NCBI GenBank assembly: GCA_903822185.1
Contig: CAIJOA010000028.1
Coordinates: forward strand, 310,001-374,000
DNA from: an uncultured Rhodospirillales bacterium
GTDB taxonomy: Bacteria; Pseudomonadota; Alphaproteobacteria; ATCC43930; CGMCC-115725
Direction of reading: 5' to 3'
Length of the DNA stretch: 64,000 bases
Shown here: in pieces, positions 1 to 64,000 of the stretch
Numbering within the stretch: position 1 is the first letter of the stretch
How the letters are laid out: every line of letters begins with the position of its first letter
Position numbers and translations under genes: made by a program
The notes under the pieces: generated by a model
Told to the model about the DNA's origin: nothing
Seen by the model: only the letters and a program-made list of their open reading frames with translations
Database searches by the model: none

Positions 1-475
1 CGATCTCCGCTTCCCAATCGAGCTTTTGCGAATTGGCCGGGATGCGCGCATCGACGCCGGTGCCGATGACCGAGTGGGCGCTGGTCTTGATGAAGAACCA
101 GGGCAGCTTCGCCTTCTTCGGCTCGGGCTGTTCCTTGCCGCTGAGGCGCTTCTGGCGCTCGGCCATTTCCTTCATATGATCCCAGTAATTCGCGCCGGCG
201 CAGTAGATCGCGCCCGGATAGAGGATCGGCGCGAGCAGCGAGATATCGCTCAGCGCCTTGCCGTCGGTCGGCTTCGCCTTGTCGGCGGCGGCCTGGAGAC
301 GCGGATGCGCCTCGCCCCAATGTTGCAGCAGACCCAGAACCGAGGCGGCATCGATGCCTTTCGCGCCTTCGAACAAGGGCGTCGCCGGCAAGACGCGGTC
401 ATTGACGAGAATGCCAGGGCGCGCGATGCCGTTCTGGTCACGATAGCTCAACAGACGATATTCGGTTGTCATCAT
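1..475 (-). CDS. Fumarylacetoacetate hydrolase family protein (3' end beyond window)
   Basis: The minus strand is open from an ATG at 475 to the window edge, about 158 residues, so the C-terminal part is missing here. The N-terminus reads MMTTEYRLLSYRD and is followed by the segment IYCAGANYWDHMKEMAER, which resembles the start of the fumarylacetoacetate hydrolase (FAH) catalytic fold ('GxNYxDH'). Such enzymes hydrolyse C-C bonds of acylpyruvates or act as related hydratases or decarboxylases in aromatic catabolism; the substrate cannot be read from this part. A GGGAGGACA Shine-Dalgarno sits directly upstream of the tandem ATG codons at 475 and 472. The gene is divergent from the cupin gene at 701, with about 225 bases between them for shared promoters. 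Confidence 0.8.
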   Translation of the reverse strand, partial: MMTTEYRLLSYRDQNGIARPGILVNDRVLPATPLFEGAKGIDAASVLGLLQHWGEAHPRLQAAADKAKPTDGKALSDISLLAPILYPGAIYCAGANYWDHMKEMAERQKRLSGKEQPEPKKAKLPWFFIKTSAHSVIGTGVDARIPANSQKLDWEAEI

Positions 476-700
476 TGTCCTCCCGATTGATTGCTGGGCC
501 GCATTTTAGAGCGAGAATCGCAATAGTCTAACCCCCGATAACGTCGCCAAATGGCGGGATTCCCCTTCCGTATGAGTGGCTAACAATTAGGCGTTTCCAT
601 ATTGTAATAGACCACACGATTTGGTGTACTGACGGTAATCAAGGCTCGCATAATTTCCGTCCACTGTTTCGCGAGCGCGTGACTTGAAAGGGAGATTCCG

Positions 701-1639
701 ATGAAGCGCGACGTCACCATCATGAGCATTGCCGACATACCCCTGCGCATTCCCTCCGGCATCGGCCGCGAAGGCAGCAGCGGGAGCAAGGCGTTCCCGG
801 TCGATTCCGGCATTCCCGGCGTGCGTCTCGAATTCACCTGGCGCCGTTACGACAAGGGCTATGGCACGCCGCGCCATAGCCACATCTTCGACCAGTACCG
901 CTACACCATGAGCGGCCGCCGGATGATCAAAGATGGCTTCCTCAATCCCGGCGAAGTCGCGTTCTATCCGGAAGGCGTCTATTACGGCCCGCAGATGCAG
1001 GAAGAGGAATGCACCGGCTTAGGCCTCCAGTTCCAGGGCCTCACCGGCATCCGCTATCTCACCCATAAGGAACTAGGCGACGCGCGCAAGGAACTCTCGG
1101 CGCAGGGCGCGAGCTTCAAGGGCGGCGTCTATACCGTCGTGACGCCCGACGGCCGCAAGATCAACAAAGACTCCCACCTCGCCTGCACCGAATATGTCAC
1201 CGGCGAAAAGGTCGATTTCCCGAAGCCGCGTTTCGACAAGCCGATCGTGATGCAGCCGCAGGGCCATCCCTGGATCGGCGACCGCAAGTCCGCCGGCGTC
1301 GAGCATAAGCGCCTCGGCACGTTCGGCGGCTCGGGCATTCGTTTGATGAAAATGGCGCCTGGCTCGAAGATCGCCGCGCATCACGCGGAGGACGCCGAAA
1401 TCCGCTACGTCACCGACGGCTCGATCGAGTACGCCGGCAAGACCTGGCAGGGCGGCAAGACCGAAGATGAAGGCACCTATATGTATGTGCCGCACAATTC
1501 CGACGTTGGCGAGATCACGACCAAGACCGGTGCCACCTTCTATATCATCGAGCTGCCCATGCTGGCCGATATCGAAGCCAAGCGCATGCATCTCAATCAG
1601 GCGGTGAAGTCCACCCCCGAGATGGCAAGCGCGACCTAA
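701..1639 (+). CDS. Bicupin-domain protein of unknown function
   Basis: This 312-residue cytosolic protein has no signal peptide. The first half carries a cupin-like segment (TPRHSHIFDQYRY near residue 56, then GEVAFYPEGVYYGPQ), and the second half a second one (SKIAAHHAEDAEIRYVTDGSIEYAGKTW, then TYMYVPHNSD), so it is probably a double-stranded beta-helix bicupin. Histidines in both halves could bind a metal. Bicupins include dioxygenases, decarboxylases and sugar-binding proteins; nothing here picks one. The start is well supported by AAAGGGAG seven bases upstream of ATG. It is divergent from the FAH-family gene and followed by a strong hairpin terminator, so it is probably monocistronic. 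Its neighbours suggest a role in degrading a small organic acid, which is inference. Confidence 0.7.
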   Translation: MKRDVTIMSIADIPLRIPSGIGREGSSGSKAFPVDSGIPGVRLEFTWRRYDKGYGTPRHSHIFDQYRYTMSGRRMIKDGFLNPGEVAFYPEGVYYGPQMQEEECTGLGLQFQGLTGIRYLTHKELGDARKELSAQGASFKGGVYTVVTPDGRKINKDSHLACTEYVTGEKVDFPKPRFDKPIVMQPQGHPWIGDRKSAGVEHKRLGTFGGSGIRLMKMAPGSKIAAHHAEDAEIRYVTDGSIEYAGKTWQGGKTEDEGTYMYVPHNSDVGEITTKTGATFYIIELPMLADIEAKRMHLNQAVKSTPEMASAT

Positions 1640-1663
1640 GTCTTCATCGCACGTCGAGAAACA

Positions 1664-1706
1664 ACCCGGCCGCGCGTGGCTTAGAAGCCGCCGCGGCCGG
1701 TTCTTT
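1664..1706 (+). terminator. Rho-independent terminator-like hairpin after the cupin gene
   Basis: A perfect 9-bp GC-rich stem (CCGGCCGCG at 1666-1674 pairing with CGCGGCCGG at 1692-1700) encloses a 17-base loop and is followed by TTCTTTT. It lies 27 bases after the cupin stop codon and before the next ribosome binding site. Confidence 0.6.
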
Positions 1707-1765
1707 TCCAAGAAGAAAAACGATCGCAAAGCCCGCAATGGGCGGCGAGCATAAGGGAGAAGACG

Positions 1766-2791
1766 ATGACCTCAAGGATGACACTGTCCAGCTTCGCCGC
1801 CACCGCGGCGCTTTTCATCGCCGCCCCTGCTTATGCCGATGTCACGTTGACGATGAATATCGCGATGCCGCGCGCTTCGTCTTTCTATGTCGGTGTTCAG
1901 CAGCCTTGGGCGCAACTGGTCGAGGCCGAGTCCAAAGGCCGCATCAAGATCGTCATGCCAGCCGCATCGCTCGCGCCGCTCAGCCGGCAGTGGGAAATGG
2001 TCACGAGCGGCATCGCCGACATTGCAGAGACACCCAGCGAATATATTCGCGAACGCGTGAAGCTTCCCAACCTCGCCGAAACGCCGTTCATCGCGCCCAA
2101 CGGCGTCGCGGCGTCGGTGGCGATCTGGAAGACCTATGAGAAATTCTTCGCCGCGGCGAACGAATATAAAGGCGTGAAGCTGCTCGGCTTCTGGACCACC
2201 GGTGGCAACAATCTGCAGACCGTGAAACGGCCGGTGACCAAGATCGACGACTTCAAGGGTTTGAAGGTCTGGGTCGCAACGCCGAACATGGGCGCGGTGA
2301 TTTCGCATTTCGGCGCGACGCCCCTCCTCGGTCTCAGCATGTACGACGCGATGTCGGGCGGGATCGTCGATGGCGCTGTGGCCGGCAAAGGCGCGCTGAT
2401 CTCGTTTCAGTTGTCGCGCTACACCAAGGAAATCACTTATTTCCCCGGCCAGCTCGGCTACACGCTGGAATCGTTTTTCATGAACGAGAAGAAATACAAC
2501 AGCCTCGATCCCGAAGACCGCGCCGTGATCGATAAATTCTCCGGCGAATATTTCGCGCAGATGGCGGGGCAAGGTTTTGTCGATCAGGACAACTTGGCCG
2601 ACCCACTGATCAAGGAAAACAACATCAATACCCGCGTCGCAGATCCGACGTTGATGAAGCTGCTGACCGACAAAGTCAGCTTTTACAAAGAGAACTGGAT
2701 GGCCGACGCCAAAGCGCGCGCTGTCGATGCCCAGGCCGCCTATGACTATTACGTCAAGACGGCAGCAGAATCCGCGTCGCTGATGAAATAA
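1766..2791 (+). CDS. TRAP transporter solute-binding protein (DctP family), orphan
   Basis: This 341-residue protein begins with a Sec signal peptide (MTSRMTLSSFAATAALFIAA, predicted cleavage after PAYA at residue 24). The mature part has features of DctP/TAXI-type binding proteins of tripartite ATP-independent periplasmic transporters: an early QPWAQLVEAESKGRIKI segment, the WEMVTSGIADI segment, and the central FKGLKVWVATPNMGAVISHFGATPL block with the usual 'G.K.R...' and 'lGA.p' layout. Such proteins bind carboxylates in the periplasm and hand them to a DctQ/DctM membrane pair. No DctQ or DctM gene is adjacent, so it must work with a distant permease or act as a sensor. GGGAGAAGACG precedes the ATG. 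The next gene is on the opposite strand and convergent. Confidence 0.82.
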   Translation: MTSRMTLSSFAATAALFIAAPAYADVTLTMNIAMPRASSFYVGVQQPWAQLVEAESKGRIKIVMPAASLAPLSRQWEMVTSGIADIAETPSEYIRERVKLPNLAETPFIAPNGVAASVAIWKTYEKFFAAANEYKGVKLLGFWTTGGNNLQTVKRPVTKIDDFKGLKVWVATPNMGAVISHFGATPLLGLSMYDAMSGGIVDGAVAGKGALISFQLSRYTKEITYFPGQLGYTLESFFMNEKKYNSLDPEDRAVIDKFSGEYFAQMAGQGFVDQDNLADPLIKENNINTRVADPTLMKLLTDKVSFYKENWMADAKARAVDAQAAYDYYVKTAAESASLMK

Positions 2792-2812
2792 GAAAAGGTC
2801 GCCGTTGCCGGG

Positions 2813-3823
2813 TTATTTGCCTGGCAACGCGATGACCACGCGCTTATCGATCATATCGTCGATCTTCGGCGTGCCTTTGAGAAGATTCTGGCCGACGAAC
2901 CAATCGATCTGCTTTTGCATGTCGGCAAGATCGAGCCGGCCTTGCGGATCGATATAGGCAATCGCCTGGTGGATGCGTTCCGCCGGCTGCTCCAAATATT
3001 TGGCCATGATCGCCAGGATGTCGTTCGCCTCGGGACCATCGCGGCGTTTGTCGTCAGGCCCGCCGAACGCGTCGTGATACTCCTGCGCGCCTTTGCGGAA
3101 GGCCTTGAGGAACCGCGCGATCATGTCCTGACGTTCGTTATCGACCTTGGTCGAAACGAAGATCGCGCCGATCTGCCAAGGCGTCTCGTCGCCGACCCAG
3201 CCGAGCCGCCGCACATCGCCGCGCGCCACCGGCGCCAGCGACGGCGTCCCCGCAAGGATCGTCAGGTCGGCCTGTCCACCGGCAACCGCCGAAATCTGAT
3301 TCGAGATCGATTGCAGCGGCAGCACGCGGATGGTGCTGAGATCGATCTTATATTTCGCCGCGATCAGCGTGAGGCTGTAATGCGAGCCCGAACCAACCTG
3401 CGCCACCGCGACGGAGTGACCGCCGATATCTTTGAACGACTTCAGCCCGCCATCGTAGGCCTGATTGGAGACCAGCACCGCCAGCGTCTGATAGCCGGGG
3501 AATTCGCGCGATTGCCCGCCGATCAGCTTGAGCGCTCCTTGCGCGCCGAGGCTGAACATGCCCGCCGAGGTGCCGATCGATCCGACATCGATGCCCCCGG
3601 CGACGGCAGCGACCGCGATCGGTTGCGCCGCCTCGAAGAACATCAATTCGGGATTGAGTCCCTGCTCGGTGAAATAGCCTTTCTCTTTGGCGATAAAGAT
3701 CGCCGTCGAGCCCGCCGACTTCAACATCCCGACCTTGATGTCTTCCGCCGAAGCCGGACGCACGATCACCGCCGACAGGACGGCGATCGCGGCGACAAGC
3801 ACGTATCGCGATGAGAAAGGCAT
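2813..3823 (-). CDS. ABC transporter substrate-binding protein (NMT1/SsuA-like), orphan
   Basis: This 336-residue protein has a signal peptide of about 26 residues (ending RPASA|ED) and the typical start of NMT1/THI5-like binding proteins: IKVGMLKSAGSTAIFIAKEKGYFTEQGL. Later segments such as GIDVGSIGTSAGMF and the VAVAQVGSGSHYS block fit family members that bind nitrilotriacetate-, sulfonate- or aromatic-type ligands. It starts 9 bases after the stop of the upstream ThDP-dependent enzyme, so the two are almost certainly one transcription unit. No permease or ATPase gene is nearby. The pairing with a 2-oxoacid decarboxylase-like enzyme suggests that the ligand is the enzyme's substrate or a precursor; this is inference. 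Confidence 0.82.
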   Translation of the reverse strand: MPFSSRYVLVAAIAVLSAVIVRPASAEDIKVGMLKSAGSTAIFIAKEKGYFTEQGLNPELMFFEAAQPIAVAAVAGGIDVGSIGTSAGMFSLGAQGALKLIGGQSREFPGYQTLAVLVSNQAYDGGLKSFKDIGGHSVAVAQVGSGSHYSLTLIAAKYKIDLSTIRVLPLQSISNQISAVAGGQADLTILAGTPSLAPVARGDVRRLGWVGDETPWQIGAIFVSTKVDNERQDMIARFLKAFRKGAQEYHDAFGGPDDKRRDGPEANDILAIMAKYLEQPAERIHQAIAYIDPQGRLDLADMQKQIDWFVGQNLLKGTPKIDDMIDKRVVIALPGK

Positions 3824-3832
3824 TCCCGGTCC

Positions 3833-5656
3833 CTAGTCTTTGATGCCGCGCGGCACGTTGGAAGACGCGCCGGCGTCGTAACCACCCGCGACCCGGACAT
3901 CGACCACGACGAGCTTGCCGCTATCGACCGCGGCAATCGCTTCTTTGAGTTTGGCTTCAAGGTCGGCAAGCTTATCGACCGGGCCGATACCGACGGCACC
4001 CTGTGCACGCGCAAGTCCGGCGAGGTCGATATCGGGTTCGATCATCTGCTGGCCGATCCACTTATTGGCGACCGGCCGTTCGCGTTCTTTTGCAACACGC
4101 TCTTGATGAAGCTCGTCGTTATAGAAAGAGCGGTTGTTGCAGATGATGACAAGCAGCGGCACTTTGTAATGAACGCCGGTCCAGATCGCCGGATTGCCCA
4201 TCATGAAATCGCCATCGCCCAACACCGCGATCGGCAGACGGCCGCTGTCTTTGAGCGCCAGCGCCATGCCGACCGAGGTACCCGGCCCCGAACCCACGCC
4301 ACCACCACCATCGGTGCCGAGGATGTCGAGCGGATCATTCGAGGGCCAGAAATGGCCGTGCCATGAGAGCGAGTGACGCAGCAGGCTGGTCTTGCGGCCT
4401 GCAGTAACGCGCTGCAACGCTTTCGCCAGCAACGGCACGTAGATCGTGCTAGAGCCATCGGAGTCCGGAATCGGCGGCACGACGAACGGCTTGCGGTCTG
4501 GCCAGGCTTTCGCCTTACGCGCACCCAGCTTCTTCACCGCGTCGAGCAGCGCGGTAACGGTGGCATCGGCTTCGGCCGCGACATACACATCGGCAGTGGG
4601 CAGCACATGATATTCCATGCCCCAACCGTGATGCGAATATTGATCGACCGAAACGCGGATTATCTTGTTCTTCGGTGCCTCTTTCTTCCACACGCTGAGC
4701 AACGCGCCGCCCAGATCGACCCAATCGAGCGACAGCACGACGTCGGCGCTGCGGATCAGCGCATTCGCCTCAGCCGAAATCTGGCCCATCGAGGGCGCAC
4801 CCATCTGCGGATGATCGCTGGGGAATGCGCTGGCGTTCTTCATCTCGGTCAGCACGACCGCACCCAACGCCTCGACCAACGCAATACGCTCTGCCCAGCC
4901 CTTCTCGCTGCGCGAGAAGCGGCCCATCAAGATCAACGGGCGTTCGGCCCCATGCAACATCGCGGCGATTTCTTCGGCCTGCGCCGCGGACGGTCCGACA
5001 GGCGCCGGCGCCTTGAAGCGTGCGGGATTGGGCAACGCCGGCAAGTTCTCGATCTTGCGTTCCTGCAGGTCCGCATCGAAACAGACATAGGTCGGGCCTT
5101 GCGGCGCGGTGGTCGAAATCTGCTTGGCGCGCAGCATCGCGTCGGGAATCGCCTCGACCGACGCCGGCTGGTCATCCCATTTGATGAAGTGGCGGATCAA
5201 CGCCGCCTGATCTTTGACCGTGTGAATCCAATCGATCCAGGGACGGCGCTTTTGTGAATCGACCGGGCCGGTCGCACCGAACAGCAACAACGGCGCGCGG
5301 TCCATCCAGGCGTTGAACACGCCCATCGAGCCGTGCAGCAGCCCGACATTGCTATGAACGATCGCGCCCATCGGCTTGCCGGTGATCTTGGCCCATCCAT
5401 GGGCGACCGCGACGGCCGCTTCTTCATGGAGGCACAACAGCATCTGCGGCTTCTCATTGCCGAGACGATTGACCAGGCTGTCATGGATGCCGCGATATGA
5501 CGCACCGGGATTGAGCGCGAGATATTCGATATCCAGCGCGCGCATCATGTCGGCGACGACGTCGCTCCCCCAAAGGCTTTTGCCTTCCGACGGCAGTGGG
5601 CGTTCAATGCCCTGAGGCTCGTTGGCTAAATTCCGTCCCGAATTATCGCTCGACAT
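3833..5656 (-). CDS. Thiamine-diphosphate-dependent enzyme (acetolactate synthase / benzoylformate decarboxylase type)
   Basis: The protein has 607 residues and the three-domain layout of the pyruvate-oxidase superfamily. The N-terminal PYR domain has the activating glutamate in LHEE (residue 78 or 79). A central domain (about 215-375) has the SLDW segment. The C-terminal PP domain holds the ThDP-Mg motif, GDG at 480-482 and NN at 507-508, which match the GDG-X24-27-NN consensus. It could be a 2-oxoacid decarboxylase, carboligase or ALS-like enzyme. It is not clearly a biosynthetic IlvB: no IlvH partner follows. The start has a perfect GGGAGGGAAT ribosome binding site. It is co-transcribed with the binding-protein gene 9 bases downstream, and a palindromic repeat lies just upstream. 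Confidence 0.85.
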   Translation of the reverse strand: MSSDNSGRNLANEPQGIERPLPSEGKSLWGSDVVADMMRALDIEYLALNPGASYRGIHDSLVNRLGNEKPQMLLCLHEEAAVAVAHGWAKITGKPMGAIVHSNVGLLHGSMGVFNAWMDRAPLLLFGATGPVDSQKRRPWIDWIHTVKDQAALIRHFIKWDDQPASVEAIPDAMLRAKQISTTAPQGPTYVCFDADLQERKIENLPALPNPARFKAPAPVGPSAAQAEEIAAMLHGAERPLILMGRFSRSEKGWAERIALVEALGAVVLTEMKNASAFPSDHPQMGAPSMGQISAEANALIRSADVVLSLDWVDLGGALLSVWKKEAPKNKIIRVSVDQYSHHGWGMEYHVLPTADVYVAAEADATVTALLDAVKKLGARKAKAWPDRKPFVVPPIPDSDGSSTIYVPLLAKALQRVTAGRKTSLLRHSLSWHGHFWPSNDPLDILGTDGGGGVGSGPGTSVGMALALKDSGRLPIAVLGDGDFMMGNPAIWTGVHYKVPLLVIICNNRSFYNDELHQERVAKERERPVANKWIGQQMIEPDIDLAGLARAQGAVGIGPVDKLADLEAKLKEAIAAVDSGKLVVVDVRVAGGYDAGASSNVPRGIKD

Positions 5657-5688
5657 ATTCCCTCCCTAAATCCCCGTTCTCTCATTTT

Positions 5689-5752
5689 CGTCACCCCCGG
5701 GCTTGACCCGGGGGTCCATCAATGGATTGCCGGGTCAAGCCCGGCAATGACG
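5689..5752. repeat. Palindromic repeat, copy 1 (CGTCA...TGACG family, GGGCTTGACCC subtype)
   Basis: A 64-base element bounded by CGTCA and TGACG. It contains two hairpins, one around CCCCCGGGCTTGACCCGGGGG and one around GCCGGGTCAAGCCCGGC, joined by a CCAT...ATGG linker. It differs at only about 2 positions from the copy at 34834-34897. It is intergenic, between the ThDP enzyme and the esterase. Confidence 0.9.
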
Positions 5753-5851
5753 AAAAGAAAGGAGCAACATCGTGCTCATTAATGGACTAGGGCCAGATGT
5801 AGCATGGCCGGCGCGATGCCGAAAGCAGGACGGTCCAGGCGGCCCGGCGGT

Positions 5852-6676
5852 CTAGGCGGTATGTCGCTGGACGAAATCGACGATGAGATCGAGCGCGCGA
5901 ACCGCGTCCGGCGCCTTGGGGTCAATGCCGACGAAAGCGTGCGGCTGACCTTCGAATTTGTGATATTCCAAAGCGCCGCCCGCCGCGCGATAAGCCGCAA
6001 CAAAGCGTTCCGGCATCTCCGGCGTCATGTTCTCGTCTTTGGTCCCCTGCAGCAGCAAAGCGGGCGGCAATTGTTTCGCCTCGCCGCGTTCGAGGATCAG
6101 CGTCGGATTGGCATCTTCCATCGCCACCACATCCGGCCAGAACGCATCGTGCGCCGCCACGAGCCGGTCCAGCCCTTTCGTCTCGGCCATACGATAACGC
6201 GCCAAAGGATCGTTGATCGCCCAGCATTGCAGGATGAAGGCGAGGCTCGCATCGTCATTGCCCGCCAGCGGATGAGTGCTGTAACGCGTATCGCCGGGAC
6301 GCAAAGCCGAGAGCATAATCTGATGTGCGCCGCTCGATGTCCCCGCGCCGCCGATCTTCGCCGGATCGACCGCGTAATGGCCGGCATTCTGCTTAAGCCA
6401 GCGCACGGCAAAATTGATATCTTGGATCGAACCCGGATATTGCGCTTCGGGCGGCATGCGAAAATCGATCGCCATGACGACAACACCGGAAGCGGCGAGC
6501 CGCAGATGGATCGGCTCGTTCACCAGGCGGTCGCCGCTGGTCCAGGCACCGCCATGAACCTCGACCACCGCCGGAAACGGACCTTCGCCAAGCGGCTTGT
6601 ACATTCGCGCCAGCAAAGGCTTGCCGTCGTGATGGAGGAATTCGATGTCGGAAATGGCGATGTCGTATGTTTGCAT
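5852..6676 (-). CDS. Alpha/beta hydrolase, carboxylesterase/lipase-like (hormone-sensitive lipase-related)
   Basis: With the ATG at 6676 the protein has 274 residues. It shows an oxyanion-hole HGGAW motif (about residues 41-45), the nucleophile elbow GTSSG with Ser114, an acid-residue candidate Asp214 in GTKDEN, and His246 in GQPHAF, which completes a Ser-Asp-His triad. There is no signal peptide, so it is probably cytosolic and acts on small esters or similar bonds; the substrate is unknown. An in-frame GTG at 6694 would add six residues; neither start has a strong ribosome binding site. The gene lies about 40 bases after the methyltransferase ORF on the same strand and may be co-transcribed with it. 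Confidence 0.83.
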   Translation of the reverse strand: MQTYDIAISDIEFLHHDGKPLLARMYKPLGEGPFPAVVEVHGGAWTSGDRLVNEPIHLRLAASGVVVMAIDFRMPPEAQYPGSIQDINFAVRWLKQNAGHYAVDPAKIGGAGTSSGAHQIMLSALRPGDTRYSTHPLAGNDDASLAFILQCWAINDPLARYRMAETKGLDRLVAAHDAFWPDVVAMEDANPTLILERGEAKQLPPALLLQGTKDENMTPEMPERFVAAYRAAGGALEYHKFEGQPHAFVGIDPKAPDAVRALDLIVDFVQRHTA

Positions 6677-6716
6677 GATGTCTTTATAAGTCACCGACGG
6701 TGCTTGCTCCAGCCGC

Positions 6717-8381
6717 CTATCCGGCTTTCTGCACCCAGAATTGGTACATATTGCGGAAGGTCAGCGGATTTTCCGTCTCAAACTGATGCCAATCGGCGAG
6801 ATCTGTCATCGCCGCGTCCGACGGAAAACGTTCCTGATAAAGACGAGCGGCGCGCGGATCGAGATCGAAGCCGAGGAACGTCAGATCGTTCGCCGCGAGG
6901 AAATCCGCGATCCGCGGCACCGTCAACCGATGTTCCTGAACATGAAACAACAGATCACGGCATGCGCTCGTGCTGAAAAAATCCCCGACCTTGGTGATCG
7001 GCGCAAACGGCACATCGTCACCGGCGGCGATCATCGCCTGACGCGCGTGGCGAATGTCGTCGGCTCCATCCCCGAAACCGTTCTGCGCAATGAAGTCGCG
7101 CGCCGCGACGACGTCCTGCCTTGCCAATTCGCTGTAAAGCCCAACCCACATCACGCCGCCCGGTCGCAATATCGACAACAACACTTGCCATCCGGCCATC
7201 GGATCGGCCAGATGGTGCAGCACACCACTGGATTCGATGACATCGAAACGACGATCGAGCGATCCCATCTCGAGAATATCGGCTTGCACATATTCGATCG
7301 TCTTAAGACCAAGCGCGTCGCCCTGCCGCTTGGCGTAAGCAAGGCTCGCGCGGCTGAGATCGACCGCGAGCATCTTCGCTTCGGGAAAGAGCCTCGCCGT
7401 TTCGATGGCGTGTTGCCCCGTACCGCAGCCGGCGATCAGCATATCGATCGCCCCGCCTTTGCCGTTCGGACGATAGGGCGCGAGCGGCAATTGCTTGGTG
7501 ATGAAGCTGTCGAAGCTCATTCCACCACCGGCCGGCAGCGTCTTCACCCAGCGCGGGTAAGGATTTTCCTCATATTGCTGCTGCACTGCGCGCGAGGTCG
7601 GATCGGCGATCGCGGTCAGGGCCGGAAGCGAATCTTGCAGAAGACGCTCTTCCGCCGGCTCGCGCACTTGCTGCACCAGAATCGACCGCACCGGCGCGGG
7701 CCAATCGCGCGTAAGAAGACGTTCCACATTCGGCAAAGTGTGGAGCGGGAAGTAGGCCGCAACCGAAATCAGCGACAGAGGTTCGGTCGGTGAACCAGCA
7801 TCGAGTGCCGCGATCAGTTCATCGCGAAGCTGCTGTGCGTCAGCCCACTCGGCCGTATCGCAGGCCCAGACATATTCATTGATGAAGCACTGCCGCGCCA
7901 ACGCGCAGGCAAACCCCATACCGTCATTCCCGCGAAAGCGGGAATCCAGCGGTGGTTCGATGGATTCCCGCTTTCGCGGGAATGACGAGGAGAGAAGATC
8001 GGCGCGTGCCGCAGTCAGCAATGTTTCAAGTGACCGATCCGCCACAATGACGTTTTCGAGCAGCGCCACCATCAACGGATCGATCTGCAATAAGGCCGGG
8101 TTGCCTTCTCTCAATAACCGGATCGCGACGCCAGCGAGATCCTGTGGCCTTCCCCAACCCTCTGCCAAAGCGCGCGCGACAAGCGGCCGTAGGGCAGGAT
8201 CATGACTGCCGTCGCGCACGTCCTTCAACGCGCGCGCCAGGAGGCTTTTGAGTTCCGCCGTCTCGCTTAATCCAAACGCGCGCCGCGCGATCTCCAATGC
8301 CTTCGCGGCGTCACCATTCGCCAGCAACGCGGCAGCCCAGTTATGCAGCATCCCGACATCGCCGGGCCGCGGCTTGGGCAT
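6717..8381 (-). CDS. TPR-containing class I SAM-dependent methyltransferase (C-terminal part of a probably split gene)
   Basis: This 554-residue ORF starts inside a TPR-like helical repeat (GMLHNWAAALLANGDAAKALEIARRAF). A spacer follows, then a Rossmann-type methyltransferase domain with the SAM motif I IAGCGTGQHA near residue 313, the VDLSRASL acidic loop and IESSGVLHHLADP. A short NPYPRW motif upstream of the domain is typical of large bacterial TPR-methyltransferases of unknown substrate. Residues around 131-152 (SFPRKRES...DSRFRGND) are the translation of an inserted palindromic repeat. The ORF overlaps the upstream TPR ORF by 41 bases in another frame, and both contain parts of one TPR array. 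I therefore infer a frameshift (real or a sequencing error) in an originally single gene. Confidence 0.75.
   Translation of the reverse strand: MPKPRPGDVGMLHNWAAALLANGDAAKALEIARRAFGLSETAELKSLLARALKDVRDGSHDPALRPLVARALAEGWGRPQDLAGVAIRLLREGNPALLQIDPLMVALLENVIVADRSLETLLTAARADLLSSSFPRKRESIEPPLDSRFRGNDGMGFACALARQCFINEYVWACDTAEWADAQQLRDELIAALDAGSPTEPLSLISVAAYFPLHTLPNVERLLTRDWPAPVRSILVQQVREPAEERLLQDSLPALTAIADPTSRAVQQQYEENPYPRWVKTLPAGGGMSFDSFITKQLPLAPYRPNGKGGAIDMLIAGCGTGQHAIETARLFPEAKMLAVDLSRASLAYAKRQGDALGLKTIEYVQADILEMGSLDRRFDVIESSGVLHHLADPMAGWQVLLSILRPGGVMWVGLYSELARQDVVAARDFIAQNGFGDGADDIRHARQAMIAAGDDVPFAPITKVGDFFSTSACRDLLFHVQEHRLTVPRIADFLAANDLTFLGFDLDPRAARLYQERFPSDAAMTDLADWHQFETENPLTFRNMYQFWVQKAG
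7922..7987. repeat. Palindromic repeat, copy 2, inserted in frame inside the methyltransferase gene
   Basis: A 66-base element bounded by CGTCA and TGACG with arms TTCCCGCGAAAGCGGGAATCCA and TGGATTCCCGCTTTCGCGGGAA around a short centre. Sixty-six bases are 22 codons, so the host reading frame is kept. On the coding (minus) strand it encodes the well-known SFPRKRES / DSRFRGND peptide. Confidence 0.92.
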
Positions 8382-8913
8382 AGCATTGCGCCGCGTCGGC
8401 CGGTCTGCCGAGGTCTTCTAGAATATTGCCGAGATTATTTTGCGCCTCGGCGAGGTCGGGCTTCAGCGCGATAACCTGGCGATAGGCGACTTCGGCATCG
8501 CCGGCACGTCCCATCTCGTGCATCAGGATGGCAAGGCCAAACCAGGCATCGAGATAATCCGGCTTCAGCGCCAATGCACGGCGATAGCTGACTTCGGCGT
8601 CGTCACGCTGACCGGCGGCGCGCAACACCTGGCTGAGATTGGCATGGTAATGAGGCTGATCGCCCCTCAGCTCGACGGCGCGGCGGATGAGGTCGATCGC
8701 GACGGCATGTTGGCCCCGCTGGTGCGCCGCCAGGCCAAGAAGCTGAGTCGCATCGGCCTGACCCGGCTCGCGGGCCAGAACCTGACGATAGAGCGCCTCG
8801 GCCTCGACAAGCTGCCCGCCCTGATGCAGGCGAAGCGCCTGCCCCAGCATCTCGCCGACCGGCGGCAATCCGCTTTTTCCGACTTTCGCCGCTCGTCGTT
8901 CCTGCCGGTTCAT
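8341..8913 (-). CDS. Tetratricopeptide-repeat protein (N-terminal part of the split TPR-methyltransferase gene)
   Basis: From ATG 8913 (MNRQERRAAKVG, a common start in this family) the ORF has 190 residues. It consists of about four 34-residue TPR units, for example the one running from DYLDAWFGLAILMHEMGRA to the following IALKP. The last complete unit, starting DLAEAQNNLGNILEDLGR, breaks off after AAQCYAQA and runs into AARRCRDAA and a stop. In the +1 frame the sequence continues as RPGDVGMLHNWAAALLANG, which looks like the next TPR unit. An upstream in-frame TTG at 8952 would add 13 residues but has no merit over the ATG. The gene is divergent from the molybdenum hydroxylase genes. Confidence 0.7.
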   Translation of the reverse strand: MNRQERRAAKVGKSGLPPVGEMLGQALRLHQGGQLVEAEALYRQVLAREPGQADATQLLGLAAHQRGQHAVAIDLIRRAVELRGDQPHYHANLSQVLRAAGQRDDAEVSYRRALALKPDYLDAWFGLAILMHEMGRAGDAEVAYRQVIALKPDLAEAQNNLGNILEDLGRPADAAQCYAQAAARRCRDAA

Positions 8914-8995
8914 ATTCTGGTGACAGTCCTTGCCGTTCTCGCCGTTCGGCAATAGCCTATCCGCAAAACAACCTCAAATAGTCGGAGGGACGGGC

Positions 8996-9463
8996 ATGAC
9001 GACACAAGTTCACATCGTGGTCGATGGGAAGCCGCATAAAATTTCGGTCGATGATCCGAATATGCCGCTGCTCTACGCGCTGCGCGACGAATTGAAGATG
9101 GACAATCCCCATTTCGGCTGCGGTCTCGCCCAATGCGGCGCCTGCACCGTGCATGTGAACGGACAGGCGATCCGGTCCTGCGTCACGCCCATCGGCGCGG
9201 TCAACGAGGCCAAGATCACCACCCTCGCCGGCCTCGGCACGCCCGAGCATCCGCATCCCCTGCAGGCCGCCTATGTCGAAGAGCAGGTGCCGCAATGCGG
9301 TTACTGTATCAACGGCTGGATCATGACAGCCGCGGCCCTCCTCAAAGACAACCCTCACCCCACTGACGCCGAAATCCGAAAAGGACTCTCGGGACTTAAG
9401 TGTCGATGCGGCACCCACATGGCCATCATCCGCGCGGTGAAACGCGCGGCGGCGATGGCGTGA
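8996..9463 (+). CDS. Molybdenum hydroxylase small subunit, two [2Fe-2S] clusters (isoquinoline 1-oxidoreductase alpha-like)
   Basis: The protein has 155 residues. It has the plant-type ferredoxin cluster ligands Cys42, Cys47, Cys50 (FGCGLAQCGAC) and Cys62. A second four-helix cluster domain has Cys101, Cys104 (QCGYC), Cys136 and Cys138 (CRC). This is the small subunit of the xanthine-oxidase family; it passes electrons from the molybdenum centre. GGAGGGACGGGC precedes the ATG. The molybdopterin subunit follows 11 bases later. No FAD subunit is present, which fits the isoquinoline/quinoline/aldehyde oxidoreductase type that uses a cytochrome or quinone acceptor instead of NAD. Confidence 0.92.
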   Translation: MTTQVHIVVDGKPHKISVDDPNMPLLYALRDELKMDNPHFGCGLAQCGACTVHVNGQAIRSCVTPIGAVNEAKITTLAGLGTPEHPHPLQAAYVEEQVPQCGYCINGWIMTAAALLKDNPHPTDAEIRKGLSGLKCRCGTHMAIIRAVKRAAAMA

Positions 9464-9474
9464 GGGAGAGAGCC

Positions 9475-11754
9475 ATGACAACACAGCTTCAAAATCTTCG
9501 TTTCGACCTCACCCGCCGCGGCATCCTTAAGGGTGCCGGTGCACTCGTCATCAGCTTCACCGCGCCGGTTACGATTGCCGAAGCAGCGACAGCGGCGGGA
9601 ACGGCGCCCAAACCGCTCGATCCGACGCAGCTCGATTCCTATCTCGCGGTTCATCGCGATGGCACGGTTACGGCCTTCTTCGGCAAGATCGACGGCGGGC
9701 AGGGTACCGATGTCGGCATCGCCCAGATCGTCGCCGAAGAACTCGACCTGCCGGCAGACAAAGTCGCGGTCGTGATGGGCGACACTGTCCTGACCATCAA
9801 CCAAGGCGGCGCCAGCGGCAGCTTCGGCATCACCTGGGGCGGCAAGCCGATGCGCAACGCCGCCTGCGAAGCACGGCAGTTCCTGCTCAACCGCGCGGCC
9901 GAGAAATTGAAAACACCGGTCGAAAAACTCACCGTCGCGAATGGGATCGTCTCGGTCACCGATGCGCCGGGTAAGAAGATCACCTACGGCCAGCTCGTCG
10001 GTGGAAAGTTCTTCAACATCCCGATGAAATGGAACGGCAAAATCGGCAACGATCTGGATGTTGCAACCACGGCCACGCCAAAGAAGCCGGCCGACTACAA
10101 AGTCGTCGGCACCTCGCCCAAACGCCGCGACGTTGCCCGCAAGGTCTTTGCGCAGCCGACCTATGTCACCGACATTCGCGTCCCCGGCATGATGCACGCG
10201 CGCATCATTCGCCCACCGGTCGCGGGCGCCGTGCCGACAGCCATCGACCAAGCCTCGGTGAAGGACATCAAGGGCGTTCGGGTGGTGCAAAAGGAAGGCT
10301 TCGTCGCCGTCCTCGCCGATAAGGAATGGGATGCGATCCGCGCCGCGCAGAACCTCAAAATCAACTGGTCGCAGCCCGATGCGGCCTTCCCCGAGCCGGC
10401 ACAGATTTACGACTACATCCGCAAAGCGCCCGTGCGGAAACGGACGGTCGAGAAGAACACCGGTTCGGTCGAAGACGTGTTCAAGAACGCCGCCAAGGTC
10501 GTGACTGCCGATTACGAATGGCCGTTTCAGTCGCATGCCAGCATGGCCTCGGGCTGCGCTGTCGTACAGATCAAGGGCGATAGCGTCACGCTCTGGACCG
10601 GTACGCAGAAGCCGCATTATGCGCGCGACGGCGTTGCCGCCATCCTCAACGTGCCGGTCGAGAAGGTCGATGCGCATTGGCTGACCGGCCCCGGCTCTTA
10701 CGGCCGCAACGATGCCGGCGATACCGCGCTGGAAGCAGCTTTCTTGGCGAAAGAAGTCGGACGGCCGGTACGCGTTCAGGGCATGCGGGCGGAGGGCATC
10801 GCCTGGGACCCGAAAGGCCCCGCCTCAGTTCATACCGCCCGCGCCGCACTGGACGAAAATGGCAAGATCGTCGCCTGGCAGTTCGAGAGCAAAGGCTTCT
10901 CGCGGCTCGAAATCGACAGCAACGAATCCGATCCCGCCAACAGCATCCTCGGACAACAACTCGGCGTCGCGCCGAAGCCGACCGAGGCTTTCGGCACGCC
11001 GGATGAATCCTACGACATACCGAACCGGTTGTTCGCATGGGAAACGATTCCGCCACTGCTCCAACGGGCATCGCCGTTGCGCACGTCGCATCTGCGCGAT
11101 CCGATCGGACCGCAGGTACATTTCGCCAGCGAATCCTTCATCGACGAACTCGCCCTCGCCGCGCAAACCGATGCGGTCGAATTTCGTCTGAAGCATCTCA
11201 AAGGACGCGACGCTGAAGCGGTAAAAGCCGCCGCCGACAAGTTCGGCTGGGACACACGCGTGTCCGGCCCGCGCGGCGACGGCAAGGCCGACATCGTGAC
11301 CGGCCGCGGCATCGCCTATACCAAGCGGCTCAATACCATCGTCGTCGTGGTCGCCGAGGTCGAGGTTGATCGCCGCAGCGGTAAGGTGCGGGCGAAACGC
11401 TTTGCCGTTGCGCAGGATTGCGGCTGCATCGTCAATCCTGACCTGGTGCGCATGACCATCGAGGGCAACATCGTCCAGGCGACGAGCCGGGCGATTCTCG
11501 AAGAGGTCAAATTCGACCGGCAGAAAGTCACGAGCGTCGATTGGGAGAGCTATCCGATCCTCGATATCACCGACGCGCCGGAGAAGATCGACATCGTCCT
11601 GCTCAACCATCCGGAAATTCCACCGACCGGTGCAGGCGAGCCGTCGAGCCGCGGCGTTGCCGCCGCCATCGGCAATGCCATCTTTGACGCCACCGGCGTT
11701 CGTATCCGCCGTGCGCCTTTCAAGCCCGAGCGGCTAAAGGGATCGTTCGCCTAG
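9475..11754 (+). CDS. Molybdenum hydroxylase large subunit (isoquinoline 1-oxidoreductase beta-like)
   Basis: The protein has 759 residues from the ATG at 9475. It begins with a twin-arginine-type leader (TRRGILKGAGALVISF, Arg14-Arg15), so the holoenzyme is probably exported folded with its iron-sulfur partner. The rest is the molybdopterin-cytosine-dinucleotide-binding chain. It has the QGTDVGIAQI and GGASGSFGITWGG segments, the GPGSYGRNDAGD segment, and the conserved catalytic glutamate in GAGE (Glu722). Its role is hydroxylation of an N-heterocycle or aldehyde next to the heteroatom or carbonyl; the substrate is unknown. Upstream in-frame codons from 9400 overlap the small subunit and lack a ribosome binding site. 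A metallo-beta-lactamase-fold gene follows after 130 bases. Confidence 0.92.
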   Translation: MTTQLQNLRFDLTRRGILKGAGALVISFTAPVTIAEAATAAGTAPKPLDPTQLDSYLAVHRDGTVTAFFGKIDGGQGTDVGIAQIVAEELDLPADKVAVVMGDTVLTINQGGASGSFGITWGGKPMRNAACEARQFLLNRAAEKLKTPVEKLTVANGIVSVTDAPGKKITYGQLVGGKFFNIPMKWNGKIGNDLDVATTATPKKPADYKVVGTSPKRRDVARKVFAQPTYVTDIRVPGMMHARIIRPPVAGAVPTAIDQASVKDIKGVRVVQKEGFVAVLADKEWDAIRAAQNLKINWSQPDAAFPEPAQIYDYIRKAPVRKRTVEKNTGSVEDVFKNAAKVVTADYEWPFQSHASMASGCAVVQIKGDSVTLWTGTQKPHYARDGVAAILNVPVEKVDAHWLTGPGSYGRNDAGDTALEAAFLAKEVGRPVRVQGMRAEGIAWDPKGPASVHTARAALDENGKIVAWQFESKGFSRLEIDSNESDPANSILGQQLGVAPKPTEAFGTPDESYDIPNRLFAWETIPPLLQRASPLRTSHLRDPIGPQVHFASESFIDELALAAQTDAVEFRLKHLKGRDAEAVKAAADKFGWDTRVSGPRGDGKADIVTGRGIAYTKRLNTIVVVVAEVEVDRRSGKVRAKRFAVAQDCGCIVNPDLVRMTIEGNIVQATSRAILEEVKFDRQKVTSVDWESYPILDITDAPEKIDIVLLNHPEIPPTGAGEPSSRGVAAAIGNAIFDATGVRIRRAPFKPERLKGSFA

Positions 11755-11765
11755 TTTTCGGTGTA

Positions 11766-11797
11766 GGCCATGTCCGGAATCCAATTCGGGCATGGCC
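11766..11797 (+). terminator. Hairpin after the molybdenum hydroxylase operon
   Basis: GGCCATG (11766-11772) pairs with CATGGCC (11791-11797) around a TCCGGAATCCAATTCGGG loop. No T-tract follows, so termination activity is uncertain. Confidence 0.35.
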
Positions 11798-11885
11798 GTC
11801 ACGCGATCGTTATGACAAGGCAACAGTTTAGACCGCTAAACTCCCGCTGTTCGAATCAACAAAAACCGAACTGGGGAAACTAATT

Positions 11886-13433
11886 ATGAAACGACTACTT
11901 GCCTTGGCGCTCGCCGGCACGATCGGCATCGCGGTGCAGCAAGCCAATGCACAACCGAGTGGACCAACCCAACGTATCAAAGACGCCGTCACCGCACTCG
12001 GCGGCGCGGATGCATTGCGCGGCCTCAAAAGCCTTTCGATCAAAGCGACGGCCAAACATTGGGAACCGGAACAAAGCGTCGTCGCCGGCGGCGATCCGCG
12101 TCCGCTCGGTTCCTCCAACCTGACCATCGCCTGGGACATCGCCCAGAACTCGTCGCGCATCGAGCACGAGCACAAGATGGACTACCCGTTCCCGGGCAAC
12201 GAAAAATATACCGCGATCATCACGCCGACCTGGGGCGCGGTCGTCAACGACAAAGGCGAAGACCGTCCGATGTCGGCAAACCGCCTCGCCTTCGAACTAC
12301 GCGAACAGGAACGCGCCTCGCCCATCCTTCTGTTGAAGGCAATGGAGCGGCCGGCGAGCGTCTTCAGCGTGCCCGATCAGAAGATGGCCGGGAAGACCTA
12401 TCCCGCCGTCGCGTTCGAAGACGGTCCCACAAAGTTCCTCATCCTATTCGACCGCAAGAGCAAGATGCCCGCCGCCATCCGCACCGTCGAAGATGACCAG
12501 ATGCATGGCGACGGCGTGTTCGATCTGAGCCTCGCCGACTGGAAAGACGTGGCGGGCGCCAAGGTCGCCACCTCACTGGCCTGGAAGTTCAACAACCTCG
12601 CCAAGCTCGACATCAAATACGGCGACATCGCCGCCAACACCTCCCTGCCCACCGACGCTTTCAAAATCGGCGATGCGACCAAGCAGGCTGCCAAGCCGCC
12701 GGCATCCGGCGACCTGCCGTGGCAAACCATGATGATCAGCCAGAATTTCGGCCGCTATGACGATCTCGGTGACGAGAAAGTCGCCGCGGCACCGATCCAA
12801 ATGAAGCTCGTCGAACTGGGGCCGAACGTGTCGCAGGCCCAGGGCCGTTCGCATAACAGCCTCATCGTCGCGATGGATAAATATCTTGTTGTGTTCGATG
12901 CGCCGCAGAACGAAGCGCAATCGCGCTGGACCATCGACGCCGCCAAGGCGAAATATCCCGGCAAGCCGATCCGCTATCTCGTCATGACCCATCATCATAT
13001 GGATCATCTCGGCGGCGCGCGGACCTATGTCGCGGAAGGCGCAACCGTCGTCGTCGGCTCGCCCGATAAGGCCCATGTCGCGGCCGAATTGAGCATGCCG
13101 CGCACGATGCATCCGGACGCCCAACAGAAACATCCGAAGCCGGTGAAAGTCATGGAAGTGAAGGACAAGCTGGTCCTCACGGGCGGCGATGAAATTCAGA
13201 TCTATCGCATCGCCAACCCGCATGTCGAAGGCATGCTGACCGGCTATGTCGTCGGCCCGAAGATCGTCTGGGTCACCGACATCTTCTCGCCCGGCCGCGA
13301 AGCCAATAAGAGCCCGGCGAACATCCAGTTCCATGACACGGTGAAGAAGCTGGGTCTGTCCCCGGCGACCTATGCCGGCGGTCACGGCACGTTCGTCAGT
13401 GAAGCCGATTACTCGGCAATGCTGGCGAAGTAA
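11886..13433 (+). CDS. Secreted metallo-beta-lactamase-fold hydrolase
   Basis: The protein has 515 residues with a signal peptide (MKRLLALALAGTIGIAVQQANA). An N-terminal region of about 280 residues has no recognisable domain. It is followed by a metallo-beta-lactamase domain with the zinc motif THHHMDH (His369, His371, Asp373, His374) and later candidate ligands His446, Asp465 and His500. It is a periplasmic hydrolase of the MBL superfamily; the large N-terminal region resembles bacterial proteins annotated only as 'MBL fold metallo-hydrolase'. A lactamase role is not implied. GGGGAAACTAATT precedes the ATG, and a strong terminator follows the stop. Confidence 0.85.
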   Translation: MKRLLALALAGTIGIAVQQANAQPSGPTQRIKDAVTALGGADALRGLKSLSIKATAKHWEPEQSVVAGGDPRPLGSSNLTIAWDIAQNSSRIEHEHKMDYPFPGNEKYTAIITPTWGAVVNDKGEDRPMSANRLAFELREQERASPILLLKAMERPASVFSVPDQKMAGKTYPAVAFEDGPTKFLILFDRKSKMPAAIRTVEDDQMHGDGVFDLSLADWKDVAGAKVATSLAWKFNNLAKLDIKYGDIAANTSLPTDAFKIGDATKQAAKPPASGDLPWQTMMISQNFGRYDDLGDEKVAAAPIQMKLVELGPNVSQAQGRSHNSLIVAMDKYLVVFDAPQNEAQSRWTIDAAKAKYPGKPIRYLVMTHHHMDHLGGARTYVAEGATVVVGSPDKAHVAAELSMPRTMHPDAQQKHPKPVKVMEVKDKLVLTGGDEIQIYRIANPHVEGMLTGYVVGPKIVWVTDIFSPGREANKSPANIQFHDTVKKLGLSPATYAGGHGTFVSEADYSAMLAK

Positions 13434-13451
13434 GACCTAAGAGACAAAGGA

Positions 13452-13487
13452 ACGGCGCGCCCCGGCAACGGGACGCGCCGTTTTTTT
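13452..13487 (+). terminator. Rho-independent terminator after the MBL-fold gene
   Basis: ACGGCGCG (13452-13459) pairs with CGCGCCGT (13474-13481), and the adjoining CCCC/GGG extends the stem. Seven T residues follow at 13481-13487. It is the clearest intrinsic terminator in the window. Confidence 0.85.
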
Positions 13488-13519
13488 GTGTCATGGCGAC
13501 GTCGGCCACCCACATACAC

Positions 13520-13631
13520 CGTCACCCTCGGGCTTGACCCGAGGGTCCATGTCACAGCGTCTCGTTGGTGCGCTGTCGTCATCGATCGAGCGGTTGCGCG
13601 ATGGACACTCGGGTCGAGCCCGAGGGTGACG
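13520..13631. repeat. Palindromic repeat, copy 3 (CGTCA...TGACG family, long centre)
   Basis: A 112-base element bounded by CGTCACCCTCGGGC and GCCCGAGGGTGACG. The outer arms match copies 1 and 2 in design, but the centre is longer (about 60 bases, CCAT...ATGG bounded). It lies between the convergent MBL-fold and VOC genes. Confidence 0.85.
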
Positions 13632-13663
13632 TGGAGAGAATGGTGGCGACTTCGTAGCGACCT

Positions 13664-14320
13664 TTATTCGTCGTGGCCGAGCTTCACGCGTTGGTTTGCG
13701 ACCGAGTAATCGTGGCGGCGCTTCGCCTCTTCGGGCGACAACTTTTCATACAAATCCGGATTTTTCAGCTTCGTGTTCTGGCCCTTGACTGGATTGTCGA
13801 TGGCTTCTTCCAGGCTATGCGCCCAGATCCATTCGTCTTCCGGACGAATCTTGTCGTCGTCGGTGATCTGGTCGAGGCCCCAATAGATTTCGAGCCTGTG
13901 TCCATCGGGATCGCGGAACTCGACCGCAATCTGCGCGCCGGCGCGGCGACGGCCTTCGAAATCGATCTTGACGCCCTGCTTCTTCAAGTGATTGCGCGCA
14001 AGGATGACCTCGTCGAGCGTATCGACCTCGAAGGCTATATGGTTGAGTTCGATTGCCGGTGATTCACCCTTCATCGAACCGACGACGGCGATGCCGTGAT
14101 GATCGAAATTGCAGCGATAGAACACCATGCCGCCCGGCGCGATCGCGTCGGTATAGACGTCCGACACCTTGAAACCCATCACCTCGGTATAGAACCGGGT
14201 CGAGCGTTCGACGTCCGACACGTTCAAGACGACATGACCGATCTTGGTGATGTTGAACGGCATGTCCTTCGGCCGGGTATGGCTGTTGATTTTTTCCTTG
14301 TTGATCTTCAAGCCCGACAT
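13664..14320 (-). CDS. VOC-family (glyoxalase/extradiol dioxygenase-like) protein
   Basis: The protein has 218 residues with one vicinal-oxygen-chelate module pair. KIGHVVLNVSDVERSTRFY has candidate metal ligand His29, LNHIAFEVDTLDE has His94 and RDPDGHRLEIYWG has Glu144, which is the His-His-Glu triad expected for type I ring-cleaving dioxygenases. It is shorter than classical two-module extradiol enzymes (about 290 residues), so a single-module or unusual VOC enzyme is likely. AAGGAGCGCAGCG supports the ATG at 14320. It is the last gene of a three-gene minus-strand group with a flavin reductase and an amidohydrolase, which fits an aromatic degradation step. Confidence 0.83.
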   Translation of the reverse strand: MSGLKINKEKINSHTRPKDMPFNITKIGHVVLNVSDVERSTRFYTEVMGFKVSDVYTDAIAPGGMVFYRCNFDHHGIAVVGSMKGESPAIELNHIAFEVDTLDEVILARNHLKKQGVKIDFEGRRRAGAQIAVEFRDPDGHRLEIYWGLDQITDDDKIRPEDEWIWAHSLEEAIDNPVKGQNTKLKNPDLYEKLSPEEAKRRHDYSVANQRVKLGHDE

Positions 14321-14392
14321 CGCTGCGCTCCTTACCCAAATCGAACCGTATGCCGGGTAATATAGGCCGTCGGGGCGACCACCGAAACCGGG

Positions 14393-15061
14393 TCAGTCCT
14401 TAACCGGCTTCCCGGCCAACCCAGCCTGCCGCACATCGAGATGCGGCCCGACCGGCGGCATCGTGAAGATATGATCGACGCTGGTGTAGTCGTGATAGCC
14501 CATCCGGGCCAGCGGCCGAATCTTCAGCACGTCGATCCGGCCATCCGCCGTGATCGCATCGTCCTTGATATGCACGCCGACCACCCGGCCGACGACGATA
14601 TAGTGGCTTTGTTCGAGGTTCCGGCCCGGCAGGCTCAGCGTGCAGTGATACCGGCATTCGAGATGGACAGGCGAGGCCGCAACGCGCGGCGGCTTCACGA
14701 TCCGCGACGGGATCATGTCGAGCCCGGCCAGTGCCGCCTCATCGATGCCCGGCTCGACCGCCGAGCTGGTGATATTCACCGCCTCGCGCAGATCGTAGGT
14801 CGCCATGTTGACCACAAACTCGCAGGTCTCAATGACGTTGGTGACGCTGTCCTTGGGCCGCGTGTCGTTCGGGAAATTCGCCGCCGCGAACATGACATAA
14901 GGCGGATCGTAACCCAGATTATTGAACTGGCTGAACGGCGCGAGATTGACCTGCCCCGCTCGATTGAGTGTCGAAATCCACCCGATCGGGCGCGGCACGA
15001 CGATCGACTTGTAAGGATCGTGCGGCAGGCCGTGGTCGTTCTTATCCGGCTCGTAGAACAT
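14393..15061 (-). CDS. Flavin reductase-like protein (FMN-binding split barrel)
   Basis: The protein has 222 residues and starts MFYEPDKNDHGLPHDPYKSIVVPRP. The PRPIGWIST segment, NLAPFSQFNNLGYDPPYVMF and the TCEFVVNMATYDLREAVN segment are the conserved core of the DIM6/NTAB (FlaRed) family. Such proteins reduce FMN for a partner monooxygenase or act as FMN-dependent oxidoreductases. Its ATG overlaps the stop of the upstream amidohydrolase by one base (TAATG), so the two are translationally coupled. No flavin-dependent monooxygenase lies next to it. Confidence 0.87.
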   Translation of the reverse strand: MFYEPDKNDHGLPHDPYKSIVVPRPIGWISTLNRAGQVNLAPFSQFNNLGYDPPYVMFAAANFPNDTRPKDSVTNVIETCEFVVNMATYDLREAVNITSSAVEPGIDEAALAGLDMIPSRIVKPPRVAASPVHLECRYHCTLSLPGRNLEQSHYIVVGRVVGVHIKDDAITADGRIDVLKIRPLARMGYHDYTSVDHIFTMPPVGPHLDVRQAGLAGKPVKD

Positions 15062-16077
15062 TACGCCGTGACGCCGAGATTGAAGAAGCTGTTGGCGTTA
15101 CGCCAATAGATCTTGTCCTTATCGTCGTCGGAGATATCGAGCTCTTTGACCAGATCGATATGCTCACCGGGATCGATCGGCACCGGGCCGTAATCGGTGC
15201 CGAACATGACGCGGTCTGCACCGAACACCTCGACCGCTTCTTTCAGATGCGGACCCCAGAGGCCCATCGTATCGACGTGAAGATGCTCCGCCAGATACTC
15301 GCTGGGCAGGCGTTTGCATTTGATCTGGGCGCGTTCGGGCATGCCCTCGCTGCCGAGACGCCAGCCGAAATTCAGCCGCCCCATCACCGGCAGCAAACCG
15401 CCGCCCATATGTGCGACGCAAATCTTGAGGCGCGGATAGCGGTCGAACAGACCCGAGAGGATGATGCGCGCGACCGACATCGTCGTATCGAACGGCCGGC
15501 CGACCAGCTCGTCCAGCTTGTACTGATCCATCTGCTGCTCGAACCCGATCGGTACACGCACCGGATGCATGAAGATCGGCACCTGCTGGGATTCCGCCCA
15601 TTCCCAGAAGGGATAGGCTTCTTCGGTATCGATGAATTTCTTCTGCCAGCTTGAATTGATCAGCAGACCCTTGAAGCCCATCGGCCCCATCAGCCGCTCG
15701 CCTTCGGCGATCATGCTCTTATCGAGGGGGTTCAGCGTGCCAAGGCCCCAGGTCGTGCCATGGCTACGATCGACCACTTCGGCGACCGCATCGTTGTTGT
15801 GCTTCACGACATCGATCGCTGGCTTCTTCGAGACGCCGACCAGCATCTCCGCGCCGAAGGGGTTGCTCATCAACCGCCGCGAGATGCCCGCTTTATGGCT
15901 GACTTCCTGCTGCAATTCGAAATCGGTCAGCTCGTAGTAACCGACCGCCGGCAGGCCGCGAAAGTTCGTCACGACATTCTTGCCGATCGGCGTGCCCCGC
16001 ATGAATTCGGCGACGCCCAGCGGATCGCCCTTGGGCGGCAGCGTGCAATGCGTGTGGATATCGATGATCTGGCCCAT
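15061..16077 (-). CDS. Amidohydrolase family 2 protein (ACMSD / 2,3-dihydroxybenzoate decarboxylase-like)
   Basis: The protein has 338 residues with the metal-dependent hydrolase TIM-barrel signature: His8 and His10 in IDIHTH, His171 in IFMHPVRVP, His223 in VAHMGGG and Asp295 in MFGTDYG. This residue set is that of the aminocarboxymuconate-semialdehyde decarboxylase branch, whose members decarboxylate aromatic or muconate-type acids or hydrolyse related compounds. First gene of the amidohydrolase - flavin reductase - VOC operon. The ATG lies in the GGGCCATGGC context; the divergent binding-protein gene begins 171 bases away, so the two units may share control. Confidence 0.87.
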   Translation of the reverse strand: MGQIIDIHTHCTLPPKGDPLGVAEFMRGTPIGKNVVTNFRGLPAVGYYELTDFELQQEVSHKAGISRRLMSNPFGAEMLVGVSKKPAIDVVKHNNDAVAEVVDRSHGTTWGLGTLNPLDKSMIAEGERLMGPMGFKGLLINSSWQKKFIDTEEAYPFWEWAESQQVPIFMHPVRVPIGFEQQMDQYKLDELVGRPFDTTMSVARIILSGLFDRYPRLKICVAHMGGGLLPVMGRLNFGWRLGSEGMPERAQIKCKRLPSEYLAEHLHVDTMGLWGPHLKEAVEVFGADRVMFGTDYGPVPIDPGEHIDLVKELDISDDDKDKIYWRNANSFFNLGVTA

Positions 16078-16248
16078 GGCGTATTCCGTCCCCTCGTGCG
16101 TTATCTCGTTGCCGCGAGATTACGCGGTCCCCGTTTAAATCGCCAGCACGAGAGGCGTTTACCCGATCGGGCCAAAGGCCTTATGATCGGACCAGAACCG
16201 GGGCGTCGATCCAGCCTCGGCACGATAATCAACAGGGAGAGAAACGCC

Positions 16249-17280
16249 GTGGCTTCGTTCGGTTTTGGTTCGCTTACGCGCCTCTTAGCGCTCGCTTCCG
16301 TCGGCATCGTCGCCATCGGGTCTGGTCCGGCCGGTGCCGCCGATGCGATGGAGAAGACCACCCTCGCCCTTCCGACCATCACCCTCGGCTTCCTCACCCA
16401 GGACATCGCCAGCGACAAGGGCTTCTGGAAGGATCAGGGGCTCGATGTGTCCGTGCGGATCATTCAGGGGATCGGCGCCACGAATGCCGTCATTTCCAGC
16501 AGCGTCGATTTCGCCCTCACCTCGGGCGCGTCGATCACTCGCGCAACGGCGCGCGGTCTGAAGCTCGTGGCGCTTGCGACCCTCCTCAACCAGACCGACG
16601 AATATGTCGTCGTGCGCAAGGAGATCGCCGACAAGGCTCATTTCGATCCCAACGCGTCGCTGAAAGAACGGGCGCAGATGCTCCAGGGGCTTACGATCGC
16701 CGTCGGCGGCACCGCGGCGCTCCCCGATACGGTGTTAAAGGCGATCCAGAAGGAAGTCGGCATTCCGCGGGACGCGATCCAGACAAGCCCGATGCTGCCG
16801 GGTGAATTCGTCGCTGCTTTCTCGCGCAAGGCGATCGACGGCTTCGTCGCCGGCCCGCCAACCCCGCAACAGGCGGTGGTCGATGGCACCGGCGTGCTGG
16901 TGACGGATTCAGCGAAAGGCGAGCCGACACAATATTCACCGATCTCGGCGAGCCTCCTGCTCAACCGCGCCGATTTCTGCGCCGGTCATCGCTCGATCTG
17001 CGAGAAGATGGTGCATGGCTTCGTCATGGCCGCTCAGTATGTCCATGATCATCCGGCCGAGACGCTGGCCGTGATAAAAGCGCATTACGGCGCCAACAAC
17101 AGCGACAAGACACTCGAAGCTTCCTACGAGGCAATCAAATCGATGACGCCGCTTCCGCCGGTGACGCTGCCGAAGATGCTGGAGAATTCGGACCTGATGA
17201 ATGTCGCCGCGGGCTTCCTCAAGCAGGAAGAAATGCTCCCGCGTTACGACGACATCATCAACAATGAATTCGTGAAGTAA
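16249..17280 (+). CDS. ABC transporter substrate-binding protein (NMT1-like), orphan
   Basis: The GTG at 16249, preceded by CAGGGAGAGAAACGCC, gives 343 residues that begin with a signal peptide (ASFGFGSLTRLLALASVGIV, cleavage near GAA-DAM). The mature part has the family start TITLGFLTQDIASDKGFWKDQGL and the FALTSGASITRA segment. It binds an unknown small ligand in the periplasm. No permease or ATPase gene is adjacent. Much longer readings of the same frame from 15760 run back into the amidohydrolase gene on the other strand and are artefacts. Divergent arrangement with the amidohydrolase operon suggests import of that operon's substrate. Confidence 0.83.
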   Translation: MASFGFGSLTRLLALASVGIVAIGSGPAGAADAMEKTTLALPTITLGFLTQDIASDKGFWKDQGLDVSVRIIQGIGATNAVISSSVDFALTSGASITRATARGLKLVALATLLNQTDEYVVVRKEIADKAHFDPNASLKERAQMLQGLTIAVGGTAALPDTVLKAIQKEVGIPRDAIQTSPMLPGEFVAAFSRKAIDGFVAGPPTPQQAVVDGTGVLVTDSAKGEPTQYSPISASLLLNRADFCAGHRSICEKMVHGFVMAAQYVHDHPAETLAVIKAHYGANNSDKTLEASYEAIKSMTPLPPVTLPKMLENSDLMNVAAGFLKQEEMLPRYDDIINNEFVK

Positions 17281-17979
17281 TCAGGCCAGATCGAACAACA
17301 AGAATTCGGCGGCGCTCTCGCCTTCGATGGTGACCTCTGGATCGCCGCTGAAGGCAGCGCCGTCGCCTTCCTTCAGCACTTCACCGCGCACTTTCACCTG
17401 ACCGCGCGCGACTTGCAGCCACGCGTGTCGGCCGGACGGCAGCGCATAATCTACCTTATCGCCATCGGCGAGAACGCCACGGTAGAGGGTAACATCCTGA
17501 TGGATCGTGACCGTGCCGTCGCGGCCATCATGCGACGCGACAAGCTGTAGCTTGCCGTCTTGCCTTTCGGCCGGAAACGACCGCTGCTCGTAACCGGCCG
17601 GAATGCCGCCACGTTCCGGCATGATCCAGATTTGCAGAAAATGCACCGCATCCTTTTGCGACGCGTTGAACTCGCTGTGCTGGATTCCGGTACCCGCGCT
17701 CATGCGCTGAATGTCGCCCGGACGAATGACCGAGCTGGTGCCGAGCGTGTCTTTATGCGCAAGCTCGCCTTCGAGCACATAGGAGATGATCTCCATATCG
17801 CGATGGCCATGCTGCGGAAAACCGGCACCGGGAATGACGCGGTCTTCGTTGATCACGCGCAGGCTGCGGAATCCCATATGATCGGGATCGCGAAAACCAC
17901 CGAACGAAAAGCTGTGACGGCTATCGAGCCAGCCGGTCTTGGTCAGGCCGCGTTCGTCGCGGCGGCGTAACGTCATCAT
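17281..17979 (-). CDS. Pirin family protein
   Basis: The ATG at 17979, eight bases after GGGAG, gives 232 residues. The N-terminal cupin has the pirin signature: GWLDSRHSFSFGGFRDPD, then GFPQHGHRDMEIISYVLEG with metal-binding His residues, then the MSAGTGIQHSEFN motif. The C-terminal half is the shorter second cupin. Bacterial pirins are iron-binding proteins; some have quercetin 2,3-dioxygenase activity and others regulate enzymes. The stop codon abuts the end of the convergent binding-protein gene (17280/17281). A GTG 15 bases upstream is in frame but overlaps the ribosome binding site. Confidence 0.9.
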   Translation of the reverse strand: MMTLRRRDERGLTKTGWLDSRHSFSFGGFRDPDHMGFRSLRVINEDRVIPGAGFPQHGHRDMEIISYVLEGELAHKDTLGTSSVIRPGDIQRMSAGTGIQHSEFNASQKDAVHFLQIWIMPERGGIPAGYEQRSFPAERQDGKLQLVASHDGRDGTVTIHQDVTLYRGVLADGDKVDYALPSGRHAWLQVARGQVKVRGEVLKEGDGAAFSGDPEVTIEGESAAEFLLFDLA

Positions 17980-18029
17980 GTGCGGAGCTCCCACTAAGAC
18001 CGCTCATTTGGTGTGTCGGATAACCCGCT

Positions 18030-18908
18030 TCAAGCAGCGCTGCGGGTCTTCTCGGTCACGCTGACGGATACGTCCATGCCGATAAAGGCCGACGCCTTGC
18101 CGATAAAAGTACCCCACAACGGCACGGCCTGCGCCGGGTCCCAGGCCACCGCAACGCGGACGAGATCGCGATTGCCGATCCGGGCGTTGGTCGGATCGAA
18201 ATCGACCCAGCCCGCACCCGGCAGATACACCTGTAACCAGGCATGGGTAGAGCCGCCGCCGGTCGTCGTCGAATCGGATTCGCCGACGACGATGTAGCCG
18301 CTGACGAAACGAGCCGCGAGACCCAGCGAACGCACGCCATCGATCATCAGCAGGGCGAAATCACGGCACGAGCCGCTGCCGCGTCGCAGTGTTTCCGCGG
18401 GTATTTGCACGCCGCGTTCGGGGCGGCGCACATAGGTGAATTGCTTACGAATACCGACCGTCATCGCCCGCAGCAGCGCGATCGTATCGGTGGATGGCCC
18501 CGGCGCGAGAAAGCTCAAAGCCCAACGATCGACTGCCTCCGACGGCACCTGGCGATGGAGCGCCGCCGCGAGATCTGGCATATCGCCGACAGCATAAGGA
18601 AAGGGATAGCGCACGGCTTCCGGATCGATGGTGTAATCCGGCAAATCGGTTTCGATATGCTCGATCGTGATCGAGCTGTCGAAGCGCAACTCAGTCGTCT
18701 TGCCGGCGAAGGTCGCGACGGCCACTGAATTATCGAACACGTCATGCACCCAGCGGAAATGTGCCGGCGGCGGCACGATGCTGAGCTGCTCGTCGATCAG
18801 ATGCAGATCATGACTCTCGCGCGGCCGGAACATCATACGATGCTCGCCAAGGCCGACAGGTTCGCTGTAGCGGTAGGTGGTGATGTGGCGAACGACCAAA
18901 CGACTCAT
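18030..18908 (-). CDS. Transglutaminase-like cysteine protease family protein
   Basis: The protein has 292 residues. The N-terminal beta region ([29 protein letters not shown]) is the bacterial transglutaminase-like N-domain. The core domain has the catalytic Cys181 in [14 protein letters not shown], His222 in [12 protein letters not shown] and Asp238 in FDPTN. There is no signal peptide. Such enzymes act as proteases, amidases or isopeptidases on unknown targets. The ATG overlaps the ureG stop (shared ATGA), so it is translated as a distal member of the urease operon, although no link to urease maturation is known. Confidence 0.87.
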
Positions 18909-19546
18909 GCGCTATCCGATCGGGCGGCTATGCCCAAGCCGCCGCGTGCCTCGATAAAGGCCGCGATTTCGGCAACGCCGCGATTTTCTTTGAGATTGGT
19001 GAAAAGGAACGGTCGTTCGCCGCGCATCTTGCGCGCGTCGCGATCCATGACCTCGAGACTGGCGCCGACCATCGGCGCAAGATCGATCTTATTGATGACG
19101 AGCAGATCCGACCGCGTGATGCCCGGACCACCCTTGCGCGGAATCTTATCGCCGGCCGAAACATCGATGACATAGATCGTCACATCGGCGAGTTCCGGGC
19201 TGAAAGTCGCCGAGAGATTATCGCCACCGGATTCGACGAACAGCAATTCGAGATCGGGAAAGACACCACAGATTTCGGCGATGGCGGCGAGATTGATCGA
19301 AGCATCCTCGCGTATCGCCGTATGCGGGCAACCGCCGGTCTCGACACCGCGGATGCGATCGGGACTGAGTGCGCCGGAGCGCGTCAAGAACTCGGCATCT
19401 TCTTTGGTGTAGATGTCGTTGGTCACCACCGCGATATCGAAGCGGTCGCGCATATATTTGCAGAGACGATCGACTAAAGCGGTCTTTCCCGATCCGACGG
19501 GTCCGCCGATGCCGACGCGCAGAGGCCCTCTTTCACCGCCACTCAT
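18905..19546 (-). CDS. ureG: Urease accessory GTPase UreG
   Basis: The protein has 213 residues from the ATG at 19546, which overlaps the ureF stop (ATGA). It has the P-loop [17 protein letters not shown] near residues 12-28, [13 protein letters not shown], the [17 protein letters not shown] segment with the Cys-Pro-His nickel-binding motif, FVESGGDNL (Walker B-like) and the guanine-specificity motif NKIDL. UreG hydrolyses GTP to drive nickel insertion into urease together with UreE, UreF and UreD. Complete and of usual length. In-frame codons further upstream lie inside ureF. Confidence 0.96.
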
Positions 19547-20232
19547 GATCTGAACAACCTCGTATATTGAGTCTCGTGCCGCATCGAACACCAATCCAAC
19601 AGCGGCGCCGCTGTTCCCGTCTCTTCAAGCGGCGTCGTTAAAGCCGTTTGAAGCGCCGTCGAAACAACGGGCGCAAGTTGCGCGATCACTCGCTGACCAT
19701 CCGATTGGCCCAGCGGCACAAGCCGCACGCCTGCCGACACCAGATTAGCAGCAAACGCATGCAGATATGCCATCAACGCTGCCCCGCGCGGGACGCAGTG
19801 CGCCGCCGATGCGACGGCCACAGCGATCGGCAGCGGCGAAGCCTTATGCCGCGCCCTAAACGCTTCCAAAGCAGGCAACACCCATGCGGTGCAGGTGACG
19901 GAAAGAAAGGCAGCGCCTTGATTTTCGCTCTCCATCGCCAGTTCGCGGCTACCCCGCCACGCCGTCGCCAGGGCAGCGACCGCGTCGAGTCGCGAGTCGT
20001 CCTTATTTGTCATCGCATCGTGGGCGGCGGCAAAAAGAGCTGCGTCGCTGCGCCCTGCCCCCGCCAGAAGCGCCGTCTCGATGAATTGACGTAGTGTAGC
20101 GGAATCGGTGACGAGCCCGGCCTCGATCGCATATTCGAGGCCGTGGCTATAGCTGAAGGCTCCCACCGGATAAGACGGAGAGAGCCAGGTCATCAAACGA
20201 TAGAGCGCCGCTTCAGTGGTGACCGTGGTCAT
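19543..20232 (-). CDS. ureF: Urease accessory protein UreF
   Basis: From ATG 20232 the protein has 229 residues. It shows the family core: [32 protein letters not shown] at the N-terminus and the later [47 protein letters not shown] region. UreF forms the complex with UreD and UreG that activates apo-urease and acts as a GTPase-regulating factor. The start lies inside the ureE coding tail (20-base overlap), and the end overlaps ureG, showing tight coupling. An open frame reaches further upstream only because of the hexanucleotide repeat in ureE. Confidence 0.93.
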
Positions 20233-20746
20233 GCGGATGATCGTGATGGTGCCCGTGATCGTGATCGTGATCGTGATCGTGATCGTGATCGTGATGATGG
20301 TCGTGCGGTTCGGCCGTCTCGTAAGCGCCGCGCTCGGGCGTGAAGGCAGCCATTTTGCGCTCGACCTTCGCGCCGAGACCTTCGAGCATCGCGGCAAGGA
20401 CATGATCGTCGCGCAGGAAAATCCGATCAGCGTGAAATGCGGCCGGCAAATGCCGATTGCCGATATGCCAGGCGAGGCGCGCCAACAGCTCTGCGCTGGG
20501 CGCGCGAATTTCGAGGACGGCTTCATCCGCCGGCTTCACTTCGAACCAGCCACCATCATCGAGCACCAGGCCGTCGCCGGCATCGAGCACGGCGGCACGC
20601 GGCAGGTCGAGCAAGAACGCCTCGCCGCCGTCGCTGGTCAGCGCATAGCGGCGCCGATGCCGATCATCGAAAGTCAGGGTGACCGTGTCGCGCGCCTTGT
20701 CGCGCGGCCAATGCCCGGCCCGTTCATATCGGAGCGCGCGTAACAT
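20213..20746 (-). CDS. ureE: Urease accessory nickel chaperone UreE with His-Asp-rich tail
   Basis: The ATG at 20746 gives 177 residues. The N-terminal domain (RDTVTLTFDDRHRRRYALTSDGGEAFLLDLP) and the central nickel-binding domain (AWHIGNRHLPAAF, then HVLAAMLEGLGAKV) are typical UreE. The C-terminus is an unusually regular metal-binding tail of alternating His and Asp (about 30 residues from PHDHHHDHD to the final GHH), encoded by a tandem GATCAC repeat on the coding strand. It should bind several Ni2+ ions and deliver them to the UreG-UreF complex. It ends inside the ureF start region and begins 5 bases after ureC ends. Confidence 0.95.
   Translation of the reverse strand: MLRALRYERAGHWPRDKARDTVTLTFDDRHRRRYALTSDGGEAFLLDLPRAAVLDAGDGLVLDDGGWFEVKPADEAVLEIRAPSAELLARLAWHIGNRHLPAAFHADRIFLRDDHVLAAMLEGLGAKVERKMAAFTPERGAYETAEPHDHHHDHDHDHDHDHDHGHHHDHPHDHGHH
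20256..20296 (-). repeat. Tandem hexanucleotide repeat encoding the His-Asp tail of UreE
   Basis: About six to seven nearly perfect tandem copies of GTGATC on the plus strand (GATCAC on the coding strand) encode alternating His-Asp. The unit is a multiple of three, so copy-number changes alter tail length without a frameshift. Confidence 0.85.
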
Positions 20747-20750
20747 CTGA

Positions 20751-22463
20751 TCAGAACAGGAAATAGCGTTGCGCCATCGGAAGCTCCTTGGTGGGTTCAC
20801 AGGTCAGCAACACGCCGTCGGCGCGCACTTCGTAGGTTTCCGGATCGACCTCGATCCGCGGCAAGGCATCGTTCAGCACCATGTCCTTCTTGCCGATGCC
20901 GCCGCGGGTATTCTCGACCGCCAGGATCGGGCGGTTGAGGCCGAAAGCATTGCCGATGCCCGAACTGGCGGCGGCGCGACTGGTGAAAGTCACCGCGCTT
21001 GCCGTGACGGCGCGGCCGAAGGACGCGAACATCGGCCGGTAATGCACCGGTTGCGGCGTCGGGATCGAGGCATTGGGATCACCCATCTGCGCGGCGGCGA
21101 TGCTGCCGCATTTCAAAACCGTGTCCGGCTTAACGCCGAAGAAGGCCGGCGACCAGACGACGAGATCGGCGAGCTTTCCGACCTCGACCGAGCCGACATA
21201 GCGCGAGATACCCTGGGCGACCGCCGGGTTGATCGTGTATTTAGCGATGTAGCGGCGGGCGCGGAAATTATCGTTGTCGCCCTTTTCTTCCGGCAAACGG
21301 CCGCGCTGCTTCTTCATCTTGTCGGCGGTCTGCCAGGTGCGGATGATCACTTCGCCGACGCGGCCCATCGCTTGACTGTCGGACGAGATGATCGAGAAGG
21401 CACCGAGATCGTGCAGGATGTCCTCGGCGGCGATGGTCTCGCGCCGGATGCGGCTTTCGGCGAAGGCAACGTCTTCGCTGATCTTCGGATCGAGATGGTG
21501 GCAGACCATCAGCATGTCGAGATGCTCGTCGAGGGTATTGACCGTGTAGGGCCGCGTCGGATTGGTCGAGGATGGAATGACGTTCGGCTCGCCGCAGAGG
21601 CGGATGATGTCGGGCGCGTGCCCGCCGCCCGCGCCTTCGGTATGGAAGGCATGGATGGTGCGGCCCTTGAACGCCGCGATCGTATCCTCGACGAAGCCCG
21701 ATTCATTGAGCGTGTCGGAATGGATCGCGACCTGAACGTCGTGATCGTCGGCGACCGAGAGGCAGCAATCGATCGCTGCCGGCGTCGTTCCCCAATCCTC
21801 GTGCAGCTTCATGCCGCAGGCCCCTGCCTCGATCTGCTCGATCAGCGCACGCGGCTGCGAGGCATTGCCCTTGGCGAAGAAGCCGAGATTCATCGGGAAA
21901 GCTTCAGCGGCTTGGAGCATCCGCGCCATGTGCCATGGGCCTGGCGTGCAGGTCGTCGCCGAGGTCCCCGCCGCCGGCCCCGTGCCGCCGCCCATCATCG
22001 TCGTCACGCCGGAATCGAGCGCTTCCTCGATCTGTTGCGGGCAGATGAAATGGATATGCACGTCGATGCCGCCGGCGGTGATGATCTTGCCTTCGCCCGC
22101 GATCGCCTCGGTGCCCGGTCCGATGATGATATCGACGCCGGGTTGGATGTCGGGATTGCCCGCCTTGCCGATACCGACGATGCGGCCTTCCTTAAGGCCG
22201 ATATCGGCTTTGATGATACCCCAGTGATCGAGGATCAGCGCGTTGGTAATGACGGTATCGACCGCCCCTTCGCTGCGGCTGCGTTGGCTCTGCCCCATGC
22301 CGTCGCGGATGACCTTGCCACCGCCGAATTTGACCTCTTCGCCGTAGATCGTCCGGTCTTCTTCGACCTCGATGAACAAGTCGGTATCCGCGAGACGAAC
22401 GCGGTCGCCGGTGGTTGGGCCGAACATGCCGGCATAGGCGGAACGGGAAATGCGGGTGGCCAT
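20751..22463 (-). CDS. ureC: Urease catalytic subunit alpha UreC
   Basis: The protein has 570 residues, the usual length, with an intact active site. His136 and His138 (IDVHIH), the carbamylated Lys219 (CGMKLHED), His248 (VAIHSD), His274 (HAFHTEG) and Asp362 ([12 protein letters not shown]) are the expected nickel ligands. The mobile flap [22 protein letters not shown] carries Cys321 and His323. Together with UreA and UreB it hydrolyses urea to ammonia and carbamate in the cytosol. It is followed by ureE after 4 bases and preceded by ureB at 5 bases. Confidence 0.98.
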
Positions 22464-22468
22464 CGCGG

Positions 22469-22780
22469 TCAGCCTTTCAACGGTCCGGAGACTTCAGCAC
22501 GAAAACCATAGACGATCCGCGCGCCATCGAACGCGACCAGCTGCACGCTACGCGTCTGTCCCGGCTCGAACCGCGTCGCCGTTCCCGCGGCGATATCGAG
22601 GCGAAAGCCGCGCGTCTTCTCGCGGTCGAATGTCAGCGCCGGATTGGTTTCGAAGAAATGATAGTGCGAGCCGACTTGGATCGGCCGGTCGCCGGCATTG
22701 GCGACATCCAACGTGACGGTCGCTCGCCCGGCATTCAGCTCGATGTCCCCTGGCGCCGTGATGATCTCTCCCGGTATCAT
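22469..22780 (-). CDS. ureB: Urease subunit beta UreB
   Basis: The protein has 103 residues, the standard length for a separate beta subunit, with the conserved segments [52 protein letters not shown] and [10 protein letters not shown]. It is a structural subunit of the (alpha-beta-gamma)3 urease core. It sits 10 bases after ureA and 5 bases before ureC. Confidence 0.97.
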
Positions 22781-22790
22781 GGCTGTTCCT

Positions 22791-23039
22791 TCAACGGATC
22801 GGTTCGTGGACGGTGACGAGCTTGGTGCCGTCGGGAAAAGTCGCCTCGACCTGGATGTCGTGGATCATTTCGGGAATGCCCTCCATCACCTGATCGCGGC
22901 GCAGCACCGTCGCGCCGTCGCGCATCAGCTCGGCTACAGTGCGGCCGTCGCGTGCGCCTTCGACGACGAAGTCGGTAATCAGCGCCACGGCTTCGGGATG
23001 ATTGAGCTTAAGCCCACGATCGAGACGGCGGCGTGCAAC
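22791..23039 (-). pseudogene. ureA: Urease subunit gamma UreA, N-terminally truncated
   Basis: Homology to UreA runs from [24 protein letters not shown] through [34 protein letters not shown] to a normal stop: 82 codons against about 100 in the family. The usual first 18 or so residues (the MNLTPREKDKLL-type start) are missing. Upstream in the same frame are KRSHA-like codons and then a TGA at about 23055, with no ATG. The only in-frame initiation option is the GTG at 22988, which would give 65 residues. The homology stops at about 23039, where an allophanate-hydrolase-like fragment begins on the other strand. ureD, normally upstream of ureA, is not present. Either the gene is broken by a deletion or the sequence is misassembled here. 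Confidence 0.8.
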
Positions 23040-23392
23040 TTTCCGGCTATGCGCTCAATCACGAATTGCTCGACTGCGGCGCGACATTGATACGCACCGC
23101 GCGCACCACCAAGGGCTACAGCCTTTATGCCCTCGATGAAGGCAAACAGGGCCGGCCTGGCCTTGTCTTCGACGGCACCGGCGCGGGCGAAATCGAGGTC
23201 GAGCTGTGGGCCATGCCGCTCAAAGCCTTTGGCGGGTTCGTCGCCGCAGTGAAGGCGCCACTCGGCATCGGCACGATTGCGCTGGCGGACGGCAGCACGG
23301 TCAAAGGCTTCCTTTGCGAGGCCCACGCGGCCGCCGGAACCAAGGACATCACCCGTTTCGGCGGCTGGCGCGCTTATCTGGGCGCGACATAG
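23033..23392 (+). pseudogene. Allophanate hydrolase C-terminal-domain-like protein, 5'-truncated
   Basis: The 119-residue reading frame matches the C-terminal domain of allophanate hydrolase (AtzF family) or the free-standing 'allophanate hydrolase-related' proteins. It starts at [24 protein letters not shown] and includes EIEVELWAMPLKAFGGFVAAV, APLGIGTIALADG and VKGFLCEAHAAAGTKDITRFGGWRAYL. The 8-12 residues that normally precede the LSG motif are absent, and no ribosome binding site lies before the GTG at 23033. The 3' end is intact. It is head-to-head with the truncated ureA at the same point, so one deletion could have removed both 5' ends and the promoters between them. Confidence 0.65.
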
Positions 23393-23440
23393 CCGCACCC
23401 CGATACCGGTCGGGGCCAATTTGCGCTATAGAGCCCAGGC

Positions 23441-23722
23441 ATGTCTATTTTCAGTTTCCCCGAAGATCCCGTTTGGAATGAGGAACGGGAGTCGGTCGAA
23501 TTTCCGGTCGAAGTCGGCGAATTTCACGGCCTCGTCATTATTCCACGCCGGATCGTCCATAACCTCCTCGGCGGACGGCCCAGTCCGGAACAATGCGTCG
23601 AATATTGCTTCGTTCATCGCATGGAATTCGAGCGGATCACCGAAATCAAAATTCGCGCCCGCGAATTGAATGAGGACGCCAACATCCTCATCACGGGTAA
23701 AGATATCCGGCGTGCATCGTAA
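23441..23722 (+). CDS. Small conserved protein, DUF1488-like
   Basis: The protein has 93 residues, starts MSIFSFPEDPVWNEERESVEFPVEVG, and continues GLVIIPRRIVHNLLGG...VEYCFVHRMEFERITEIKIRARELNEDANILITGKDI. The layout (an initial phenylalanine-proline, a V.F strand, then F..HR..IE.. and a final N..I.IT..D) resembles DUF1488. No function is known. It is probably cytosolic and monocistronic, or a leader to the ABC-F gene 31 bases downstream. Confidence 0.6.
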   Translation: MSIFSFPEDPVWNEERESVEFPVEVGEFHGLVIIPRRIVHNLLGGRPSPEQCVEYCFVHRMEFERITEIKIRARELNEDANILITGKDIRRAS

Positions 23723-23753
23723 GACCGCTCTCACAGTGATCGATTAAATATCC

Positions 23754-25577
23754 ATGGCACGCATTCCTCTTCTGGCACTCCGCAATGCCAGCATCAGCTT
23801 CGGCGGACGGCCGACGTTTTCCGATATCTCGCTGGCGATCGGCGCGGGCGAGCGCGTCTGCTTGGTCGGCCGCAACGGCAGCGGCAAATCGACCTTGCTC
23901 AAGGCGCTGGCCGGGCTGATCGAAACCGACAAGGGCGAACGTTTCGTTCAGCCCGGCACCAGCGTCGCCTATATGCAGCAAGCGCCGTTCTTCGATGCGA
24001 GCCTCACCGCCGGCGAGTTCGTCGCGCAAGGCTTGCCACCCGACCCCGAACATAACGACCGTCAATATCTGATCGACGCTGTGCTCGAAGAAGTCGAGAT
24101 GCGTCCGGACCGGCAATTGATCAATCTATCCGGTGGTGAAAGCCGTCGCCTGAGCCTGGCCCAGGCGCTCGTCGGCGAGCCGGACATCCTGTTGCTCGAC
24201 GAACCGACCAATCATCTCGACATTCCCGCCGTCGAATGGCTGGAAGAGCGGTTACTCGGTCTGTCCGCCGGGCTGCTTATCATCAGCCATGACCGCGCCT
24301 TCCTGAAACGCCTGTCACGACGGACCTTGTGGCTCGATCGCGGCGCGTTGAAAGAGAACGATCAGGGTTACGGCAATTTCGAAGAATGGTCCGAAGGTAT
24401 CCTCGCTGCCGAAGAAGCAGCCGATGCCAGGCTGGATAAACGAATTCTCAGCGAAGCTGCCTGGGCACGCCAAGGCATTCCGGCCCGGCGCAAACGCAAT
24501 CAAGGCCGTCTGCGCGGCCTCGCCTCCATGCGGAGCGAGCGTGCACAGCGCGTCACGACCGGCGAAGCCAAGCTCGGCCAGGCGACGGCGCTGGCCGGCG
24601 GCAAGCTCGTCGCCGAGTTGGAACATGTCTCGAAAGCCTTCACCGATTCATCCGGTACCAAAGTCATCGCCGAAGATTTTTCGACGCGAATCCTGCGCGG
24701 CGACCGGGTCGGATTCATCGGCCGCAACGGCGCCGGCAAATCGACGCTGCTCGGCATCATCTCCGGCACGATCGAACCCGATAGCGGCGATGCAAAGCAC
24801 GGCGCGAATTTGATGCCCGCGATCTTCGATCAGCTTCGCACCACGCTCGATCCCGAAAGCACGCCTTGGATCACCTTGACCGGCGGCGGCAGCGATATGG
24901 TCGATGTGCAGGGAAAGCCGCGGCATGTCGCGTCGTACCTGAAAGACTTCCTATTCGAGGAACGGCAGTACCGCGCCAAGATCAACGCCCTCTCTGGCGG
25001 CGAACGCCATCGCCTGCTGCTCGCAAAAGTATTGGCGCAGCCATCCAATCTTTTGATCCTCGACGAACCGACAAACGATCTCGATATCGAAACCCTCGAC
25101 CTCTTGGAAGAATTGCTTGCCGAATATCAGGGCACGTTGTTGCTGGTCAGCCATGACCGCGACTTCCTCGATCGGCTCGTGACCAGCATCGTCGCTGTCG
25201 AAGGTGACGGCGTCGTCCATGAATATGTCGGCGGCTATACCGACTATCTGCGACAACGCCGCGTCAAGGCGACACCCAATGCACCGGTGAAATCGACCTC
25301 GAAGTCGCGCGCCGCTGCGCGCGCGGAGCCGGTGTCGAAGCTCACCTGGAAAGAGCAAAAGGAACTCGACTCCCTGCCCGACCAGATCGCCAAGCTCGAA
25401 ACCGAAAAAGCGGCGATCGAGAAAATTCTCGCTGACCCGGACTTGGCCGCGAAAGACAACAAAAAATTCCAAGCGAACGTCCTGCGCCACAGCCAGATCA
25501 TGACCGCGATGGGCGAGGCCGAAGAAAAATGGCTGGCCCTGGCGGCGCGGGCCGAGGAAATCGCGAAGGGAAGATAA
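23754..25577 (+). CDS. ABC-F family ATPase (Uup-like)
   Basis: The protein has 607 residues with two ATPase cassettes and no membrane segments. Cassette 1 has Walker A GRNGSGKST (residues 39-47), signature LSGGESRRLSLAQAL and Walker B LLLDEPTNHLD. Cassette 2 has GRNGAGKST (about residue 322), LSGGERHRLLLAKVL and LILDEPTNDLD. An interdomain linker of about 80 residues and a C-terminal coiled-coil rich in Lys and Glu (about residues 540-607) follow the Uup layout. ABC-F proteins act on the ribosome or on branched DNA intermediates. It is also close to other ABC-F types, so Uup is the best fit rather than certain. Confidence 0.92.
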   Translation: MARIPLLALRNASISFGGRPTFSDISLAIGAGERVCLVGRNGSGKSTLLKALAGLIETDKGERFVQPGTSVAYMQQAPFFDASLTAGEFVAQGLPPDPEHNDRQYLIDAVLEEVEMRPDRQLINLSGGESRRLSLAQALVGEPDILLLDEPTNHLDIPAVEWLEERLLGLSAGLLIISHDRAFLKRLSRRTLWLDRGALKENDQGYGNFEEWSEGILAAEEAADARLDKRILSEAAWARQGIPARRKRNQGRLRGLASMRSERAQRVTTGEAKLGQATALAGGKLVAELEHVSKAFTDSSGTKVIAEDFSTRILRGDRVGFIGRNGAGKSTLLGIISGTIEPDSGDAKHGANLMPAIFDQLRTTLDPESTPWITLTGGGSDMVDVQGKPRHVASYLKDFLFEERQYRAKINALSGGERHRLLLAKVLAQPSNLLILDEPTNDLDIETLDLLEELLAEYQGTLLLVSHDRDFLDRLVTSIVAVEGDGVVHEYVGGYTDYLRQRRVKATPNAPVKSTSKSRAAARAEPVSKLTWKEQKELDSLPDQIAKLETEKAAIEKILADPDLAAKDNKKFQANVLRHSQIMTAMGEAEEKWLALAARAEEIAKGR

Positions 25578-25658
25578 AGCCCGGGGGTAATTGACCCCCG
25601 CCCTTCGTCGTGAAATTATCCGGCAACTTTTTGATCAAGAAACTCGGGAGGATCGACC

Positions 25659-26495
25659 ATGCCCACAGCGCAAATTCGCGGCGCCACCATCCATTACGAG
25701 ATCATCGGCAAGGACGGTCCCTGGCTGGCCCTGACACCCGGCGGACGCCGCGGCATCGACGACGTGCGCCGCTTGGCGGAACGGGTTGCCGCAAAGGGCT
25801 ATCGCGTCGTCGTCCATGACCGCCGCAACACGGGCTCATCGGACGTCGTGCTGGAAGGCAAAGACACCGAATATGAAATCTGGGCCGACGATCTGTTTGA
25901 ATTGCTGACCCAACTCAAAGCCCTGCCCTGCTGGGTTAGCGGCCGGTCATCCGGCTGCCGCATGACGACCTTGTTCATGCTGCGTCATCCCGAAGCGGTC
26001 AAAGGCTTGATCCTGACCGGCATTACCGGTGGCGCCTTCGCCTGCAACCGTCTCGCTGAAGGCTATTACGGCCAATATATTAAAGCGGCGGAAAAAGGCG
26101 GCATGGCTGCCGTCTGCGAGACCGAGCATTTCGCCGAACTGATCAAAGCCAATCCGGCGAACCGCGACCGCATCATGAGCATGGATGTGAAGCGCTTCAT
26201 CGACAGCTTCACCAAATGGCGCGAACCGTTCTTCACCGGCGCCGACCTGCCGATGATCGGCGTCAGCGAAGCCCAGCTCAATTCGATCAAAGTCCCGACC
26301 CTCGTCGTCCCCGGCAACGATCACACCCATGACCGTCCGACCGGCATCAAGGTCGGCAGCATGATCCCGAACGCCGAGACCTATGTCCTCCTGCCGATCG
26401 ACCGCGACATGGACCTCAATCACGAGGAATGGGTTGAGAAGGAAGAAGAACTGGTCGCGAAGATGGACGACTTCATGAAGAAGCACGCGGCTTAG
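25659..26495 (+). CDS. Alpha/beta hydrolase
   Basis: The protein has 278 residues with the alpha/beta hydrolase fold: TPGGRRGIDDV, VVHDRRNTGSSD, the nucleophile elbow GRSSG with Ser97, a VVPGNDHTHDR acid loop, and a C-terminal histidine in DLNHEEW. The elbow GRSSG in place of the common GHSMG is a variant seen in some esterases. The substrate is unknown. GGGAGGATCGACC precedes the ATG. A palindromic repeat lies just after the gene, followed by the convergent binding-protein gene. Confidence 0.83.
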   Translation: MPTAQIRGATIHYEIIGKDGPWLALTPGGRRGIDDVRRLAERVAAKGYRVVVHDRRNTGSSDVVLEGKDTEYEIWADDLFELLTQLKALPCWVSGRSSGCRMTTLFMLRHPEAVKGLILTGITGGAFACNRLAEGYYGQYIKAAEKGGMAAVCETEHFAELIKANPANRDRIMSMDVKRFIDSFTKWREPFFTGADLPMIGVSEAQLNSIKVPTLVVPGNDHTHDRPTGIKVGSMIPNAETYVLLPIDRDMDLNHEEWVEKEEELVAKMDDFMKKHAA

Positions 26496-26517
26496 TTAGA
26501 CCGCGTCTTCACCATCT

Positions 26518-26595
26518 CGTCATTGCGAGCGAAGCGAAGCAATCCAGTTTGTCCGCAGACTGGATTGCTTCGTCGCTACGCGCCTCGCAATGACG
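26518..26595. repeat. Palindromic repeat, copy 4 (CGTCATTGCGAGC subtype)
   Basis: A 78-base element bounded by CGTCATTGCGAGC and the matching GCAATGACG end. An inner palindrome GCAATCCAGT...ACTGGATTGC surrounds TTGTCCGCAG. This is the well-known 'CGTCATTGCGAGCGAAGCGAAGCAATCCAG' type of intergenic repeat. It lies between the convergent hydrolase and binding-protein genes and may end transcription from both sides. Confidence 0.88.
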
Positions 26596-26612
26596 ATAGA
26601 TAGTAGAAGTTT

Positions 26613-27611
26613 TTAGGGAGCCGGCGGCTTCCAGCCCTTAAGATCTTCGTTGGCCTTGCGTAGCGCGGTGAAATTATAAACCGCGCTCGCCGGCATCACT
26701 TTATCCTTCGGAATATCGAGCAGGTCAGCGCGCAGGGCAACTTCGTTCTCCTGCATCTCGGCCGTGCCGATATTGTCGGGAATGGCGCTCAGCAGCACGC
26801 GATCGAAATCGAACGCGGTCTGGGACGGCGACAATCCACCGTACGCCGCGATGATCTTGATCGATTCATCGCGATAAGCTTTCTCATACGCGACGCCTTT
26901 GAGGCTGCCGCGAATCATTTTCGTCAGCACATCGGGATGATTGGCGAGGACCGCATCCGAGGTCACCAATCCGGCATAAGGCATCCGCACTTCGCTGAAT
27001 AGGTCGATCACGTCATGCGCGCCCGACACATGACCCAATTCTTCGATGCCGAACCAGCTCAACTGCACCGCCGGCAACGCCCCCGACTTCAAAGCGGCCA
27101 GGCGATTGACGTCGGTACCCATCGGGGTGAAGCCGAGATAGTCTTTCGGCAATCCCTTCGCCTTCAGCAGCGATAGAATCGCGATCTCGCCGGTATCGCC
27201 GCGCGACTGGATGCCGACCTGCGTCCCTTTCAAATCGGTCAGCGATTTAATCTCGGGCTTTATGCCCCAAACCTGGCCGCCGGGACGGTCCTGCGTGATC
27301 ATCACGATCTTGAGTTTCGCGCCCTTGAGGATTGCGCTGATCGACGCGCCGGTCGAAAGACTGAATTGTAGATCGCCCGAGATAAGTCCCGGCACCGCGA
27401 TGCCGCCGCCCGCGACCTGTGCCTCAACCTCAAGCCCCTCTTCGGCGTAATAGCCTTTTTGTAAGGCGAGAATGAAGAAGGCCGACCCCGGCGATGCGGT
27501 CGGAATCGCAACGCGGACTTTCTCCGCATGCGCCGATCCCGACAACAAGGCAAAGGACAGAGAAGCGGACGCGATGCGCCGCCCCGAAAAGAGTGCGGCA
27601 AAGCCCGACAT
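26613..27611 (-). CDS. ABC transporter substrate-binding protein (NMT1/SsuA-like), orphan
   Basis: The protein has 332 residues with a signal peptide (cleavage near SAHA-EKV, about residue 29). The mature protein begins KVRVAIPTASPGSAFFILALQKGYYAEEGLEVEAQVAGGG and has the LQFSLSTGASISAILKGAKLKI and LTDLKGTQVGIQSRGDTGE segments of this family. GGAG 8 bases before the ATG supports the start. No permease or ATPase lies nearby; the divergent MFS gene begins 299 bases away. It is the fourth solute-binding protein in the window. Confidence 0.83.
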   Translation of the reverse strand: MSGFAALFSGRRIASASLSFALLSGSAHAEKVRVAIPTASPGSAFFILALQKGYYAEEGLEVEAQVAGGGIAVPGLISGDLQFSLSTGASISAILKGAKLKIVMITQDRPGGQVWGIKPEIKSLTDLKGTQVGIQSRGDTGEIAILSLLKAKGLPKDYLGFTPMGTDVNRLAALKSGALPAVQLSWFGIEELGHVSGAHDVIDLFSEVRMPYAGLVTSDAVLANHPDVLTKMIRGSLKGVAYEKAYRDESIKIIAAYGGLSPSQTAFDFDRVLLSAIPDNIGTAEMQENEVALRADLLDIPKDKVMPASAVYNFTALRKANEDLKGWKPPAP

Positions 27612-27910
27612 ACAACGCTCTCCAATATTCTTTTTGATGTCTTACGACTGACTGGGGTGCATCCCCCGCGACTCGACGGATTAAGTCCGGCTCGGTCCAT
27701 GCTAGATTTAGACGGACCTTGCAAAAGGGATAATTCCGCTAAATACGTTCGGTGCGTGACTTCAGGTATTTGATTTTATTGGATAAAACAAAAAATTACG
27801 AAACGAACCCAATTTTGCAGCCGGTTTGCTCGGTTCTTCTCATTCCGCGGCGCTTCGCATAGGATCGGGAGCAACCGCACGTTGCGGATAGCAAATTAGG
27901 GAGGGGTCGA

Positions 27911-29290
27911 ATGGCCGAAGGGCAAACCGTCGAAGTCTCGCGCCTATTGGACGAGCGCGGCGTCAGTTCGTTTCACGTGAAGCTTATCGTCTGGTCGTTG
28001 TTCATCGTCCTGATCGACGGGTACGACATCGGCGCGATTTCGTTCGCCCTGCCCTCGCTGATCAAGGAATGGGGTATCTCGCCGCGCGATTTCGGGCCGG
28101 TGCTCAGCGCCAGCCTCGTCGGCATCCTGTTCGGCTCCGCGTTGTTCGGCTGGGTCGGTGATCGATACGGCCGCAAGGTCGCGTTGATCAGCGCCAACCT
28201 CGTCTTCGGCGTCTTTACCCTCGCCGCCGCTTATTCGACCGGGTTGCAGCAGATGACGGTGCTGCGCCTTCTCGCCGGTATCGGCATCGGCGGCATCATC
28301 CCGAACGTCGTCGCCATCAATTCGGAATCCGCGCCGCGCAAGATGCGCGCCACGCTAGCCATGATCGCGGTCGGCCTCGTCCCGTTGGGCGGCGCCATCC
28401 CCGGCTTCATCGCCGCAATCGGCCCGGAGCATATCCCGGGTTATAGCTGGCAGACGCTGTTCTATATCGGCGGCATCGTGCCGATCCTCATCGCCCTTGT
28501 CGCCATCGTCGGCCTGCCGGAATCGATCAAGTACATGGCGCTGCATCAACGCTTCCACGCGAAGCTGATGAAGGTCCTCGGCGATCTGCAGCCCGGCATC
28601 GTCATCCCGGCCAATGCGAAGTTCGTCATCGAAGACGAGAAGAACGTCGCCGGCTTCAATCCCGGTTATCTCTTCAAGGACGGTCTTGGCCTTATAACGC
28701 CGCTGCTGTGGCTGCTCTTTGCGCTTAACCTCATGGGCTATTTCTTCCTTGCGAGCTGGACGCCGACGCTGCTGGTGACGGCGGCGCATCTGCCGCCGGC
28801 GACCGGCGCACTTGCCGGTGCATTGATGCAGGTCGGCGGCACGGTCGGTGCCTTGCTGCTGTGCCGTTGGATCGACAAGAAGCGGTTCTTCGCCATCGCG
28901 ATCCTATTCGTCCTCGCCGTGCCGGCCGTCGGCTCGGTCGGCTGGTTCGGGATCACGTCGCAATCATCACTGCTGCTCTCGTCCTTCGTCGCCGGCTTCA
29001 TGGTGCTGGGCATCCAGTCGGGCATCAACGTGTCGGGCGCGCTAATCTATCCGACCTCGCTCCGCGCCAACGGCTCGGGCTGGGAGTTGGGCATCGGCCG
29101 CATCGGCTCGATCGTCGGGCCGATCCTCGGTGCGCTGTTCAGCGCCCTGCCGGTGCAGGAGCTGTACAGGTGGGCGGCGATCCCGTTCGCGATCGGCGCG
29201 GTCGTGTGCTTCGCGATCTATCGCCTCAACGAGTCACGGCTGCGCGAACGTCCGTACATGCGTGAAGGTCAAGTCGCCGCCGCTGAATAG
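27911..29290 (+). CDS. MFS transporter, aromatic acid:H+ symporter (AAHS)-like
   Basis: The protein has 459 residues with 12 predicted membrane helices. The first helix has WSLFIVLIDGYDIGAISFALP, in which the DGYD motif is characteristic of the AAHS (PcaK/BenK) group. The 2-3 loop has GWVGDRYGRK, the MFS signature, and TM5 has GGAIPGF. It probably imports an aromatic or related carboxylate with protons. GGGAGGGGTCGA precedes the ATG. The 299 bases upstream are AT-rich with no gene and probably hold its promoter. A CocE/NonD hydrolase follows after a palindromic repeat. Confidence 0.9.
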   Translation: MAEGQTVEVSRLLDERGVSSFHVKLIVWSLFIVLIDGYDIGAISFALPSLIKEWGISPRDFGPVLSASLVGILFGSALFGWVGDRYGRKVALISANLVFGVFTLAAAYSTGLQQMTVLRLLAGIGIGGIIPNVVAINSESAPRKMRATLAMIAVGLVPLGGAIPGFIAAIGPEHIPGYSWQTLFYIGGIVPILIALVAIVGLPESIKYMALHQRFHAKLMKVLGDLQPGIVIPANAKFVIEDEKNVAGFNPGYLFKDGLGLITPLLWLLFALNLMGYFFLASWTPTLLVTAAHLPPATGALAGALMQVGGTVGALLLCRWIDKKRFFAIAILFVLAVPAVGSVGWFGITSQSSLLLSSFVAGFMVLGIQSGINVSGALIYPTSLRANGSGWELGIGRIGSIVGPILGALFSALPVQELYRWAAIPFAIGAVVCFAIYRLNESRLRERPYMREGQVAAAE

Positions 29291-29316
29291 CTGTTGAAAG
29301 CCGTATGAACTAAACT

Positions 29317-29412
29317 CGTCACCCCCGCGAAAGCGGGGGTCCATTTCTTAGCGGCACGATGTCGATAAATGGATTCCCGCTCCTGAGCTTGCCGAAGGGC
29401 GCGTGAATGACG
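29317..29412. repeat. Palindromic repeat, copy 5, with a degenerate right arm
   Basis: A 96-base element bounded by CGTCACCCCCGCGAAAGCGGGGGTCCA and a right arm that begins GGATTCCCGCTC but then reads TGAGCTTGCCGAAGGGCGCG before TGACG. The left arm is of the CCCGCGAAAGCGGG subtype; the right arm has acquired unrelated sequence. It lies between the MFS and CocE-like genes. Confidence 0.8.
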
Positions 29413-29443
29413 ATGAATATATGTAGTTACATAGGAACGATCA

Positions 29444-31072
29444 GTGATCGAAGAGAAAGACGTCCAAGTCACCGTCCGCGACGGCATCAAGATCGGGCTG
29501 CGGATCTATCGGCCCGAAGGCAACGGCCCCTTCCCGGCTTTGTTCGCGGCGAGCCCCTATCGCTATGACAACAACGAGCTGCCCGCGACACCGGTGTTCC
29601 TATGGCGCGAGACCGGCCCGATCGAATGGTATGTCGCGCAAGGCTATGCCTATGTGCATATGGACGTACGCGGCACGGGTTTCTCGGAAGGCGAATATCG
29701 CTTCCTCGATAAGAAAGAACAGACCGACTTCTACGACGTGATCGAATGGGTCGGCACGCAATCCTGGTGCAACGGCAAGGTCGGCGGCATCGGCGAATCC
29801 TACTACTGCATGACGCAATGGTTCATGGGCATCCAGAACCCGCCGCATCTCGCTTGCTTGGGTGCGTATGACGGACTCAACGATCCCTATCGCTTCATGG
29901 GTTATCCCGGCGGGATCGAGGGAAACTTCCTATCCTACTGGTTCAATTCCAGCGTGCGCGGGCCGAACCTCTATCCGACCAACGGCGATCATCCGCGGCC
30001 GTTGCCACATGACGTCTTCTACGACGTGCAGACGCATCCCCTCTATGACGATTGGTGGAAAGAACGCTCCGCCGTCGAGCAACTCGAGAAGATCAAGGTG
30101 CCGCTGTTCTCGATCGGCGTCTGGGCCAAGCTGGACTTGCACTGTGCCGGCAACATCCTTGGCTATCAGAAGGCGCAGGGACCGAAGAAGCTGTTCATCT
30201 CCGGCACGGCGAATCCTTTCACCGCGCAGATGGACTTCTCGAAGATCGAATTCCATGAGAAGTATCTGCTGCCATTTTATGACTTCTATCTCAAAGGCAA
30301 GCAGACCGGCTTCGACGCGCGGCCCAACGTCGAATACACCGTGCGCAATACCGGCGCGGTAAAGGCTTGTGAGGCGTGGCCGCCGGCGGGCGGCAAGGCG
30401 ACGAGCTTCTATCTGAGCAAGGGACCGACCGAGAGCGTGACGTCGCTTAATGACGGCGCGCTGAGCATGGAAAAGCCGGCGGGTGTTGCCGCATCGACCT
30501 ATGCCTATCCGCATCCCAGTTGGGCGCTCGGCGTCGTCGCGATGGGACCGCAAGGCCCCGACCCGGCACGCGGGGTGCTGACCTTCACCACGGCAGCGCT
30601 GGAACAGGACATCGAGATCGCCGGTGACGGCAAGCTTGTCGTCTATGCGTCCTCGACGCGGCCTGAGATCGATTTCTGCGTGAAGATATCCGAACAGTTC
30701 GCTCAAGCGCCCGACCAGCGCGCCAAAGGCCTGCAACCGGGTTACTTCATCGCCACCAAAGGCTGGCTGCGCGGCTCGCATATTGAGAAGAACGAAGAAC
30801 GCAGCACGGCGATGTCGCCTTACTACAAGCACGACAAATCGACGCCGCTGACGCCGGGTAAAATCTATCGCTTCGAGATTGCGTTGCAGCCGATCGCTTA
30901 TCGCTTCCGTAAAGGCAATCGTATCCGCGTCGAGATCGCCAACGGCGATTCACCGGTCACGGATGCCTTGTTCGCGCATATCTATCGTCCGGATAAGATG
31001 GGCAGCGATACGATCCATCACGATGCCGAGCATCCGTCGGAACTCGTATTGCCGGTGATGCCGCTCGAATAA
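29444..31072 (+). CDS. CocE/NonD family hydrolase (X-Pro dipeptidyl-peptidase S15-like)
   Basis: The protein has 542 residues and starts at the GTG at 29444 after AGGAACGATCA. The N-terminal alpha/beta hydrolase domain has VQVTVRDGIKIGLRIYRPEG, SPYRYDNN, VHMDVRGTGFSEGEYRF and the nucleophile elbow GGIGESYYCM with Ser119. The C-terminal half (from about residue 330) is the jelly-roll domain of the CocE/PepX_C family. Members hydrolyse esters or amides of small molecules (cocaine esterase, glutaryl acylases, dipeptidyl peptidases). It is adjacent to the AAHS-like transporter on the same strand, so a joint catabolic role is plausible. A strong hairpin follows. Confidence 0.88.
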   Translation: MIEEKDVQVTVRDGIKIGLRIYRPEGNGPFPALFAASPYRYDNNELPATPVFLWRETGPIEWYVAQGYAYVHMDVRGTGFSEGEYRFLDKKEQTDFYDVIEWVGTQSWCNGKVGGIGESYYCMTQWFMGIQNPPHLACLGAYDGLNDPYRFMGYPGGIEGNFLSYWFNSSVRGPNLYPTNGDHPRPLPHDVFYDVQTHPLYDDWWKERSAVEQLEKIKVPLFSIGVWAKLDLHCAGNILGYQKAQGPKKLFISGTANPFTAQMDFSKIEFHEKYLLPFYDFYLKGKQTGFDARPNVEYTVRNTGAVKACEAWPPAGGKATSFYLSKGPTESVTSLNDGALSMEKPAGVAASTYAYPHPSWALGVVAMGPQGPDPARGVLTFTTAALEQDIEIAGDGKLVVYASSTRPEIDFCVKISEQFAQAPDQRAKGLQPGYFIATKGWLRGSHIEKNEERSTAMSPYYKHDKSTPLTPGKIYRFEIALQPIAYRFRKGNRIRVEIANGDSPVTDALFAHIYRPDKMGSDTIHHDAEHPSELVLPVMPLE

Positions 31073-31076
31073 GGAA

Positions 31077-31104
31077 CGGGGCGAGCGCTGGAACGCTCGC
31101 CCCG
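31077..31104 (+). terminator. Hairpin terminator between convergent genes
   Basis: A perfect 11-bp stem CGGGGCGAGCG (31077-31087) / CGCTCGCCCCG (31094-31104) with a CTGGAA loop, followed by CTTTCTTT. It lies in the 38 bases between the CocE-like gene and the convergent SYLF gene and could serve both. Confidence 0.75.
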
Positions 31105-31110
31105 CTTTCT

Positions 31111-31782
31111 TTAGCGGAGGGTGTTACGCAGCTTGCCCGCGCCGGCACCGTGAACGGTGCTGTTGAAGACCTGAGCGGCGGTCAGGCGATGGCCGTAATA
31201 CTTCGCGGTTGCATCGGCATCGAACGAGATCGAGGTGCCTTCGACGGTGATGCCGCCATAGACGCCCTTGGCATGGACCCAGGCGACAACGTCGGCGGTG
31301 TCCGCGGTCAGGGCGTTCTGTTTGTTCTCCTGGCCAACATTGAAGACGCCGATACCGTCCTGGCCGCCGAATTTGACCTGGTCATTCATCCATTGGCCCA
31401 GCGCGCGGTCGGTCATGATGAAGAATACGGTCTGCGCCTGCTGAACGCCCGCCTGCAGGCCCAGCGTCCCGCCGCCCAGCGAATAGAAGGCAGGATCGGT
31501 CCAGCTTCCGTCGGGACGTTTGACGACCAACACGGCCGCGCCGCCCTGACCACCGATGATGAGACCGCCCTTCGTCAATTCGGGCACGATCATCACGGCC
31601 TTGGCCCGGCGCAACAGCCGTCCCGAATAATTGAAGGCCGGATCGTGCCGCATCGGCCCGACGACCGCGGCGGCCTTATTGACCAAGACCTGTTGGTCGC
31701 GGCCCTGCTGGGCATGCGCCGCCAAGGGCAGCGCGGTCAGGGCAAAAGCAAAAAGGGCGGAGAAAACAGTTCGACGATTCAT
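31111..31782 (-). CDS. SYLF-domain lipid-binding protein, secreted (YSC84-like)
   Basis: The ATG at 31782 (MNRRTVFSALFAFALTALPLAAHA) gives 223 residues with a signal peptide of about 24 residues; the GAGG 8 bases upstream supports this start over the ATG 24 bases further up. The mature part is the SYLF/Ysc84 domain: RRAKAVMIVPELTKGGLIIGGQGGAAVLVV, SWTDPAFYSLGGGTLGLQAGVQQAQTVFFIMT, then AWVHAKGVYGGITVEGTSISFDADATAKYYG. Such domains bind phosphoinositides or lipids in eukaryotes; in bacteria the role of the periplasmic version is unknown. Confidence 0.9.
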   Translation of the reverse strand: MNRRTVFSALFAFALTALPLAAHAQQGRDQQVLVNKAAAVVGPMRHDPAFNYSGRLLRRAKAVMIVPELTKGGLIIGGQGGAAVLVVKRPDGSWTDPAFYSLGGGTLGLQAGVQQAQTVFFIMTDRALGQWMNDQVKFGGQDGIGVFNVGQENKQNALTADTADVVAWVHAKGVYGGITVEGTSISFDADATAKYYGHRLTAAQVFNSTVHGAGAGKLRNTLR

Positions 31783-31969
31783 GGCAAGCCTCGCAATGTG
31801 CAGCATTTTTCGGAGGCAAGGCTTCTCGCATCACCGTGGCGGAACCAAGGCCAGACGGAGAAACAAATGGAACGTCACGGAATTTGCAGCCGCCAAATGA
31901 CCCCGGAAAGGAACGCAAAAGGCTGTAATTGCTGTGTATTAGTCCTCATCCGTTGAATGAGGTACCGCC

Positions 31970-32176
31970 ATGACCGACACCAATGCCGAACGATGGTGCA
32001 CGTGGTGCGACAAGGCCGGCGCGCCCGACGATACACCCTGCCCAGCGCTCGATGACGCGTCACTGCGCGGCGTGATCTACGCCGGGACACAACGCGATTG
32101 TGAGGATGCGATTCGCACAAACCGGCCAACTGCCCTGCAGACGGGTCGGCATAAGAACGGTGGCCAGTTAGATTAA
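31970..32176 (+). CDS. Small hypothetical protein with a Cys-X2-Cys motif
   Basis: A 68-residue ORF with GAGGTACCGCC just before the ATG. The sequence starts MTDTNAERWCTWCDKAGAPDD, which has a CTWC pair but no second pair for a classical zinc ribbon. I recognise no family. It ends next to a hairpin and the tRNA-Ser gene. Coding status is only supported by the ribosome binding site and compatible codon use, so it is tentative. Confidence 0.4.
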   Translation: MTDTNAERWCTWCDKAGAPDDTPCPALDDASLRGVIYAGTQRDCEDAIRTNRPTALQTGRHKNGGQLD

Positions 32177-32204
32177 AGCCGCCCCTTACGGGACGGCTTT
32201 AAGT
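32175..32204 (-). terminator. Hairpin downstream of tRNA-Ser
   Basis: AAAGCCGCCCC (32175-32185) pairs with GGGACGGCTTT (32190-32200), with one mismatch/bulge, around a TTAC loop. On the minus strand it lies 12 bases after the tRNA-Ser CCA end and is followed by TTTAATCT, so it probably terminates the tRNA transcript. Confidence 0.5.
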
Positions 32205-32212
32205 CATTGAAA

Positions 32213-32304
32213 TGGCGGAGGGGACAGGATTCGAACCTGCGATAGGTTTTGACACCTATAACGGTTTAGCAAACCGCCGCCTTCAGCCACTCGGCCACCC
32301 CTCC
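32213..32304 (-). tRNA. tRNA-Ser (anticodon GCT)
   Basis: Reverse-complement reading gives a 92-base class II tRNA. The acceptor GGAGGGG pairs with CCCCTCC, the D-arm is TGGCCGAGTGGCTGAAGGC, the anticodon stem-loop GCGGTTTGCTAAACCG carries GCT, a long variable arm (TTATAGGTGTCAAAACCTATC) follows, then the T-arm GCAGGTTCGAATCCTGT. The discriminator is G and CCA is encoded (32213-32215). The long variable arm and the anticodon identify serine, reading AGC/AGU. Confidence 0.96.
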
Positions 32305-32457
32305 CACGGCGTATGCCTGGGTTTTCTACTGGCGCAGCCAAAGAGTGTCAACGCGCCCCGGCAATACCCCGTCACCGGCTTAAAAAAGACGGGATTGTTC
32401 ACACAATTTTAGGGGTGTTCGCTCGATGATCGATGCTTAGAAAGCAGGAGGGGGACG

Positions 32458-32670
32458 ATGAATCTGTCCAAACGTTCGATTGAGATGCTGCTCGACCTGG
32501 TCGAGATCAAGCTGAGCTACATGGATATTTCGGATCGCGAAGATGCGCGCGATATGCAGATCCTCGAACGCGCGAAGTCCGAGCTGCAATCCATTGATCG
32601 CGAACCGGAAACCGTCACTGCCTTCGCCCGGCCGATCCGCCGTCCGGGTCGTCCCCGCACCGCCGCCTGA
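32458..32670 (+). CDS. Small conserved hypothetical protein
   Basis: A 70-residue ORF with an excellent ribosome binding site (AGGAGGGGGACG before ATG). The N-terminal two thirds (MNLSKRSIEMLLDLVEIKLSYM...ARDMQILERAKSELQSI) look like two amphipathic helices. The C-terminus is basic and proline-rich (RPIRRPGRPRTAA). I recognise no named family. The tail and size could suit a small nucleic-acid or protein-binding factor, but this is only an impression. The gene is flanked by tRNA-Ser and a GST gene, and a hairpin follows its stop. Confidence 0.65.
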   Translation: MNLSKRSIEMLLDLVEIKLSYMDISDREDARDMQILERAKSELQSIDREPETVTAFARPIRRPGRPRTAA

Positions 32671-32678
32671 ACGAAAAC

Positions 32679-32701
32679 TGCCGTCCTGGATCAGGACGGC
32701 A
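32679..32701 (+). terminator. Hairpin between the small ORF and the GST gene
   Basis: TGCCGTCCT (32679-32687) and AGGACGGCA (32693-32701) form a perfect 9-bp stem with a five-base loop. CTTTCATC follows. It overlaps the last codons of the convergent GST gene. Confidence 0.5.
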
Positions 32702-33305
32702 CTTTCATCCCGTGCTGAACCGCGGGCCGAGCGTCGATCGCGTCGTACCAACGTTTGACGTTCGGAAAATCGGTCAGTTCGACCTGATGCCATTCATGCC
32801 GCGCGACCCACGGGAAGGTCGCAACATCGGCAATCGAATATTCCCCCGCCAGATAATCGACTTTCCCCAACCGGGTATCGATGACGCCGTAGAGTCGGCG
32901 GGTTTCCTTGGAATAGCGCTCGGCGCCGTAGGGATTGTCCTTCACCTGGCGCAAAAAGTGATGCGCCTGGCCGAACATCGGCCCCACCCCACCCATCTGG
33001 AACATCAGCCATTCGATCGCCTCGATCCGGGCCACCGGGTCGCGCGAGAGAAGCTTGCCGGTCTTTTCGGCGAGATAAATCAGGATCGCGCCCGATTCGA
33101 TGATGTTGATCGGCTTGCCGCCCGGCCCGTCCGTGTCGGTAATCGCCGGAATTTTCGAGTTCGGATTGATTGCGAGGTAATCAGGCTTGAACTGATCGCC
33201 GTCCATAATGCGAATCGGATGAACGTTGTAGGGCAGCCCGACCTCTTCGAGCATGACGGAGGCCTTTTTGCCGTTCGGCGTTCCCCAAGTATAGAGCTCG
33301 ATCAT
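32691..33305 (-). CDS. Glutathione S-transferase family protein (YfcG/disulfide-bond oxidoreductase-like)
   Basis: The protein has 204 residues. Its thioredoxin-like N-domain reads MIELYTWGTPNGKKASVMLEEVGLPYNVHPI, then FKPDYLAINPNSKIPAITD with the cis-proline, then the glutathione gamma-glutamyl-binding IIESGAILIYLAEKTG. The helical C-domain follows (WLMFQMGGVGPMFGQAHHF). This combination (TPNGKK near the N-terminus and GGVGPMFGQ) is typical of the Nu-class/YfcG branch, which works as a glutathione-dependent disulfide reductase. It is cytosolic, monocistronic and divergent from the guanylyltransferase gene. Confidence 0.9.
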   Translation of the reverse strand: MIELYTWGTPNGKKASVMLEEVGLPYNVHPIRIMDGDQFKPDYLAINPNSKIPAITDTDGPGGKPINIIESGAILIYLAEKTGKLLSRDPVARIEAIEWLMFQMGGVGPMFGQAHHFLRQVKDNPYGAERYSKETRRLYGVIDTRLGKVDYLAGEYSIADVATFPWVARHEWHQVELTDFPNVKRWYDAIDARPAVQHGMKVPS

Positions 33306-33374
33306 TTCTTCCCTCGCGATGTGGCCGCGTTAATATGCCGTCCGTCGCCGTCTTTGTGGCAAGGAGAAACTTGA

Positions 33375-34811
33375 ATGTCGGCCCAGACTAAACCCGTCAT
33401 TCATCCGGTTATCTTATCGGGTGGATCGGGCACGCGGCTTTGGCCGATGTCGCGCGCGCAATACCCGAAGCAGCTGTTGCCGCTCCTCTCCGAGCGCACC
33501 CTCCTTCAGGAAGCGGCGTTGCGCGTCTCCGATGGCGCGCGTTTCGCCGCTCCGCTGCTGATTTCCAACGACGATCACCGCTTCATCGTCGCCGAGCAGG
33601 TCCGCCTCGCCGGCCTGTCGCCGGCTGCGATCATCCTCGAACCGCTGGGCCGCAACACCGCGCCGGCCTGCTGCGTCGCCGCCCTGATGCTTGCCGCGAC
33701 GTCGCCTGACGCCCTGATGCTGGTGATGCCGTCGGACCATGCGATCGCCGACCTGGCCTCGTTCCAATCGGCTGTTGCGCTGGCCGCCGAGACCGCCGCC
33801 AAAGGCCGCCTCGTCACCTTCGGCATTACCGCGAGCCGTCCTGAAACCGGCTATGGCTATATCAAGCGCGGCAAGGCGATTGCCGGTATCAACGGCGCAT
33901 TCGACGTCGCCGGCTTCGTCGAGAAACCCGACCGCGCGCGCGCCGAAACCTATGTCGCGTCGGGCGACTATGCCTGGAACAGCGGCATCTTCCTGTTCCC
34001 GGTCGCCCTCCTGCTGCAAGAGCTGGAACGGCTGCAGCCGGCGATGGTCGCCGCCTGCAAGGACGCCATCGGCAACGCCAAGCGCGATCTCGATTTCCTG
34101 CGTCTCGATCGCGAAGCCTTCGCCAAAGCGCCGAGCGATTCAATCGATTATGCCGTGATGGAACACACGGCACACGCCGCCGTGGTACCCGTCGAGATGG
34201 GCTGGAGTGATGTCGGCACCTGGGACGCAATGTGGCTGGTCGGCGATAAAGACGATGCCGGTAACGTCACCGCCGGCGATGTCATCGCCGAGGACACGAA
34301 GAACTCCTACCTGCGCGCCGAGACCGGTCTGCTCGCCGTCTTAGGCGTCGATGATCTCGTCGTGGTCGCGACATCGGACGCCGTGATGGTCGCGCGCCGC
34401 GACCGCGCCCAGGACATCAAGAAAATCGTCGCGCGGCTCGAACGCGGCAGCCGTACCGAACTGGTGTCGCATCCATTGGTTCATCGCCCCTGGGGCACCT
34501 ACAACTCGATCCATAACGGCGAGCGTGTGCAGGTGAAGCATATCGTCGTGAAACCCGGCGGCATCCTCAGTCTGCAAATGCATCACCATCGCGCCGAACA
34601 TTGGGTCGTCGTCAGCGGCACCGCCACCGTCACCAAGGGCGACGAGACGCTAATCCTGCACGAGAACCAATCGACCTTCATTCCGCTGGGCGTGAAACAT
34701 CGTCTGGAGAATCCAGGCCGGATTCCGCTGCATCTGATCGAAGTGCAGTCAGGGTCGTATCTCGGTGAGGACGACATCGTGCGCTTCGACGATACCTACG
34801 GTCGTTCTTAA
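33375..34811 (+). CDS. manC: Mannose-1-phosphate guanylyltransferase / mannose-6-phosphate isomerase (type II)
   Basis: The 478-residue bifunctional-type protein has an N-terminal nucleotidyltransferase domain (ILSGGSGTRLWPMSRAQYPKQLL near residues 13-35, FVEKPDRARAETYVASGDYAWNSGIF, DYAVMEHT and WSDVGTWDA) and a C-terminal cupin PMI domain (VHRPWGTYNSIHNGERVQVKHI, GGILSLQMHHHRAEHWVVVSG, HRLENPG). It makes GDP-mannose for exopolysaccharide or lipopolysaccharide. The name manC/algA/cpsB/xanB is shared by orthologues. AAGGAGAAACTTGA precedes the ATG. No other sugar-nucleotide or polysaccharide gene is adjacent, so it is a stand-alone source. Confidence 0.95.
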   Translation: MSAQTKPVIHPVILSGGSGTRLWPMSRAQYPKQLLPLLSERTLLQEAALRVSDGARFAAPLLISNDDHRFIVAEQVRLAGLSPAAIILEPLGRNTAPACCVAALMLAATSPDALMLVMPSDHAIADLASFQSAVALAAETAAKGRLVTFGITASRPETGYGYIKRGKAIAGINGAFDVAGFVEKPDRARAETYVASGDYAWNSGIFLFPVALLLQELERLQPAMVAACKDAIGNAKRDLDFLRLDREAFAKAPSDSIDYAVMEHTAHAAVVPVEMGWSDVGTWDAMWLVGDKDDAGNVTAGDVIAEDTKNSYLRAETGLLAVLGVDDLVVVATSDAVMVARRDRAQDIKKIVARLERGSRTELVSHPLVHRPWGTYNSIHNGERVQVKHIVVKPGGILSLQMHHHRAEHWVVVSGTATVTKGDETLILHENQSTFIPLGVKHRLENPGRIPLHLIEVQSGSYLGEDDIVRFDDTYGRS

Positions 34812-34833
34812 GCAAAGACCAAACTCTGTAATA

Positions 34834-34897
34834 CGTCACCCCCGGGCTTGACCCGGGGGTCCATTGATGGATTGCCGGGTCAAGCCCGGCAATGACG
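34834..34897. repeat. Palindromic repeat, copy 6, near-identical to copy 1
   Basis: A 64-base element, CGTCACCCCCGGGC...GCCCGGCAATGACG, differing from copy 1 (5689-5752) at about two positions in the central linker. It lies between the convergent manC and gatB genes. The near identity over 29 kb suggests recent dispersal or conversion. Confidence 0.9.
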
Positions 34898-34928
34898 CGA
34901 TAAGAGTAAGCGTCCTTAAGGGCCTCTC

Positions 34929-36383
34929 TCAGCCCGCGAGCTTCTTCTTCAGCAAATCATTGACCAGCGCCGGGTTCGCTTTGCCCTGGGTCGCCTTCAT
35001 CACCTGACCGACGAAGAAGCCGAACAGCTTGTCCTTGCCGGAACGGTACTCGGCGATCTTCTCGCCTTCCTTGGCGAGGATCGCGTCGATCGCTTGTTCG
35101 ATCGCGCCGGTGTCGGTGACCTGACGCAGCCCCTGCTCCTCAACGATCGCGCCGGCATTCTTGCCGGTATCGAGCATCGCCGCAAAAACGTCTTTGGCGA
35201 TACGGCCCGAAATCGTGTTGTCGCTGATAAGGCTGATCAATTCACCGAGTGATTCGGCTTTGACTGGTGAGTTCGCGATATCGACGCCGAGTTTGTTCAG
35301 CGCGCCGAAGAGATCGCCCATCACCCAGTTACAGGCCAGCTTCGCATCGCGACCCTTGGCGACCGTCTCAAAATAGTTCGCGCTGGCCAGCTCATCGACC
35401 AACACACCCGCGTCGTAAGGCGACAATGCATATTGCGAAACGAAACGCGCCTTCTTCGCATCGGGCAATTCGGGCATCGCACTCCTGAGCTGCTGCACCC
35501 AGGCACCGTCGAGTTCCAGCGGCAGCAAATCCGGATCGGGGAAATAGCGATAGTCGTGCGCTTCTTCCTTCGAGCGCATCGGGCGGGTGATGCCACGGCC
35601 GGAATCGAACAACCGCGTTTCCTGTTTGATCGTGCCGCCTTCCTCGATCACCTCGATCTGGCGGCGCGCTTCATAATCGATCGCCTGCATGACGAAGCGC
35701 ATCGAATTGACGTTCTTGATTTCGCAACGCGTGCCGAGCGGACCACCGGGCTTCCGAACCGACACGTTGCAATCGCAACGCATCGAGCCTTCTTCCATGT
35801 TGCCATCGCAGGTGCCGAGATAACGCAGGATCGAGCGCAGCTTTTTCACATAAGCCGCGGCTTCTTCGGAACTGCGGATATCCGGTTCCGACACGATCTC
35901 CATCAGCGCGATGCCCGACCGGTTGAGATCGATATAGGTTTGCGTCGGATGCTGATCGTGAAGACTCTTGCCGGCATCCTGTTCGAGGTGCAGCCGGGTA
36001 ATGCCGATCTCGCGCGATGAACCATCGGGCATGTCGAGTACCAGTCGGCCTTTGCCGACGACCGGACGCGTATATTGCGAGATCTGATAACCGGCGGGCA
36101 GATCGGCGTAGAAGTAATTCTTGCGGTCGAAGATCGAGACGAGATTGATCTCGGCCTCAAGCCCAAGACCGGTCTTTACCGCCTGCTCGACGCAGAGCTT
36201 GTTGATGACGGGCAGCATCCCAGGGAACGCCGCATCGACCAATGACACCTGCGTGTTCGGCTCAGACCCGAACGCCGTCGAAGCGCCCGAAAAGAGTTTC
36301 GATTGCGAACTCACCTGGGCATGGACCTCGAGCCCAATGACCATTTCCCAATCGCCGGTTTCGCCTTTGATCAAGCTCATCAC
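34929..36383 (-). CDS. gatB: Asp-tRNA(Asn)/Glu-tRNA(Gln) amidotransferase subunit GatB
   Basis: The 484-residue protein is of usual length. The catalytic kinase-type domain has [21 protein letters not shown], the [15 protein letters not shown] and [15 protein letters not shown] segments. The C-terminal GatB/Yqey domain ends [22 protein letters not shown]. It phosphorylates mischarged Glu-tRNA(Gln) or Asp-tRNA(Asn) and transfers ammonia supplied by GatA. It overlaps the gatA stop by 4 bases (ATGA), so gatC-gatA-gatB is one coupled operon. Confidence 0.97.
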
Positions 36384-37861
36384 GCTTCCCCCGCGATGAA
36401 GGCAGGCTTGGCCGTGAATTGCGCCGCCTGTTCGATCACCTGTCCGACACGCAAAACGGACTCTTCATCGAAAGCCTTGCCGATCACCTGCAGCCCGAGC
36501 GGCAAGCCTTCGCTCGACAAGCCCGCCGGCACCGAAATGCCCGGCAACCCAGCCAGATTGACCGTCACGGTGAAGACGTCGTTGAGATACATCTGGATCG
36601 GATTATCGAATTTCTCGCCGATACCGAACGCCGCCGACGGCGCCGTCGGCGTCAGCAAGGCATCGCAGCTTTCGAACGCTTTGTCGAAATCCTGCGCGAT
36701 GAGCGCGCGTACTTTCTGCGCCTTCAAATAATAAGCATCGTAATAACCGGCCGAGAGCACATAGGTACCAATGAGAATCCGGCGGCGGACCTCGGCGCCG
36801 AACCCTTCGGCGCGGGTGTTCTCGTACATCGCATCGAGCGTGTCACCGTTGACGCGTTTGCCGAAGCGCTCACCGTCATAACGGGCAAGGTTCGACGAAG
36901 CTTCTGCCGGGGCGATGATGTAATAAACCGGCAAGGCATATTCGGTCATCTTGAGGCTGACCTCGACCGGCGTGGCACCGGCGGCTTTGAGCCATTCAAT
37001 GCCGCGTTCCCACAGCGTTTCGATCTCGGCCGGCATGCCGTCGATACGGTACTCACGCGGGATGCCGATGCGCATGCCGCGAATATCGCCGGTCAGCGCC
37101 GCCTCGAAATTCGGTAAGGGCACATTGGCCGACGTGGAATCCTTCGGATCGTAACCCGCCATCGATTGCAGCATGACCGCCGCATCGCGCACACTGCGCG
37201 TCATCGGTCCGGCCTGATCGAGCGATGACGCGAAAGCCACGACGCCCCAACGCGAGCACCGCCCGTAGGTCGGCTTCAACCCAACGAGACCGCAGAAAGC
37301 TGCCGGCTGACGGATCGAGCCGCCGGTATCGGTGCCGGTTGCCGCCAAGGCAGCACGCGCTGCAACCGCCGCCGCGGAACCACCCGACGAACCGCCGGGC
37401 ACCAGCGCATGATTGTCGCCTTTGCGGCGCCACGGATTTTCGACGTGACCATAAGCGCTGGTGATGTTGGCCGAGCCCATCGCGAATTCGTCGAGATTGA
37501 CCTTGCCGAGCATCACCGCGCCATCGCGCCACAACTGCGACGTGACAGTCGATTCATAGGGCGGCTTGAAGCCTTCGAGAATCTTCGAGCCTGCCGTCGT
37601 TGGCACGCCTTCGGTACAGAACAGATCTTTGATCGCGAGCGGCAGGCCGTCGAGCGGTTTGCCCTCGCCTTTCGCCAGTCGTTCGTCGCTCGCCGCCGCC
37701 ATCGCCAGCGCCTTCTCCGGCGTTTCGCACAGATAGGCGTTCAGCGGCCGTGCCGCTTCGACGGCTTTGATATGATCTTCGGTGATCTCGCGGGCAGAGA
37801 ATTTCTTGGCGCGCAAACCATCGCGCGCTTCGGCCAGTCCCAGTTCGGTCAGGGCGCTCAC
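36380..37861 (-). CDS. gatA: Asp-tRNA(Asn)/Glu-tRNA(Gln) amidotransferase subunit GatA
   Basis: The 493-residue amidase-signature enzyme has an intact catalytic triad: Lys78 in LAIKDLFC, Ser158 in [10 protein letters not shown] and Ser182 in [11 protein letters not shown]. It hydrolyses glutamine to release ammonia, which travels to GatB for tRNA amidation. It overlaps gatC by 4 bases and gatB by 4 bases (ATGA on both sides). Confidence 0.97.
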
Positions 37862-38145
37862 TCGACCACCTTCGGCACGGTGAAGAAACCGCGTGCTTCA
37901 TTCGGCGCATTGGCGAGCAGCTTGTCGCGGATGCCGCCGTCGGTAACCTTGTCCTCGCGCATCGGGTTCTTCATGTGGACGACGCTGGTCATCGCTTCGA
38001 CGCCGGTGGTATCGACCTCGGCGAGCTGCTCGATCCAAGTGATGAGATGGTTGAGCTCATCCGCCATGCGGGTCTGCTCTTCCTCGCCCATCTTGATGCG
38101 CGCCAGCGAGGCGATTCGCGCCACGGTGGCCTTGTCCAATGCCAT
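37858..38145 (-). CDS. gatC: Asp-tRNA(Asn)/Glu-tRNA(Gln) amidotransferase subunit GatC
   Basis: The 95-residue protein matches Gat[42 protein letters not shown]...[22 protein letters not shown]. It wraps around GatA and stabilises the complex. It is the first gene of the operon and divergent from ruvX, with 67 bases between the two starts that must hold both promoters. Confidence 0.96.
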
Positions 38146-38212
38146 GCTGTAGATGTCTCCCGCGCGTCACTCGTGACGGTAAATCAACGGCGATTCCGGT
38201 CTAACACCGCCC

Positions 38213-38680
38213 ATGGCGATCTGCAACCCCAATGAACTCAAGCCCTTGATTGCAAAGGGCGCACGACTGTTGGGGCTCGACGTCGGGACCAAGACCATCG
38301 GCATGGCCCTGTCGGACACGTCGCTGATGATCGCGACCCCCTTCGACACCATCCGCCGGACCAAATTCGGCATCGACGTCCAGACGATCCTCGCCCATAT
38401 CGCCAAACACGGCGTCGGCGGCATCATCGTCGGCCTGCCCCTGGCGCTCGACGGCACGGACAGCCCCCGCACCCAGGGCACGCGCCAGTTTGCCAAGAAC
38501 CTCATGGCCCATACCGAGCTGCCGATTGCCTTTTGGGACGAACGTTTGTCCACCGCCGCGGTCGAGCGCGGCATGATCGAGGGCGATTTGTCGCGCCGCC
38601 GCCGGGCCGAAATCATCGATAAGGCCGCCGCTGCTTATATCCTTCAGGGCGTCCTCGATAATCTGAACCATCATCACTAA
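38213..38680 (+). CDS. ruvX: Putative pre-16S rRNA nuclease / Holliday junction resolvase YqgF
   Basis: The 155-residue RNase H-fold protein starts MAICNPNELKPLIAKGARLLGLDVGTKTIGMALSD, where the aspartate of LDVGTKTIG is catalytic. IIVGLPLALDGTDSPRTQ and IAFWDERLSTAAVER carry the second acidic residue, and IIDKAAAAYILQGVLD has the last. YqgF proteins trim 16S rRNA precursors; the resolvase name is historical. It is divergent from gatC, a common alphaproteobacterial layout. Confidence 0.94.
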   Translation: MAICNPNELKPLIAKGARLLGLDVGTKTIGMALSDTSLMIATPFDTIRRTKFGIDVQTILAHIAKHGVGGIIVGLPLALDGTDSPRTQGTRQFAKNLMAHTELPIAFWDERLSTAAVERGMIEGDLSRRRRAEIIDKAAAAYILQGVLDNLNHHH

Positions 38681-38764
38681 TCGGGGCGATTGTTTCGCGC
38701 CCGCGGATCGGACATTATGCCCCGCCGCGATGCCCTATCGAGGCGTCCGCACTGGAGGATTTGA

Positions 38765-40081
38765 ATGCGATCGGCTTTGACAGTCATCGCGCGGCGTATC
38801 CTTGCCGCAGCGATGGTTCTTGGAATTTCGGGCAGCTTCGTTACCGCACAAGCCGCCGATACCCCCGCCATCGATACCGGCAGCACCGCCTGGGTACTCG
38901 TCGCCGCGGCGCTGGTGTTGTTCATGACCCTGCCCGGCCTAGCGCTTTTCTACGGCGGGCTGGTGCGGGCGCGGAATCTGCTATCGGTGATGATCCATTG
39001 CTTCGCGATCGTCAGCATCGTTTCGGTCATCTGGGCGGCCTTCGGTTACAGCCTCGCCTTCGACGGCAACGGCCCTTTCATCGGCACCGTGAACCATCTC
39101 TTCCTCGCCGACACCGCCGGCAAGATTCTGCCCAACCACTTGCCCGAAGGCGCGTTCATCCTCTTCCAGATGACATTTGCCGTCATCACCCCGGCCCTGA
39201 TCATCGGCGCCTTCGTCGAGCGCGTGCGATTCAGTTTCGTGGCCCTGTTCTCGGCGGCCTGGCTGATCCTCGTCTATCTGCCGGTGACACATTGGGTTTG
39301 GGGCGGCGGCTGGCTTGCCGCGCGCGGCACGATCGATTTCGCCGGCGGCATCGTCGTTCACACCACCGCCGGCATTGCCGCGCTTGTGGCGGCAATGGTG
39401 ATCGGCCCGCGCGACGGCTTTCCGCATCGCCTCAACCCACCGCACAGCCCCGGCATGACCATGGCCGGCGCGGGCATGTTGTGGTTCGGTTGGTTCGGCT
39501 TTAACGGCGGTAGCGCGCTTGCCGCCGACGGCTCGGCCGCCAATGCGATCCTGGCCACGCATTTTGCCGCATCGGCCGCGGCCCTCGTCTGGATGGCGAT
39601 CGAATGGCTACGCATCGGCAAGCCGACCTCGATCGGTTTCGTCACCGGCGTCGTCGCCGGCCTCGCCACCGTCACCCCCGCCTCCGGCTATGTCGGCCCA
39701 GCCGGCGCCATGGCGATCGGCGCGATCGGCAGCGCGATTTGCTTCTATGCAACTCTGTTCATCAAGCAGGGCCTCAAGATCGACGACTCGCTGGACGTTT
39801 TCGCGGTCCACGGCGTCGGCGGCATCACCGGTTCGATCCTGGTCGCGTTCTTCGCCGCGCCCGTCTTGGGCGGCGTCGGCTATGCCGAGGGCATGGATTG
39901 GGTGAAGCAGCTAACGGCCCAAGGCACCGGCGTTCTCGCCGCCGGGCTTTGGTCGGGCGTCTGCACCTTCGGACTCATCAAGCTGCTCGACATCTTGGGC
40001 GGCGTACGAGTGAGCGTCGAGGAAGAAAGCGACGGCCTCGACCTCGCCACGCATGGCGAGCGCGCTTACGACCACACTTAA
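38765..40081 (+). CDS. amt: Ammonium transporter (Amt/MEP family)
   Basis: The 438-residue membrane protein has a cleavable signal peptide (about 30 residues, ending VTAQA-AD) and 11 predicted helices. Diagnostic segments are ALVLFMTLPGLALFYGGLVRARN, FAGGIVVHTTAGIAALVAAMVIGPRDGF and AGAGMLWFGWFGFNGGSALAADG, the last carrying a pore histidine-adjacent Phe region, plus VFAVHGVGGITGSILVAFFA with the second pore histidine. It takes up ammonium. No glnK gene is adjacent; alphaproteobacteria normally pair glnK with amtB, so regulation here may be by a distant PII protein. ACTGGAGGATTTGA precedes the ATG. Confidence 0.95.
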   Translation: MRSALTVIARRILAAAMVLGISGSFVTAQAADTPAIDTGSTAWVLVAAALVLFMTLPGLALFYGGLVRARNLLSVMIHCFAIVSIVSVIWAAFGYSLAFDGNGPFIGTVNHLFLADTAGKILPNHLPEGAFILFQMTFAVITPALIIGAFVERVRFSFVALFSAAWLILVYLPVTHWVWGGGWLAARGTIDFAGGIVVHTTAGIAALVAAMVIGPRDGFPHRLNPPHSPGMTMAGAGMLWFGWFGFNGGSALAADGSAANAILATHFAASAAALVWMAIEWLRIGKPTSIGFVTGVVAGLATVTPASGYVGPAGAMAIGAIGSAICFYATLFIKQGLKIDDSLDVFAVHGVGGITGSILVAFFAAPVLGGVGYAEGMDWVKQLTAQGTGVLAAGLWSGVCTFGLIKLLDILGGVRVSVEEESDGLDLATHGERAYDHT

Positions 40082-40172
40082 CGACTTGGTGTGAGACGGT
40101 ACTGCTCGCGCGGTATCGTCTCACGCGGACGCCTTGCCGGGTGGGCTCGGCCTCCTTATAATTCCCGCTTTA

Positions 40173-41126
40173 ATGACCGCCGATTCAGCGCCGTTTATCT
40201 TTCCGCACCGCCATCTGCTTAGCATCGAGGGATTGTCGCCAGACGACATCACCGCGCTGCTGGATCGCGCTGAAGGCTATATCGAGCAAAACCGCCAGGG
40301 CGATAAGAAGCAATCCCTCCTGCGCGGCCGCACCATCGTTAATCTGTTCTTCGAAGAATCGACGCGCACCCGGACCTCGTTCGAGCTTGCCGGCAAACGG
40401 CTTGGCGGCGACACCATCAACATGGCGGCGCAGACCAGCTCGATCAAAAAGGGCGAGACGCTGCTCGATACGGCGATCACCCTCAACGCGATGCACCCCG
40501 ATGTGCTGGTCGTGCGTCATTCGGAATCCGGCGCGGTACAGCTGTTGGCCGAGAAGGTCGATTGCGCCGTCATCAACGCCGGCGACGGCATGCACGAGCA
40601 CCCGACCCAGGCGCTGCTGGACGCGCTGACCATTCGACTGCGCAAAGGACGGCTGCAAGGGCTCACCGTTGCGATCTGCGGCGACGTTGCGCATAGCCGC
40701 GTCGCCCGTTCCAATCTTCTGCTGCTCGGCACGATGGGCGCACGCGTACGTCTCGTTGCGCCGCGTACGCTGCTGCCGGCGGCGGTCGATCGCCTCGGTG
40801 TCGAGGTCTATACCGACATGGAACAGGGCCTTAAAGACGCAGACATCGTGATGATGCTGCGCCTGCAACTGGAGCGCATGCAGGGCAGCTTCGTGCCGTC
40901 CTTGCGCGAATATTTCCACTTCTTCGGTCTCGATTACAAAAAGCTCGCCGTCGCCAAGCCCGACGCGTTGATCATGCATCCGGGCCCGATGAATCGCGGC
41001 GTCGAGATCGACACCGAGGTCGCCGACGACATCAATCGCAGCGCCATCCGTCAGCAAGTCGAATTGGGCGTCGCCGTCCGCATGGCCGTGCTCGAAGGCC
41101 TCGGCCAACAGCCGCGTAACAATTGA
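40173..41126 (+). CDS. pyrB: Aspartate carbamoyltransferase catalytic subunit PyrB
   Basis: From ATG 40173 ([22 protein letters not shown]) the protein has 317 residues. It has the carbamoyl-phosphate loop [15 protein letters not shown], the [18 protein letters not shown] motif and a SRVARSN hinge segment. It makes carbamoyl-aspartate, the first committed step of pyrimidine synthesis. The stop codon overlaps the pyrC' start (ATGA-type), which shows coupling. No PyrI regulatory subunit is present; in related bacteria PyrB is regulated through a complex with the non-catalytic dihydroorotase-like partner. Confidence 0.96.
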
Positions 41127-42412
41127 TGACCACGCGCACCCTCTTCATCAACGCTCGCCTGCTCGATCCCGCCAGCAATCGCGACGGCCGTGGCGAGATC
41201 CTGACCAACGACGGCGTGATCGTCGCATTGGGCGAAAAATTATCGCGCGACGGCGCCGAGATCATCGACTGCGGCGGTCATTGCCTCGCGCCCGGCCTTG
41301 TCGATATGCGCGCGCAATTGCGCGAGCCGGGCGACGAGCATCAAGAAACGATGGCGACCGCCGGCCTCGCCGCTGCCGCCGGTGGCATCACCACCGTCGT
41401 CGCGTTGCCCAACACCGATCCGGTCATCGACGAACAGGCGTTGGTCGAATTCATCGCCCGCCGTTCACGCGATGTCGGGCTGACGCGCATCCGTACCTAT
41501 GCTTCGACGACCAAAGGGCTGCGCGGCAAAGAACTGACCGAGATGGGGCTGCTGTCGAGCGCCGGTGCGCTTGCCTTTACCGACGGGCTCAAGGCCGTCG
41601 CCGATCCGCTGGTGATGCGCCGCGCCCTCTCTTATGCGACGAACTTCGATCTCCTCATCATCCAGCATCCCGAGGAGCCGCGCCTCGCCGAAGGCGGTGC
41701 GATGACCGCGGGCGAGATTTCGACGCGCCTTGGCCTGCCGGCGATTTCACCGATCGCTGAGGTGATGATGATCGAGCGCGATCTGCGCCTCGTCGAGATT
41801 ACCGGCGCGCGCTATCACGCCGCGCATGTTTCGACCGCCGAAGCGATCGACGTCATCCGCCGCGCCAAGACCCGTGGTCTCAAAGTCACTTGCGATACCG
41901 CACCGCCCTATTTCGCGCTCAACGAAACCGCGGTCGGCGATTATCGGACCTTCGCCAAGGTCTCGCCGCCGCTGCGCAGCGAAGACGATCGCCGCGCGGT
42001 CGTCGAAGGCCTCGCCGATGGCACGATCGACGCCATCGCCAGCGATCACGCGCCGCAAGACCAGGAATCGAAGCGCGTTCCCTTTACGTCGGCAGCAAGC
42101 GGCATCGTCGGCCTCGAAACGATGTTGCCGCTCGCGCTGGAGCTTTATCACAACAGCCAAGTGCCGTTGTTGAGGCTGCTGGGGGCGCTGTCGCAGCGGC
42201 CAGCCGAAATCCTGCGCCTTCCCGCCGGCAAACTAGCCGAGGGTATGCCCGCCGATTTCACCGTCTTCGATCTCGACACGCCCTGGCGCATCGCGGTCGA
42301 TGCCTTCCATTCCAAATGCCGCAACTCGCCGTTCGACGGGCGTCCCGTTCAAGGCCGTGTGCTGCGCACCGTCGTCGCCGGCAAGACGATCTACACCGCC
42401 GACAAGGCCTGA
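41126..42412 (+). CDS. pyrC: Dihydroorotase-like protein lacking the HxH zinc motif (PyrC')
   Basis: The 428-residue amidohydrolase-fold protein is adjacent to and coupled with pyrB. The usual metal motif D-x-H-x-H-LREPG reads DMRAQLREPG, so both histidines are lost. The PHH segment of the active site is replaced by DTAPPYFALN. Other positions (HAAHVST, IASDHAPQ) are kept. Such PyrC' chains are non-catalytic partners that bind PyrB in pseudomonads and, by analogy, here. An active dihydroorotase must be encoded elsewhere. Coding continues to plsY 7 bases downstream. Confidence 0.93.
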   Translation: MTTRTLFINARLLDPASNRDGRGEILTNDGVIVALGEKLSRDGAEIIDCGGHCLAPGLVDMRAQLREPGDEHQETMATAGLAAAAGGITTVVALPNTDPVIDEQALVEFIARRSRDVGLTRIRTYASTTKGLRGKELTEMGLLSSAGALAFTDGLKAVADPLVMRRALSYATNFDLLIIQHPEEPRLAEGGAMTAGEISTRLGLPAISPIAEVMMIERDLRLVEITGARYHAAHVSTAEAIDVIRRAKTRGLKVTCDTAPPYFALNETAVGDYRTFAKVSPPLRSEDDRRAVVEGLADGTIDAIASDHAPQDQESKRVPFTSAASGIVGLETMLPLALELYHNSQVPLLRLLGALSQRPAEILRLPAGKLAEGMPADFTVFDLDTPWRIAVDAFHSKCRNSPFDGRPVQGRVLRTVVAGKTIYTADKA

Positions 42413-42418
42413 CGCGCC

Positions 42419-43021
42419 ATGAACCTCTCATGGCCGATCCTGCTATCGGGCCTGCTGGCCTTTCTCTGCGGCTCGATCCCCTTCGGCTTGATCTTCACCA
42501 AGCTTAAAGGTCACGGCGACCTGCGCGCCATCGGCTCGGGCAATATCGGCGCGACCAATGTCCTGCGCACCGGAGACAAGAAACTCGCCGCGCTTACTTT
42601 AGCCTGCGATCTCTTGAAGGGCCTCATCCCTGTTCTGATCGCGCAGCATTACGGAACCGATCTTGCGGCCGCGGCGGCGCTGGGCGCAGTGCTCGGACAT
42701 ATCTTTCCGCCTTGGCTCGGCTTCAAAGGTGGAAAAGGTGTCGCAACAGCGGCGGGCGTGCTGCTGGCTTTTTCCTGGCCGGTTGGCGTCGCCGCCCTCG
42801 CGACGTGGCTCATCATGGCCGTCATCTTTCGTTATTCATCGCTCGCGGCGATCGTCGCGACCGCCAGCACGCCAGTCTTTACCTACTTCTTCGACGACCC
42901 CAGCAAAATCGTCACCGTCGCCATCATCGCGGTCATCGTCATCTGGCGGCATCAAAGCAATATCGTGCGACTTTGCCGTGGCCAGGAAGATAAGATCGGG
43001 TCGAAGAAAAAGCAGGCTTAG
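42419..43021 (+). CDS. plsY: Glycerol-3-phosphate acyltransferase PlsY
   Basis: The 200-residue integral membrane protein has five to six helices with the three loop motifs of the family: LRAIGSGNIGATNVLRTG, GFKGGKGVATAAGVLLAF and a final segment IAVIVIWRHQSNIVRLCRGQEDK. It uses acyl-phosphate to acylate glycerol-3-phosphate at sn-1, starting phospholipid synthesis. It follows pyrC' by 7 bases and is the last gene of the pyrB-pyrC'-plsY unit. In many relatives dprA and topA follow directly; here an accessory block intervenes. Confidence 0.95.
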   Translation: MNLSWPILLSGLLAFLCGSIPFGLIFTKLKGHGDLRAIGSGNIGATNVLRTGDKKLAALTLACDLLKGLIPVLIAQHYGTDLAAAAALGAVLGHIFPPWLGFKGGKGVATAAGVLLAFSWPVGVAALATWLIMAVIFRYSSLAAIVATASTPVFTYFFDDPSKIVTVAIIAVIVIWRHQSNIVRLCRGQEDKIGSKKKQA

Positions 43022-43153
43022 CGGGCCGCGTCTTCGCATAAAAAACGTCTAAAATCCGAAGCGAAAGTCTGTCTCTCATCCTTTCGCATGATGCCCGGTT
43101 AAGATCAAAAGGCGTAGAAAAGTCATGGGACCATTACGCCCCGGACAAATTTC

Positions 43154-45673
43154 ATGCCCCAGCGCCTTCTTGAAGAGATGCAGCAACGCCCTCCTACAGC
43201 GGGCGTGCGCTGGGCGTTTCGCGGCATCGCTGCCGGACGGACGGGCTATATCGTCATCGCGTTTTGCTTGTTCGTGATCTCATTAATGTGGAGCGCGACG
43301 CTCTACGAACTCGACCACGACCGCAACGCCGTCCTTGATACCGCCCATATCAATGTCGAAAACTCGGCCCGTGCCTATTCCGAACATGTCTTCGGCACGC
43401 TGCGCGTGTTCGATCAGATATTACTTCGCGTCCGCGACGACTACGATCCAAATGCCTCAAGCGCCACGCTGACACGCATGATTCGGCGCGCGTCCGGCAT
43501 CTATGCCGGAACCGCGGTTATCGCGATCATGGACGCCGAAGGCAATCTGCTGGCGACCAACAAAACATCGACGCCCATTCCTCACTTCGGTATCGACCGC
43601 GATTTTTTCCAAGCGCAAGCTCAGGCCTCGGCGGATTTAGATCAGGTCTATATCGGCGAACCGATCCCAGGCCGGCTGTCGGACAAACAAGTGATCGTCC
43701 TAAGCCGCCGTATCAACGAGCCGAACGGCGGCTTCGGCGGTACCGTCACCATCGCGTTCGACCCGCAATTCCTGTCGGGGTTTTTCAGCGATCTCAAGAT
43801 CGGGCCGCACGGCTCTTTTGCCATTCTTCGCCGCGATACGATCGTCCTGGACATGATTCGCAGCGCGGGGCATGACCAGGCCGCAATCGGGAAGAATCTG
43901 GCGATGGGTCCCCTTCTGCCCGCGCTCGCCCGTGCGCCGGCGGGTGAGTACAAGACCGTCAGCCAACTCGACGGCGTCACCCGTATCTATTCCTATCGCA
44001 CCAATCCCGATTATCCCGTCGTTGTCGTGGCCGGTGTCTCCGAAACCGATATCCTGACCGGATTCCGCTGGCGGCAATCGCGACTGTTGTCGGTCGCTGC
44101 CGGATTTACGCTCTTTTTTATCGTCGTCGCCATTTATCAGCTGCGCCGCATCACCGTGCACGCCCGTTCAGAACGTACCTTGCGGCAAACCCAGGAAGTC
44201 CTGCTTCAATCGCAACGCGTCGCGAAACTCGGCTACTACCTGCACAATCTGCAAAGCGGTGCGGTCTTCTGGTCGGAAGGCCTCGCCGAAATGCGCGGCG
44301 TGCCGAACCGCACATCCTTTACCGTCGATGAAAGCCTTTCCTGCATCGATCCCGCGGATCGCGAACGTTATTTGTCGGCGCGCGCGGATGCTATCGCCGA
44401 ACGGCGGTCTTTTTCCTTCGACGTTCGGATACGTCATCCTGATAACAGCTGTCATTGGGAACATCGCGTGATCCTGCCGCAATTCGACGCGCGCGGGACG
44501 ATGGTGTCTGTGCTCGGTGTCGTGCAGGACATCAGCGAGAGCAAAGAGGCCGAGCTTGCTCTTGCCCGCAGTCACGACAATATGGCGCGCGCACAGCAAG
44601 TCGCCGCGTTCGGAAGTTTCGATTTCGATCTGATCACGCAGAAGACCGAATGGTCCGACGAGATGTTCCGAATTCTCGGCCTCGACAAGGACAAAACAGT
44701 TCCCGGCGCTTACACGATCATCTCGATGATACATCCGGATGATCGAGACCGTTTCCGAGACTCTCTCAGCTACGGCTCGACCCAGAACTATCCTGGCGAC
44801 ATCGAATATCGGATTATCCGACCCGGTGGCGCCGAACGCCTCATCCGAGCGGAAAGAGGACTGATCCTCGGCGACGACGGCAAGCCGGTTCGCGTCAATG
44901 GCAGCCTCCAGGACATCACCGAGCAGCGCGCCGCTGAAGAGAGCCGACGCGAGCTCGAACACAAGCTCATGCAGTCGCAAAAGCTCGAAGCACTGGGCAC
45001 GATGGCCGGCGGAATCGCGCACGACCTGAACAACAACCTGACCCCGATCATGGTGCTCAGCAAGCTGACGGCGCGCGCGCTGGAGCCGGGCGAACTGCGC
45101 GAAAATCTGAATATGGTTTTCGCCGCCAGCGAACGAGCGCACGATCTGGTCAAGCGAGTCCTCGCCTTCAGCCGCCAGGACAAGATCGATAAGATGCCCT
45201 GCAATTTGGGCGACGTTGTCGATGAGGCCCTAAAGCTTTTGCGAACGACGATACCGCGTACGATCGATCTGGACATCCGGATCGATAACGTGCCGGCGAT
45301 CATGGCCGATCCATCGCAAATCGATCAGCTCGTCGCGAACCTTGTCACCAACGCAGCGCAGGCGATCGGCGACGATAATGGCACGATCGCTGTGACGCTC
45401 GAGCGGGTTGCCGATGTCAGCCATGACGACGCGATCCGTCTCTCGGTCATCGATACCGGACAAGGCATCGACGACACGACCCGCGAGCGTATGTTCGAGC
45501 CATTCTTTACCAGCAAGGCTGTCGGTAAAGGCACCGGACTTGGCTTGTCGATCGTGACGGGAATCGTGACCGAGCACGGCGGACGGATCGAAGTCGATAG
45601 CGCACCCGGCAAGGGCGCGCGTTTCGACATCTATTTCCCCATCGCCGACAAGCAGCTTTTGGACGCCGCTTAG
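43154..45673 (+). CDS. Membrane-bound sensor histidine kinase with extracellular PDC-type domain and two PAS domains
   Basis: The 839-residue protein has TM1 at about residues 31-51 and TM2 at about 311-331. The roughly 260-residue periplasmic part between them fits a dCache/PDC-like ligand-binding domain. Two PAS domains follow (about 345-465 and 475-590, the second with a PAC segment ITEQRAAEE). The HisKA motif is GGIAHDLNNNLTP with phospho-acceptor His623. The HATPase domain has VTNAAQAIGDDNG, DTGQGIDDTTRERMFEPFF and GKGTGLGLSI. There is no receiver domain and no adjacent response regulator, so the partner is unknown. It is the first gene of the accessory block between plsY and dprA. Confidence 0.9.
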   Translation: MPQRLLEEMQQRPPTAGVRWAFRGIAAGRTGYIVIAFCLFVISLMWSATLYELDHDRNAVLDTAHINVENSARAYSEHVFGTLRVFDQILLRVRDDYDPNASSATLTRMIRRASGIYAGTAVIAIMDAEGNLLATNKTSTPIPHFGIDRDFFQAQAQASADLDQVYIGEPIPGRLSDKQVIVLSRRINEPNGGFGGTVTIAFDPQFLSGFFSDLKIGPHGSFAILRRDTIVLDMIRSAGHDQAAIGKNLAMGPLLPALARAPAGEYKTVSQLDGVTRIYSYRTNPDYPVVVVAGVSETDILTGFRWRQSRLLSVAAGFTLFFIVVAIYQLRRITVHARSERTLRQTQEVLLQSQRVAKLGYYLHNLQSGAVFWSEGLAEMRGVPNRTSFTVDESLSCIDPADRERYLSARADAIAERRSFSFDVRIRHPDNSCHWEHRVILPQFDARGTMVSVLGVVQDISESKEAELALARSHDNMARAQQVAAFGSFDFDLITQKTEWSDEMFRILGLDKDKTVPGAYTIISMIHPDDRDRFRDSLSYGSTQNYPGDIEYRIIRPGGAERLIRAERGLILGDDGKPVRVNGSLQDITEQRAAEESRRELEHKLMQSQKLEALGTMAGGIAHDLNNNLTPIMVLSKLTARALEPGELRENLNMVFAASERAHDLVKRVLAFSRQDKIDKMPCNLGDVVDEALKLLRTTIPRTIDLDIRIDNVPAIMADPSQIDQLVANLVTNAAQAIGDDNGTIAVTLERVADVSHDDAIRLSVIDTGQGIDDTTRERMFEPFFTSKAVGKGTGLGLSIVTGIVTEHGGRIEVDSAPGKGARFDIYFPIADKQLLDAA

Positions 45674-45686
45674 GCTCGATCTTCCA

Positions 45687-46295
45687 TCAGGTTTTCGGCG
45701 GCAGTGTCGTAGCGAAGGATTCGCGCGCCGAAAGCTTTTGATAAAGCCGATCGAGATTAGGATGACCCTTGCGCCACTCGAATTTCGGCAAGGCACGATC
45801 GAGATAACCCAGCGACGTCCCGCACGCCACATCGGCCAAGGTCAGCGCCTCGCCTTTGCAGAAAGGTTTTGTGCCGACATCTTTTTCCATTTGCGCCAAC
45901 CCGCCATCGACCTTCTTTTGCTGCTTGGCGTACCAGTCAGCATCCTTCCGCTGCGCTTCAGGCAGGCGGTCTTCGTGCGAAATCGCGACCGTTGCATCCA
46001 TGATGCCGTCGCTAAGCGCCTCCCAGCGTTTCGCATCGATACGATCGGCAAAAACCTCGGGAATCAGGCGGGGCGACGCATTCAGGCTATCGACATACTC
46101 GATGATGACGCTGGAATCATAAAGCGGCGTCCCGTCGTCGCAGAGAAACGTCGGAATCTTGGCGAGCGGATTGGCCTGCGTCACCTCAGGGCTGGCCGGC
46201 CCCGTTACCACATGCTCGTAAGCGAGTTTCTTTTCCGCGAGCGCGATGCGCACCTTGCGTACATAGGGACTTCCACTTCCGCCCAACAATTTCAT
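45687..46295 (-). CDS. Glutathione S-transferase family protein
   Basis: The ATG at 46295, with GGAG eight bases upstream, gives 202 residues. The N-domain starts MKLLGGSGSPYVRKVRIALAEKKLAYEHV and carries the catalytic-serine position SPYVRKVR. NPLAKIPTFLCDDG has the cis-proline, and LYDSSVIIEYVDSLN binds the gamma-glutamyl moiety. The C-domain is helical (GEALTLADVACGTSLGYLDRALP). It is a stress- or detoxification-type cytosolic GST similar to bacterial beta or zeta-related forms. It converges with the sensor kinase gene (13 bases between the stops). Confidence 0.9.
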   Translation of the reverse strand: MKLLGGSGSPYVRKVRIALAEKKLAYEHVVTGPASPEVTQANPLAKIPTFLCDDGTPLYDSSVIIEYVDSLNASPRLIPEVFADRIDAKRWEALSDGIMDATVAISHEDRLPEAQRKDADWYAKQQKKVDGGLAQMEKDVGTKPFCKGEALTLADVACGTSLGYLDRALPKFEWRKGHPNLDRLYQKLSARESFATTLPPKT

Positions 46296-46469
46296 TCGAT
46301 GCACTCCGGCAACAGATTTAAAAACGCTCGCGGGCTTATAGCGCATGAGGCGGTTGAAGCCGAACCTTGCATCCCTGTTAGATTCGTGGTGTCATAAATC
46401 TGCCCTACGACAAGAGGCAAAAAACGTCGGGAGGCGGCGTCAGCAACCGGTGCAATTGGGAGCGCGGCT

Positions 46470-46721
46470 ATGCTGAACGAATGCGATTTTGTTGTTCTAA
46501 GCGCAGATGACGCTGAAAAGCTGCCGGATCAAGAACTTCGGCGGAGTTTCTATACCATTGTCAGAGAACTAACGACGGTTTGGGGCTATTGGTCCGGACC
46601 CGCCAACGACATGAATTTCATCGCCGAACGGCGCAATCCGGAAACGCTTTCGACCGAAGAAATCCGCCAGATCGTTGCCGACAATCAATATTGGTTCAAC
46701 GTCCCCGAAATCCGCGCTTAG
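46470..46721 (+). CDS. Small hypothetical protein
   Basis: An 83-residue ORF with GGGAGCGCGGCT before ATG. The sequence reads MLNECDFVVLSADDAEKLPDQELRRSFYTIVRELTTVWGYWSGPANDMNFIAERRNPETLSTEEIRQIVADNQYWF in part. It is acidic and helical, without a recognised domain. It may be co-transcribed with the SRPBCC gene 117 bases downstream. Confidence 0.55.
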   Translation: MLNECDFVVLSADDAEKLPDQELRRSFYTIVRELTTVWGYWSGPANDMNFIAERRNPETLSTEEIRQIVADNQYWFNVPEIRA

Positions 46722-46838
46722 TAAAAAATCTCGGCTTTCCGCTCGGACTCGAATTCGGGCGCAAGAACCGGAGTGTCCGTATCGGACACCGTCTTTAACT
46801 TGTCGGTCTGAGTTCGCTCTCACCCGACGGGATAAAGA

Positions 46839-47291
46839 ATGGCAAAATCCTATTACAGCATGACGCTCGATCATCCTGCCGCCTTGGTTTGGGCCGCAAT
46901 ACGCCCCTTCGGACATTATGCCTGGGCCGGCGTCGAGGGAGAGACGGTGATCGAGGACGGCAAGGCAGATGATCAGGTCGCCGCTATTCGCCGGGTAACG
47001 ACCGCCAACGGCGTCATAAGGCAAGTCCTCCTCGCCCATTCCGACATCGACCGATCTTATACCTATGGTTTTTGCGGTGAGTCTCCTTATCCGGTCCGCA
47101 ATTACATCGCGACGATCCACATCCTTCCGATCGTCGAAACGAATTCGACATTCGTCGAATGGTCCGCGACATTCGACTGCGCCGCGGACGATCAGGATCA
47201 CTGGCAGGGCTATTTCGAGAAGCAGGGCTTCGCGCAATGGCTTGGCGCGTTGCGTCATCACATGAAGCGCGAAAGTGGACAGGAGAGGTAA
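46839..47291 (+). CDS. SRPBCC (START-like) family protein, polyketide cyclase/dehydrase type
   Basis: The 150-residue protein has a START-like fold signature: MAKSYYSMTLDHPAALVWAAIRPFGHYAWAGVEGETVIED, then NYIATIHILPIVETNSTFVEWSATFDCA. These proteins bind a hydrophobic ligand in a cavity and include polyketide cyclases, lipid carriers and plant-hormone-like receptors. The ligand is unknown. GGATAAAGA is the only candidate ribosome binding site, so the start is moderately supported. Confidence 0.8.
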   Translation: MAKSYYSMTLDHPAALVWAAIRPFGHYAWAGVEGETVIEDGKADDQVAAIRRVTTANGVIRQVLLAHSDIDRSYTYGFCGESPYPVRNYIATIHILPIVETNSTFVEWSATFDCAADDQDHWQGYFEKQGFAQWLGALRHHMKRESGQER

Positions 47292-47322
47292 CGCCGGCGC
47301 GTCCCTCTCCTCCCATCGTTTG

Positions 47323-48180
47323 TTATTGCGTCTTGACCGGTTTCAAAGAGCGCATGAAGACGATCAGGTCGTTCAAATCCGCGTTCGACATTCCCTTGTA
47401 CCAGTCGAATGCCATCAGCCGCACCAGCGGACGATCGGGACGCTTGCCGAGGGTGATCGCGTCCTTCACCTGCTGATTGGTCCAACCGGCGACGCCTGTC
47501 GGATTGCCCGGTGTCAGATTGGCCGAGAAGATCACCCCACCGGTCGGCGCCCCGAACGGATTGCCGCCCGCGCCGATCCTCGCCATGTCGGCCTGTCCCC
47601 GAACCTGCGGCGTGTGGCAGTCCATGCAATGACCCAGCCCGGTCGCGAGATATTTTCCATAGGCGACATGATTCTCGCGCGGTACGTCGGCGACATGAAC
47701 CACCGGCGGACCGTAATTCGGCGGCAGCGGAATCTTGTAGGTCGATTTTTCGACCTTGTTGCTGACCGGTTTGACCGACCGCAGATAGGCGACGATCGCC
47801 TTGACGTCGGTGTCCGACATATCGCGGTAGAAAGCGATCGCCATCGGCGGCCCGATGATCGAGCCGTCCGGACGCTGGCCGTTGCGGATCGCGTTGACGA
47901 TCTGATCGTCGGTCCAGTTGCCGATGCCGGTTTCCTTGTCCGGAGTGATATTGGCCGGCATTGCGTGGAAGACGGGGGAATCGATCGGATTGCCACCCGC
48001 CAGTTCCTGGTTCGCGATGGCCTTGCCGTTCGCGTCCTTCGGCGTGTGGCAGTTCCCGCACGCGACGATGGTCCGCACAAGATAGCTGCCGCGCTCCAGC
48101 GGAGTCTCCGCCGCAAAGCCCGGCATCGTGCCGACAAGTGATATCGCAGCGAACAGTAATGTGCTTAGAAAGCCCTGCAC
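47323..48180 (-). CDS. Dihaem cytochrome c, periplasmic
   Basis: The GTG at 48180, preceded by GGGGGAGAAATTTC, gives 285 residues with an N-terminal signal or anchor (QGFLSTLLFAAISLVG). Two haem motifs are present: CGNCH (Cys41 to His45) and CMDCH (Cys185 to His189). Each half is followed by a methionine that could be the sixth ligand (GPPMAIAF, VRLMAFDW). The double-domain form matches the cytochrome subunits of membrane alcohol/aldehyde dehydrogenases and gluconate dehydrogenase. No dehydrogenase partner is adjacent; the nearest candidate in the window is the flavin-free molybdenum hydroxylase at 9-11.7 kb. A longer reading from GTG 48222 lacks a ribosome binding site. Confidence 0.88.
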   Translation of the reverse strand: MQGFLSTLLFAAISLVGTMPGFAAETPLERGSYLVRTIVACGNCHTPKDANGKAIANQELAGGNPIDSPVFHAMPANITPDKETGIGNWTDDQIVNAIRNGQRPDGSIIGPPMAIAFYRDMSDTDVKAIVAYLRSVKPVSNKVEKSTYKIPLPPNYGPPVVHVADVPRENHVAYGKYLATGLGHCMDCHTPQVRGQADMARIGAGGNPFGAPTGGVIFSANLTPGNPTGVAGWTNQQVKDAITLGKRPDRPLVRLMAFDWYKGMSNADLNDLIVFMRSLKPVKTQ

Positions 48181-48255
48181 GAAATTTCTCCCCCGAAAAT
48201 ATGACAACCTGATTTTTATCACGGGTTTTTTGCCAGGGCCAGCGCCTGACTTAAC

Positions 48256-49425
48256 TCACCCGGTCTTCCAAAGTTGTTTGGTCGCAAGTTGCGCACCATC
48301 GGCAAGAGCCCTGAGCTTCGCCCAGGCAATCTGGTCATGGACCCGATAACCCAGTCCGCAATCGGTGCCGGCGATGACACGCTCGCGTCCGACCACGCCG
48401 GCATAATTCGTGATCCTCCAAGCGACAAGTTCCGGATGCTCGATGACGTTGGTCGCATGTGAGACCATGCCGGGAATGAGTATCTTATGGTCGGGCAGCT
48501 TGATGTCGCGCCATACCATCCATTCATGCTCATGGCGCGCATTGGCACCTTCGATGACATAGGCCTGCACGTTTAGTTTCATCAGCAGGTCGGCAATATC
48601 GCGCAACGGCAGATCATGCGCATGCGCTCCATGCCAACTGCCCCAGCAAACATGAAATCGGACTCGATCTTCGGGAATGCCGCGGAGCAGGTGATTGATC
48701 AATTCGATCCGTTGTTCGGTCCGCTTGCGAAATTCTTTGATGCTCGGTGCCGGGATCGTCGAATCCCAACTGACCGCGAGACCGGGATCGTCCACCTGCA
48801 GCACCAACCCCGCGGCGGTGATCGCCAGATATTCCTGGCGCATCGCCTCACCGGCCGCCTCCATATAAGCGTCTTCACTGGCATAATATTCATCGCGTCC
48901 GAGCCGCATGGGACCGGTCGCCGGCATGAAGGCCTCTTCAAGACCATGCTGCGCCTGGGCCGCGCGCAGATTTCCGATATCTTCCTGCAAGGCCTCATGG
49001 CCGACATAAGTCAGGGGCGCGGTGCAGACCCACTGCATGCCCGGCGGCACATCCGAACCGGGCGACTTGAAGAAATAGGTGCCGGGCGCTTCGAGTTCTT
49101 TATAGAAATCGGCAAACGCCAGACGGTCCCGAGAACGCGGCGCATATCGTCCATCGGTCGGAACCGGCTTCAGTTCATAGCCGCCCAACCGGCTATGCTG
49201 ATAAGCGATCCAACTCAATTTTCCGAATTCGCCGTCGGTAACAACGTCAATTCCGGTTTGCGCCTGACGCCCGACAATCTCGCCGACTGCCGCCTTCAGC
49301 CGCGTGCCAAAAGCATGATCGCGTGGCCGCCCCCGCGCATCGGCTTCCATGGCCGCGGTGACATCGACGGGGCGTTCGAGGCGACCCACATGCGTGACGC
49401 GTATTTTCTCGCTGCTCTTCTTCAT
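48256..49425 (-). CDS. Cobalamin-independent methionine synthase-like protein (MetE C-terminal domain family)
   Basis: The ATG at 49425, with GAGGGAGCAACGA upstream, gives 389 residues. It resembles the C-terminal catalytic barrel of MetE and core-MetE or epoxyalkane:CoM transferase relatives: THVGRLERP at the start, DGEFGKLSWIAYQ, LQVDDPGLAV, the zinc-type site with HVCWGSW (Cys and His), VIEGANARHEHEW and the GTDCGLGYRVH cysteine. It lacks the MetE N-terminal half, as do archaeal core enzymes and many bacterial paralogues of unknown substrate. Methyl or alkyl transfer to a thiol is likely. An accessory gene, not the housekeeping methionine synthase. Confidence 0.83.
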   Translation of the reverse strand: MKKSSEKIRVTHVGRLERPVDVTAAMEADARGRPRDHAFGTRLKAAVGEIVGRQAQTGIDVVTDGEFGKLSWIAYQHSRLGGYELKPVPTDGRYAPRSRDRLAFADFYKELEAPGTYFFKSPGSDVPPGMQWVCTAPLTYVGHEALQEDIGNLRAAQAQHGLEEAFMPATGPMRLGRDEYYASEDAYMEAAGEAMRQEYLAITAAGLVLQVDDPGLAVSWDSTIPAPSIKEFRKRTEQRIELINHLLRGIPEDRVRFHVCWGSWHGAHAHDLPLRDIADLLMKLNVQAYVIEGANARHEHEWMVWRDIKLPDHKILIPGMVSHATNVIEHPELVAWRITNYAGVVGRERVIAGTDCGLGYRVHDQIAWAKLRALADGAQLATKQLWKTG

Positions 49426-49680
49426 TCGTTGCTCCCTCATCCGTCGATCGACTTGTGTCGATTTTGCAAGTCGCCGCGGGTTGTCGATGCGGCGAGCTGA
49501 CGGTATCCCGAAAGACTATCTTGGAGACCAAACACGCTCAAGCGGCATCGCCGATTGAGGCTAAAGAATGGCCAATAACAGGGGCTTTTCCCCTCGATTG
49601 AATAACTAACTACCGTTAGGCTCATACCGTGTTCGTGATACGCCCGTTGGCGCAGCATCGAGCGGACACAAGGAAATATT

Positions 49681-51651
49681 ATGGAAACCGGCGATCGGTT
49701 CTCGGCACCACAAACGACGGACGGTCGGTATCGCCTCCTCGTTGAAGGCATCACCGACTACGCAGTCTATATGCTAAGTCCCGAAGGTTTCGTCAGCAGT
49801 TGGAACCCCGGCGCCGAGCGCATCAAAGGCTATGAAGCCGCCGAGATCATCGGTCGCCATTTTTCCGAATTCTATACCGAGAGCGACCGTGCCGCGGGAT
49901 TGCCCGCGCGCGCCTTGAACATCGCCGCGAGCGAGGGCAAGTTCGAGGCAGAAGGCTGGCGTGTGCGCAAGGACGGGAAGCAGTTCTGGGCCTATGTCGT
50001 CATCGATGCGATCCGCACGACGTCGGGCGACCTGATCGGCTTCGCCAAGATCACCCGCGACCTCACCGAGCGCCGTAAAGCCGAGGCGCAACTTCGTGAG
50101 AACCAGGAGCAATTCCGGTTGCTGGTTCAGGGCGTCACGGATTACGCGATCTACATGCTGAGCCCCAACGGCTTCGTCACCAGTTGGAACCCCGGCGCCG
50201 AGCGCATTAAAGGGTATCGGCCGGAAGAAATCATCGGTTCGCATTTTTCCCGTTTCTACACGCAAGAAGACCGCGCCAATGGCGAGCCCGCGAAAGCGCT
50301 TGCCACCGCGACCCGCGACGGCAGGTTCGAGAAAGAAGGCATCCGCGTCCGCAAAGACGGCACCCGTTTCTGGGCCAACATCATCATCGACGCGGTTCGC
50401 GATGATAACGGTGAGATCATCGGCTTCGCCAAGGTAACACGCGATATCACCCAGCAGAAAGAAGCGCAGAAGAATCTCGAGTTGGCGCGCGAATCCCTGA
50501 TGCAGGCGCAGAAGATGGATGTCATCGGTCAGCTCACCGGTGGTGTCGCGCATGACTTCAACAATCTGTTGATGGCTATTACCGGCAGCCTCGATCTGCT
50601 GCGCAAGCGCTTACCCGACGATCCGAAGATGCGTGCGCTGATCGATAACGCGGTTTTAGGCGCACAACGTGGCACCGCCTTGACCCAACGCATGCTTGCT
50701 TTTGCCCGCCGCCAGGAACTGAAAGTGGAGTCGGTCGATATTCCCGGTTTGGTGCGCGGGATGTCGGATTTGTTGGATCGATCGCTCGACCCCTCGACCA
50801 CTATCGAAATTCATTTTCCGCTCAGGCTTGCGCCTATCGAAACCGACGCCAACCAATTGGAACTCGCGCTGCTCAATCTCGTCGTCAACGCGCGCGACGC
50901 GATGCCGAACGGCGGCACGATCGTCATTGCCGCGAAGGAAGTCACGTTCGTCGCCAAACACGCTACCGATTTGCCGTCGGGAAAATATGTCTGCCTTTCC
51001 GTCACCGACACGGGCGACGGGATGGACGCGGCGACCCTGGGGCGGGCCGCGGAACCTTTTTTCACGACCAAGGGTATTGGCAAAGGAACCGGTCTTGGCT
51101 TACCCATGGTCCACGGCGTCGCCGCCCAATCCGGCGGACGGCTGGTGCTGAACAGCCGCAAAGGCCATGGCACGACAGCCGAGTTATGGCTGCGTCTCGC
51201 GACGACACCGCCGGTTGCAAAAACCCACGAAGACGACGATGCCGCGATCAAGCCCATGCGGTCACTGGTCGTCATTGCGGTCGATGACGATAACCTCGTC
51301 CTCAGCAGCACGGTCGCGATGCTGGAAGATCTCGGTCATCGCGTCCTCCCGGCCGTTTCAGGCGCGGAAGCGATCGCCATCCTGGCAAGGGAAGGTCACG
51401 TCGATTTGGTGATCACAGATCATGCGATGCCGAATGTGACCGGTGCCGAACTTGCCGAAGCCATCAACCTGCGATGGGCCGGCCTGCCCGTCATCATCGC
51501 CACCGGCTATGCCGAATTGCCGCCTGGCGTCGCCGAAACATTGCCCAAGCTCGCCAAGCCTTTCGATCAACCGGAACTGGCGCGCGCCATCAACCTCGCC
51601 GTCGATATCGAGAAGCTGACGCCGATCATCGTCCCGTTTCGCAAGCGCTAG
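49681..51651 (+). CDS. Cytosolic hybrid histidine kinase with two near-duplicate PAS domains and a receiver
   Basis: The 656-residue protein has no membrane segment. PAS1 (about 17-135) and PAS2 (about 143-262) share long blocks such as GFVSSWNPGAERIKGY and GFVTSWNPGAERIKGY, followed by an RVRKDGKQFWAY / RVRKDGTRFWAN segment, so they come from a tandem duplication. The HisKA motif TGGVAHDFNNLLMAI carries His291; the HATPase domain has LVVNARDAMPNGG, VTDTGDGMD and GKGTGLGLPM; the C-terminal receiver has acidic Asp535-537 (VDDDN) and phospho-acceptor Asp580 (VITDHAMP), with Lys623 in LAKPFD. It is orphan, with no separate response regulator nearby. AAGGAAATATT precedes the ATG. It ends before dprA. 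Confidence 0.93.
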   Translation: METGDRFSAPQTTDGRYRLLVEGITDYAVYMLSPEGFVSSWNPGAERIKGYEAAEIIGRHFSEFYTESDRAAGLPARALNIAASEGKFEAEGWRVRKDGKQFWAYVVIDAIRTTSGDLIGFAKITRDLTERRKAEAQLRENQEQFRLLVQGVTDYAIYMLSPNGFVTSWNPGAERIKGYRPEEIIGSHFSRFYTQEDRANGEPAKALATATRDGRFEKEGIRVRKDGTRFWANIIIDAVRDDNGEIIGFAKVTRDITQQKEAQKNLELARESLMQAQKMDVIGQLTGGVAHDFNNLLMAITGSLDLLRKRLPDDPKMRALIDNAVLGAQRGTALTQRMLAFARRQELKVESVDIPGLVRGMSDLLDRSLDPSTTIEIHFPLRLAPIETDANQLELALLNLVVNARDAMPNGGTIVIAAKEVTFVAKHATDLPSGKYVCLSVTDTGDGMDAATLGRAAEPFFTTKGIGKGTGLGLPMVHGVAAQSGGRLVLNSRKGHGTTAELWLRLATTPPVAKTHEDDDAAIKPMRSLVVIAVDDDNLVLSSTVAMLEDLGHRVLPAVSGAEAIAILAREGHVDLVITDHAMPNVTGAELAEAINLRWAGLPVIIATGYAELPPGVAETLPKLAKPFDQPELARAINLAVDIEKLTPIIVPFRKR

Positions 51652-51720
51652 CCGTTTATCGGGGCCGCACTGATCTCGACCAGTTGACGCCGCCCCGCTA
51701 CCTCCGCATCTTCCCCGCCC

Positions 51721-52842
51721 ATGTCCGGCACACCCCGTACCTTAACCCCGGCGGAACGGCTCGATTGGTTGCGGCTCATCCGCAGCGAGAATATCGGGCC
51801 TGTCACGTTTTACGGTTTGCTCGCGCGCTTCGGGTCCGCCGAGGCCGCGCTTGATGCCTTGCCCGACTACGCGAAGCGTGGCGGACGAGCGAAGCCGCTG
51901 CGGATTTGTTCGCGCGCCGATGCTGAGCGCGAGATGCACCAACTGCATGATGCCGGCGCGCGCTTCGTCGCCTGGGGCGAGCCGGACTATCCGGCGGCGC
52001 TGGCGGCGGTCGATGATGCGCCACCACTCCTGTCCGTCAAAGGCAGGGTCGAGTTGCTCGCCGGCAACGGTGTCGCCATCGTCGGTGCGCGAAATGCGTC
52101 GGCGAACGGTCGCCGCTTCGCGCGCGACATGGCGTTGCAGATCGGACAGCAACGGTTGCTCGTCATCTCGGGCCTCGCACGCGGTATCGACGCCGCGGCG
52201 CATGAAGGCTCGTTGCCAACCGGCACCGCCGCGGTGCTCGCGGGTGGCATCGACAAAGTTTACCCCGAGGAAAATCGCGCGCTGCACGAACAGATTGCCG
52301 AACGCGGCGTACTCGTCGCCGAGATGCCGGTCGGGACCGAACCGCAGGCACGTCATTTTCCGCGCCGCAATCGAATCATCTCGGGCTGTGCCTTGGGCGT
52401 GCTGGTGGTCGAGGCAGCGCTGCGGTCGGGCTCGCTGATCACGGCGCGCTTCGCCGCGGAACAGGGTCGCGATGTTTTCGCCGTTCCCGGCTCGCCGCTT
52501 GATCCCCGTTGCCACGGCACCAACGACCTGATCCGCAACGGCGCGACGTTGACCGAGAATATCGACGACATTTTACGGGAATTAAATCCGCGCTTGTCGC
52601 GTTCTCTGACCGAACCCAATCGCGGCGATTTTGCTGCCGTGTCCGAAGGTTTAGTGGGCGAGACTGATCTTGCCAGGGCGCGCGCCAAACTGCTCGAATT
52701 GCTCTCTCCCACACCGGTGCCGGTTGACGAATTGGTCCGGCAATGCCAATTCTCCCCTTCTCTCGTCGTGACGGTGCTGCTCGAATTGGAGTTGGCGGGA
52801 CGAGTCGAGCGCCACCCCGGTAATCAGGTTTCCTTGCTTTGA
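51721..52842 (+). CDS. dprA: DNA-processing protein DprA
   Basis: The 373-residue protein has the N-terminal SAM-like region (RLIRSENIGPVTFYGLLARFGSAEAAL), the Rossmann core of the DprA/Smf family (VAIVGARNASANGRR, VISGLARGIDAAAHEG, VLAGGIDKVYPEENRALHEQIAERG, FPRRNRIISGCALGVLVVEAALRSGSLITA, VFAVPGSPLDPRCHGTNDLI) and a C-terminal winged-helix region. It loads RecA on incoming single-stranded DNA in transformation. It follows the accessory block and precedes topA by 67 bases, the usual dprA-topA order. Confidence 0.95.
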   Translation: MSGTPRTLTPAERLDWLRLIRSENIGPVTFYGLLARFGSAEAALDALPDYAKRGGRAKPLRICSRADAEREMHQLHDAGARFVAWGEPDYPAALAAVDDAPPLLSVKGRVELLAGNGVAIVGARNASANGRRFARDMALQIGQQRLLVISGLARGIDAAAHEGSLPTGTAAVLAGGIDKVYPEENRALHEQIAERGVLVAEMPVGTEPQARHFPRRNRIISGCALGVLVVEAALRSGSLITARFAAEQGRDVFAVPGSPLDPRCHGTNDLIRNGATLTENIDDILRELNPRLSRSLTEPNRGDFAAVSEGLVGETDLARARAKLLELLSPTPVPVDELVRQCQFSPSLVVTVLLELELAGRVERHPGNQVSLL

Positions 52843-52909
52843 ATGGTTAAGATCGCCATTTGATGCCGGGGTCGAGCGGGTAGAAAGTTTCCGAGAAAGC
52901 TTACGCGTA

Positions 52910-55609
52910 ATGGATGTCGTTATCGTTGAATCGCCGGCCAAGGCGAAGACCATCAACAAATATCTGGGCAAGGGCTATACCGTGCTGGCCAGCTACGGCC
53001 ATGTCCGCGATCTCCCGCCGAAAGACGGCTCGGTCCAGCCCGATCAAGATTTCGCGATGTCGTGGGAAATCCACGACAAGGCCGGCAAGCGGCTGTCGGA
53101 CATCGTTGCCGCCGTCAAAGGCGCCGAACATCTTTATCTCGCCACCGATCCGGATCGCGAAGGCGAAGCGATCTCGTGGCATGTCCAGGAAGTTCTGAAG
53201 CAGCGCAACGCCCTCAAGGGCGTCGATGTCAAACGCGTCGTCTTCAACGAAGTCACCAAGTCAGCCGTCCAAGAAGCATTCAAACATCCGCGCGAATTGG
53301 ATCGCGAGCTTGTCGATGCCTATCTGGCCCGCCGCGCGCTGGATTACCTCGTCGGCTTTACCCTGTCGCCGGTGCTGTGGCGCAAGCTGCCGGGCAGCCG
53401 GTCGGCAGGCCGCGTTCAGTCGGTCGCGCTGCGCCTCATCTGCGAACGTGAATCCGAAATCGAGATTTTCAAGCCGCGCGAATATTGGTCGGTCGAAGCC
53501 GAATTCACGACCGCCGCCGGCGACAAATTCACCGCGCGCCTCACCCATCTCAACGGCAAACGCCTCGACCGGTTCGATATCAACAGCGAAGCGACCGCGC
53601 GTGACGCCGTCGCCGCGCTGGAACGGCAGGCCGGCTTCTCTGTCCGCGAAGTCGAGCGCAAGCAAGTCCGGCGCAACCCGGCCGCGCCTTTCACCACCTC
53701 GACCCTCCAGCAGGAAGCCTCGCGCAAGCTGGGCATGACCGCGTCGCGCACGATGCGCATCGCACAGCGTCTCTATGAAGGCGTCGATATCGACGGCGAG
53801 ACGACCGGCCTCATTACTTATATGCGAACCGACGGCGTGACGCTGTCGAACGAAGCGATCGCCGCCGCGCGCGAATTGATCGCCAAAGACTATGGCCGCG
53901 ATTACTGCCCGTCCGAAGCGCGCGTCTATCGCACGCAACAGAAGAACGCGCAGGAAGCCCATGAGGCCGTCCGCCCGACCGATATGTTCCGCCGCCCGGC
54001 GCAGATGGCCCGCTATCTCGATGACGAGCAGCGCAAGCTCTATGAGCTGATTTGGAAGCGCGCCGTGGCGAGCCAGATGGCGACCGCGCTGATCGATCAG
54101 GTCGGCGTCGATATCACTTCGCCCAGCGGCGACGTCATGTTGCGCGCCACCGGCTCGACCATCGCCTTCAACGGCTATCTCGCGCTCTATCACGAGGATA
54201 TCGACGATGCGGCGGACGATGATGAAAACCGCCGCCTGCCGCCGCTGAAGGAACGTGACGCGCTCGATCGCGGCGAGATCAAGCCCGAGCAGCATTTCAC
54301 CCAGCCGCCGCCGCGGTACACCGAAGCGAGCCTGGTCAAGAAACTGGAAGAACTCGGCATCGGCCGGCCTTCGACCTATGCCTCGATCATCCAGGTGCTG
54401 CAGGACCGCAACTATGTCATCTTGGACAAGAAGCGGTTCATTCCCGAAGATCGCGGCCGGCTGGTAACGGCGTTCCTCGAAAGCTTCTTCGAGAAATATG
54501 TCGAATATAATTTCACCGCCGATCTCGAGAATCAGCTCGACGATATTTCCGGCGGACGCGTTGCCTGGAAAAAAGTGCTGGAAGATTTCTGGCGCGATTT
54601 TTCGGTCGCGGTCGGCGGTACCAAAGACCTCAAGATCACCGACGTCATCAATACGCTCGACGCCGAACTGGGGCCGCATTTCTTCCCGACCACCGAAGGC
54701 GGCAAGGACCCGCGCGTCTGCCCGACTTGCGGCAACGGACGACTCAACTTGAAGCTCGGCAAGTTCGGCGCCTTCATCGGCTGCTCGAATTACCCCGAAT
54801 GCAAGTTCACCAAACCGCTGGGCATCGACGGCGCCGATGGCGAAGGCTCGAACCCACGCGAAATCGGCCTCGACCCCAACACGCAATTGCCGGTGTCGCT
54901 GAAAAAAGGCCCTTACGGCTTCTATGTTCAGCTCGGCGAGGCGACCGAGGATTCGAAACCCAAGCGCGCCTCGATCCCCAAAGCCATTCCGCTGGCCGAT
55001 GTCGATCTCGACAAGGCGATGGCGCTGTTGGCGCTGCCGCGCGACGTCGGGGCGCATCCCGAAGACGGCGTGATGATCACCGCCGCGATCGGCCGCTTCG
55101 GCCCGTATATAAAGCACGGTCCCGTCTATCGCTCGATCGGCAAGGACGACGACGTGCTGACGATCGGCCTCAACCGCGCGGTCAGCATGTTGGCAGAACC
55201 GCGCGCGCCACGCCGCGGCATGCCGACGCCGATCAAAACGCTGGGCGATCATCCCAACGGCGGACCGGTCAATGTCTTCAGCGGCCGCTATGGCCCCTAT
55301 GTCGCGCATGACGGCATCAACGCCACCTTGCCGAACGACATCACGCCCGAAGAAGTGACGTTGCAGCAGGCGATCGATCTCATCGCCGCGCGGCCGCAGA
55401 CCAAGAAAAAGGGCAAGGGCCGCGCCAAAGCAAAGGCAGCCCCGACCGAAAAGAAACCGGCCAAGAAGATGGCCGCCAAGAAAGAAAAAGCGACGCCTTC
55501 CGCGAAAGGAGAGGCCGACCTCAAAACCGATGGCAAGAAAACCACCAAAAAGCCCAAAGCTAAGAAAAAGTCCGCGGCCAAAAAGAAGTCAGTTCCCACA
55601 GGGGGCTGA
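52910..55609 (+). CDS. topA: DNA topoisomerase I TopA
   Basis: The 899-residue type IA topoisomerase starts MDVVIVESPAKAKTINKYLG (Toprim domain with the acidic triad around LATDPDREGEAISWH). The catalytic Tyr304 lies in GLITYMRTDG. SRTMRIAQRLYEG and GRPSTYASIIQVLQDRNYV are further core motifs. The C-terminal region has one topoisomerase zinc-ribbon (CPTCGNGRLNLKLGKFGAFIGC...YPEC) and two Topo_C repeats (RYGPYV, RFGPYIKHG). The end is a 60-residue Lys/Ala-rich tail. Its last 80 bases are shared, in another frame, with the start of the truncated rnr. Confidence 0.97.
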   Translation: MDVVIVESPAKAKTINKYLGKGYTVLASYGHVRDLPPKDGSVQPDQDFAMSWEIHDKAGKRLSDIVAAVKGAEHLYLATDPDREGEAISWHVQEVLKQRNALKGVDVKRVVFNEVTKSAVQEAFKHPRELDRELVDAYLARRALDYLVGFTLSPVLWRKLPGSRSAGRVQSVALRLICERESEIEIFKPREYWSVEAEFTTAAGDKFTARLTHLNGKRLDRFDINSEATARDAVAALERQAGFSVREVERKQVRRNPAAPFTTSTLQQEASRKLGMTASRTMRIAQRLYEGVDIDGETTGLITYMRTDGVTLSNEAIAAARELIAKDYGRDYCPSEARVYRTQQKNAQEAHEAVRPTDMFRRPAQMARYLDDEQRKLYELIWKRAVASQMATALIDQVGVDITSPSGDVMLRATGSTIAFNGYLALYHEDIDDAADDDENRRLPPLKERDALDRGEIKPEQHFTQPPPRYTEASLVKKLEELGIGRPSTYASIIQVLQDRNYVILDKKRFIPEDRGRLVTAFLESFFEKYVEYNFTADLENQLDDISGGRVAWKKVLEDFWRDFSVAVGGTKDLKITDVINTLDAELGPHFFPTTEGGKDPRVCPTCGNGRLNLKLGKFGAFIGCSNYPECKFTKPLGIDGADGEGSNPREIGLDPNTQLPVSLKKGPYGFYVQLGEATEDSKPKRASIPKAIPLADVDLDKAMALLALPRDVGAHPEDGVMITAAIGRFGPYIKHGPVYRSIGKDDDVLTIGLNRAVSMLAEPRAPRRGMPTPIKTLGDHPNGGPVNVFSGRYGPYVAHDGINATLPNDITPEEVTLQQAIDLIAARPQTKKKGKGRAKAKAAPTEKKPAKKMAAKKEKATPSAKGEADLKTDGKKTTKKPKAKKKSAAKKKSVPTGG

Positions 55610-57611
55610 GCGACGCGGCAATCGACGGGGCGCTTCAGGCGCTCTTCCCGAAATCGGCGTCGTCGAGATCACCGATATTGATGGCGACGGCGAAATCTAC
55701 GGCCGCCCGGTCGCGGGACGCGCCGCCAAGATGCTTGTCACTGCCGAAGCCGGCGGCCCTGCCCTCGGCGTCGGCAACCGCGCCGTCGCCCGTTTTTCCC
55801 GACGCGAGGATGGCACCTGGGAAGCGCGGATCGTCCGCGCGCTCGATCAGACGCCTGACCGCGTCGTCGGCATCTATCGTCTTAGCCGCGAAGGCGGACG
55901 GTTGGAGCCGACCGACCGCAAGCAACGCACCGAATTCCGTATCGCCACTGAAGATGCCGGCGGTGCGCAGGACGGCGAAGTCGTTCTCGCCGATGTCCGC
56001 AAGGATACGCAGTTCGGATTGCCGACCGCACGGATCGTCGAACGGTTGGGCGGGCTCGATGAGCCCCGCGCTTTCAGCCTGATCGCCATCCACACGCACG
56101 GCATTCCAACGACCTTCCCCCCCGAAGCCGTCGAGTTGGCTGAAAAAGCCGAGCCGGTCACGTTGGCGGGCCGTGAAGATTTGCGCGACATTCCGTTGGT
56201 CACCATCGATGGCGCGGATGCACGCGACTTCGACGACGCCGTCTTTGCCGAGCCTGATCCCGAAATCGAAGGCGGCTGGCATGCCATCGTCGCGATCGCC
56301 GATGTCGCTTGGTATGTCCGCCCCGGCGATGCTTTGGACCGCTCGGCTGAGAGCCGCGGCAACTCGGTCTATTTTCCGGACCGCGTCGTGCCGATGCTGC
56401 CGGAAGCGCTATCGAACGAACTTTGCTCGCTAAAGCCGGCGGTCAATCGCGCCTGCGTTGCGGTGCATCTCTGGATCGATGCGAACGGCCATCTGCATCG
56501 TCACCGATTCCTGCGCGGGCTGATGCGATCGGCTGCGCGCTTCACCTACGAAGAAGCGCAGCAGGCTATGGATGGCGCGCCCAGCGATCAGGCCGGTCCT
56601 TTGATCGAGAAGGTCCTGAAGCCGCTCTATGGCGTCTATGCCGCGCTCGACAAAGCGCGCATCCAGCGCGGTTCGTTGGAACTCGATCTGCCAGAGCGGC
56701 GTATCCAGTTGAGCGAAGCCGGCAAGGTCGCGCGTATCGAACCGCGCGCGCGGCTCGACAGCCACAAGCTGATAGAAGAACTGATGATCGCGGCCAACGT
56801 CGCCGCGGCGGAGACGCTGGAGAAACTTCACCGGCCTTGTCTATATCGCGTCCACGACGCGCCCGATCCGCTCAAGCTCAAGGCGCTGACCGAATTCCTG
56901 ACCGATATCGGCGTCCCCGGTCTGAAGCTCGCCAAGGGCCAGGTCATCAAGCCGCGCCTCTTCAACGATATCCTGCGCAAGGTGGCCGGGACGCCTTACG
57001 CGGTGATGGTGCCGCAGCTGGTGCTGCGGTCCCAGGCACAGGCGATCTACAGTCCGGTGAATATCGGTCACTTCGGGCTGGCGCTGCGGCGCTACGCTCA
57101 TTTCACCTCGCCGATCCGGCGCTATTCGGACATTCAGGTCCACCGAGCCATCCTAACGACCCTAGGAATCGACGGCGAACCGGCAGGTCAGGATCTGGTC
57201 GCCCTGGGCGAGCATGTCTCGATGACCGAACGCCGCGCTGCTACCGCCGAACGCAGCGCCTCGGATCGGTATATTTCAGCCTTCCTGGCCGACCGAGTCG
57301 GCGCGACCTTCGCCGGACGGATCAACGGCGTCACCCGGGCCGGGTTGTTCGTGACCCTGGCCGAAACCGGCGCCGATGGGCTGATCCCGATCCGCAATCT
57401 GCCCAGCGACTATTACGAGCATGAAGAAGCCCGCCACCGTTTGATCGGACAACGGACTCGGCGGATATTTACCCTGGGCGATTCGGTCGAAGTAAGGCTC
57501 GCGGAAGCCGATATCGGCAAGGGCAGTTTGCGCTTCGATTTGGTTAGCGCGAACGGTAATTTACCAAAACAAAGCAAACACTTACCGGCGAAACATAAGA
57601 AAAGAAGGTAA
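55530..57611 (+). CDS. rnr: Ribonuclease R, apparently missing its N-terminal helix-turn-helix domain
   Basis: The 693-residue reading frame has the RNB core with the catalytic aspartates in DGADARDFDDAV (Asp227, Asp230, Asp233, Asp235, Asp236) and IADVAWYV, and a C-terminal S1 domain (about 585-660, ATFAGRINGVTRAGLFVTLAE...DGLIPIRNL). OB-type cold-shock domains and a Lys-rich C-tail are present. Typical orthologues are about 60-80 residues longer at the N-terminus with a winged HTH domain ending in a 'G.RR....GALP' segment. Here that end (RRGNRRGASGALPEIGVVEI) abuts a Lys/Pro-rich stretch shared with topA. Its only ATG is inside topA with a poor ribosome binding site. A deletion or a frame problem is likely. 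Confidence 0.8.
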   Translation: MARKPPKSPKLRKSPRPKRSQFPQGAERRGNRRGASGALPEIGVVEITDIDGDGEIYGRPVAGRAAKMLVTAEAGGPALGVGNRAVARFSRREDGTWEARIVRALDQTPDRVVGIYRLSREGGRLEPTDRKQRTEFRIATEDAGGAQDGEVVLADVRKDTQFGLPTARIVERLGGLDEPRAFSLIAIHTHGIPTTFPPEAVELAEKAEPVTLAGREDLRDIPLVTIDGADARDFDDAVFAEPDPEIEGGWHAIVAIADVAWYVRPGDALDRSAESRGNSVYFPDRVVPMLPEALSNELCSLKPAVNRACVAVHLWIDANGHLHRHRFLRGLMRSAARFTYEEAQQAMDGAPSDQAGPLIEKVLKPLYGVYAALDKARIQRGSLELDLPERRIQLSEAGKVARIEPRARLDSHKLIEELMIAANVAAAETLEKLHRPCLYRVHDAPDPLKLKALTEFLTDIGVPGLKLAKGQVIKPRLFNDILRKVAGTPYAVMVPQLVLRSQAQAIYSPVNIGHFGLALRRYAHFTSPIRRYSDIQVHRAILTTLGIDGEPAGQDLVALGEHVSMTERRAATAERSASDRYISAFLADRVGATFAGRINGVTRAGLFVTLAETGADGLIPIRNLPSDYYEHEEARHRLIGQRTRRIFTLGDSVEVRLAEADIGKGSLRFDLVSANGNLPKQSKHLPAKHKKRR

Positions 57612-57629
57612 AGACTAAAATTTACCTTT
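57606..57629 (+). terminator. AT-rich hairpin after rnr
   Basis: AAGGTAAA (57606-57613) pairs with TTTACCTT (57622-57629) around an 8-base loop, followed by TTATTTG. The left arm includes the rnr stop codon. The stem is A/T-rich and weak, so its effect is uncertain. Confidence 0.4.
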
Positions 57630-57710
57630 TATTTGTCTTGCACTCGTCTCTGCTGCACGGCAACAATTAAGGCGCTTTCATGTCACCAGTATGATTGGTA
57701 CGCCTTAATC

Positions 57711-59300
57711 ATGATTAGATTGGCCGAGACTGGTAGCACCTTTTTGGCCAATGTCGTGGGTGCCCTTAAGCCCTGCACCGCCGTTTTGGGCCTTTTGGCC
57801 CTCGCCGCCTGCTCGATGGCGCCGAAGCAGTCCACGACCGCCCAAAACGACGAGCGGCGGCTGTTCGTCGAGGCCAATGAAAGCATCCTCGAATATCACA
57901 TCAAGCCGGGTCAGCCCGACCAGCTCGCCCTAACCGGTCTGTCCAAGCTGAGCACGATCGATCCCCTGGTGTCGATCGAGCGAACCGCCGACAAGGTCAT
58001 TCTCCATCGCGACGACAGCGTTCGCCGCTTCGACGCGCCCGGCATGTCCGAACTGATCGATTGGAGCGTCCTCACGGCGAAAGTCGTCGATGCCGCCCGC
58101 GAGATGTCGCCGACGATCGCGGCGCTGCCGCCCGGCCAACTCGATGAAATCGTCATCGACGGCACGCTCGCCAAACTCGACCCCTATTCCCGTTATGTCC
58201 GCCCCGAAGTCGCGCGCGAACGCCGCGCCTCGCGTGATGGTTTCGGCGGCATCGGCGTTACCCTCGACATCCATGAGCGCGACGTGCGTATCGCCGGCGT
58301 TCTGCCCGACACACCCGCTGCCGTTGCCGGTCTTCTCGCCGACGACCGCATCCTGGCCCTCGACGGCGTGCCGATCGAACGGCTGACCGCTGACGACATT
58401 CGTGTTCACCTGCGCGGTGCGGCGCAAACGATGGTGCAGCTCGCTGTCGCCCGAAACGGCGTCGCCACCCCGATGCAGATCAGTGTCCAACGCGCGCGCA
58501 TCGTTCCTGAAACGGTGACGCTGCAAGAGGATGGTGGCATCGCCTGGCTGAAGGTGCGTTCGTTCAATCAGCAAACCGGAAAAAGCGTCGCCGAAATGCT
58601 GCAGCAGGCGCATCGCGATCTCGGCCCGAACTTGCACGGTCTCGTTCTCGATCTGCGCGACAATCCGGGCGGCTTGCTGGATCAATCCGTCGAAGTCGTG
58701 AGCCAGTTCGTCCAGAACGGCGACATCACCTCGACCATCGGCCGCAACCCGCAAGCCATGCAGCGTTTCACCGCGACGAACAAACAGCCGGTCGAGACTT
58801 TGCCATTGGTCGTATTGGTGAATGGCGGTTCAGCCTCGGCGTCCGAGATCGTCGCTTCGGCCTTACAAGATTCCGGACGCGCCGTGATCGTCGGCACTTC
58901 TTCTTACGGCAAGGGCACCGTGCAGACGGTTGTCCATACCTCGAACGACGGCGAATTGACCGTGACCTGGGCGCAATTGATTACGCCCGGCGGTTATCAG
59001 CTCAACACCCATGGTGTCGTGCCGACGGTCTGCACCGCGGACCTTCCCGACACACCCGACACGGTCAACACGCTGTTGTCAGATAGCGCCAAGCCGGCGG
59101 GGCTTGCCCAATCGCGTGTCTCGCTCGACGACGATGGTTGGCATCGGCTTCGCGCCCTCTGCCCGGCGCAACGCGACAAGCGGAGCATCGACAGCCTTGC
59201 CGCGACGCGCTTGTTGAGCAGCCCGACACTCTACCAGCATGTCCTGGCCGAGATGAGCCACCCTTCATCGCGCGTGGCGTCGAACCGGCCGATCCGCTAA
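57711..59300 (+). CDS. S41-family C-terminal processing-type protease, lipoprotein
   Basis: The ATG at 57711 gives 529 residues beginning with a lipoprotein signal, LLALAACS, with lipid-modified Cys34. A PDZ domain occupies about residues 175-250 (GGIGVTLDIHERDVRIAGVLPDTPAAVAGLLADDRILALDG). The S41 protease domain has LVLDLRDNPGGLLDQSV, the nucleophile region NGGSASASE (residues 371-379) and the general-base lysine in SYGKGT (Lys401). It is a periplasmic-side serine protease of the CtpA/Prc type, here anchored to the membrane by lipid. The C-terminal about 70 residues are low in motif content. Earlier in-frame starts (57633) put the lipobox too far in. Confidence 0.9.
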   Translation: MIRLAETGSTFLANVVGALKPCTAVLGLLALAACSMAPKQSTTAQNDERRLFVEANESILEYHIKPGQPDQLALTGLSKLSTIDPLVSIERTADKVILHRDDSVRRFDAPGMSELIDWSVLTAKVVDAAREMSPTIAALPPGQLDEIVIDGTLAKLDPYSRYVRPEVARERRASRDGFGGIGVTLDIHERDVRIAGVLPDTPAAVAGLLADDRILALDGVPIERLTADDIRVHLRGAAQTMVQLAVARNGVATPMQISVQRARIVPETVTLQEDGGIAWLKVRSFNQQTGKSVAEMLQQAHRDLGPNLHGLVLDLRDNPGGLLDQSVEVVSQFVQNGDITSTIGRNPQAMQRFTATNKQPVETLPLVVLVNGGSASASEIVASALQDSGRAVIVGTSSYGKGTVQTVVHTSNDGELTVTWAQLITPGGYQLNTHGVVPTVCTADLPDTPDTVNTLLSDSAKPAGLAQSRVSLDDDGWHRLRALCPAQRDKRSIDSLAATRLLSSPTLYQHVLAEMSHPSSRVASNRPIR

Positions 59301-59319
59301 TCCGATTTTCTTAAATTCG

Positions 59320-59778
59320 TCAGGCGGTGCCGGCGCTGCAGAAGTGCCAAATGCCGGCGCGGTGCGCGTAGAGCAAGATGTAGCGGGTATCGCCGCTATT
59401 GTCGGTCATCACCGTGAGCTGATCGCCGATACAGGTACCGTCGGCCGTGCCCGGCACCGAGAGCCGCTTCGCCTTGGCGCAGGCGAGCACCGACGCCGGC
59501 AGCTTGCCCGTGACGGCGTTGAGAGGCTTCCCGTTCATCTCGATCGTGTAGCGCTCGGTCGCGCCGTTCTTGACCGCGGCTTTGACCTCGATACGGCCAA
59601 AGCGGAATTTATAAAGTCCGGCATCCTGTTGCCCATCGCCGGGGCGGACGAGCATCGGCCTCAAAGCAACCGCGGCACAGTTGGGACGCGCCGGCGGCGC
59701 GGCCTCCGCCGGTAGAAGCGATCCCGCCCCCAACAACAGCGCGGCGATGGCGACGCCTAACATCGGCTTCGTGAGCAT
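59320..59778 (-). CDS. Secreted hypothetical protein
   Basis: The 152-residue protein starts MLTKPMLGVAIAALLLGAGSLLPAEA, a signal peptide with GAGGCAGGG before the ATG. The mature part has three or more cysteines (NCAAVALRPML, VLACAKAKRLSV, GTCIGDQLTVM, WHFCSAGTA), suggesting disulfides in the periplasm. I recognise no family. It is convergent with the S41 protease gene and divergent from the DUF1194 gene. Confidence 0.65.
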   Translation of the reverse strand: MLTKPMLGVAIAALLLGAGSLLPAEAAPPARPNCAAVALRPMLVRPGDGQQDAGLYKFRFGRIEVKAAVKNGATERYTIEMNGKPLNAVTGKLPASVLACAKAKRLSVPGTADGTCIGDQLTVMTDNSGDTRYILLYAHRAGIWHFCSAGTA

Positions 59779-59919
59779 CCCTGCCTCAAGGTTCGGGACC
59801 GATCCTGGTCCGTTGAATTGCGCGGATTATTAGTCGCAGCGACCCGTGGCGGCAAGCGAGCGCCTTTACCCCGCCCAAATCTGCGCCAAGATAGCTCCGA
59901 CTTTGGAGGATTGATCATC

Positions 59920-60627
59920 TTGGTGCGTTATGCGGCGCCTCTCTTCGGCGCCTTACTTTCCCTTACTTCTTGGCACGCTCACGCGGCTGGAGTCGATATG
60001 GCGTTGGTATTGGCCGTCGATGTCTCGGAAAGCGTCGATGCCGGCGAATACCAGCTTCAGCACGAGGGCATCGCCCGCGCCTTCGAGAACCCCCAGGTCG
60101 TCGATGCGATCCGTGGCGGCGCCCAGGGCGGGATCGAGGTCATGGTTCTCGAATGGTCGGATCGCGACAAACAATCCATTGTGGCTGACTGGAGCCTCGT
60201 GAAGGATCAGGAGAGCGCCGCAGCCTTCGCGACAAAAGTTCGCGCCGGCAAGCGCAGCTCACAGGGCCTTACCGCGATCGGTGACGCGCTGCTGGCCTCT
60301 GCGGCCGCGTTCGAACAACTTCCGGATAAACCGCAGCGCCGCGTCATAGATTTGTCCGGCGACGGCATGGCGAATATCGGTCCGCCCCCTGCTGCCGTCC
60401 GAGATGTGTTGGTGAAGCAAGGCATCACGATCAACGGTCTTGCCATTCTCGCCACCGAACCTTGGCTCGACAGCTATTACAACGACAACGTCATCGGTGG
60501 TGAAGGCGCGTTCCTGCTGCAGGTCCAGGACTTCCAGACCTTCGCGACCGCCATACAACAAAAACTCCTCGCCGAGATCTCGGCGAAGAGTCCTGTTATC
60601 CGCTTAGTGCAGGGTCAGATGCAGTAG
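59920..60627 (+). CDS. DUF1194-like von Willebrand factor A-type secreted protein
   Basis: The TTG at 59920 (nine bases after GGAGGA) or the GTG at 59923 begins a protein of about 235 residues with a signal peptide (VRYAAPLFGALLSLTSWHAHA-AG). The mature part has a MIDAS-like DVSESVDAGEYQLQ motif of the VWA fold, then VMVLEWSDRDKQSIV, SSQGLTAIGDALLASAAAFEQL and RRVIDLSGDGMANIG. This is the layout of DUF1194, an alphaproteobacterial family of unknown role. It is probably periplasmic and may bind a metal. It converges with the decarboxylase gene. Confidence 0.85.
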   Translation: MVRYAAPLFGALLSLTSWHAHAAGVDMALVLAVDVSESVDAGEYQLQHEGIARAFENPQVVDAIRGGAQGGIEVMVLEWSDRDKQSIVADWSLVKDQESAAAFATKVRAGKRSSQGLTAIGDALLASAAAFEQLPDKPQRRVIDLSGDGMANIGPPPAAVRDVLVKQGITINGLAILATEPWLDSYYNDNVIGGEGAFLLQVQDFQTFATAIQQKLLAEISAKSPVIRLVQGQMQ

Positions 60628-61751
60628 GTTTTGATCGGCTCGAAGCCGTTGAAGGCAACCGAGGCATAGCTCGACGTGTAGGCGCCGGTCGCATGGATTT
60701 CGACCTTGTCGCCAACCTTGAGGTCATGCGGCATGCGGTAGCGGGTCTTCTCGTAGAGAATGTCCGCGCTATCGCAGGTCGGGCCGGCCAGCACAACCGG
60801 GCCTGACGCAACACCGACGCCATCATGGGGCGTCTTGATGCGATATTTAATCGCTTCGTCCATCGTCTCGGGCAGACCGTTGAACTTGCCCACGTCGAGA
60901 TAGACCCAGCGCTTCTCGTCGGTGTCGGACTTCTTCGAGATCAGCACGACTTCGGCTTGGATCACGCCGGAATCACCGACAATCGAACGGCCTGGTTCGA
61001 TGATGATTTCGGGCAGATCGTTACCGAAATGATGCGTGATCGCTCCCATGACTGCGTTGGCGTAATGCGCCACCGCCGGCACGTCGCCGCGATACTTCGC
61101 CGGAAAGCCGCCGCCGACATTGATCATGCGTAGATTGATGTCGGTCTCGGCCAAGGCCGAGAACATCTGCGCCGCACGCGCGACCGCATTATCCCACTGA
61201 TCGGTTTTGGTCTGCTGCGAGCCGACATGGAACGACACGCCGTAAGGATCGAGACCCAGCGTCTTGGCTTGGCACAGAAGATCGACCGCCATTTCGGGGG
61301 CGCAGCCGAACTTGCGCGACAGCGGCCATTCCGCGCCGACGGATTCGACGAGGATGCGGCAGAACACGCGCGCGCCCGGCGCGGCACGCGAGAGCTTTTC
61401 CAGCTCGGCGGCGCTGTCGAAGGCATAGAGACGCACGCCACGCTGATAGGCGTAGGCGATGTCGCGTTCTTTCTTAATCGTGTTGCCGAACGAAATACGG
61501 TCGGCGCCGACACCGCGCTCCATGCACAGGTCGATCTCGTTGCGGCTGGCGACGTCGAAGTTGGATTCGAGATCGCGCAACAGACCAACCACTTCCGGAG
61601 CCGGATTGGCTTTCACGGCGTAGAAGATTTTTGCCAGCGGCATATAACGTCGCAGCAGCTTGTAGGCCTGAGCAACCACATCGAGATCGATCACCACGCA
61701 GGGGGTCTCGGGTTGGCGCTCAGCCAGGAACTTGGAAATCTTCTTGGTCAT
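60615..61751 (-). CDS. Ornithine (or lysine/ornithine) decarboxylase, type III PLP fold
   Basis: The ATG at 61751 (MTKKISKFLAERQPETPCVVIDLD) gives 378 residues. The alanine-racemase-like barrel has Lys47 in FYAVKANP, which forms the PLP Schiff base. NVGGGFPAKY, EPGRSIVGD and the active-site Cys326-Asp327 in GPTCDSAD follow, as in eukaryotic-type ornithine decarboxylases. It makes putrescine (or cadaverine) from ornithine (or lysine). Alphaproteobacterial members often use both substrates. The 450 bases upstream hold no other gene, and carry a putative upstream ORF and two hairpins (see leader). AGGATTCGCCGTT precedes the ATG. Confidence 0.93.
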   Translation of the reverse strand: MTKKISKFLAERQPETPCVVIDLDVVAQAYKLLRRYMPLAKIFYAVKANPAPEVVGLLRDLESNFDVASRNEIDLCMERGVGADRISFGNTIKKERDIAYAYQRGVRLYAFDSAAELEKLSRAAPGARVFCRILVESVGAEWPLSRKFGCAPEMAVDLLCQAKTLGLDPYGVSFHVGSQQTKTDQWDNAVARAAQMFSALAETDINLRMINVGGGFPAKYRGDVPAVAHYANAVMGAITHHFGNDLPEIIIEPGRSIVGDSGVIQAEVVLISKKSDTDEKRWVYLDVGKFNGLPETMDEAIKYRIKTPHDGVGVASGPVVLAGPTCDSADILYEKTRYRMPHDLKVGDKVEIHATGAYTSSYASVAFNGFEPIKTYCI

Positions 61752-61843
61752 AACGGCGAATCCTAGGCTCAGAGTTGTCAGAGCACCGCGGGCCCGACGG
61801 AATGAACCGAGGGCCACGGTACGAAAACATCAACCGGCAATCA

Positions 61844-61856
61844 GGGCGAAGCGCCC
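61844..61856 (-). other. Hairpin B of the decarboxylase leader
   Basis: GGGCGAAGCGCCC on the plus strand (minus strand GGGCGCTTCGCCC) folds as a GGGC/GCCC stem with a small loop. Its arm CGAAGCGCCC (61847-61856) is the exact complement of GGGCGCTTCG in hairpin A. Confidence 0.6.
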
Positions 61857-61954
61857 GTCCTTACCGGATAATAATTTAGATTTGACTACTGCTGGGCTCA
61901 GAGGTGCCGCGACCACCGAGGCCACGAGCGTCCCTGATTTGCCTGGGTGTTACG

Positions 61955-62116
61955 TCAGGCCAGGGCGCTTCGGCCCTGCGTCGGATAGCAACCATATCGA
62001 GCTCCCTCTCGGGACCGGCCCACATTTGACCGGCTCTGCCAAAAAGGACGCGTTACGTCGTTGCATAACCACGATGGGCCATAGGCACGTGCGAGTGCGT
62101 CGCGGACGACAGACAT
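61955..62116 (-). CDS. Putative upstream ORF of the decarboxylase leader
   Basis: A 53-residue reading frame, MSVVRDALARAYGPSWLCNDV...TQGRSALA, ends with TGA at 61957-61955. Its last codons encode GRSALA and run through hairpin A. The ATG has no clear Shine-Dalgarno. An alternative 23-residue frame starts at ATG 62124 (MRLCLSSATHSHVPMAHRGY) and ends near 62053. A leader peptide whose translation controls hairpin choice is plausible, but nothing proves it is translated. Confidence 0.3.
   Translation of the reverse strand: MSVVRDALARAYGPSWLCNDVTRPFWQSRSNVGRSREGARYGCYPTQGRSALA
61961..61978 (-). other. Hairpin A of the decarboxylase leader
   Basis: CAGGGC (minus strand 61978-61973) pairs with GCCCTG (61966-61961) around CGAAGC: a 6-bp perfect stem inside the last codons of the putative upstream ORF. 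Plus-strand GGGCGCTTCG (61963-61972) is complementary to hairpin B. Confidence 0.6.
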
Positions 62117-62202
62117 AGTCGCATTTTTTTCTGATGCAAGAAAAAATTGGCGTTGAGGCAATTTTTTTGCCTAAGCGTGACTTTGCCAGTCGTCAAAGGT
62201 GG

Positions 62203-63231
62203 TTAAGGGGTGCTCGAGCATCTCGAAACCGCTGCCAGGAAGGCATCGACCGCCTCGACGCGCGTGTCGAACGCCGTGACGAGACGAAGCACCGGCTCCT
62301 CGCCCCAGCGATAGAAACCGAATCCTTCCCGCTGAAGCTGCGCGACCGACGATTCGGAAAGCGCGACGAACACCTCGTTACCTTCGACCGGATGAACGAG
62401 GCGCGTTCCCGGCAGCGCGGCGAGCCCAGCGCCAAGGCGCGCGGCCATCGCGTTGGCGTGACGCGCGTTTCGTAGCCACAGATCGTCGTTCAGATACCCA
62501 TCGAGCTGCGCCGACAGGAAACGCTGCTTCGACACCAGGTGACCGCCTCGCTTGCGCCGGAAGCCGATCTCCGCCGCTTTGGCTTTGTCGAAGAAGATCA
62601 CCGCTTCCGCCGCCAGCGCGCCATTCTTAGTCGCACCAAACGACAACGCATCGACGCCGGCGCGCCAGGTGATCGCCGCCGGCGAGCAGCCGAGACCGAC
62701 GATCGCGTTGGCAAACCGCGCACCATCCATGTGAAGACCCAAGCCGTGCTCGCGCGCCAGCGCGCTCAGTGCGGCAACTTCATCGGGCGTATAGAGCGTC
62801 CCCGCCTCGGTCTGTTGGGTAATGCTGATCGAAGCCGGCTGAACGTGATGAACGACGCCTTTCCCCGCGAGATGCGACGAAAGCGTCTCAACGGTGAGCT
62901 TGCCGTGCTCGCCTGACAACGGGACGAGCTTCGCGCCGCCGGTAAAGAATTCCGGCGCGCCACACTCGTGATTGGCGATGTGCGCGTCCTCGTGACAGTA
63001 AAGCGCGCCCCAGGGCGGCGTCAGCGCAGCGAGCGCCAAGACGTTGGCGGCCGTGCCGGTCGCGACCGGGAAGACCGCGACCTCATGCTCGAAAATCTCC
63101 GCGAATCGGCGTTCCAGCCGCTGGGTGATGTCGTCGCCGCCATACGGGGTAGCTGCACCGTGATTGGCGGCTTCGATCGCTGCGAGGATTTCGGGCGAGA
63201 CGCCCGCGACATTGTCCGAGGCGAAATTCAC
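62203..63231 (-). CDS. ltaE: Low-specificity L-threonine aldolase-type PLP enzyme
   Basis: The 342-residue fold-type I PLP enzyme starts at GTG 63231 (NFASDNVAGVSPEILAAIEAANHG), whose ATG-like start overlaps the stop of the upstream gene (GTGA), so it is translationally coupled. Signatures are DNVAG, GTAANVLALAAL, HEDAHIANHECGAPE, LHMDGARFANA with the PLP-binding Asp169, and LSFGATKNGALAAEA with the Schiff-base Lys202. It cleaves threonine or allo-threonine to glycine and acetaldehyde. It lies just upstream of the decarboxylase leader on the same strand. Confidence 0.92.
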   Translation of the reverse strand: MNFASDNVAGVSPEILAAIEAANHGAATPYGGDDITQRLERRFAEIFEHEVAVFPVATGTAANVLALAALTPPWGALYCHEDAHIANHECGAPEFFTGGAKLVPLSGEHGKLTVETLSSHLAGKGVVHHVQPASISITQQTEAGTLYTPDEVAALSALAREHGLGLHMDGARFANAIVGLGCSPAAITWRAGVDALSFGATKNGALAAEAVIFFDKAKAAEIGFRRKRGGHLVSKQRFLSAQLDGYLNDDLWLRNARHANAMAARLGAGLAALPGTRLVHPVEGNEVFVALSESSVAQLQREGFGFYRWGEEPVLRLVTAFDTRVEAVDAFLAAVSRCSSTP

Positions 63232-63536
63232 GGTTTCGCCGGCCGCAAGGTGATGGTGCCGACCCGGGCGCCCGTCGCCGTGTTCACCGTCAGGAGCTGT
63301 TCGCCGCCGTCGGCAAGACTGAGGCGTATCAGGACCCTATCGCCGCTCAATTCGGTACCGATGACCTTTGCACCGGCGGGGAGATCGATCGTGCTGTTGG
63401 TTCCGGCCGTGACGACCGGGGCCGGCGTCGCGGCCACGGGATGATTAGCCCGGTTCATGACCGCCAGCACCAGTCCGATCGTGCCGACGACCAGGAGGAC
63501 ACCCATGACGACAACGAGGACCTTGAGAGCGCGCAT
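63228..63536 (-). CDS. Single-pass membrane hypothetical protein (DUF6476-like)
   Basis: The ATG at 63536 gives 102 residues starting MRALKVLVVVMGVLLVVGTIGLVLAVMNR, a single N-terminal membrane helix, followed by a proline/threonine linker and a small soluble domain (LPAGAKVIGTELSGDRVLIRLSLADGGEQLLTVNTATGARVGTI). It resembles DUF6476, a family next to rluD in alphaproteobacteria. Its stop overlaps the threonine aldolase start. It is divergent from rluD, 21 bases apart. Confidence 0.75.
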   Translation of the reverse strand: MRALKVLVVVMGVLLVVGTIGLVLAVMNRANHPVAATPAPVVTAGTNSTIDLPAGAKVIGTELSGDRVLIRLSLADGGEQLLTVNTATGARVGTITLRPAKP

Positions 63537-63557
63537 GGTTCCGTCCACTTTAGGGAG

Positions 63558-64000
63558 ATGATCAGCGAGCACGTAACCGTCGAAGAAACCGAAGCAGGCG
63601 AGCGGCTCGATCGCATTCTCGCGGCGCGCCTTGGCGCCCTGTCACGTACCCGGCTGAAAAAATTGATCGAGACCGGCCAAGTCAGTCTCGACGGGGCAAC
63701 GATAAACGACCCCTCTCTTAGGGTCAAACCGGGCCAGGTCTTCGCCATCGCCGTGCCGCCGCCAGTCGATGACCATCCGGTCGCACAGGCAATGGCGCTC
63801 GAGATCGCCTACGAGGACGAGCATGTCATCGTCCTGAACAAGCCCGCGGGGCTCGTGGTTCACCCCGCTCCCGGCAATCTCGATCACACGCTGGTCAACG
63901 CGCTACTCGCCCATTGCGGCGAGGAGTTCGCCGGCATCGGCGGGGTGAAGCGGCCCGGCATCGTCCATCGTCTCGACAAGGACACCAGCGGGTTGATGAT
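63558..64000 (+). CDS. rluD: RluD-type pseudouridine synthase, N-terminal part (continues beyond window)
   Basis: From ATG 63558 the frame is open to the window end (147 codons visible). The S4 domain occupies about residues 15-75 (ERLDRILAARLGALSRTRLKKLIETGQVSLDG). The catalytic domain begins IAYEDEHVIVLNKPAGLVVHPAPGNLDHTLVNALLAHC, and the GIVHRLDKDTSGLM motif with the catalytic aspartate (HRLDKDTSG) is present. It converts uridines 1911, 1915 and 1917 of 23S rRNA if it is RluD proper; RluC-like alternatives cannot be excluded without the C-terminus. Confidence 0.92.
   Translation, partial: MISEHVTVEETEAGERLDRILAARLGALSRTRLKKLIETGQVSLDGATINDPSLRVKPGQVFAIAVPPPVDDHPVAQAMALEIAYEDEHVIVLNKPAGLVVHPAPGNLDHTLVNALLAHCGEEFAGIGGVKRPGIVHRLDKDTSGLM

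Follow-up and report, generated by a model that had tools for sequence, protein, structure and literature searches.

Introduction

The alphaproteobacterial speF leader (Rfam RF00518) was described before ornithine decarboxylase genes by Corbino et al. (2005), and in the accessible part of that paper the A. tumefaciens RNA was negative with six compounds, a list from which homospermidine is absent. The S. meliloti small RNA SmrC45, the counterpart of Rfam ar45 (RF02347), is placed at the speF locus in the available portion of one report (PMC2573895); in excerpts of a further report its 5' end was mapped, its 3' end was assigned by assumption to the U-run, and its length was given as 181 nt (PMC2780559). 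According to partial texts of other sources, SmrC45 co-precipitates with Hfq, and in Bartonella ar45 and speF transcripts were observed apart, with a trans role for ar45 suggested by the authors. In E. coli, again from partial texts, ribosomes are reported to stall at the speFL stop codon in response to ornithine, and a spermidine-dependent mdtU uORF has been proposed. As far as these sources extend, ar45, speF, their adjacency and the separate expression of ar45 are already in print.

Here, these systems are compared with the leader at positions 61752-62202 of the window, a term used throughout for the whole 64 kb stretch of DNA that was analysed. This leader is real and, judged from its sequence, looks regulatory, though its main elements differ from those picked out in the sequence-only reading.

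Loci and Search Models

The window's genome (G000) comprises 4.27 Mb in 50 contigs. Family loci were sought in 39 genomes, 38 of which gave a match, and 30 decarboxylase loci were kept; 80 further loci came from the genome collection and 14 from Rfam speF matches. After removal of duplicates (L031-L036), a leader that was too short (L099) and one without a gene start (L107), 116 leaders were scanned. The most similar decarboxylase in the collection (92%) belongs to locus L031, labelled uncultured Rhodospirillales bacterium. Covariance model R1, with 69 positions and 17 pairs, was built from 53 training leaders, from which the window and its genus were excluded.

The Leader and Its Decarboxylase Gene

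The earlier statement that the interval between the aldolase-like gene (62203-63231; ltaE in that note) and the decarboxylase holds no ordinary gene was borne out. The best solved relative of the decarboxylase is a lysine/ornithine decarboxylase (PDB, E 1.4e-59) and Pfam Orn_Arg_deC_N is above its cut-off in the product, which reached no NCBIfam equivalog cut-off; the gene is named ornithine decarboxylase because its orthologues follow speF leaders. The features of the leader are collected in Table 1.

Table 1. Positions of the features in and next to the leader (window coordinates).
Feature	Position	Strand	Description or basis
Promoter-like boxes	62139-62112	minus	TTGCAT (62139-62134), 16 nt, TATGTC (62117-62112); by eye
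Conserved RNA core	62104-62036	minus	69 nt; covariance model R1, 86.2 bits, E 2.5e-21
Core stem P1	62101-62097 with 62051-62047	minus	GACGC pairs with GCGUC
Core strands	62092-62084 and 62064-62056	minus	GCACGUGCC and GCAACGACG; hairpin P2 in between
Core U-tract	62046-62039	minus	CUUUUUGG
Hairpin P3	62033-62014	minus	CCGGUC...GGCCGG, between U-tract and ribosome site; alignment A1 and fold
Shine-Dalgarno site	62010-62002	minus	GAGAGGGAG; same or similar site before the ATG in other scanned leaders
uORF	61995-61876	minus	39 codons, MVAIRRRAEAPWPDVTPRQIRDARGLGGRGTSEPSSSQI; frame differs from that of the sequence-only reading; translation predicted
Hairpin A	61978-61961	minus	within the uORF, some 17 nt past the A of its AUG
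AGU codons	61890-61885	minus	two in-frame serine codons close to the uORF end
Spacer hairpin B1	61867-61834	minus	contains hairpin B of the sequence-only reading; fold
Spacer hairpin B2	61820-61785	minus	fold
Ornithine-decarboxylase-like gene	61751-60615	minus	378 aa; PLP decarboxylase; PDB, Pfam

Boxes similar to the promoter-like ones stand ahead of the core in relatives (by eye), and a consensus scan found no promoter at 62139-62112. A transcript starting downstream of 61961, which would lack both hairpins of the earlier note, is made less of a concern by the upstream core and these boxes; the concern is not removed, given the consensus scan.

A Conserved RNA Core

The most conserved part of the leader is the 69-nt core, which the sequence-only reading did not mention. 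Across leaders, a variable P2 lies between the two strands, P1 surrounds the strands, and CUUUUUGG usually follows. Strands resembling GCACGUGCC and GCAACGACG were found at a fitting distance in 103 of the 116 scanned leaders. Among the 13 leaders without them, five (L047, L064, L074, L080 and L081) gave a match once the covariance model was applied, and two (L024 and L028) stand in second position, behind another decarboxylase that bears the core. Magnetospirillum-type leaders have CUUCUGG in place of the full U-tract, so that an attenuator is not universal.

R1 gave a single match on the 64 kb window and one match at E<=0.01 on the window's genome. A search of 98 loci, including the 53 on which it had been trained, gave 95 matches. 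When 385 genomes sampled from the class were searched, 95 matches were obtained in 77 genomes, 16 of which had two or three copies; Rfam speF matched 14 of the same 385 genomes, including four that R1 missed (G111, G229, G322 and G399). In a 398-genome sample of the phylum (40 of the 398 sample rows being listed), 20 genomes were R1-positive, all of the window's class.

In the R1-fitted alignment, 7 of 17 core pairs have changes on both sides (58 cells versus a shuffled mean of 19.1), and the covariation score of the core was 0.136 versus 0.081 in shuffles (0/500 shuffles) and 0.005 to 0.096 in slid controls; this alignment leans towards structure, and part of the covariation depends on the fit. 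Only 77.7% of the P1 cells are paired, in part through misplacement of this stem by the fit in some clades. Double changes are clear in P1 (GACGC/GCGUC in the window versus GCCC/GGGC in rhizobia) and in P2, and one core pair changes from U-A to C-G in L037 and L045. RNAalifold on a MAFFT alignment gave little covariation support, with a double change in 1 of 12 pairs. The core alone folds no better than its shuffles (z -0.21), which was counted against the feedback reading of the leader.

A second uORF, starting from an ATG that overlaps GCAACGACG, was rejected: this ATG is CAG in Zavarzinia leaders, where GCAACGACG is kept, and the strand is therefore read as RNA. A local terminator-like hairpin (GACGU-AAC-GCGUC) was also set aside, one having been found against a shuffled mean of 0.5.

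Matches to Rfam Families

The Rfam ar45 model gave 22.6 bits on the leader (E 0.012 in 651 bases) at 62100-62044, below its gathering score of 40; this sub-threshold match and the R1 core are the same element. As in ar45, the GCACGUGCC and GCAACGACG strands of the window are closed by P1 and followed by a U-run, and the rhizobial loci were aligned accordingly (alignment A2). Rfam ar45 was found in 11 of the 77 R1-positive genomes (10 over the cut-off), and R1 matched the same place in all 11, seven of which belonged to its training set. The window leader is judged, by its core, to be homologous to ar45, though on Rfam scores it qualifies as neither ar45 nor speF.

An Infernal-type check with Rfam speF (gathering score 37 bits), as the earlier note had proposed, gave no match in the window, nor in the leader at E<=10, and none among 61 relatives, and speF as the identity of the window leader is ruled out by score. 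The leader is upstream of a COG0019-type ornithine decarboxylase whose orthologues follow the 14 Rfam speF loci. L116 passes the Rfam cut-offs of both families; its ar45 (1410-1492) and speF (1501-1679) elements adjoin, and R1 covers the ar45 part (1407-1499). The link of the window leader to speF runs through the ar45 core, which stands before speF. The earlier proposal of a regulatory leader of the alphaproteobacterial speF kind is supported, with conserved RNA structure and a tie to polyamine synthesis, and the match to RF00518 is absent. None of the Rfam riboswitch families matches the leader. Elsewhere in the window (22022-22311, plus strand), Rfam 5_ureB_sRNA (RF02514), a family described in another setting, matches with 131 bits, well over its cut-off.

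Genes Downstream of the Core

For the downstream survey, 80 of the 95 matches were taken with about 2.2 kb of downstream sequence where the contig allowed, the other 15 being the earlier loci and the window. Of the 92 assessable core copies, 90 precede polyamine biosynthesis genes; three further copies are at a contig end. The first gene is ornithine decarboxylase after 60 copies (45 newly fetched and 15 earlier), a second decarboxylase family after 24, in eleven of which homospermidine synthase then follows within the stretch, homospermidine synthase itself after five, and AdoMet decarboxylase with spermidine synthase after one (L174, 1-2567). The training leaders of R1 all belonged to ornithine decarboxylase genes, so its 30 matches ahead of other polyamine genes count as a blind result. 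The two remaining copies precede non-polyamine ORFs, namely a 136-aa ORF without a Pfam match (L158) and a class I glutamine amidotransferase (L229); the frame of the latter continues from an AUG after the core.

Each gene type other than ornithine decarboxylase was identified from one member: homospermidine synthase from PDB 4xq9 (E 9e-177), and spermidine synthase and AdoMet decarboxylase from NCBIfam models above cut-off. The second decarboxylase is of COG0019 type and similar to lysine/ornithine decarboxylases, with its substrate putative, and the member analysed reached no NCBIfam cut-off. This decarboxylase, often followed by homospermidine synthase, was seen at L155, L160, L161, L164, L167, L172, L183, L187, L195, L201 and L233.

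The window's genome has a homospermidine synthase (68% identical to the L177 enzyme), and its only spermidine-synthase-like match is weak (32%, E 1.7e-10). R1 found no core upstream of this homospermidine synthase, so that in the window's genome only ornithine decarboxylase would be controlled in this way.

The Upstream ORF

The sequence-only reading had proposed a probably translated ORF before the decarboxylase. Such an ORF is supported, in another frame than the one named there. The 53-codon frame with its end at 61955 has its ATG (62116) within the presumed -10 box, ahead of the core, and lacks a Shine-Dalgarno site; on these grounds it is probably absent from the mRNA, and the uORF at 61995-61876, preceded by GAGAGGGAG, is likelier. 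An ORF of this kind occupies the equivalent place in each of the 28 family leaders in which the decarboxylase comes right after the core. For the 18 of these 28 uORFs that were aligned, the other ten aligning poorly over their full length, pN/pS is 0.55 in frame versus 1.12 and 1.20 in the other frames, and 0.40 over the last 12 columns; the family reading frame is, as this ratio indicates, under selection. The signal is weak in 19 Magnetospirillum-type uORFs (0.83 versus 0.82 and 1.05; last 12 columns 0.66), and four Nitrospirillum-type uORFs gave 0.50 versus 1.25 and 1.14. A further 22 leaders (Parvibaculum, Ferrovibrio, Magnetovibrio and others) have at this place an AUG that serves as the start codon of the decarboxylase, which then carries an N-terminal extension, and rhizobial leaders have no conserved ORF there (by eye).

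A Rare Serine Codon in the uORF Tail

An in-frame AGU was found within the last nine codons of 58 of 65 uORFs, versus 0 of 65 in each of the other two frames of the tails. Of the serine codons, AGU accounts for 64 of 138 in these tails, for 13 of 146 in the uORFs ahead of the tails and for 20 of 1349 (1.5%) in the decarboxylase genes at the same loci (Fisher p 3e-55 for tails versus genes, kinship being ignored). Its peptide context varies by group (DPSSLS, DVRSTSKR, RSSMRAPD, HISSI, NPFSSM, RNSMK), and none of the 22 N-terminal extensions formed where the AUG starts the enzyme contains it. The set of 65 leaves out L041 and L071, in which the ORF enters the gene start, and L072 and L077, for which frames of 2 and 12 codons were picked; L073, L079 and L084 gave no uORF start, and for L052 and L070 the start was assigned manually. 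Visual inspection of L072 showed a different ORF that does contain AGU, outside the count of 58.

Seven of the 65 uORFs lack AGU, including that of L002, the closest relative. The 3' end of the L002 uORF is in a different frame from the window's, and an AGT lies in another frame about 133 nt before the gene; the frame difference is either a real change or an assembly error.

Among the 24 leaders of the second decarboxylase, AGU was found in three short ORFs, those of L160, L189 and L190, in a scan that found no start in four of the 24 and took a wrong frame in at least two more. The one leader before the AdoMet decarboxylase-spermidine synthase pair (L174) has an 8-codon ORF, MSGSSLRG, with AGU. 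None of the five homospermidine-synthase leaders has AGU, and four of their five short ORFs finish with Arg-stop. Short ORFs that end in Arg-stop or nearly so after the core, often as CGG TAA, were noted at L177, L180, L209, L211, L161, L164, L167 and L187; before homospermidine synthase and the second decarboxylase, such endings are perhaps another type of leader-peptide ending. The sole tRNA gene in the window encodes a tRNA-Ser with anticodon GCT (32213-32304, minus strand), which reads AGC and AGU; its presence together with AGU in the uORF is probably a coincidence.

Hairpins and Spacer

Hairpin A, placed by the earlier note at the end of its upstream ORF, exists and is kept across the family, with 136 of 150 cells paired in 25 distinct leaders (39, 71, 67 and 93 in controls slid from -3 to +1); it sits near the start of the likelier uORF and not at its end. 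Hairpin B (61856-61844) exists as well, 61856-61847 is the exact complement of 61972-61963 as had been stated, and the nine-base direct repeat CTCTGAGCC (GGCTCAGAG on the plus strand) does occur twice in the stretch, with first bases at 61903 and 61774. The 10-base complement is locally unusual, being reached in 2 of 500 dinucleotide shuffles of the spacer. The switch built on it did not hold up as a conserved feature: only the window and one other of the 28 family leaders reached p<=0.05 for the pairing.

The spacer at 61875-61783 folds with -47 kcal/mol (z -4.44, 0/200 shuffles). Over 65 leaders, the spacers have a mean z of -1.41 and the opening 90 nt of the genes one of -0.21, and z is below -2 in 21 of 65 spacers versus 3 of 65 gene starts. 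A terminator scan found none behind B1 or B2. By eye, L007-L009 and L012 have a hairpin past the uORF stop with changing stems and a similar loop, a genus-level counterpart of B1.

Discussion

A cis-acting polyamine-feedback leader, in which an orphan riboswitch-like element is coupled with a leader peptide, is the reading to which we give somewhat better than even weight. It draws on the strong R1 match, the polyamine genes behind 90 of 92 copies, the both-sided changes in P1 and P2, the selection on the uORF, the AGU codon and the SmrC45 ends. Counted against it are the negative results of Corbino et al., the z of the isolated core, the seven uORFs without AGU, the weak selection in Magnetospirillum-type uORFs, the absence of an ORF in rhizobia, the lack of a core before the homospermidine synthase of the window's genome, and the partial dependence of the covariation on the alignment.

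In the proposed mechanism, the nascent core would fold and sense polyamine status, serving as a riboswitch-like aptamer or else as a site for a protein, and P1 and the U-tract would choose between a stop, which yields the ar45 small RNA, and read-through. The read-through mRNA would then be translated from the uORF, and a ribosome pause at the rare AGU near its end would decide whether the B1/B2 spacer blocks or permits decarboxylase expression. We infer the sensing, the signal and both outputs; the leader would work like an attenuator with a leader peptide. The attenuator step is suggested by the mapped 5' end and the U-run 3' end of SmrC45, in the accessible part of that work, and the leader-peptide step by the selection on the uORF and its AGU codon. 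The likeliest signal may be the end product, for which homospermidine is a candidate because its synthase is in the regulon and in the window's genome and because it is absent from the compounds in the accessible part of Corbino et al.

Control by the leader peptide alone, in which an arrest peptide encoded by the uORF senses ornithine or a polyamine in the ribosome as SpeFL does and the core merely starts or stabilises the transcript, would account for the selection on the uORF and for AGU, and the E. coli examples of speFL and, as proposed, mdtU, known from partial texts, are in its favour. Conservation is, however, higher in the core than in the peptide, and the core persists in the 22 leaders without a separate uORF and in rhizobial leaders without an evident ORF, and we consider this explanation unlikely. 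We attach the same low probability to control by a protein or a trans-acting RNA, whereby Hfq or some other protein binds the core, or ar45 is a trans-acting small RNA, and the ligand-free RNA is no sensor. The co-precipitation of SmrC45 with Hfq, the separate Bartonella transcripts with the trans role suggested there, and the failure of Corbino et al. to find a ligand for the A. tumefaciens RNA, all taken from excerpts, speak for it; against it, 90 of 92 copies are tied to polyamine genes and stand in cis before several types of them, which a purely trans-acting RNA would not need.

Much less probable is the switch put forward in the sequence-only reading, in which ribosomes on the upstream ORF choose among hairpin A, hairpin B and the A-B pairing: the exact complement, rare as it is among shuffles, is outweighed by its restriction to two family leaders including the window and by a 53-codon ORF that was probably never transcribed. 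A structured, non-regulatory leader, the least probable of these explanations, would agree with the fold of the isolated core, no better than that of shuffles, and the case for regulation is made here from sequence alone; the near-invariant core over the class, the common gene set, the both-sided changes and the in-frame selection speak against it.

The feedback reading can be extended, more tentatively, to the whole class. A single element, with ar45 as its first half and speF as its rhizobial continuation, would possibly run a class-wide alphaproteobacterial polyamine regulon and feed back on the pathway from putrescine to homospermidine or spermidine, probably via homospermidine, through an AGU-bearing leader peptide to ornithine decarboxylase. 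The wider distribution of the core, its gene set, the uORF with AGU and the cases in which the AUG starts the enzyme were not found in the open-licence literature searched, as excerpts; Greenlee et al. (2018), outside that scope, may contain part of this. The speF RNA has counted among the orphan riboswitch candidates since 2005, and the marking of a polyamine gene set by the ar45 half narrows the signal. The set of homospermidine synthase, the second decarboxylase, AdoMet decarboxylase/spermidine synthase and ornithine decarboxylase leads to a short list of RNAs and compounds, and the in-frame AGU offers a sharp handle on the leader-peptide step.

Comparison With Known Systems

The spermidine riboswitch, a close variant of a SAM aptamer, is an RNA that senses a polyamine, as the window core would, and the available portion of its main text mentions neither speF nor homospermidine (PMC10853860). 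With E. coli SpeFL the window leader shares a short ORF before an ornithine decarboxylase gene, but it differs in having an RNA core before this ORF and a kept rare AGU codon. SpeFL presumably precedes a decarboxylase of another family, and its peptide ending is, we assume, not common to window-type uORFs. Of the parallel drawn in the earlier note, the short ORF before the decarboxylase stands, and the parallel is at best an analogy. The speF leader occupies the same position before the orthologous decarboxylase; its rhizobial fold is replaced in the downstream half of the window leader by a uORF with a Shine-Dalgarno site. The closest likeness in the core itself is to ar45/SmrC45, with which the invariant strands, P1 and the U-tract are shared, whereas ar45/SmrC45 has been described as a small RNA of Rhizobiales and the window core has a shorter P2 and represents a non-rhizobial form that stands before several polyamine genes.
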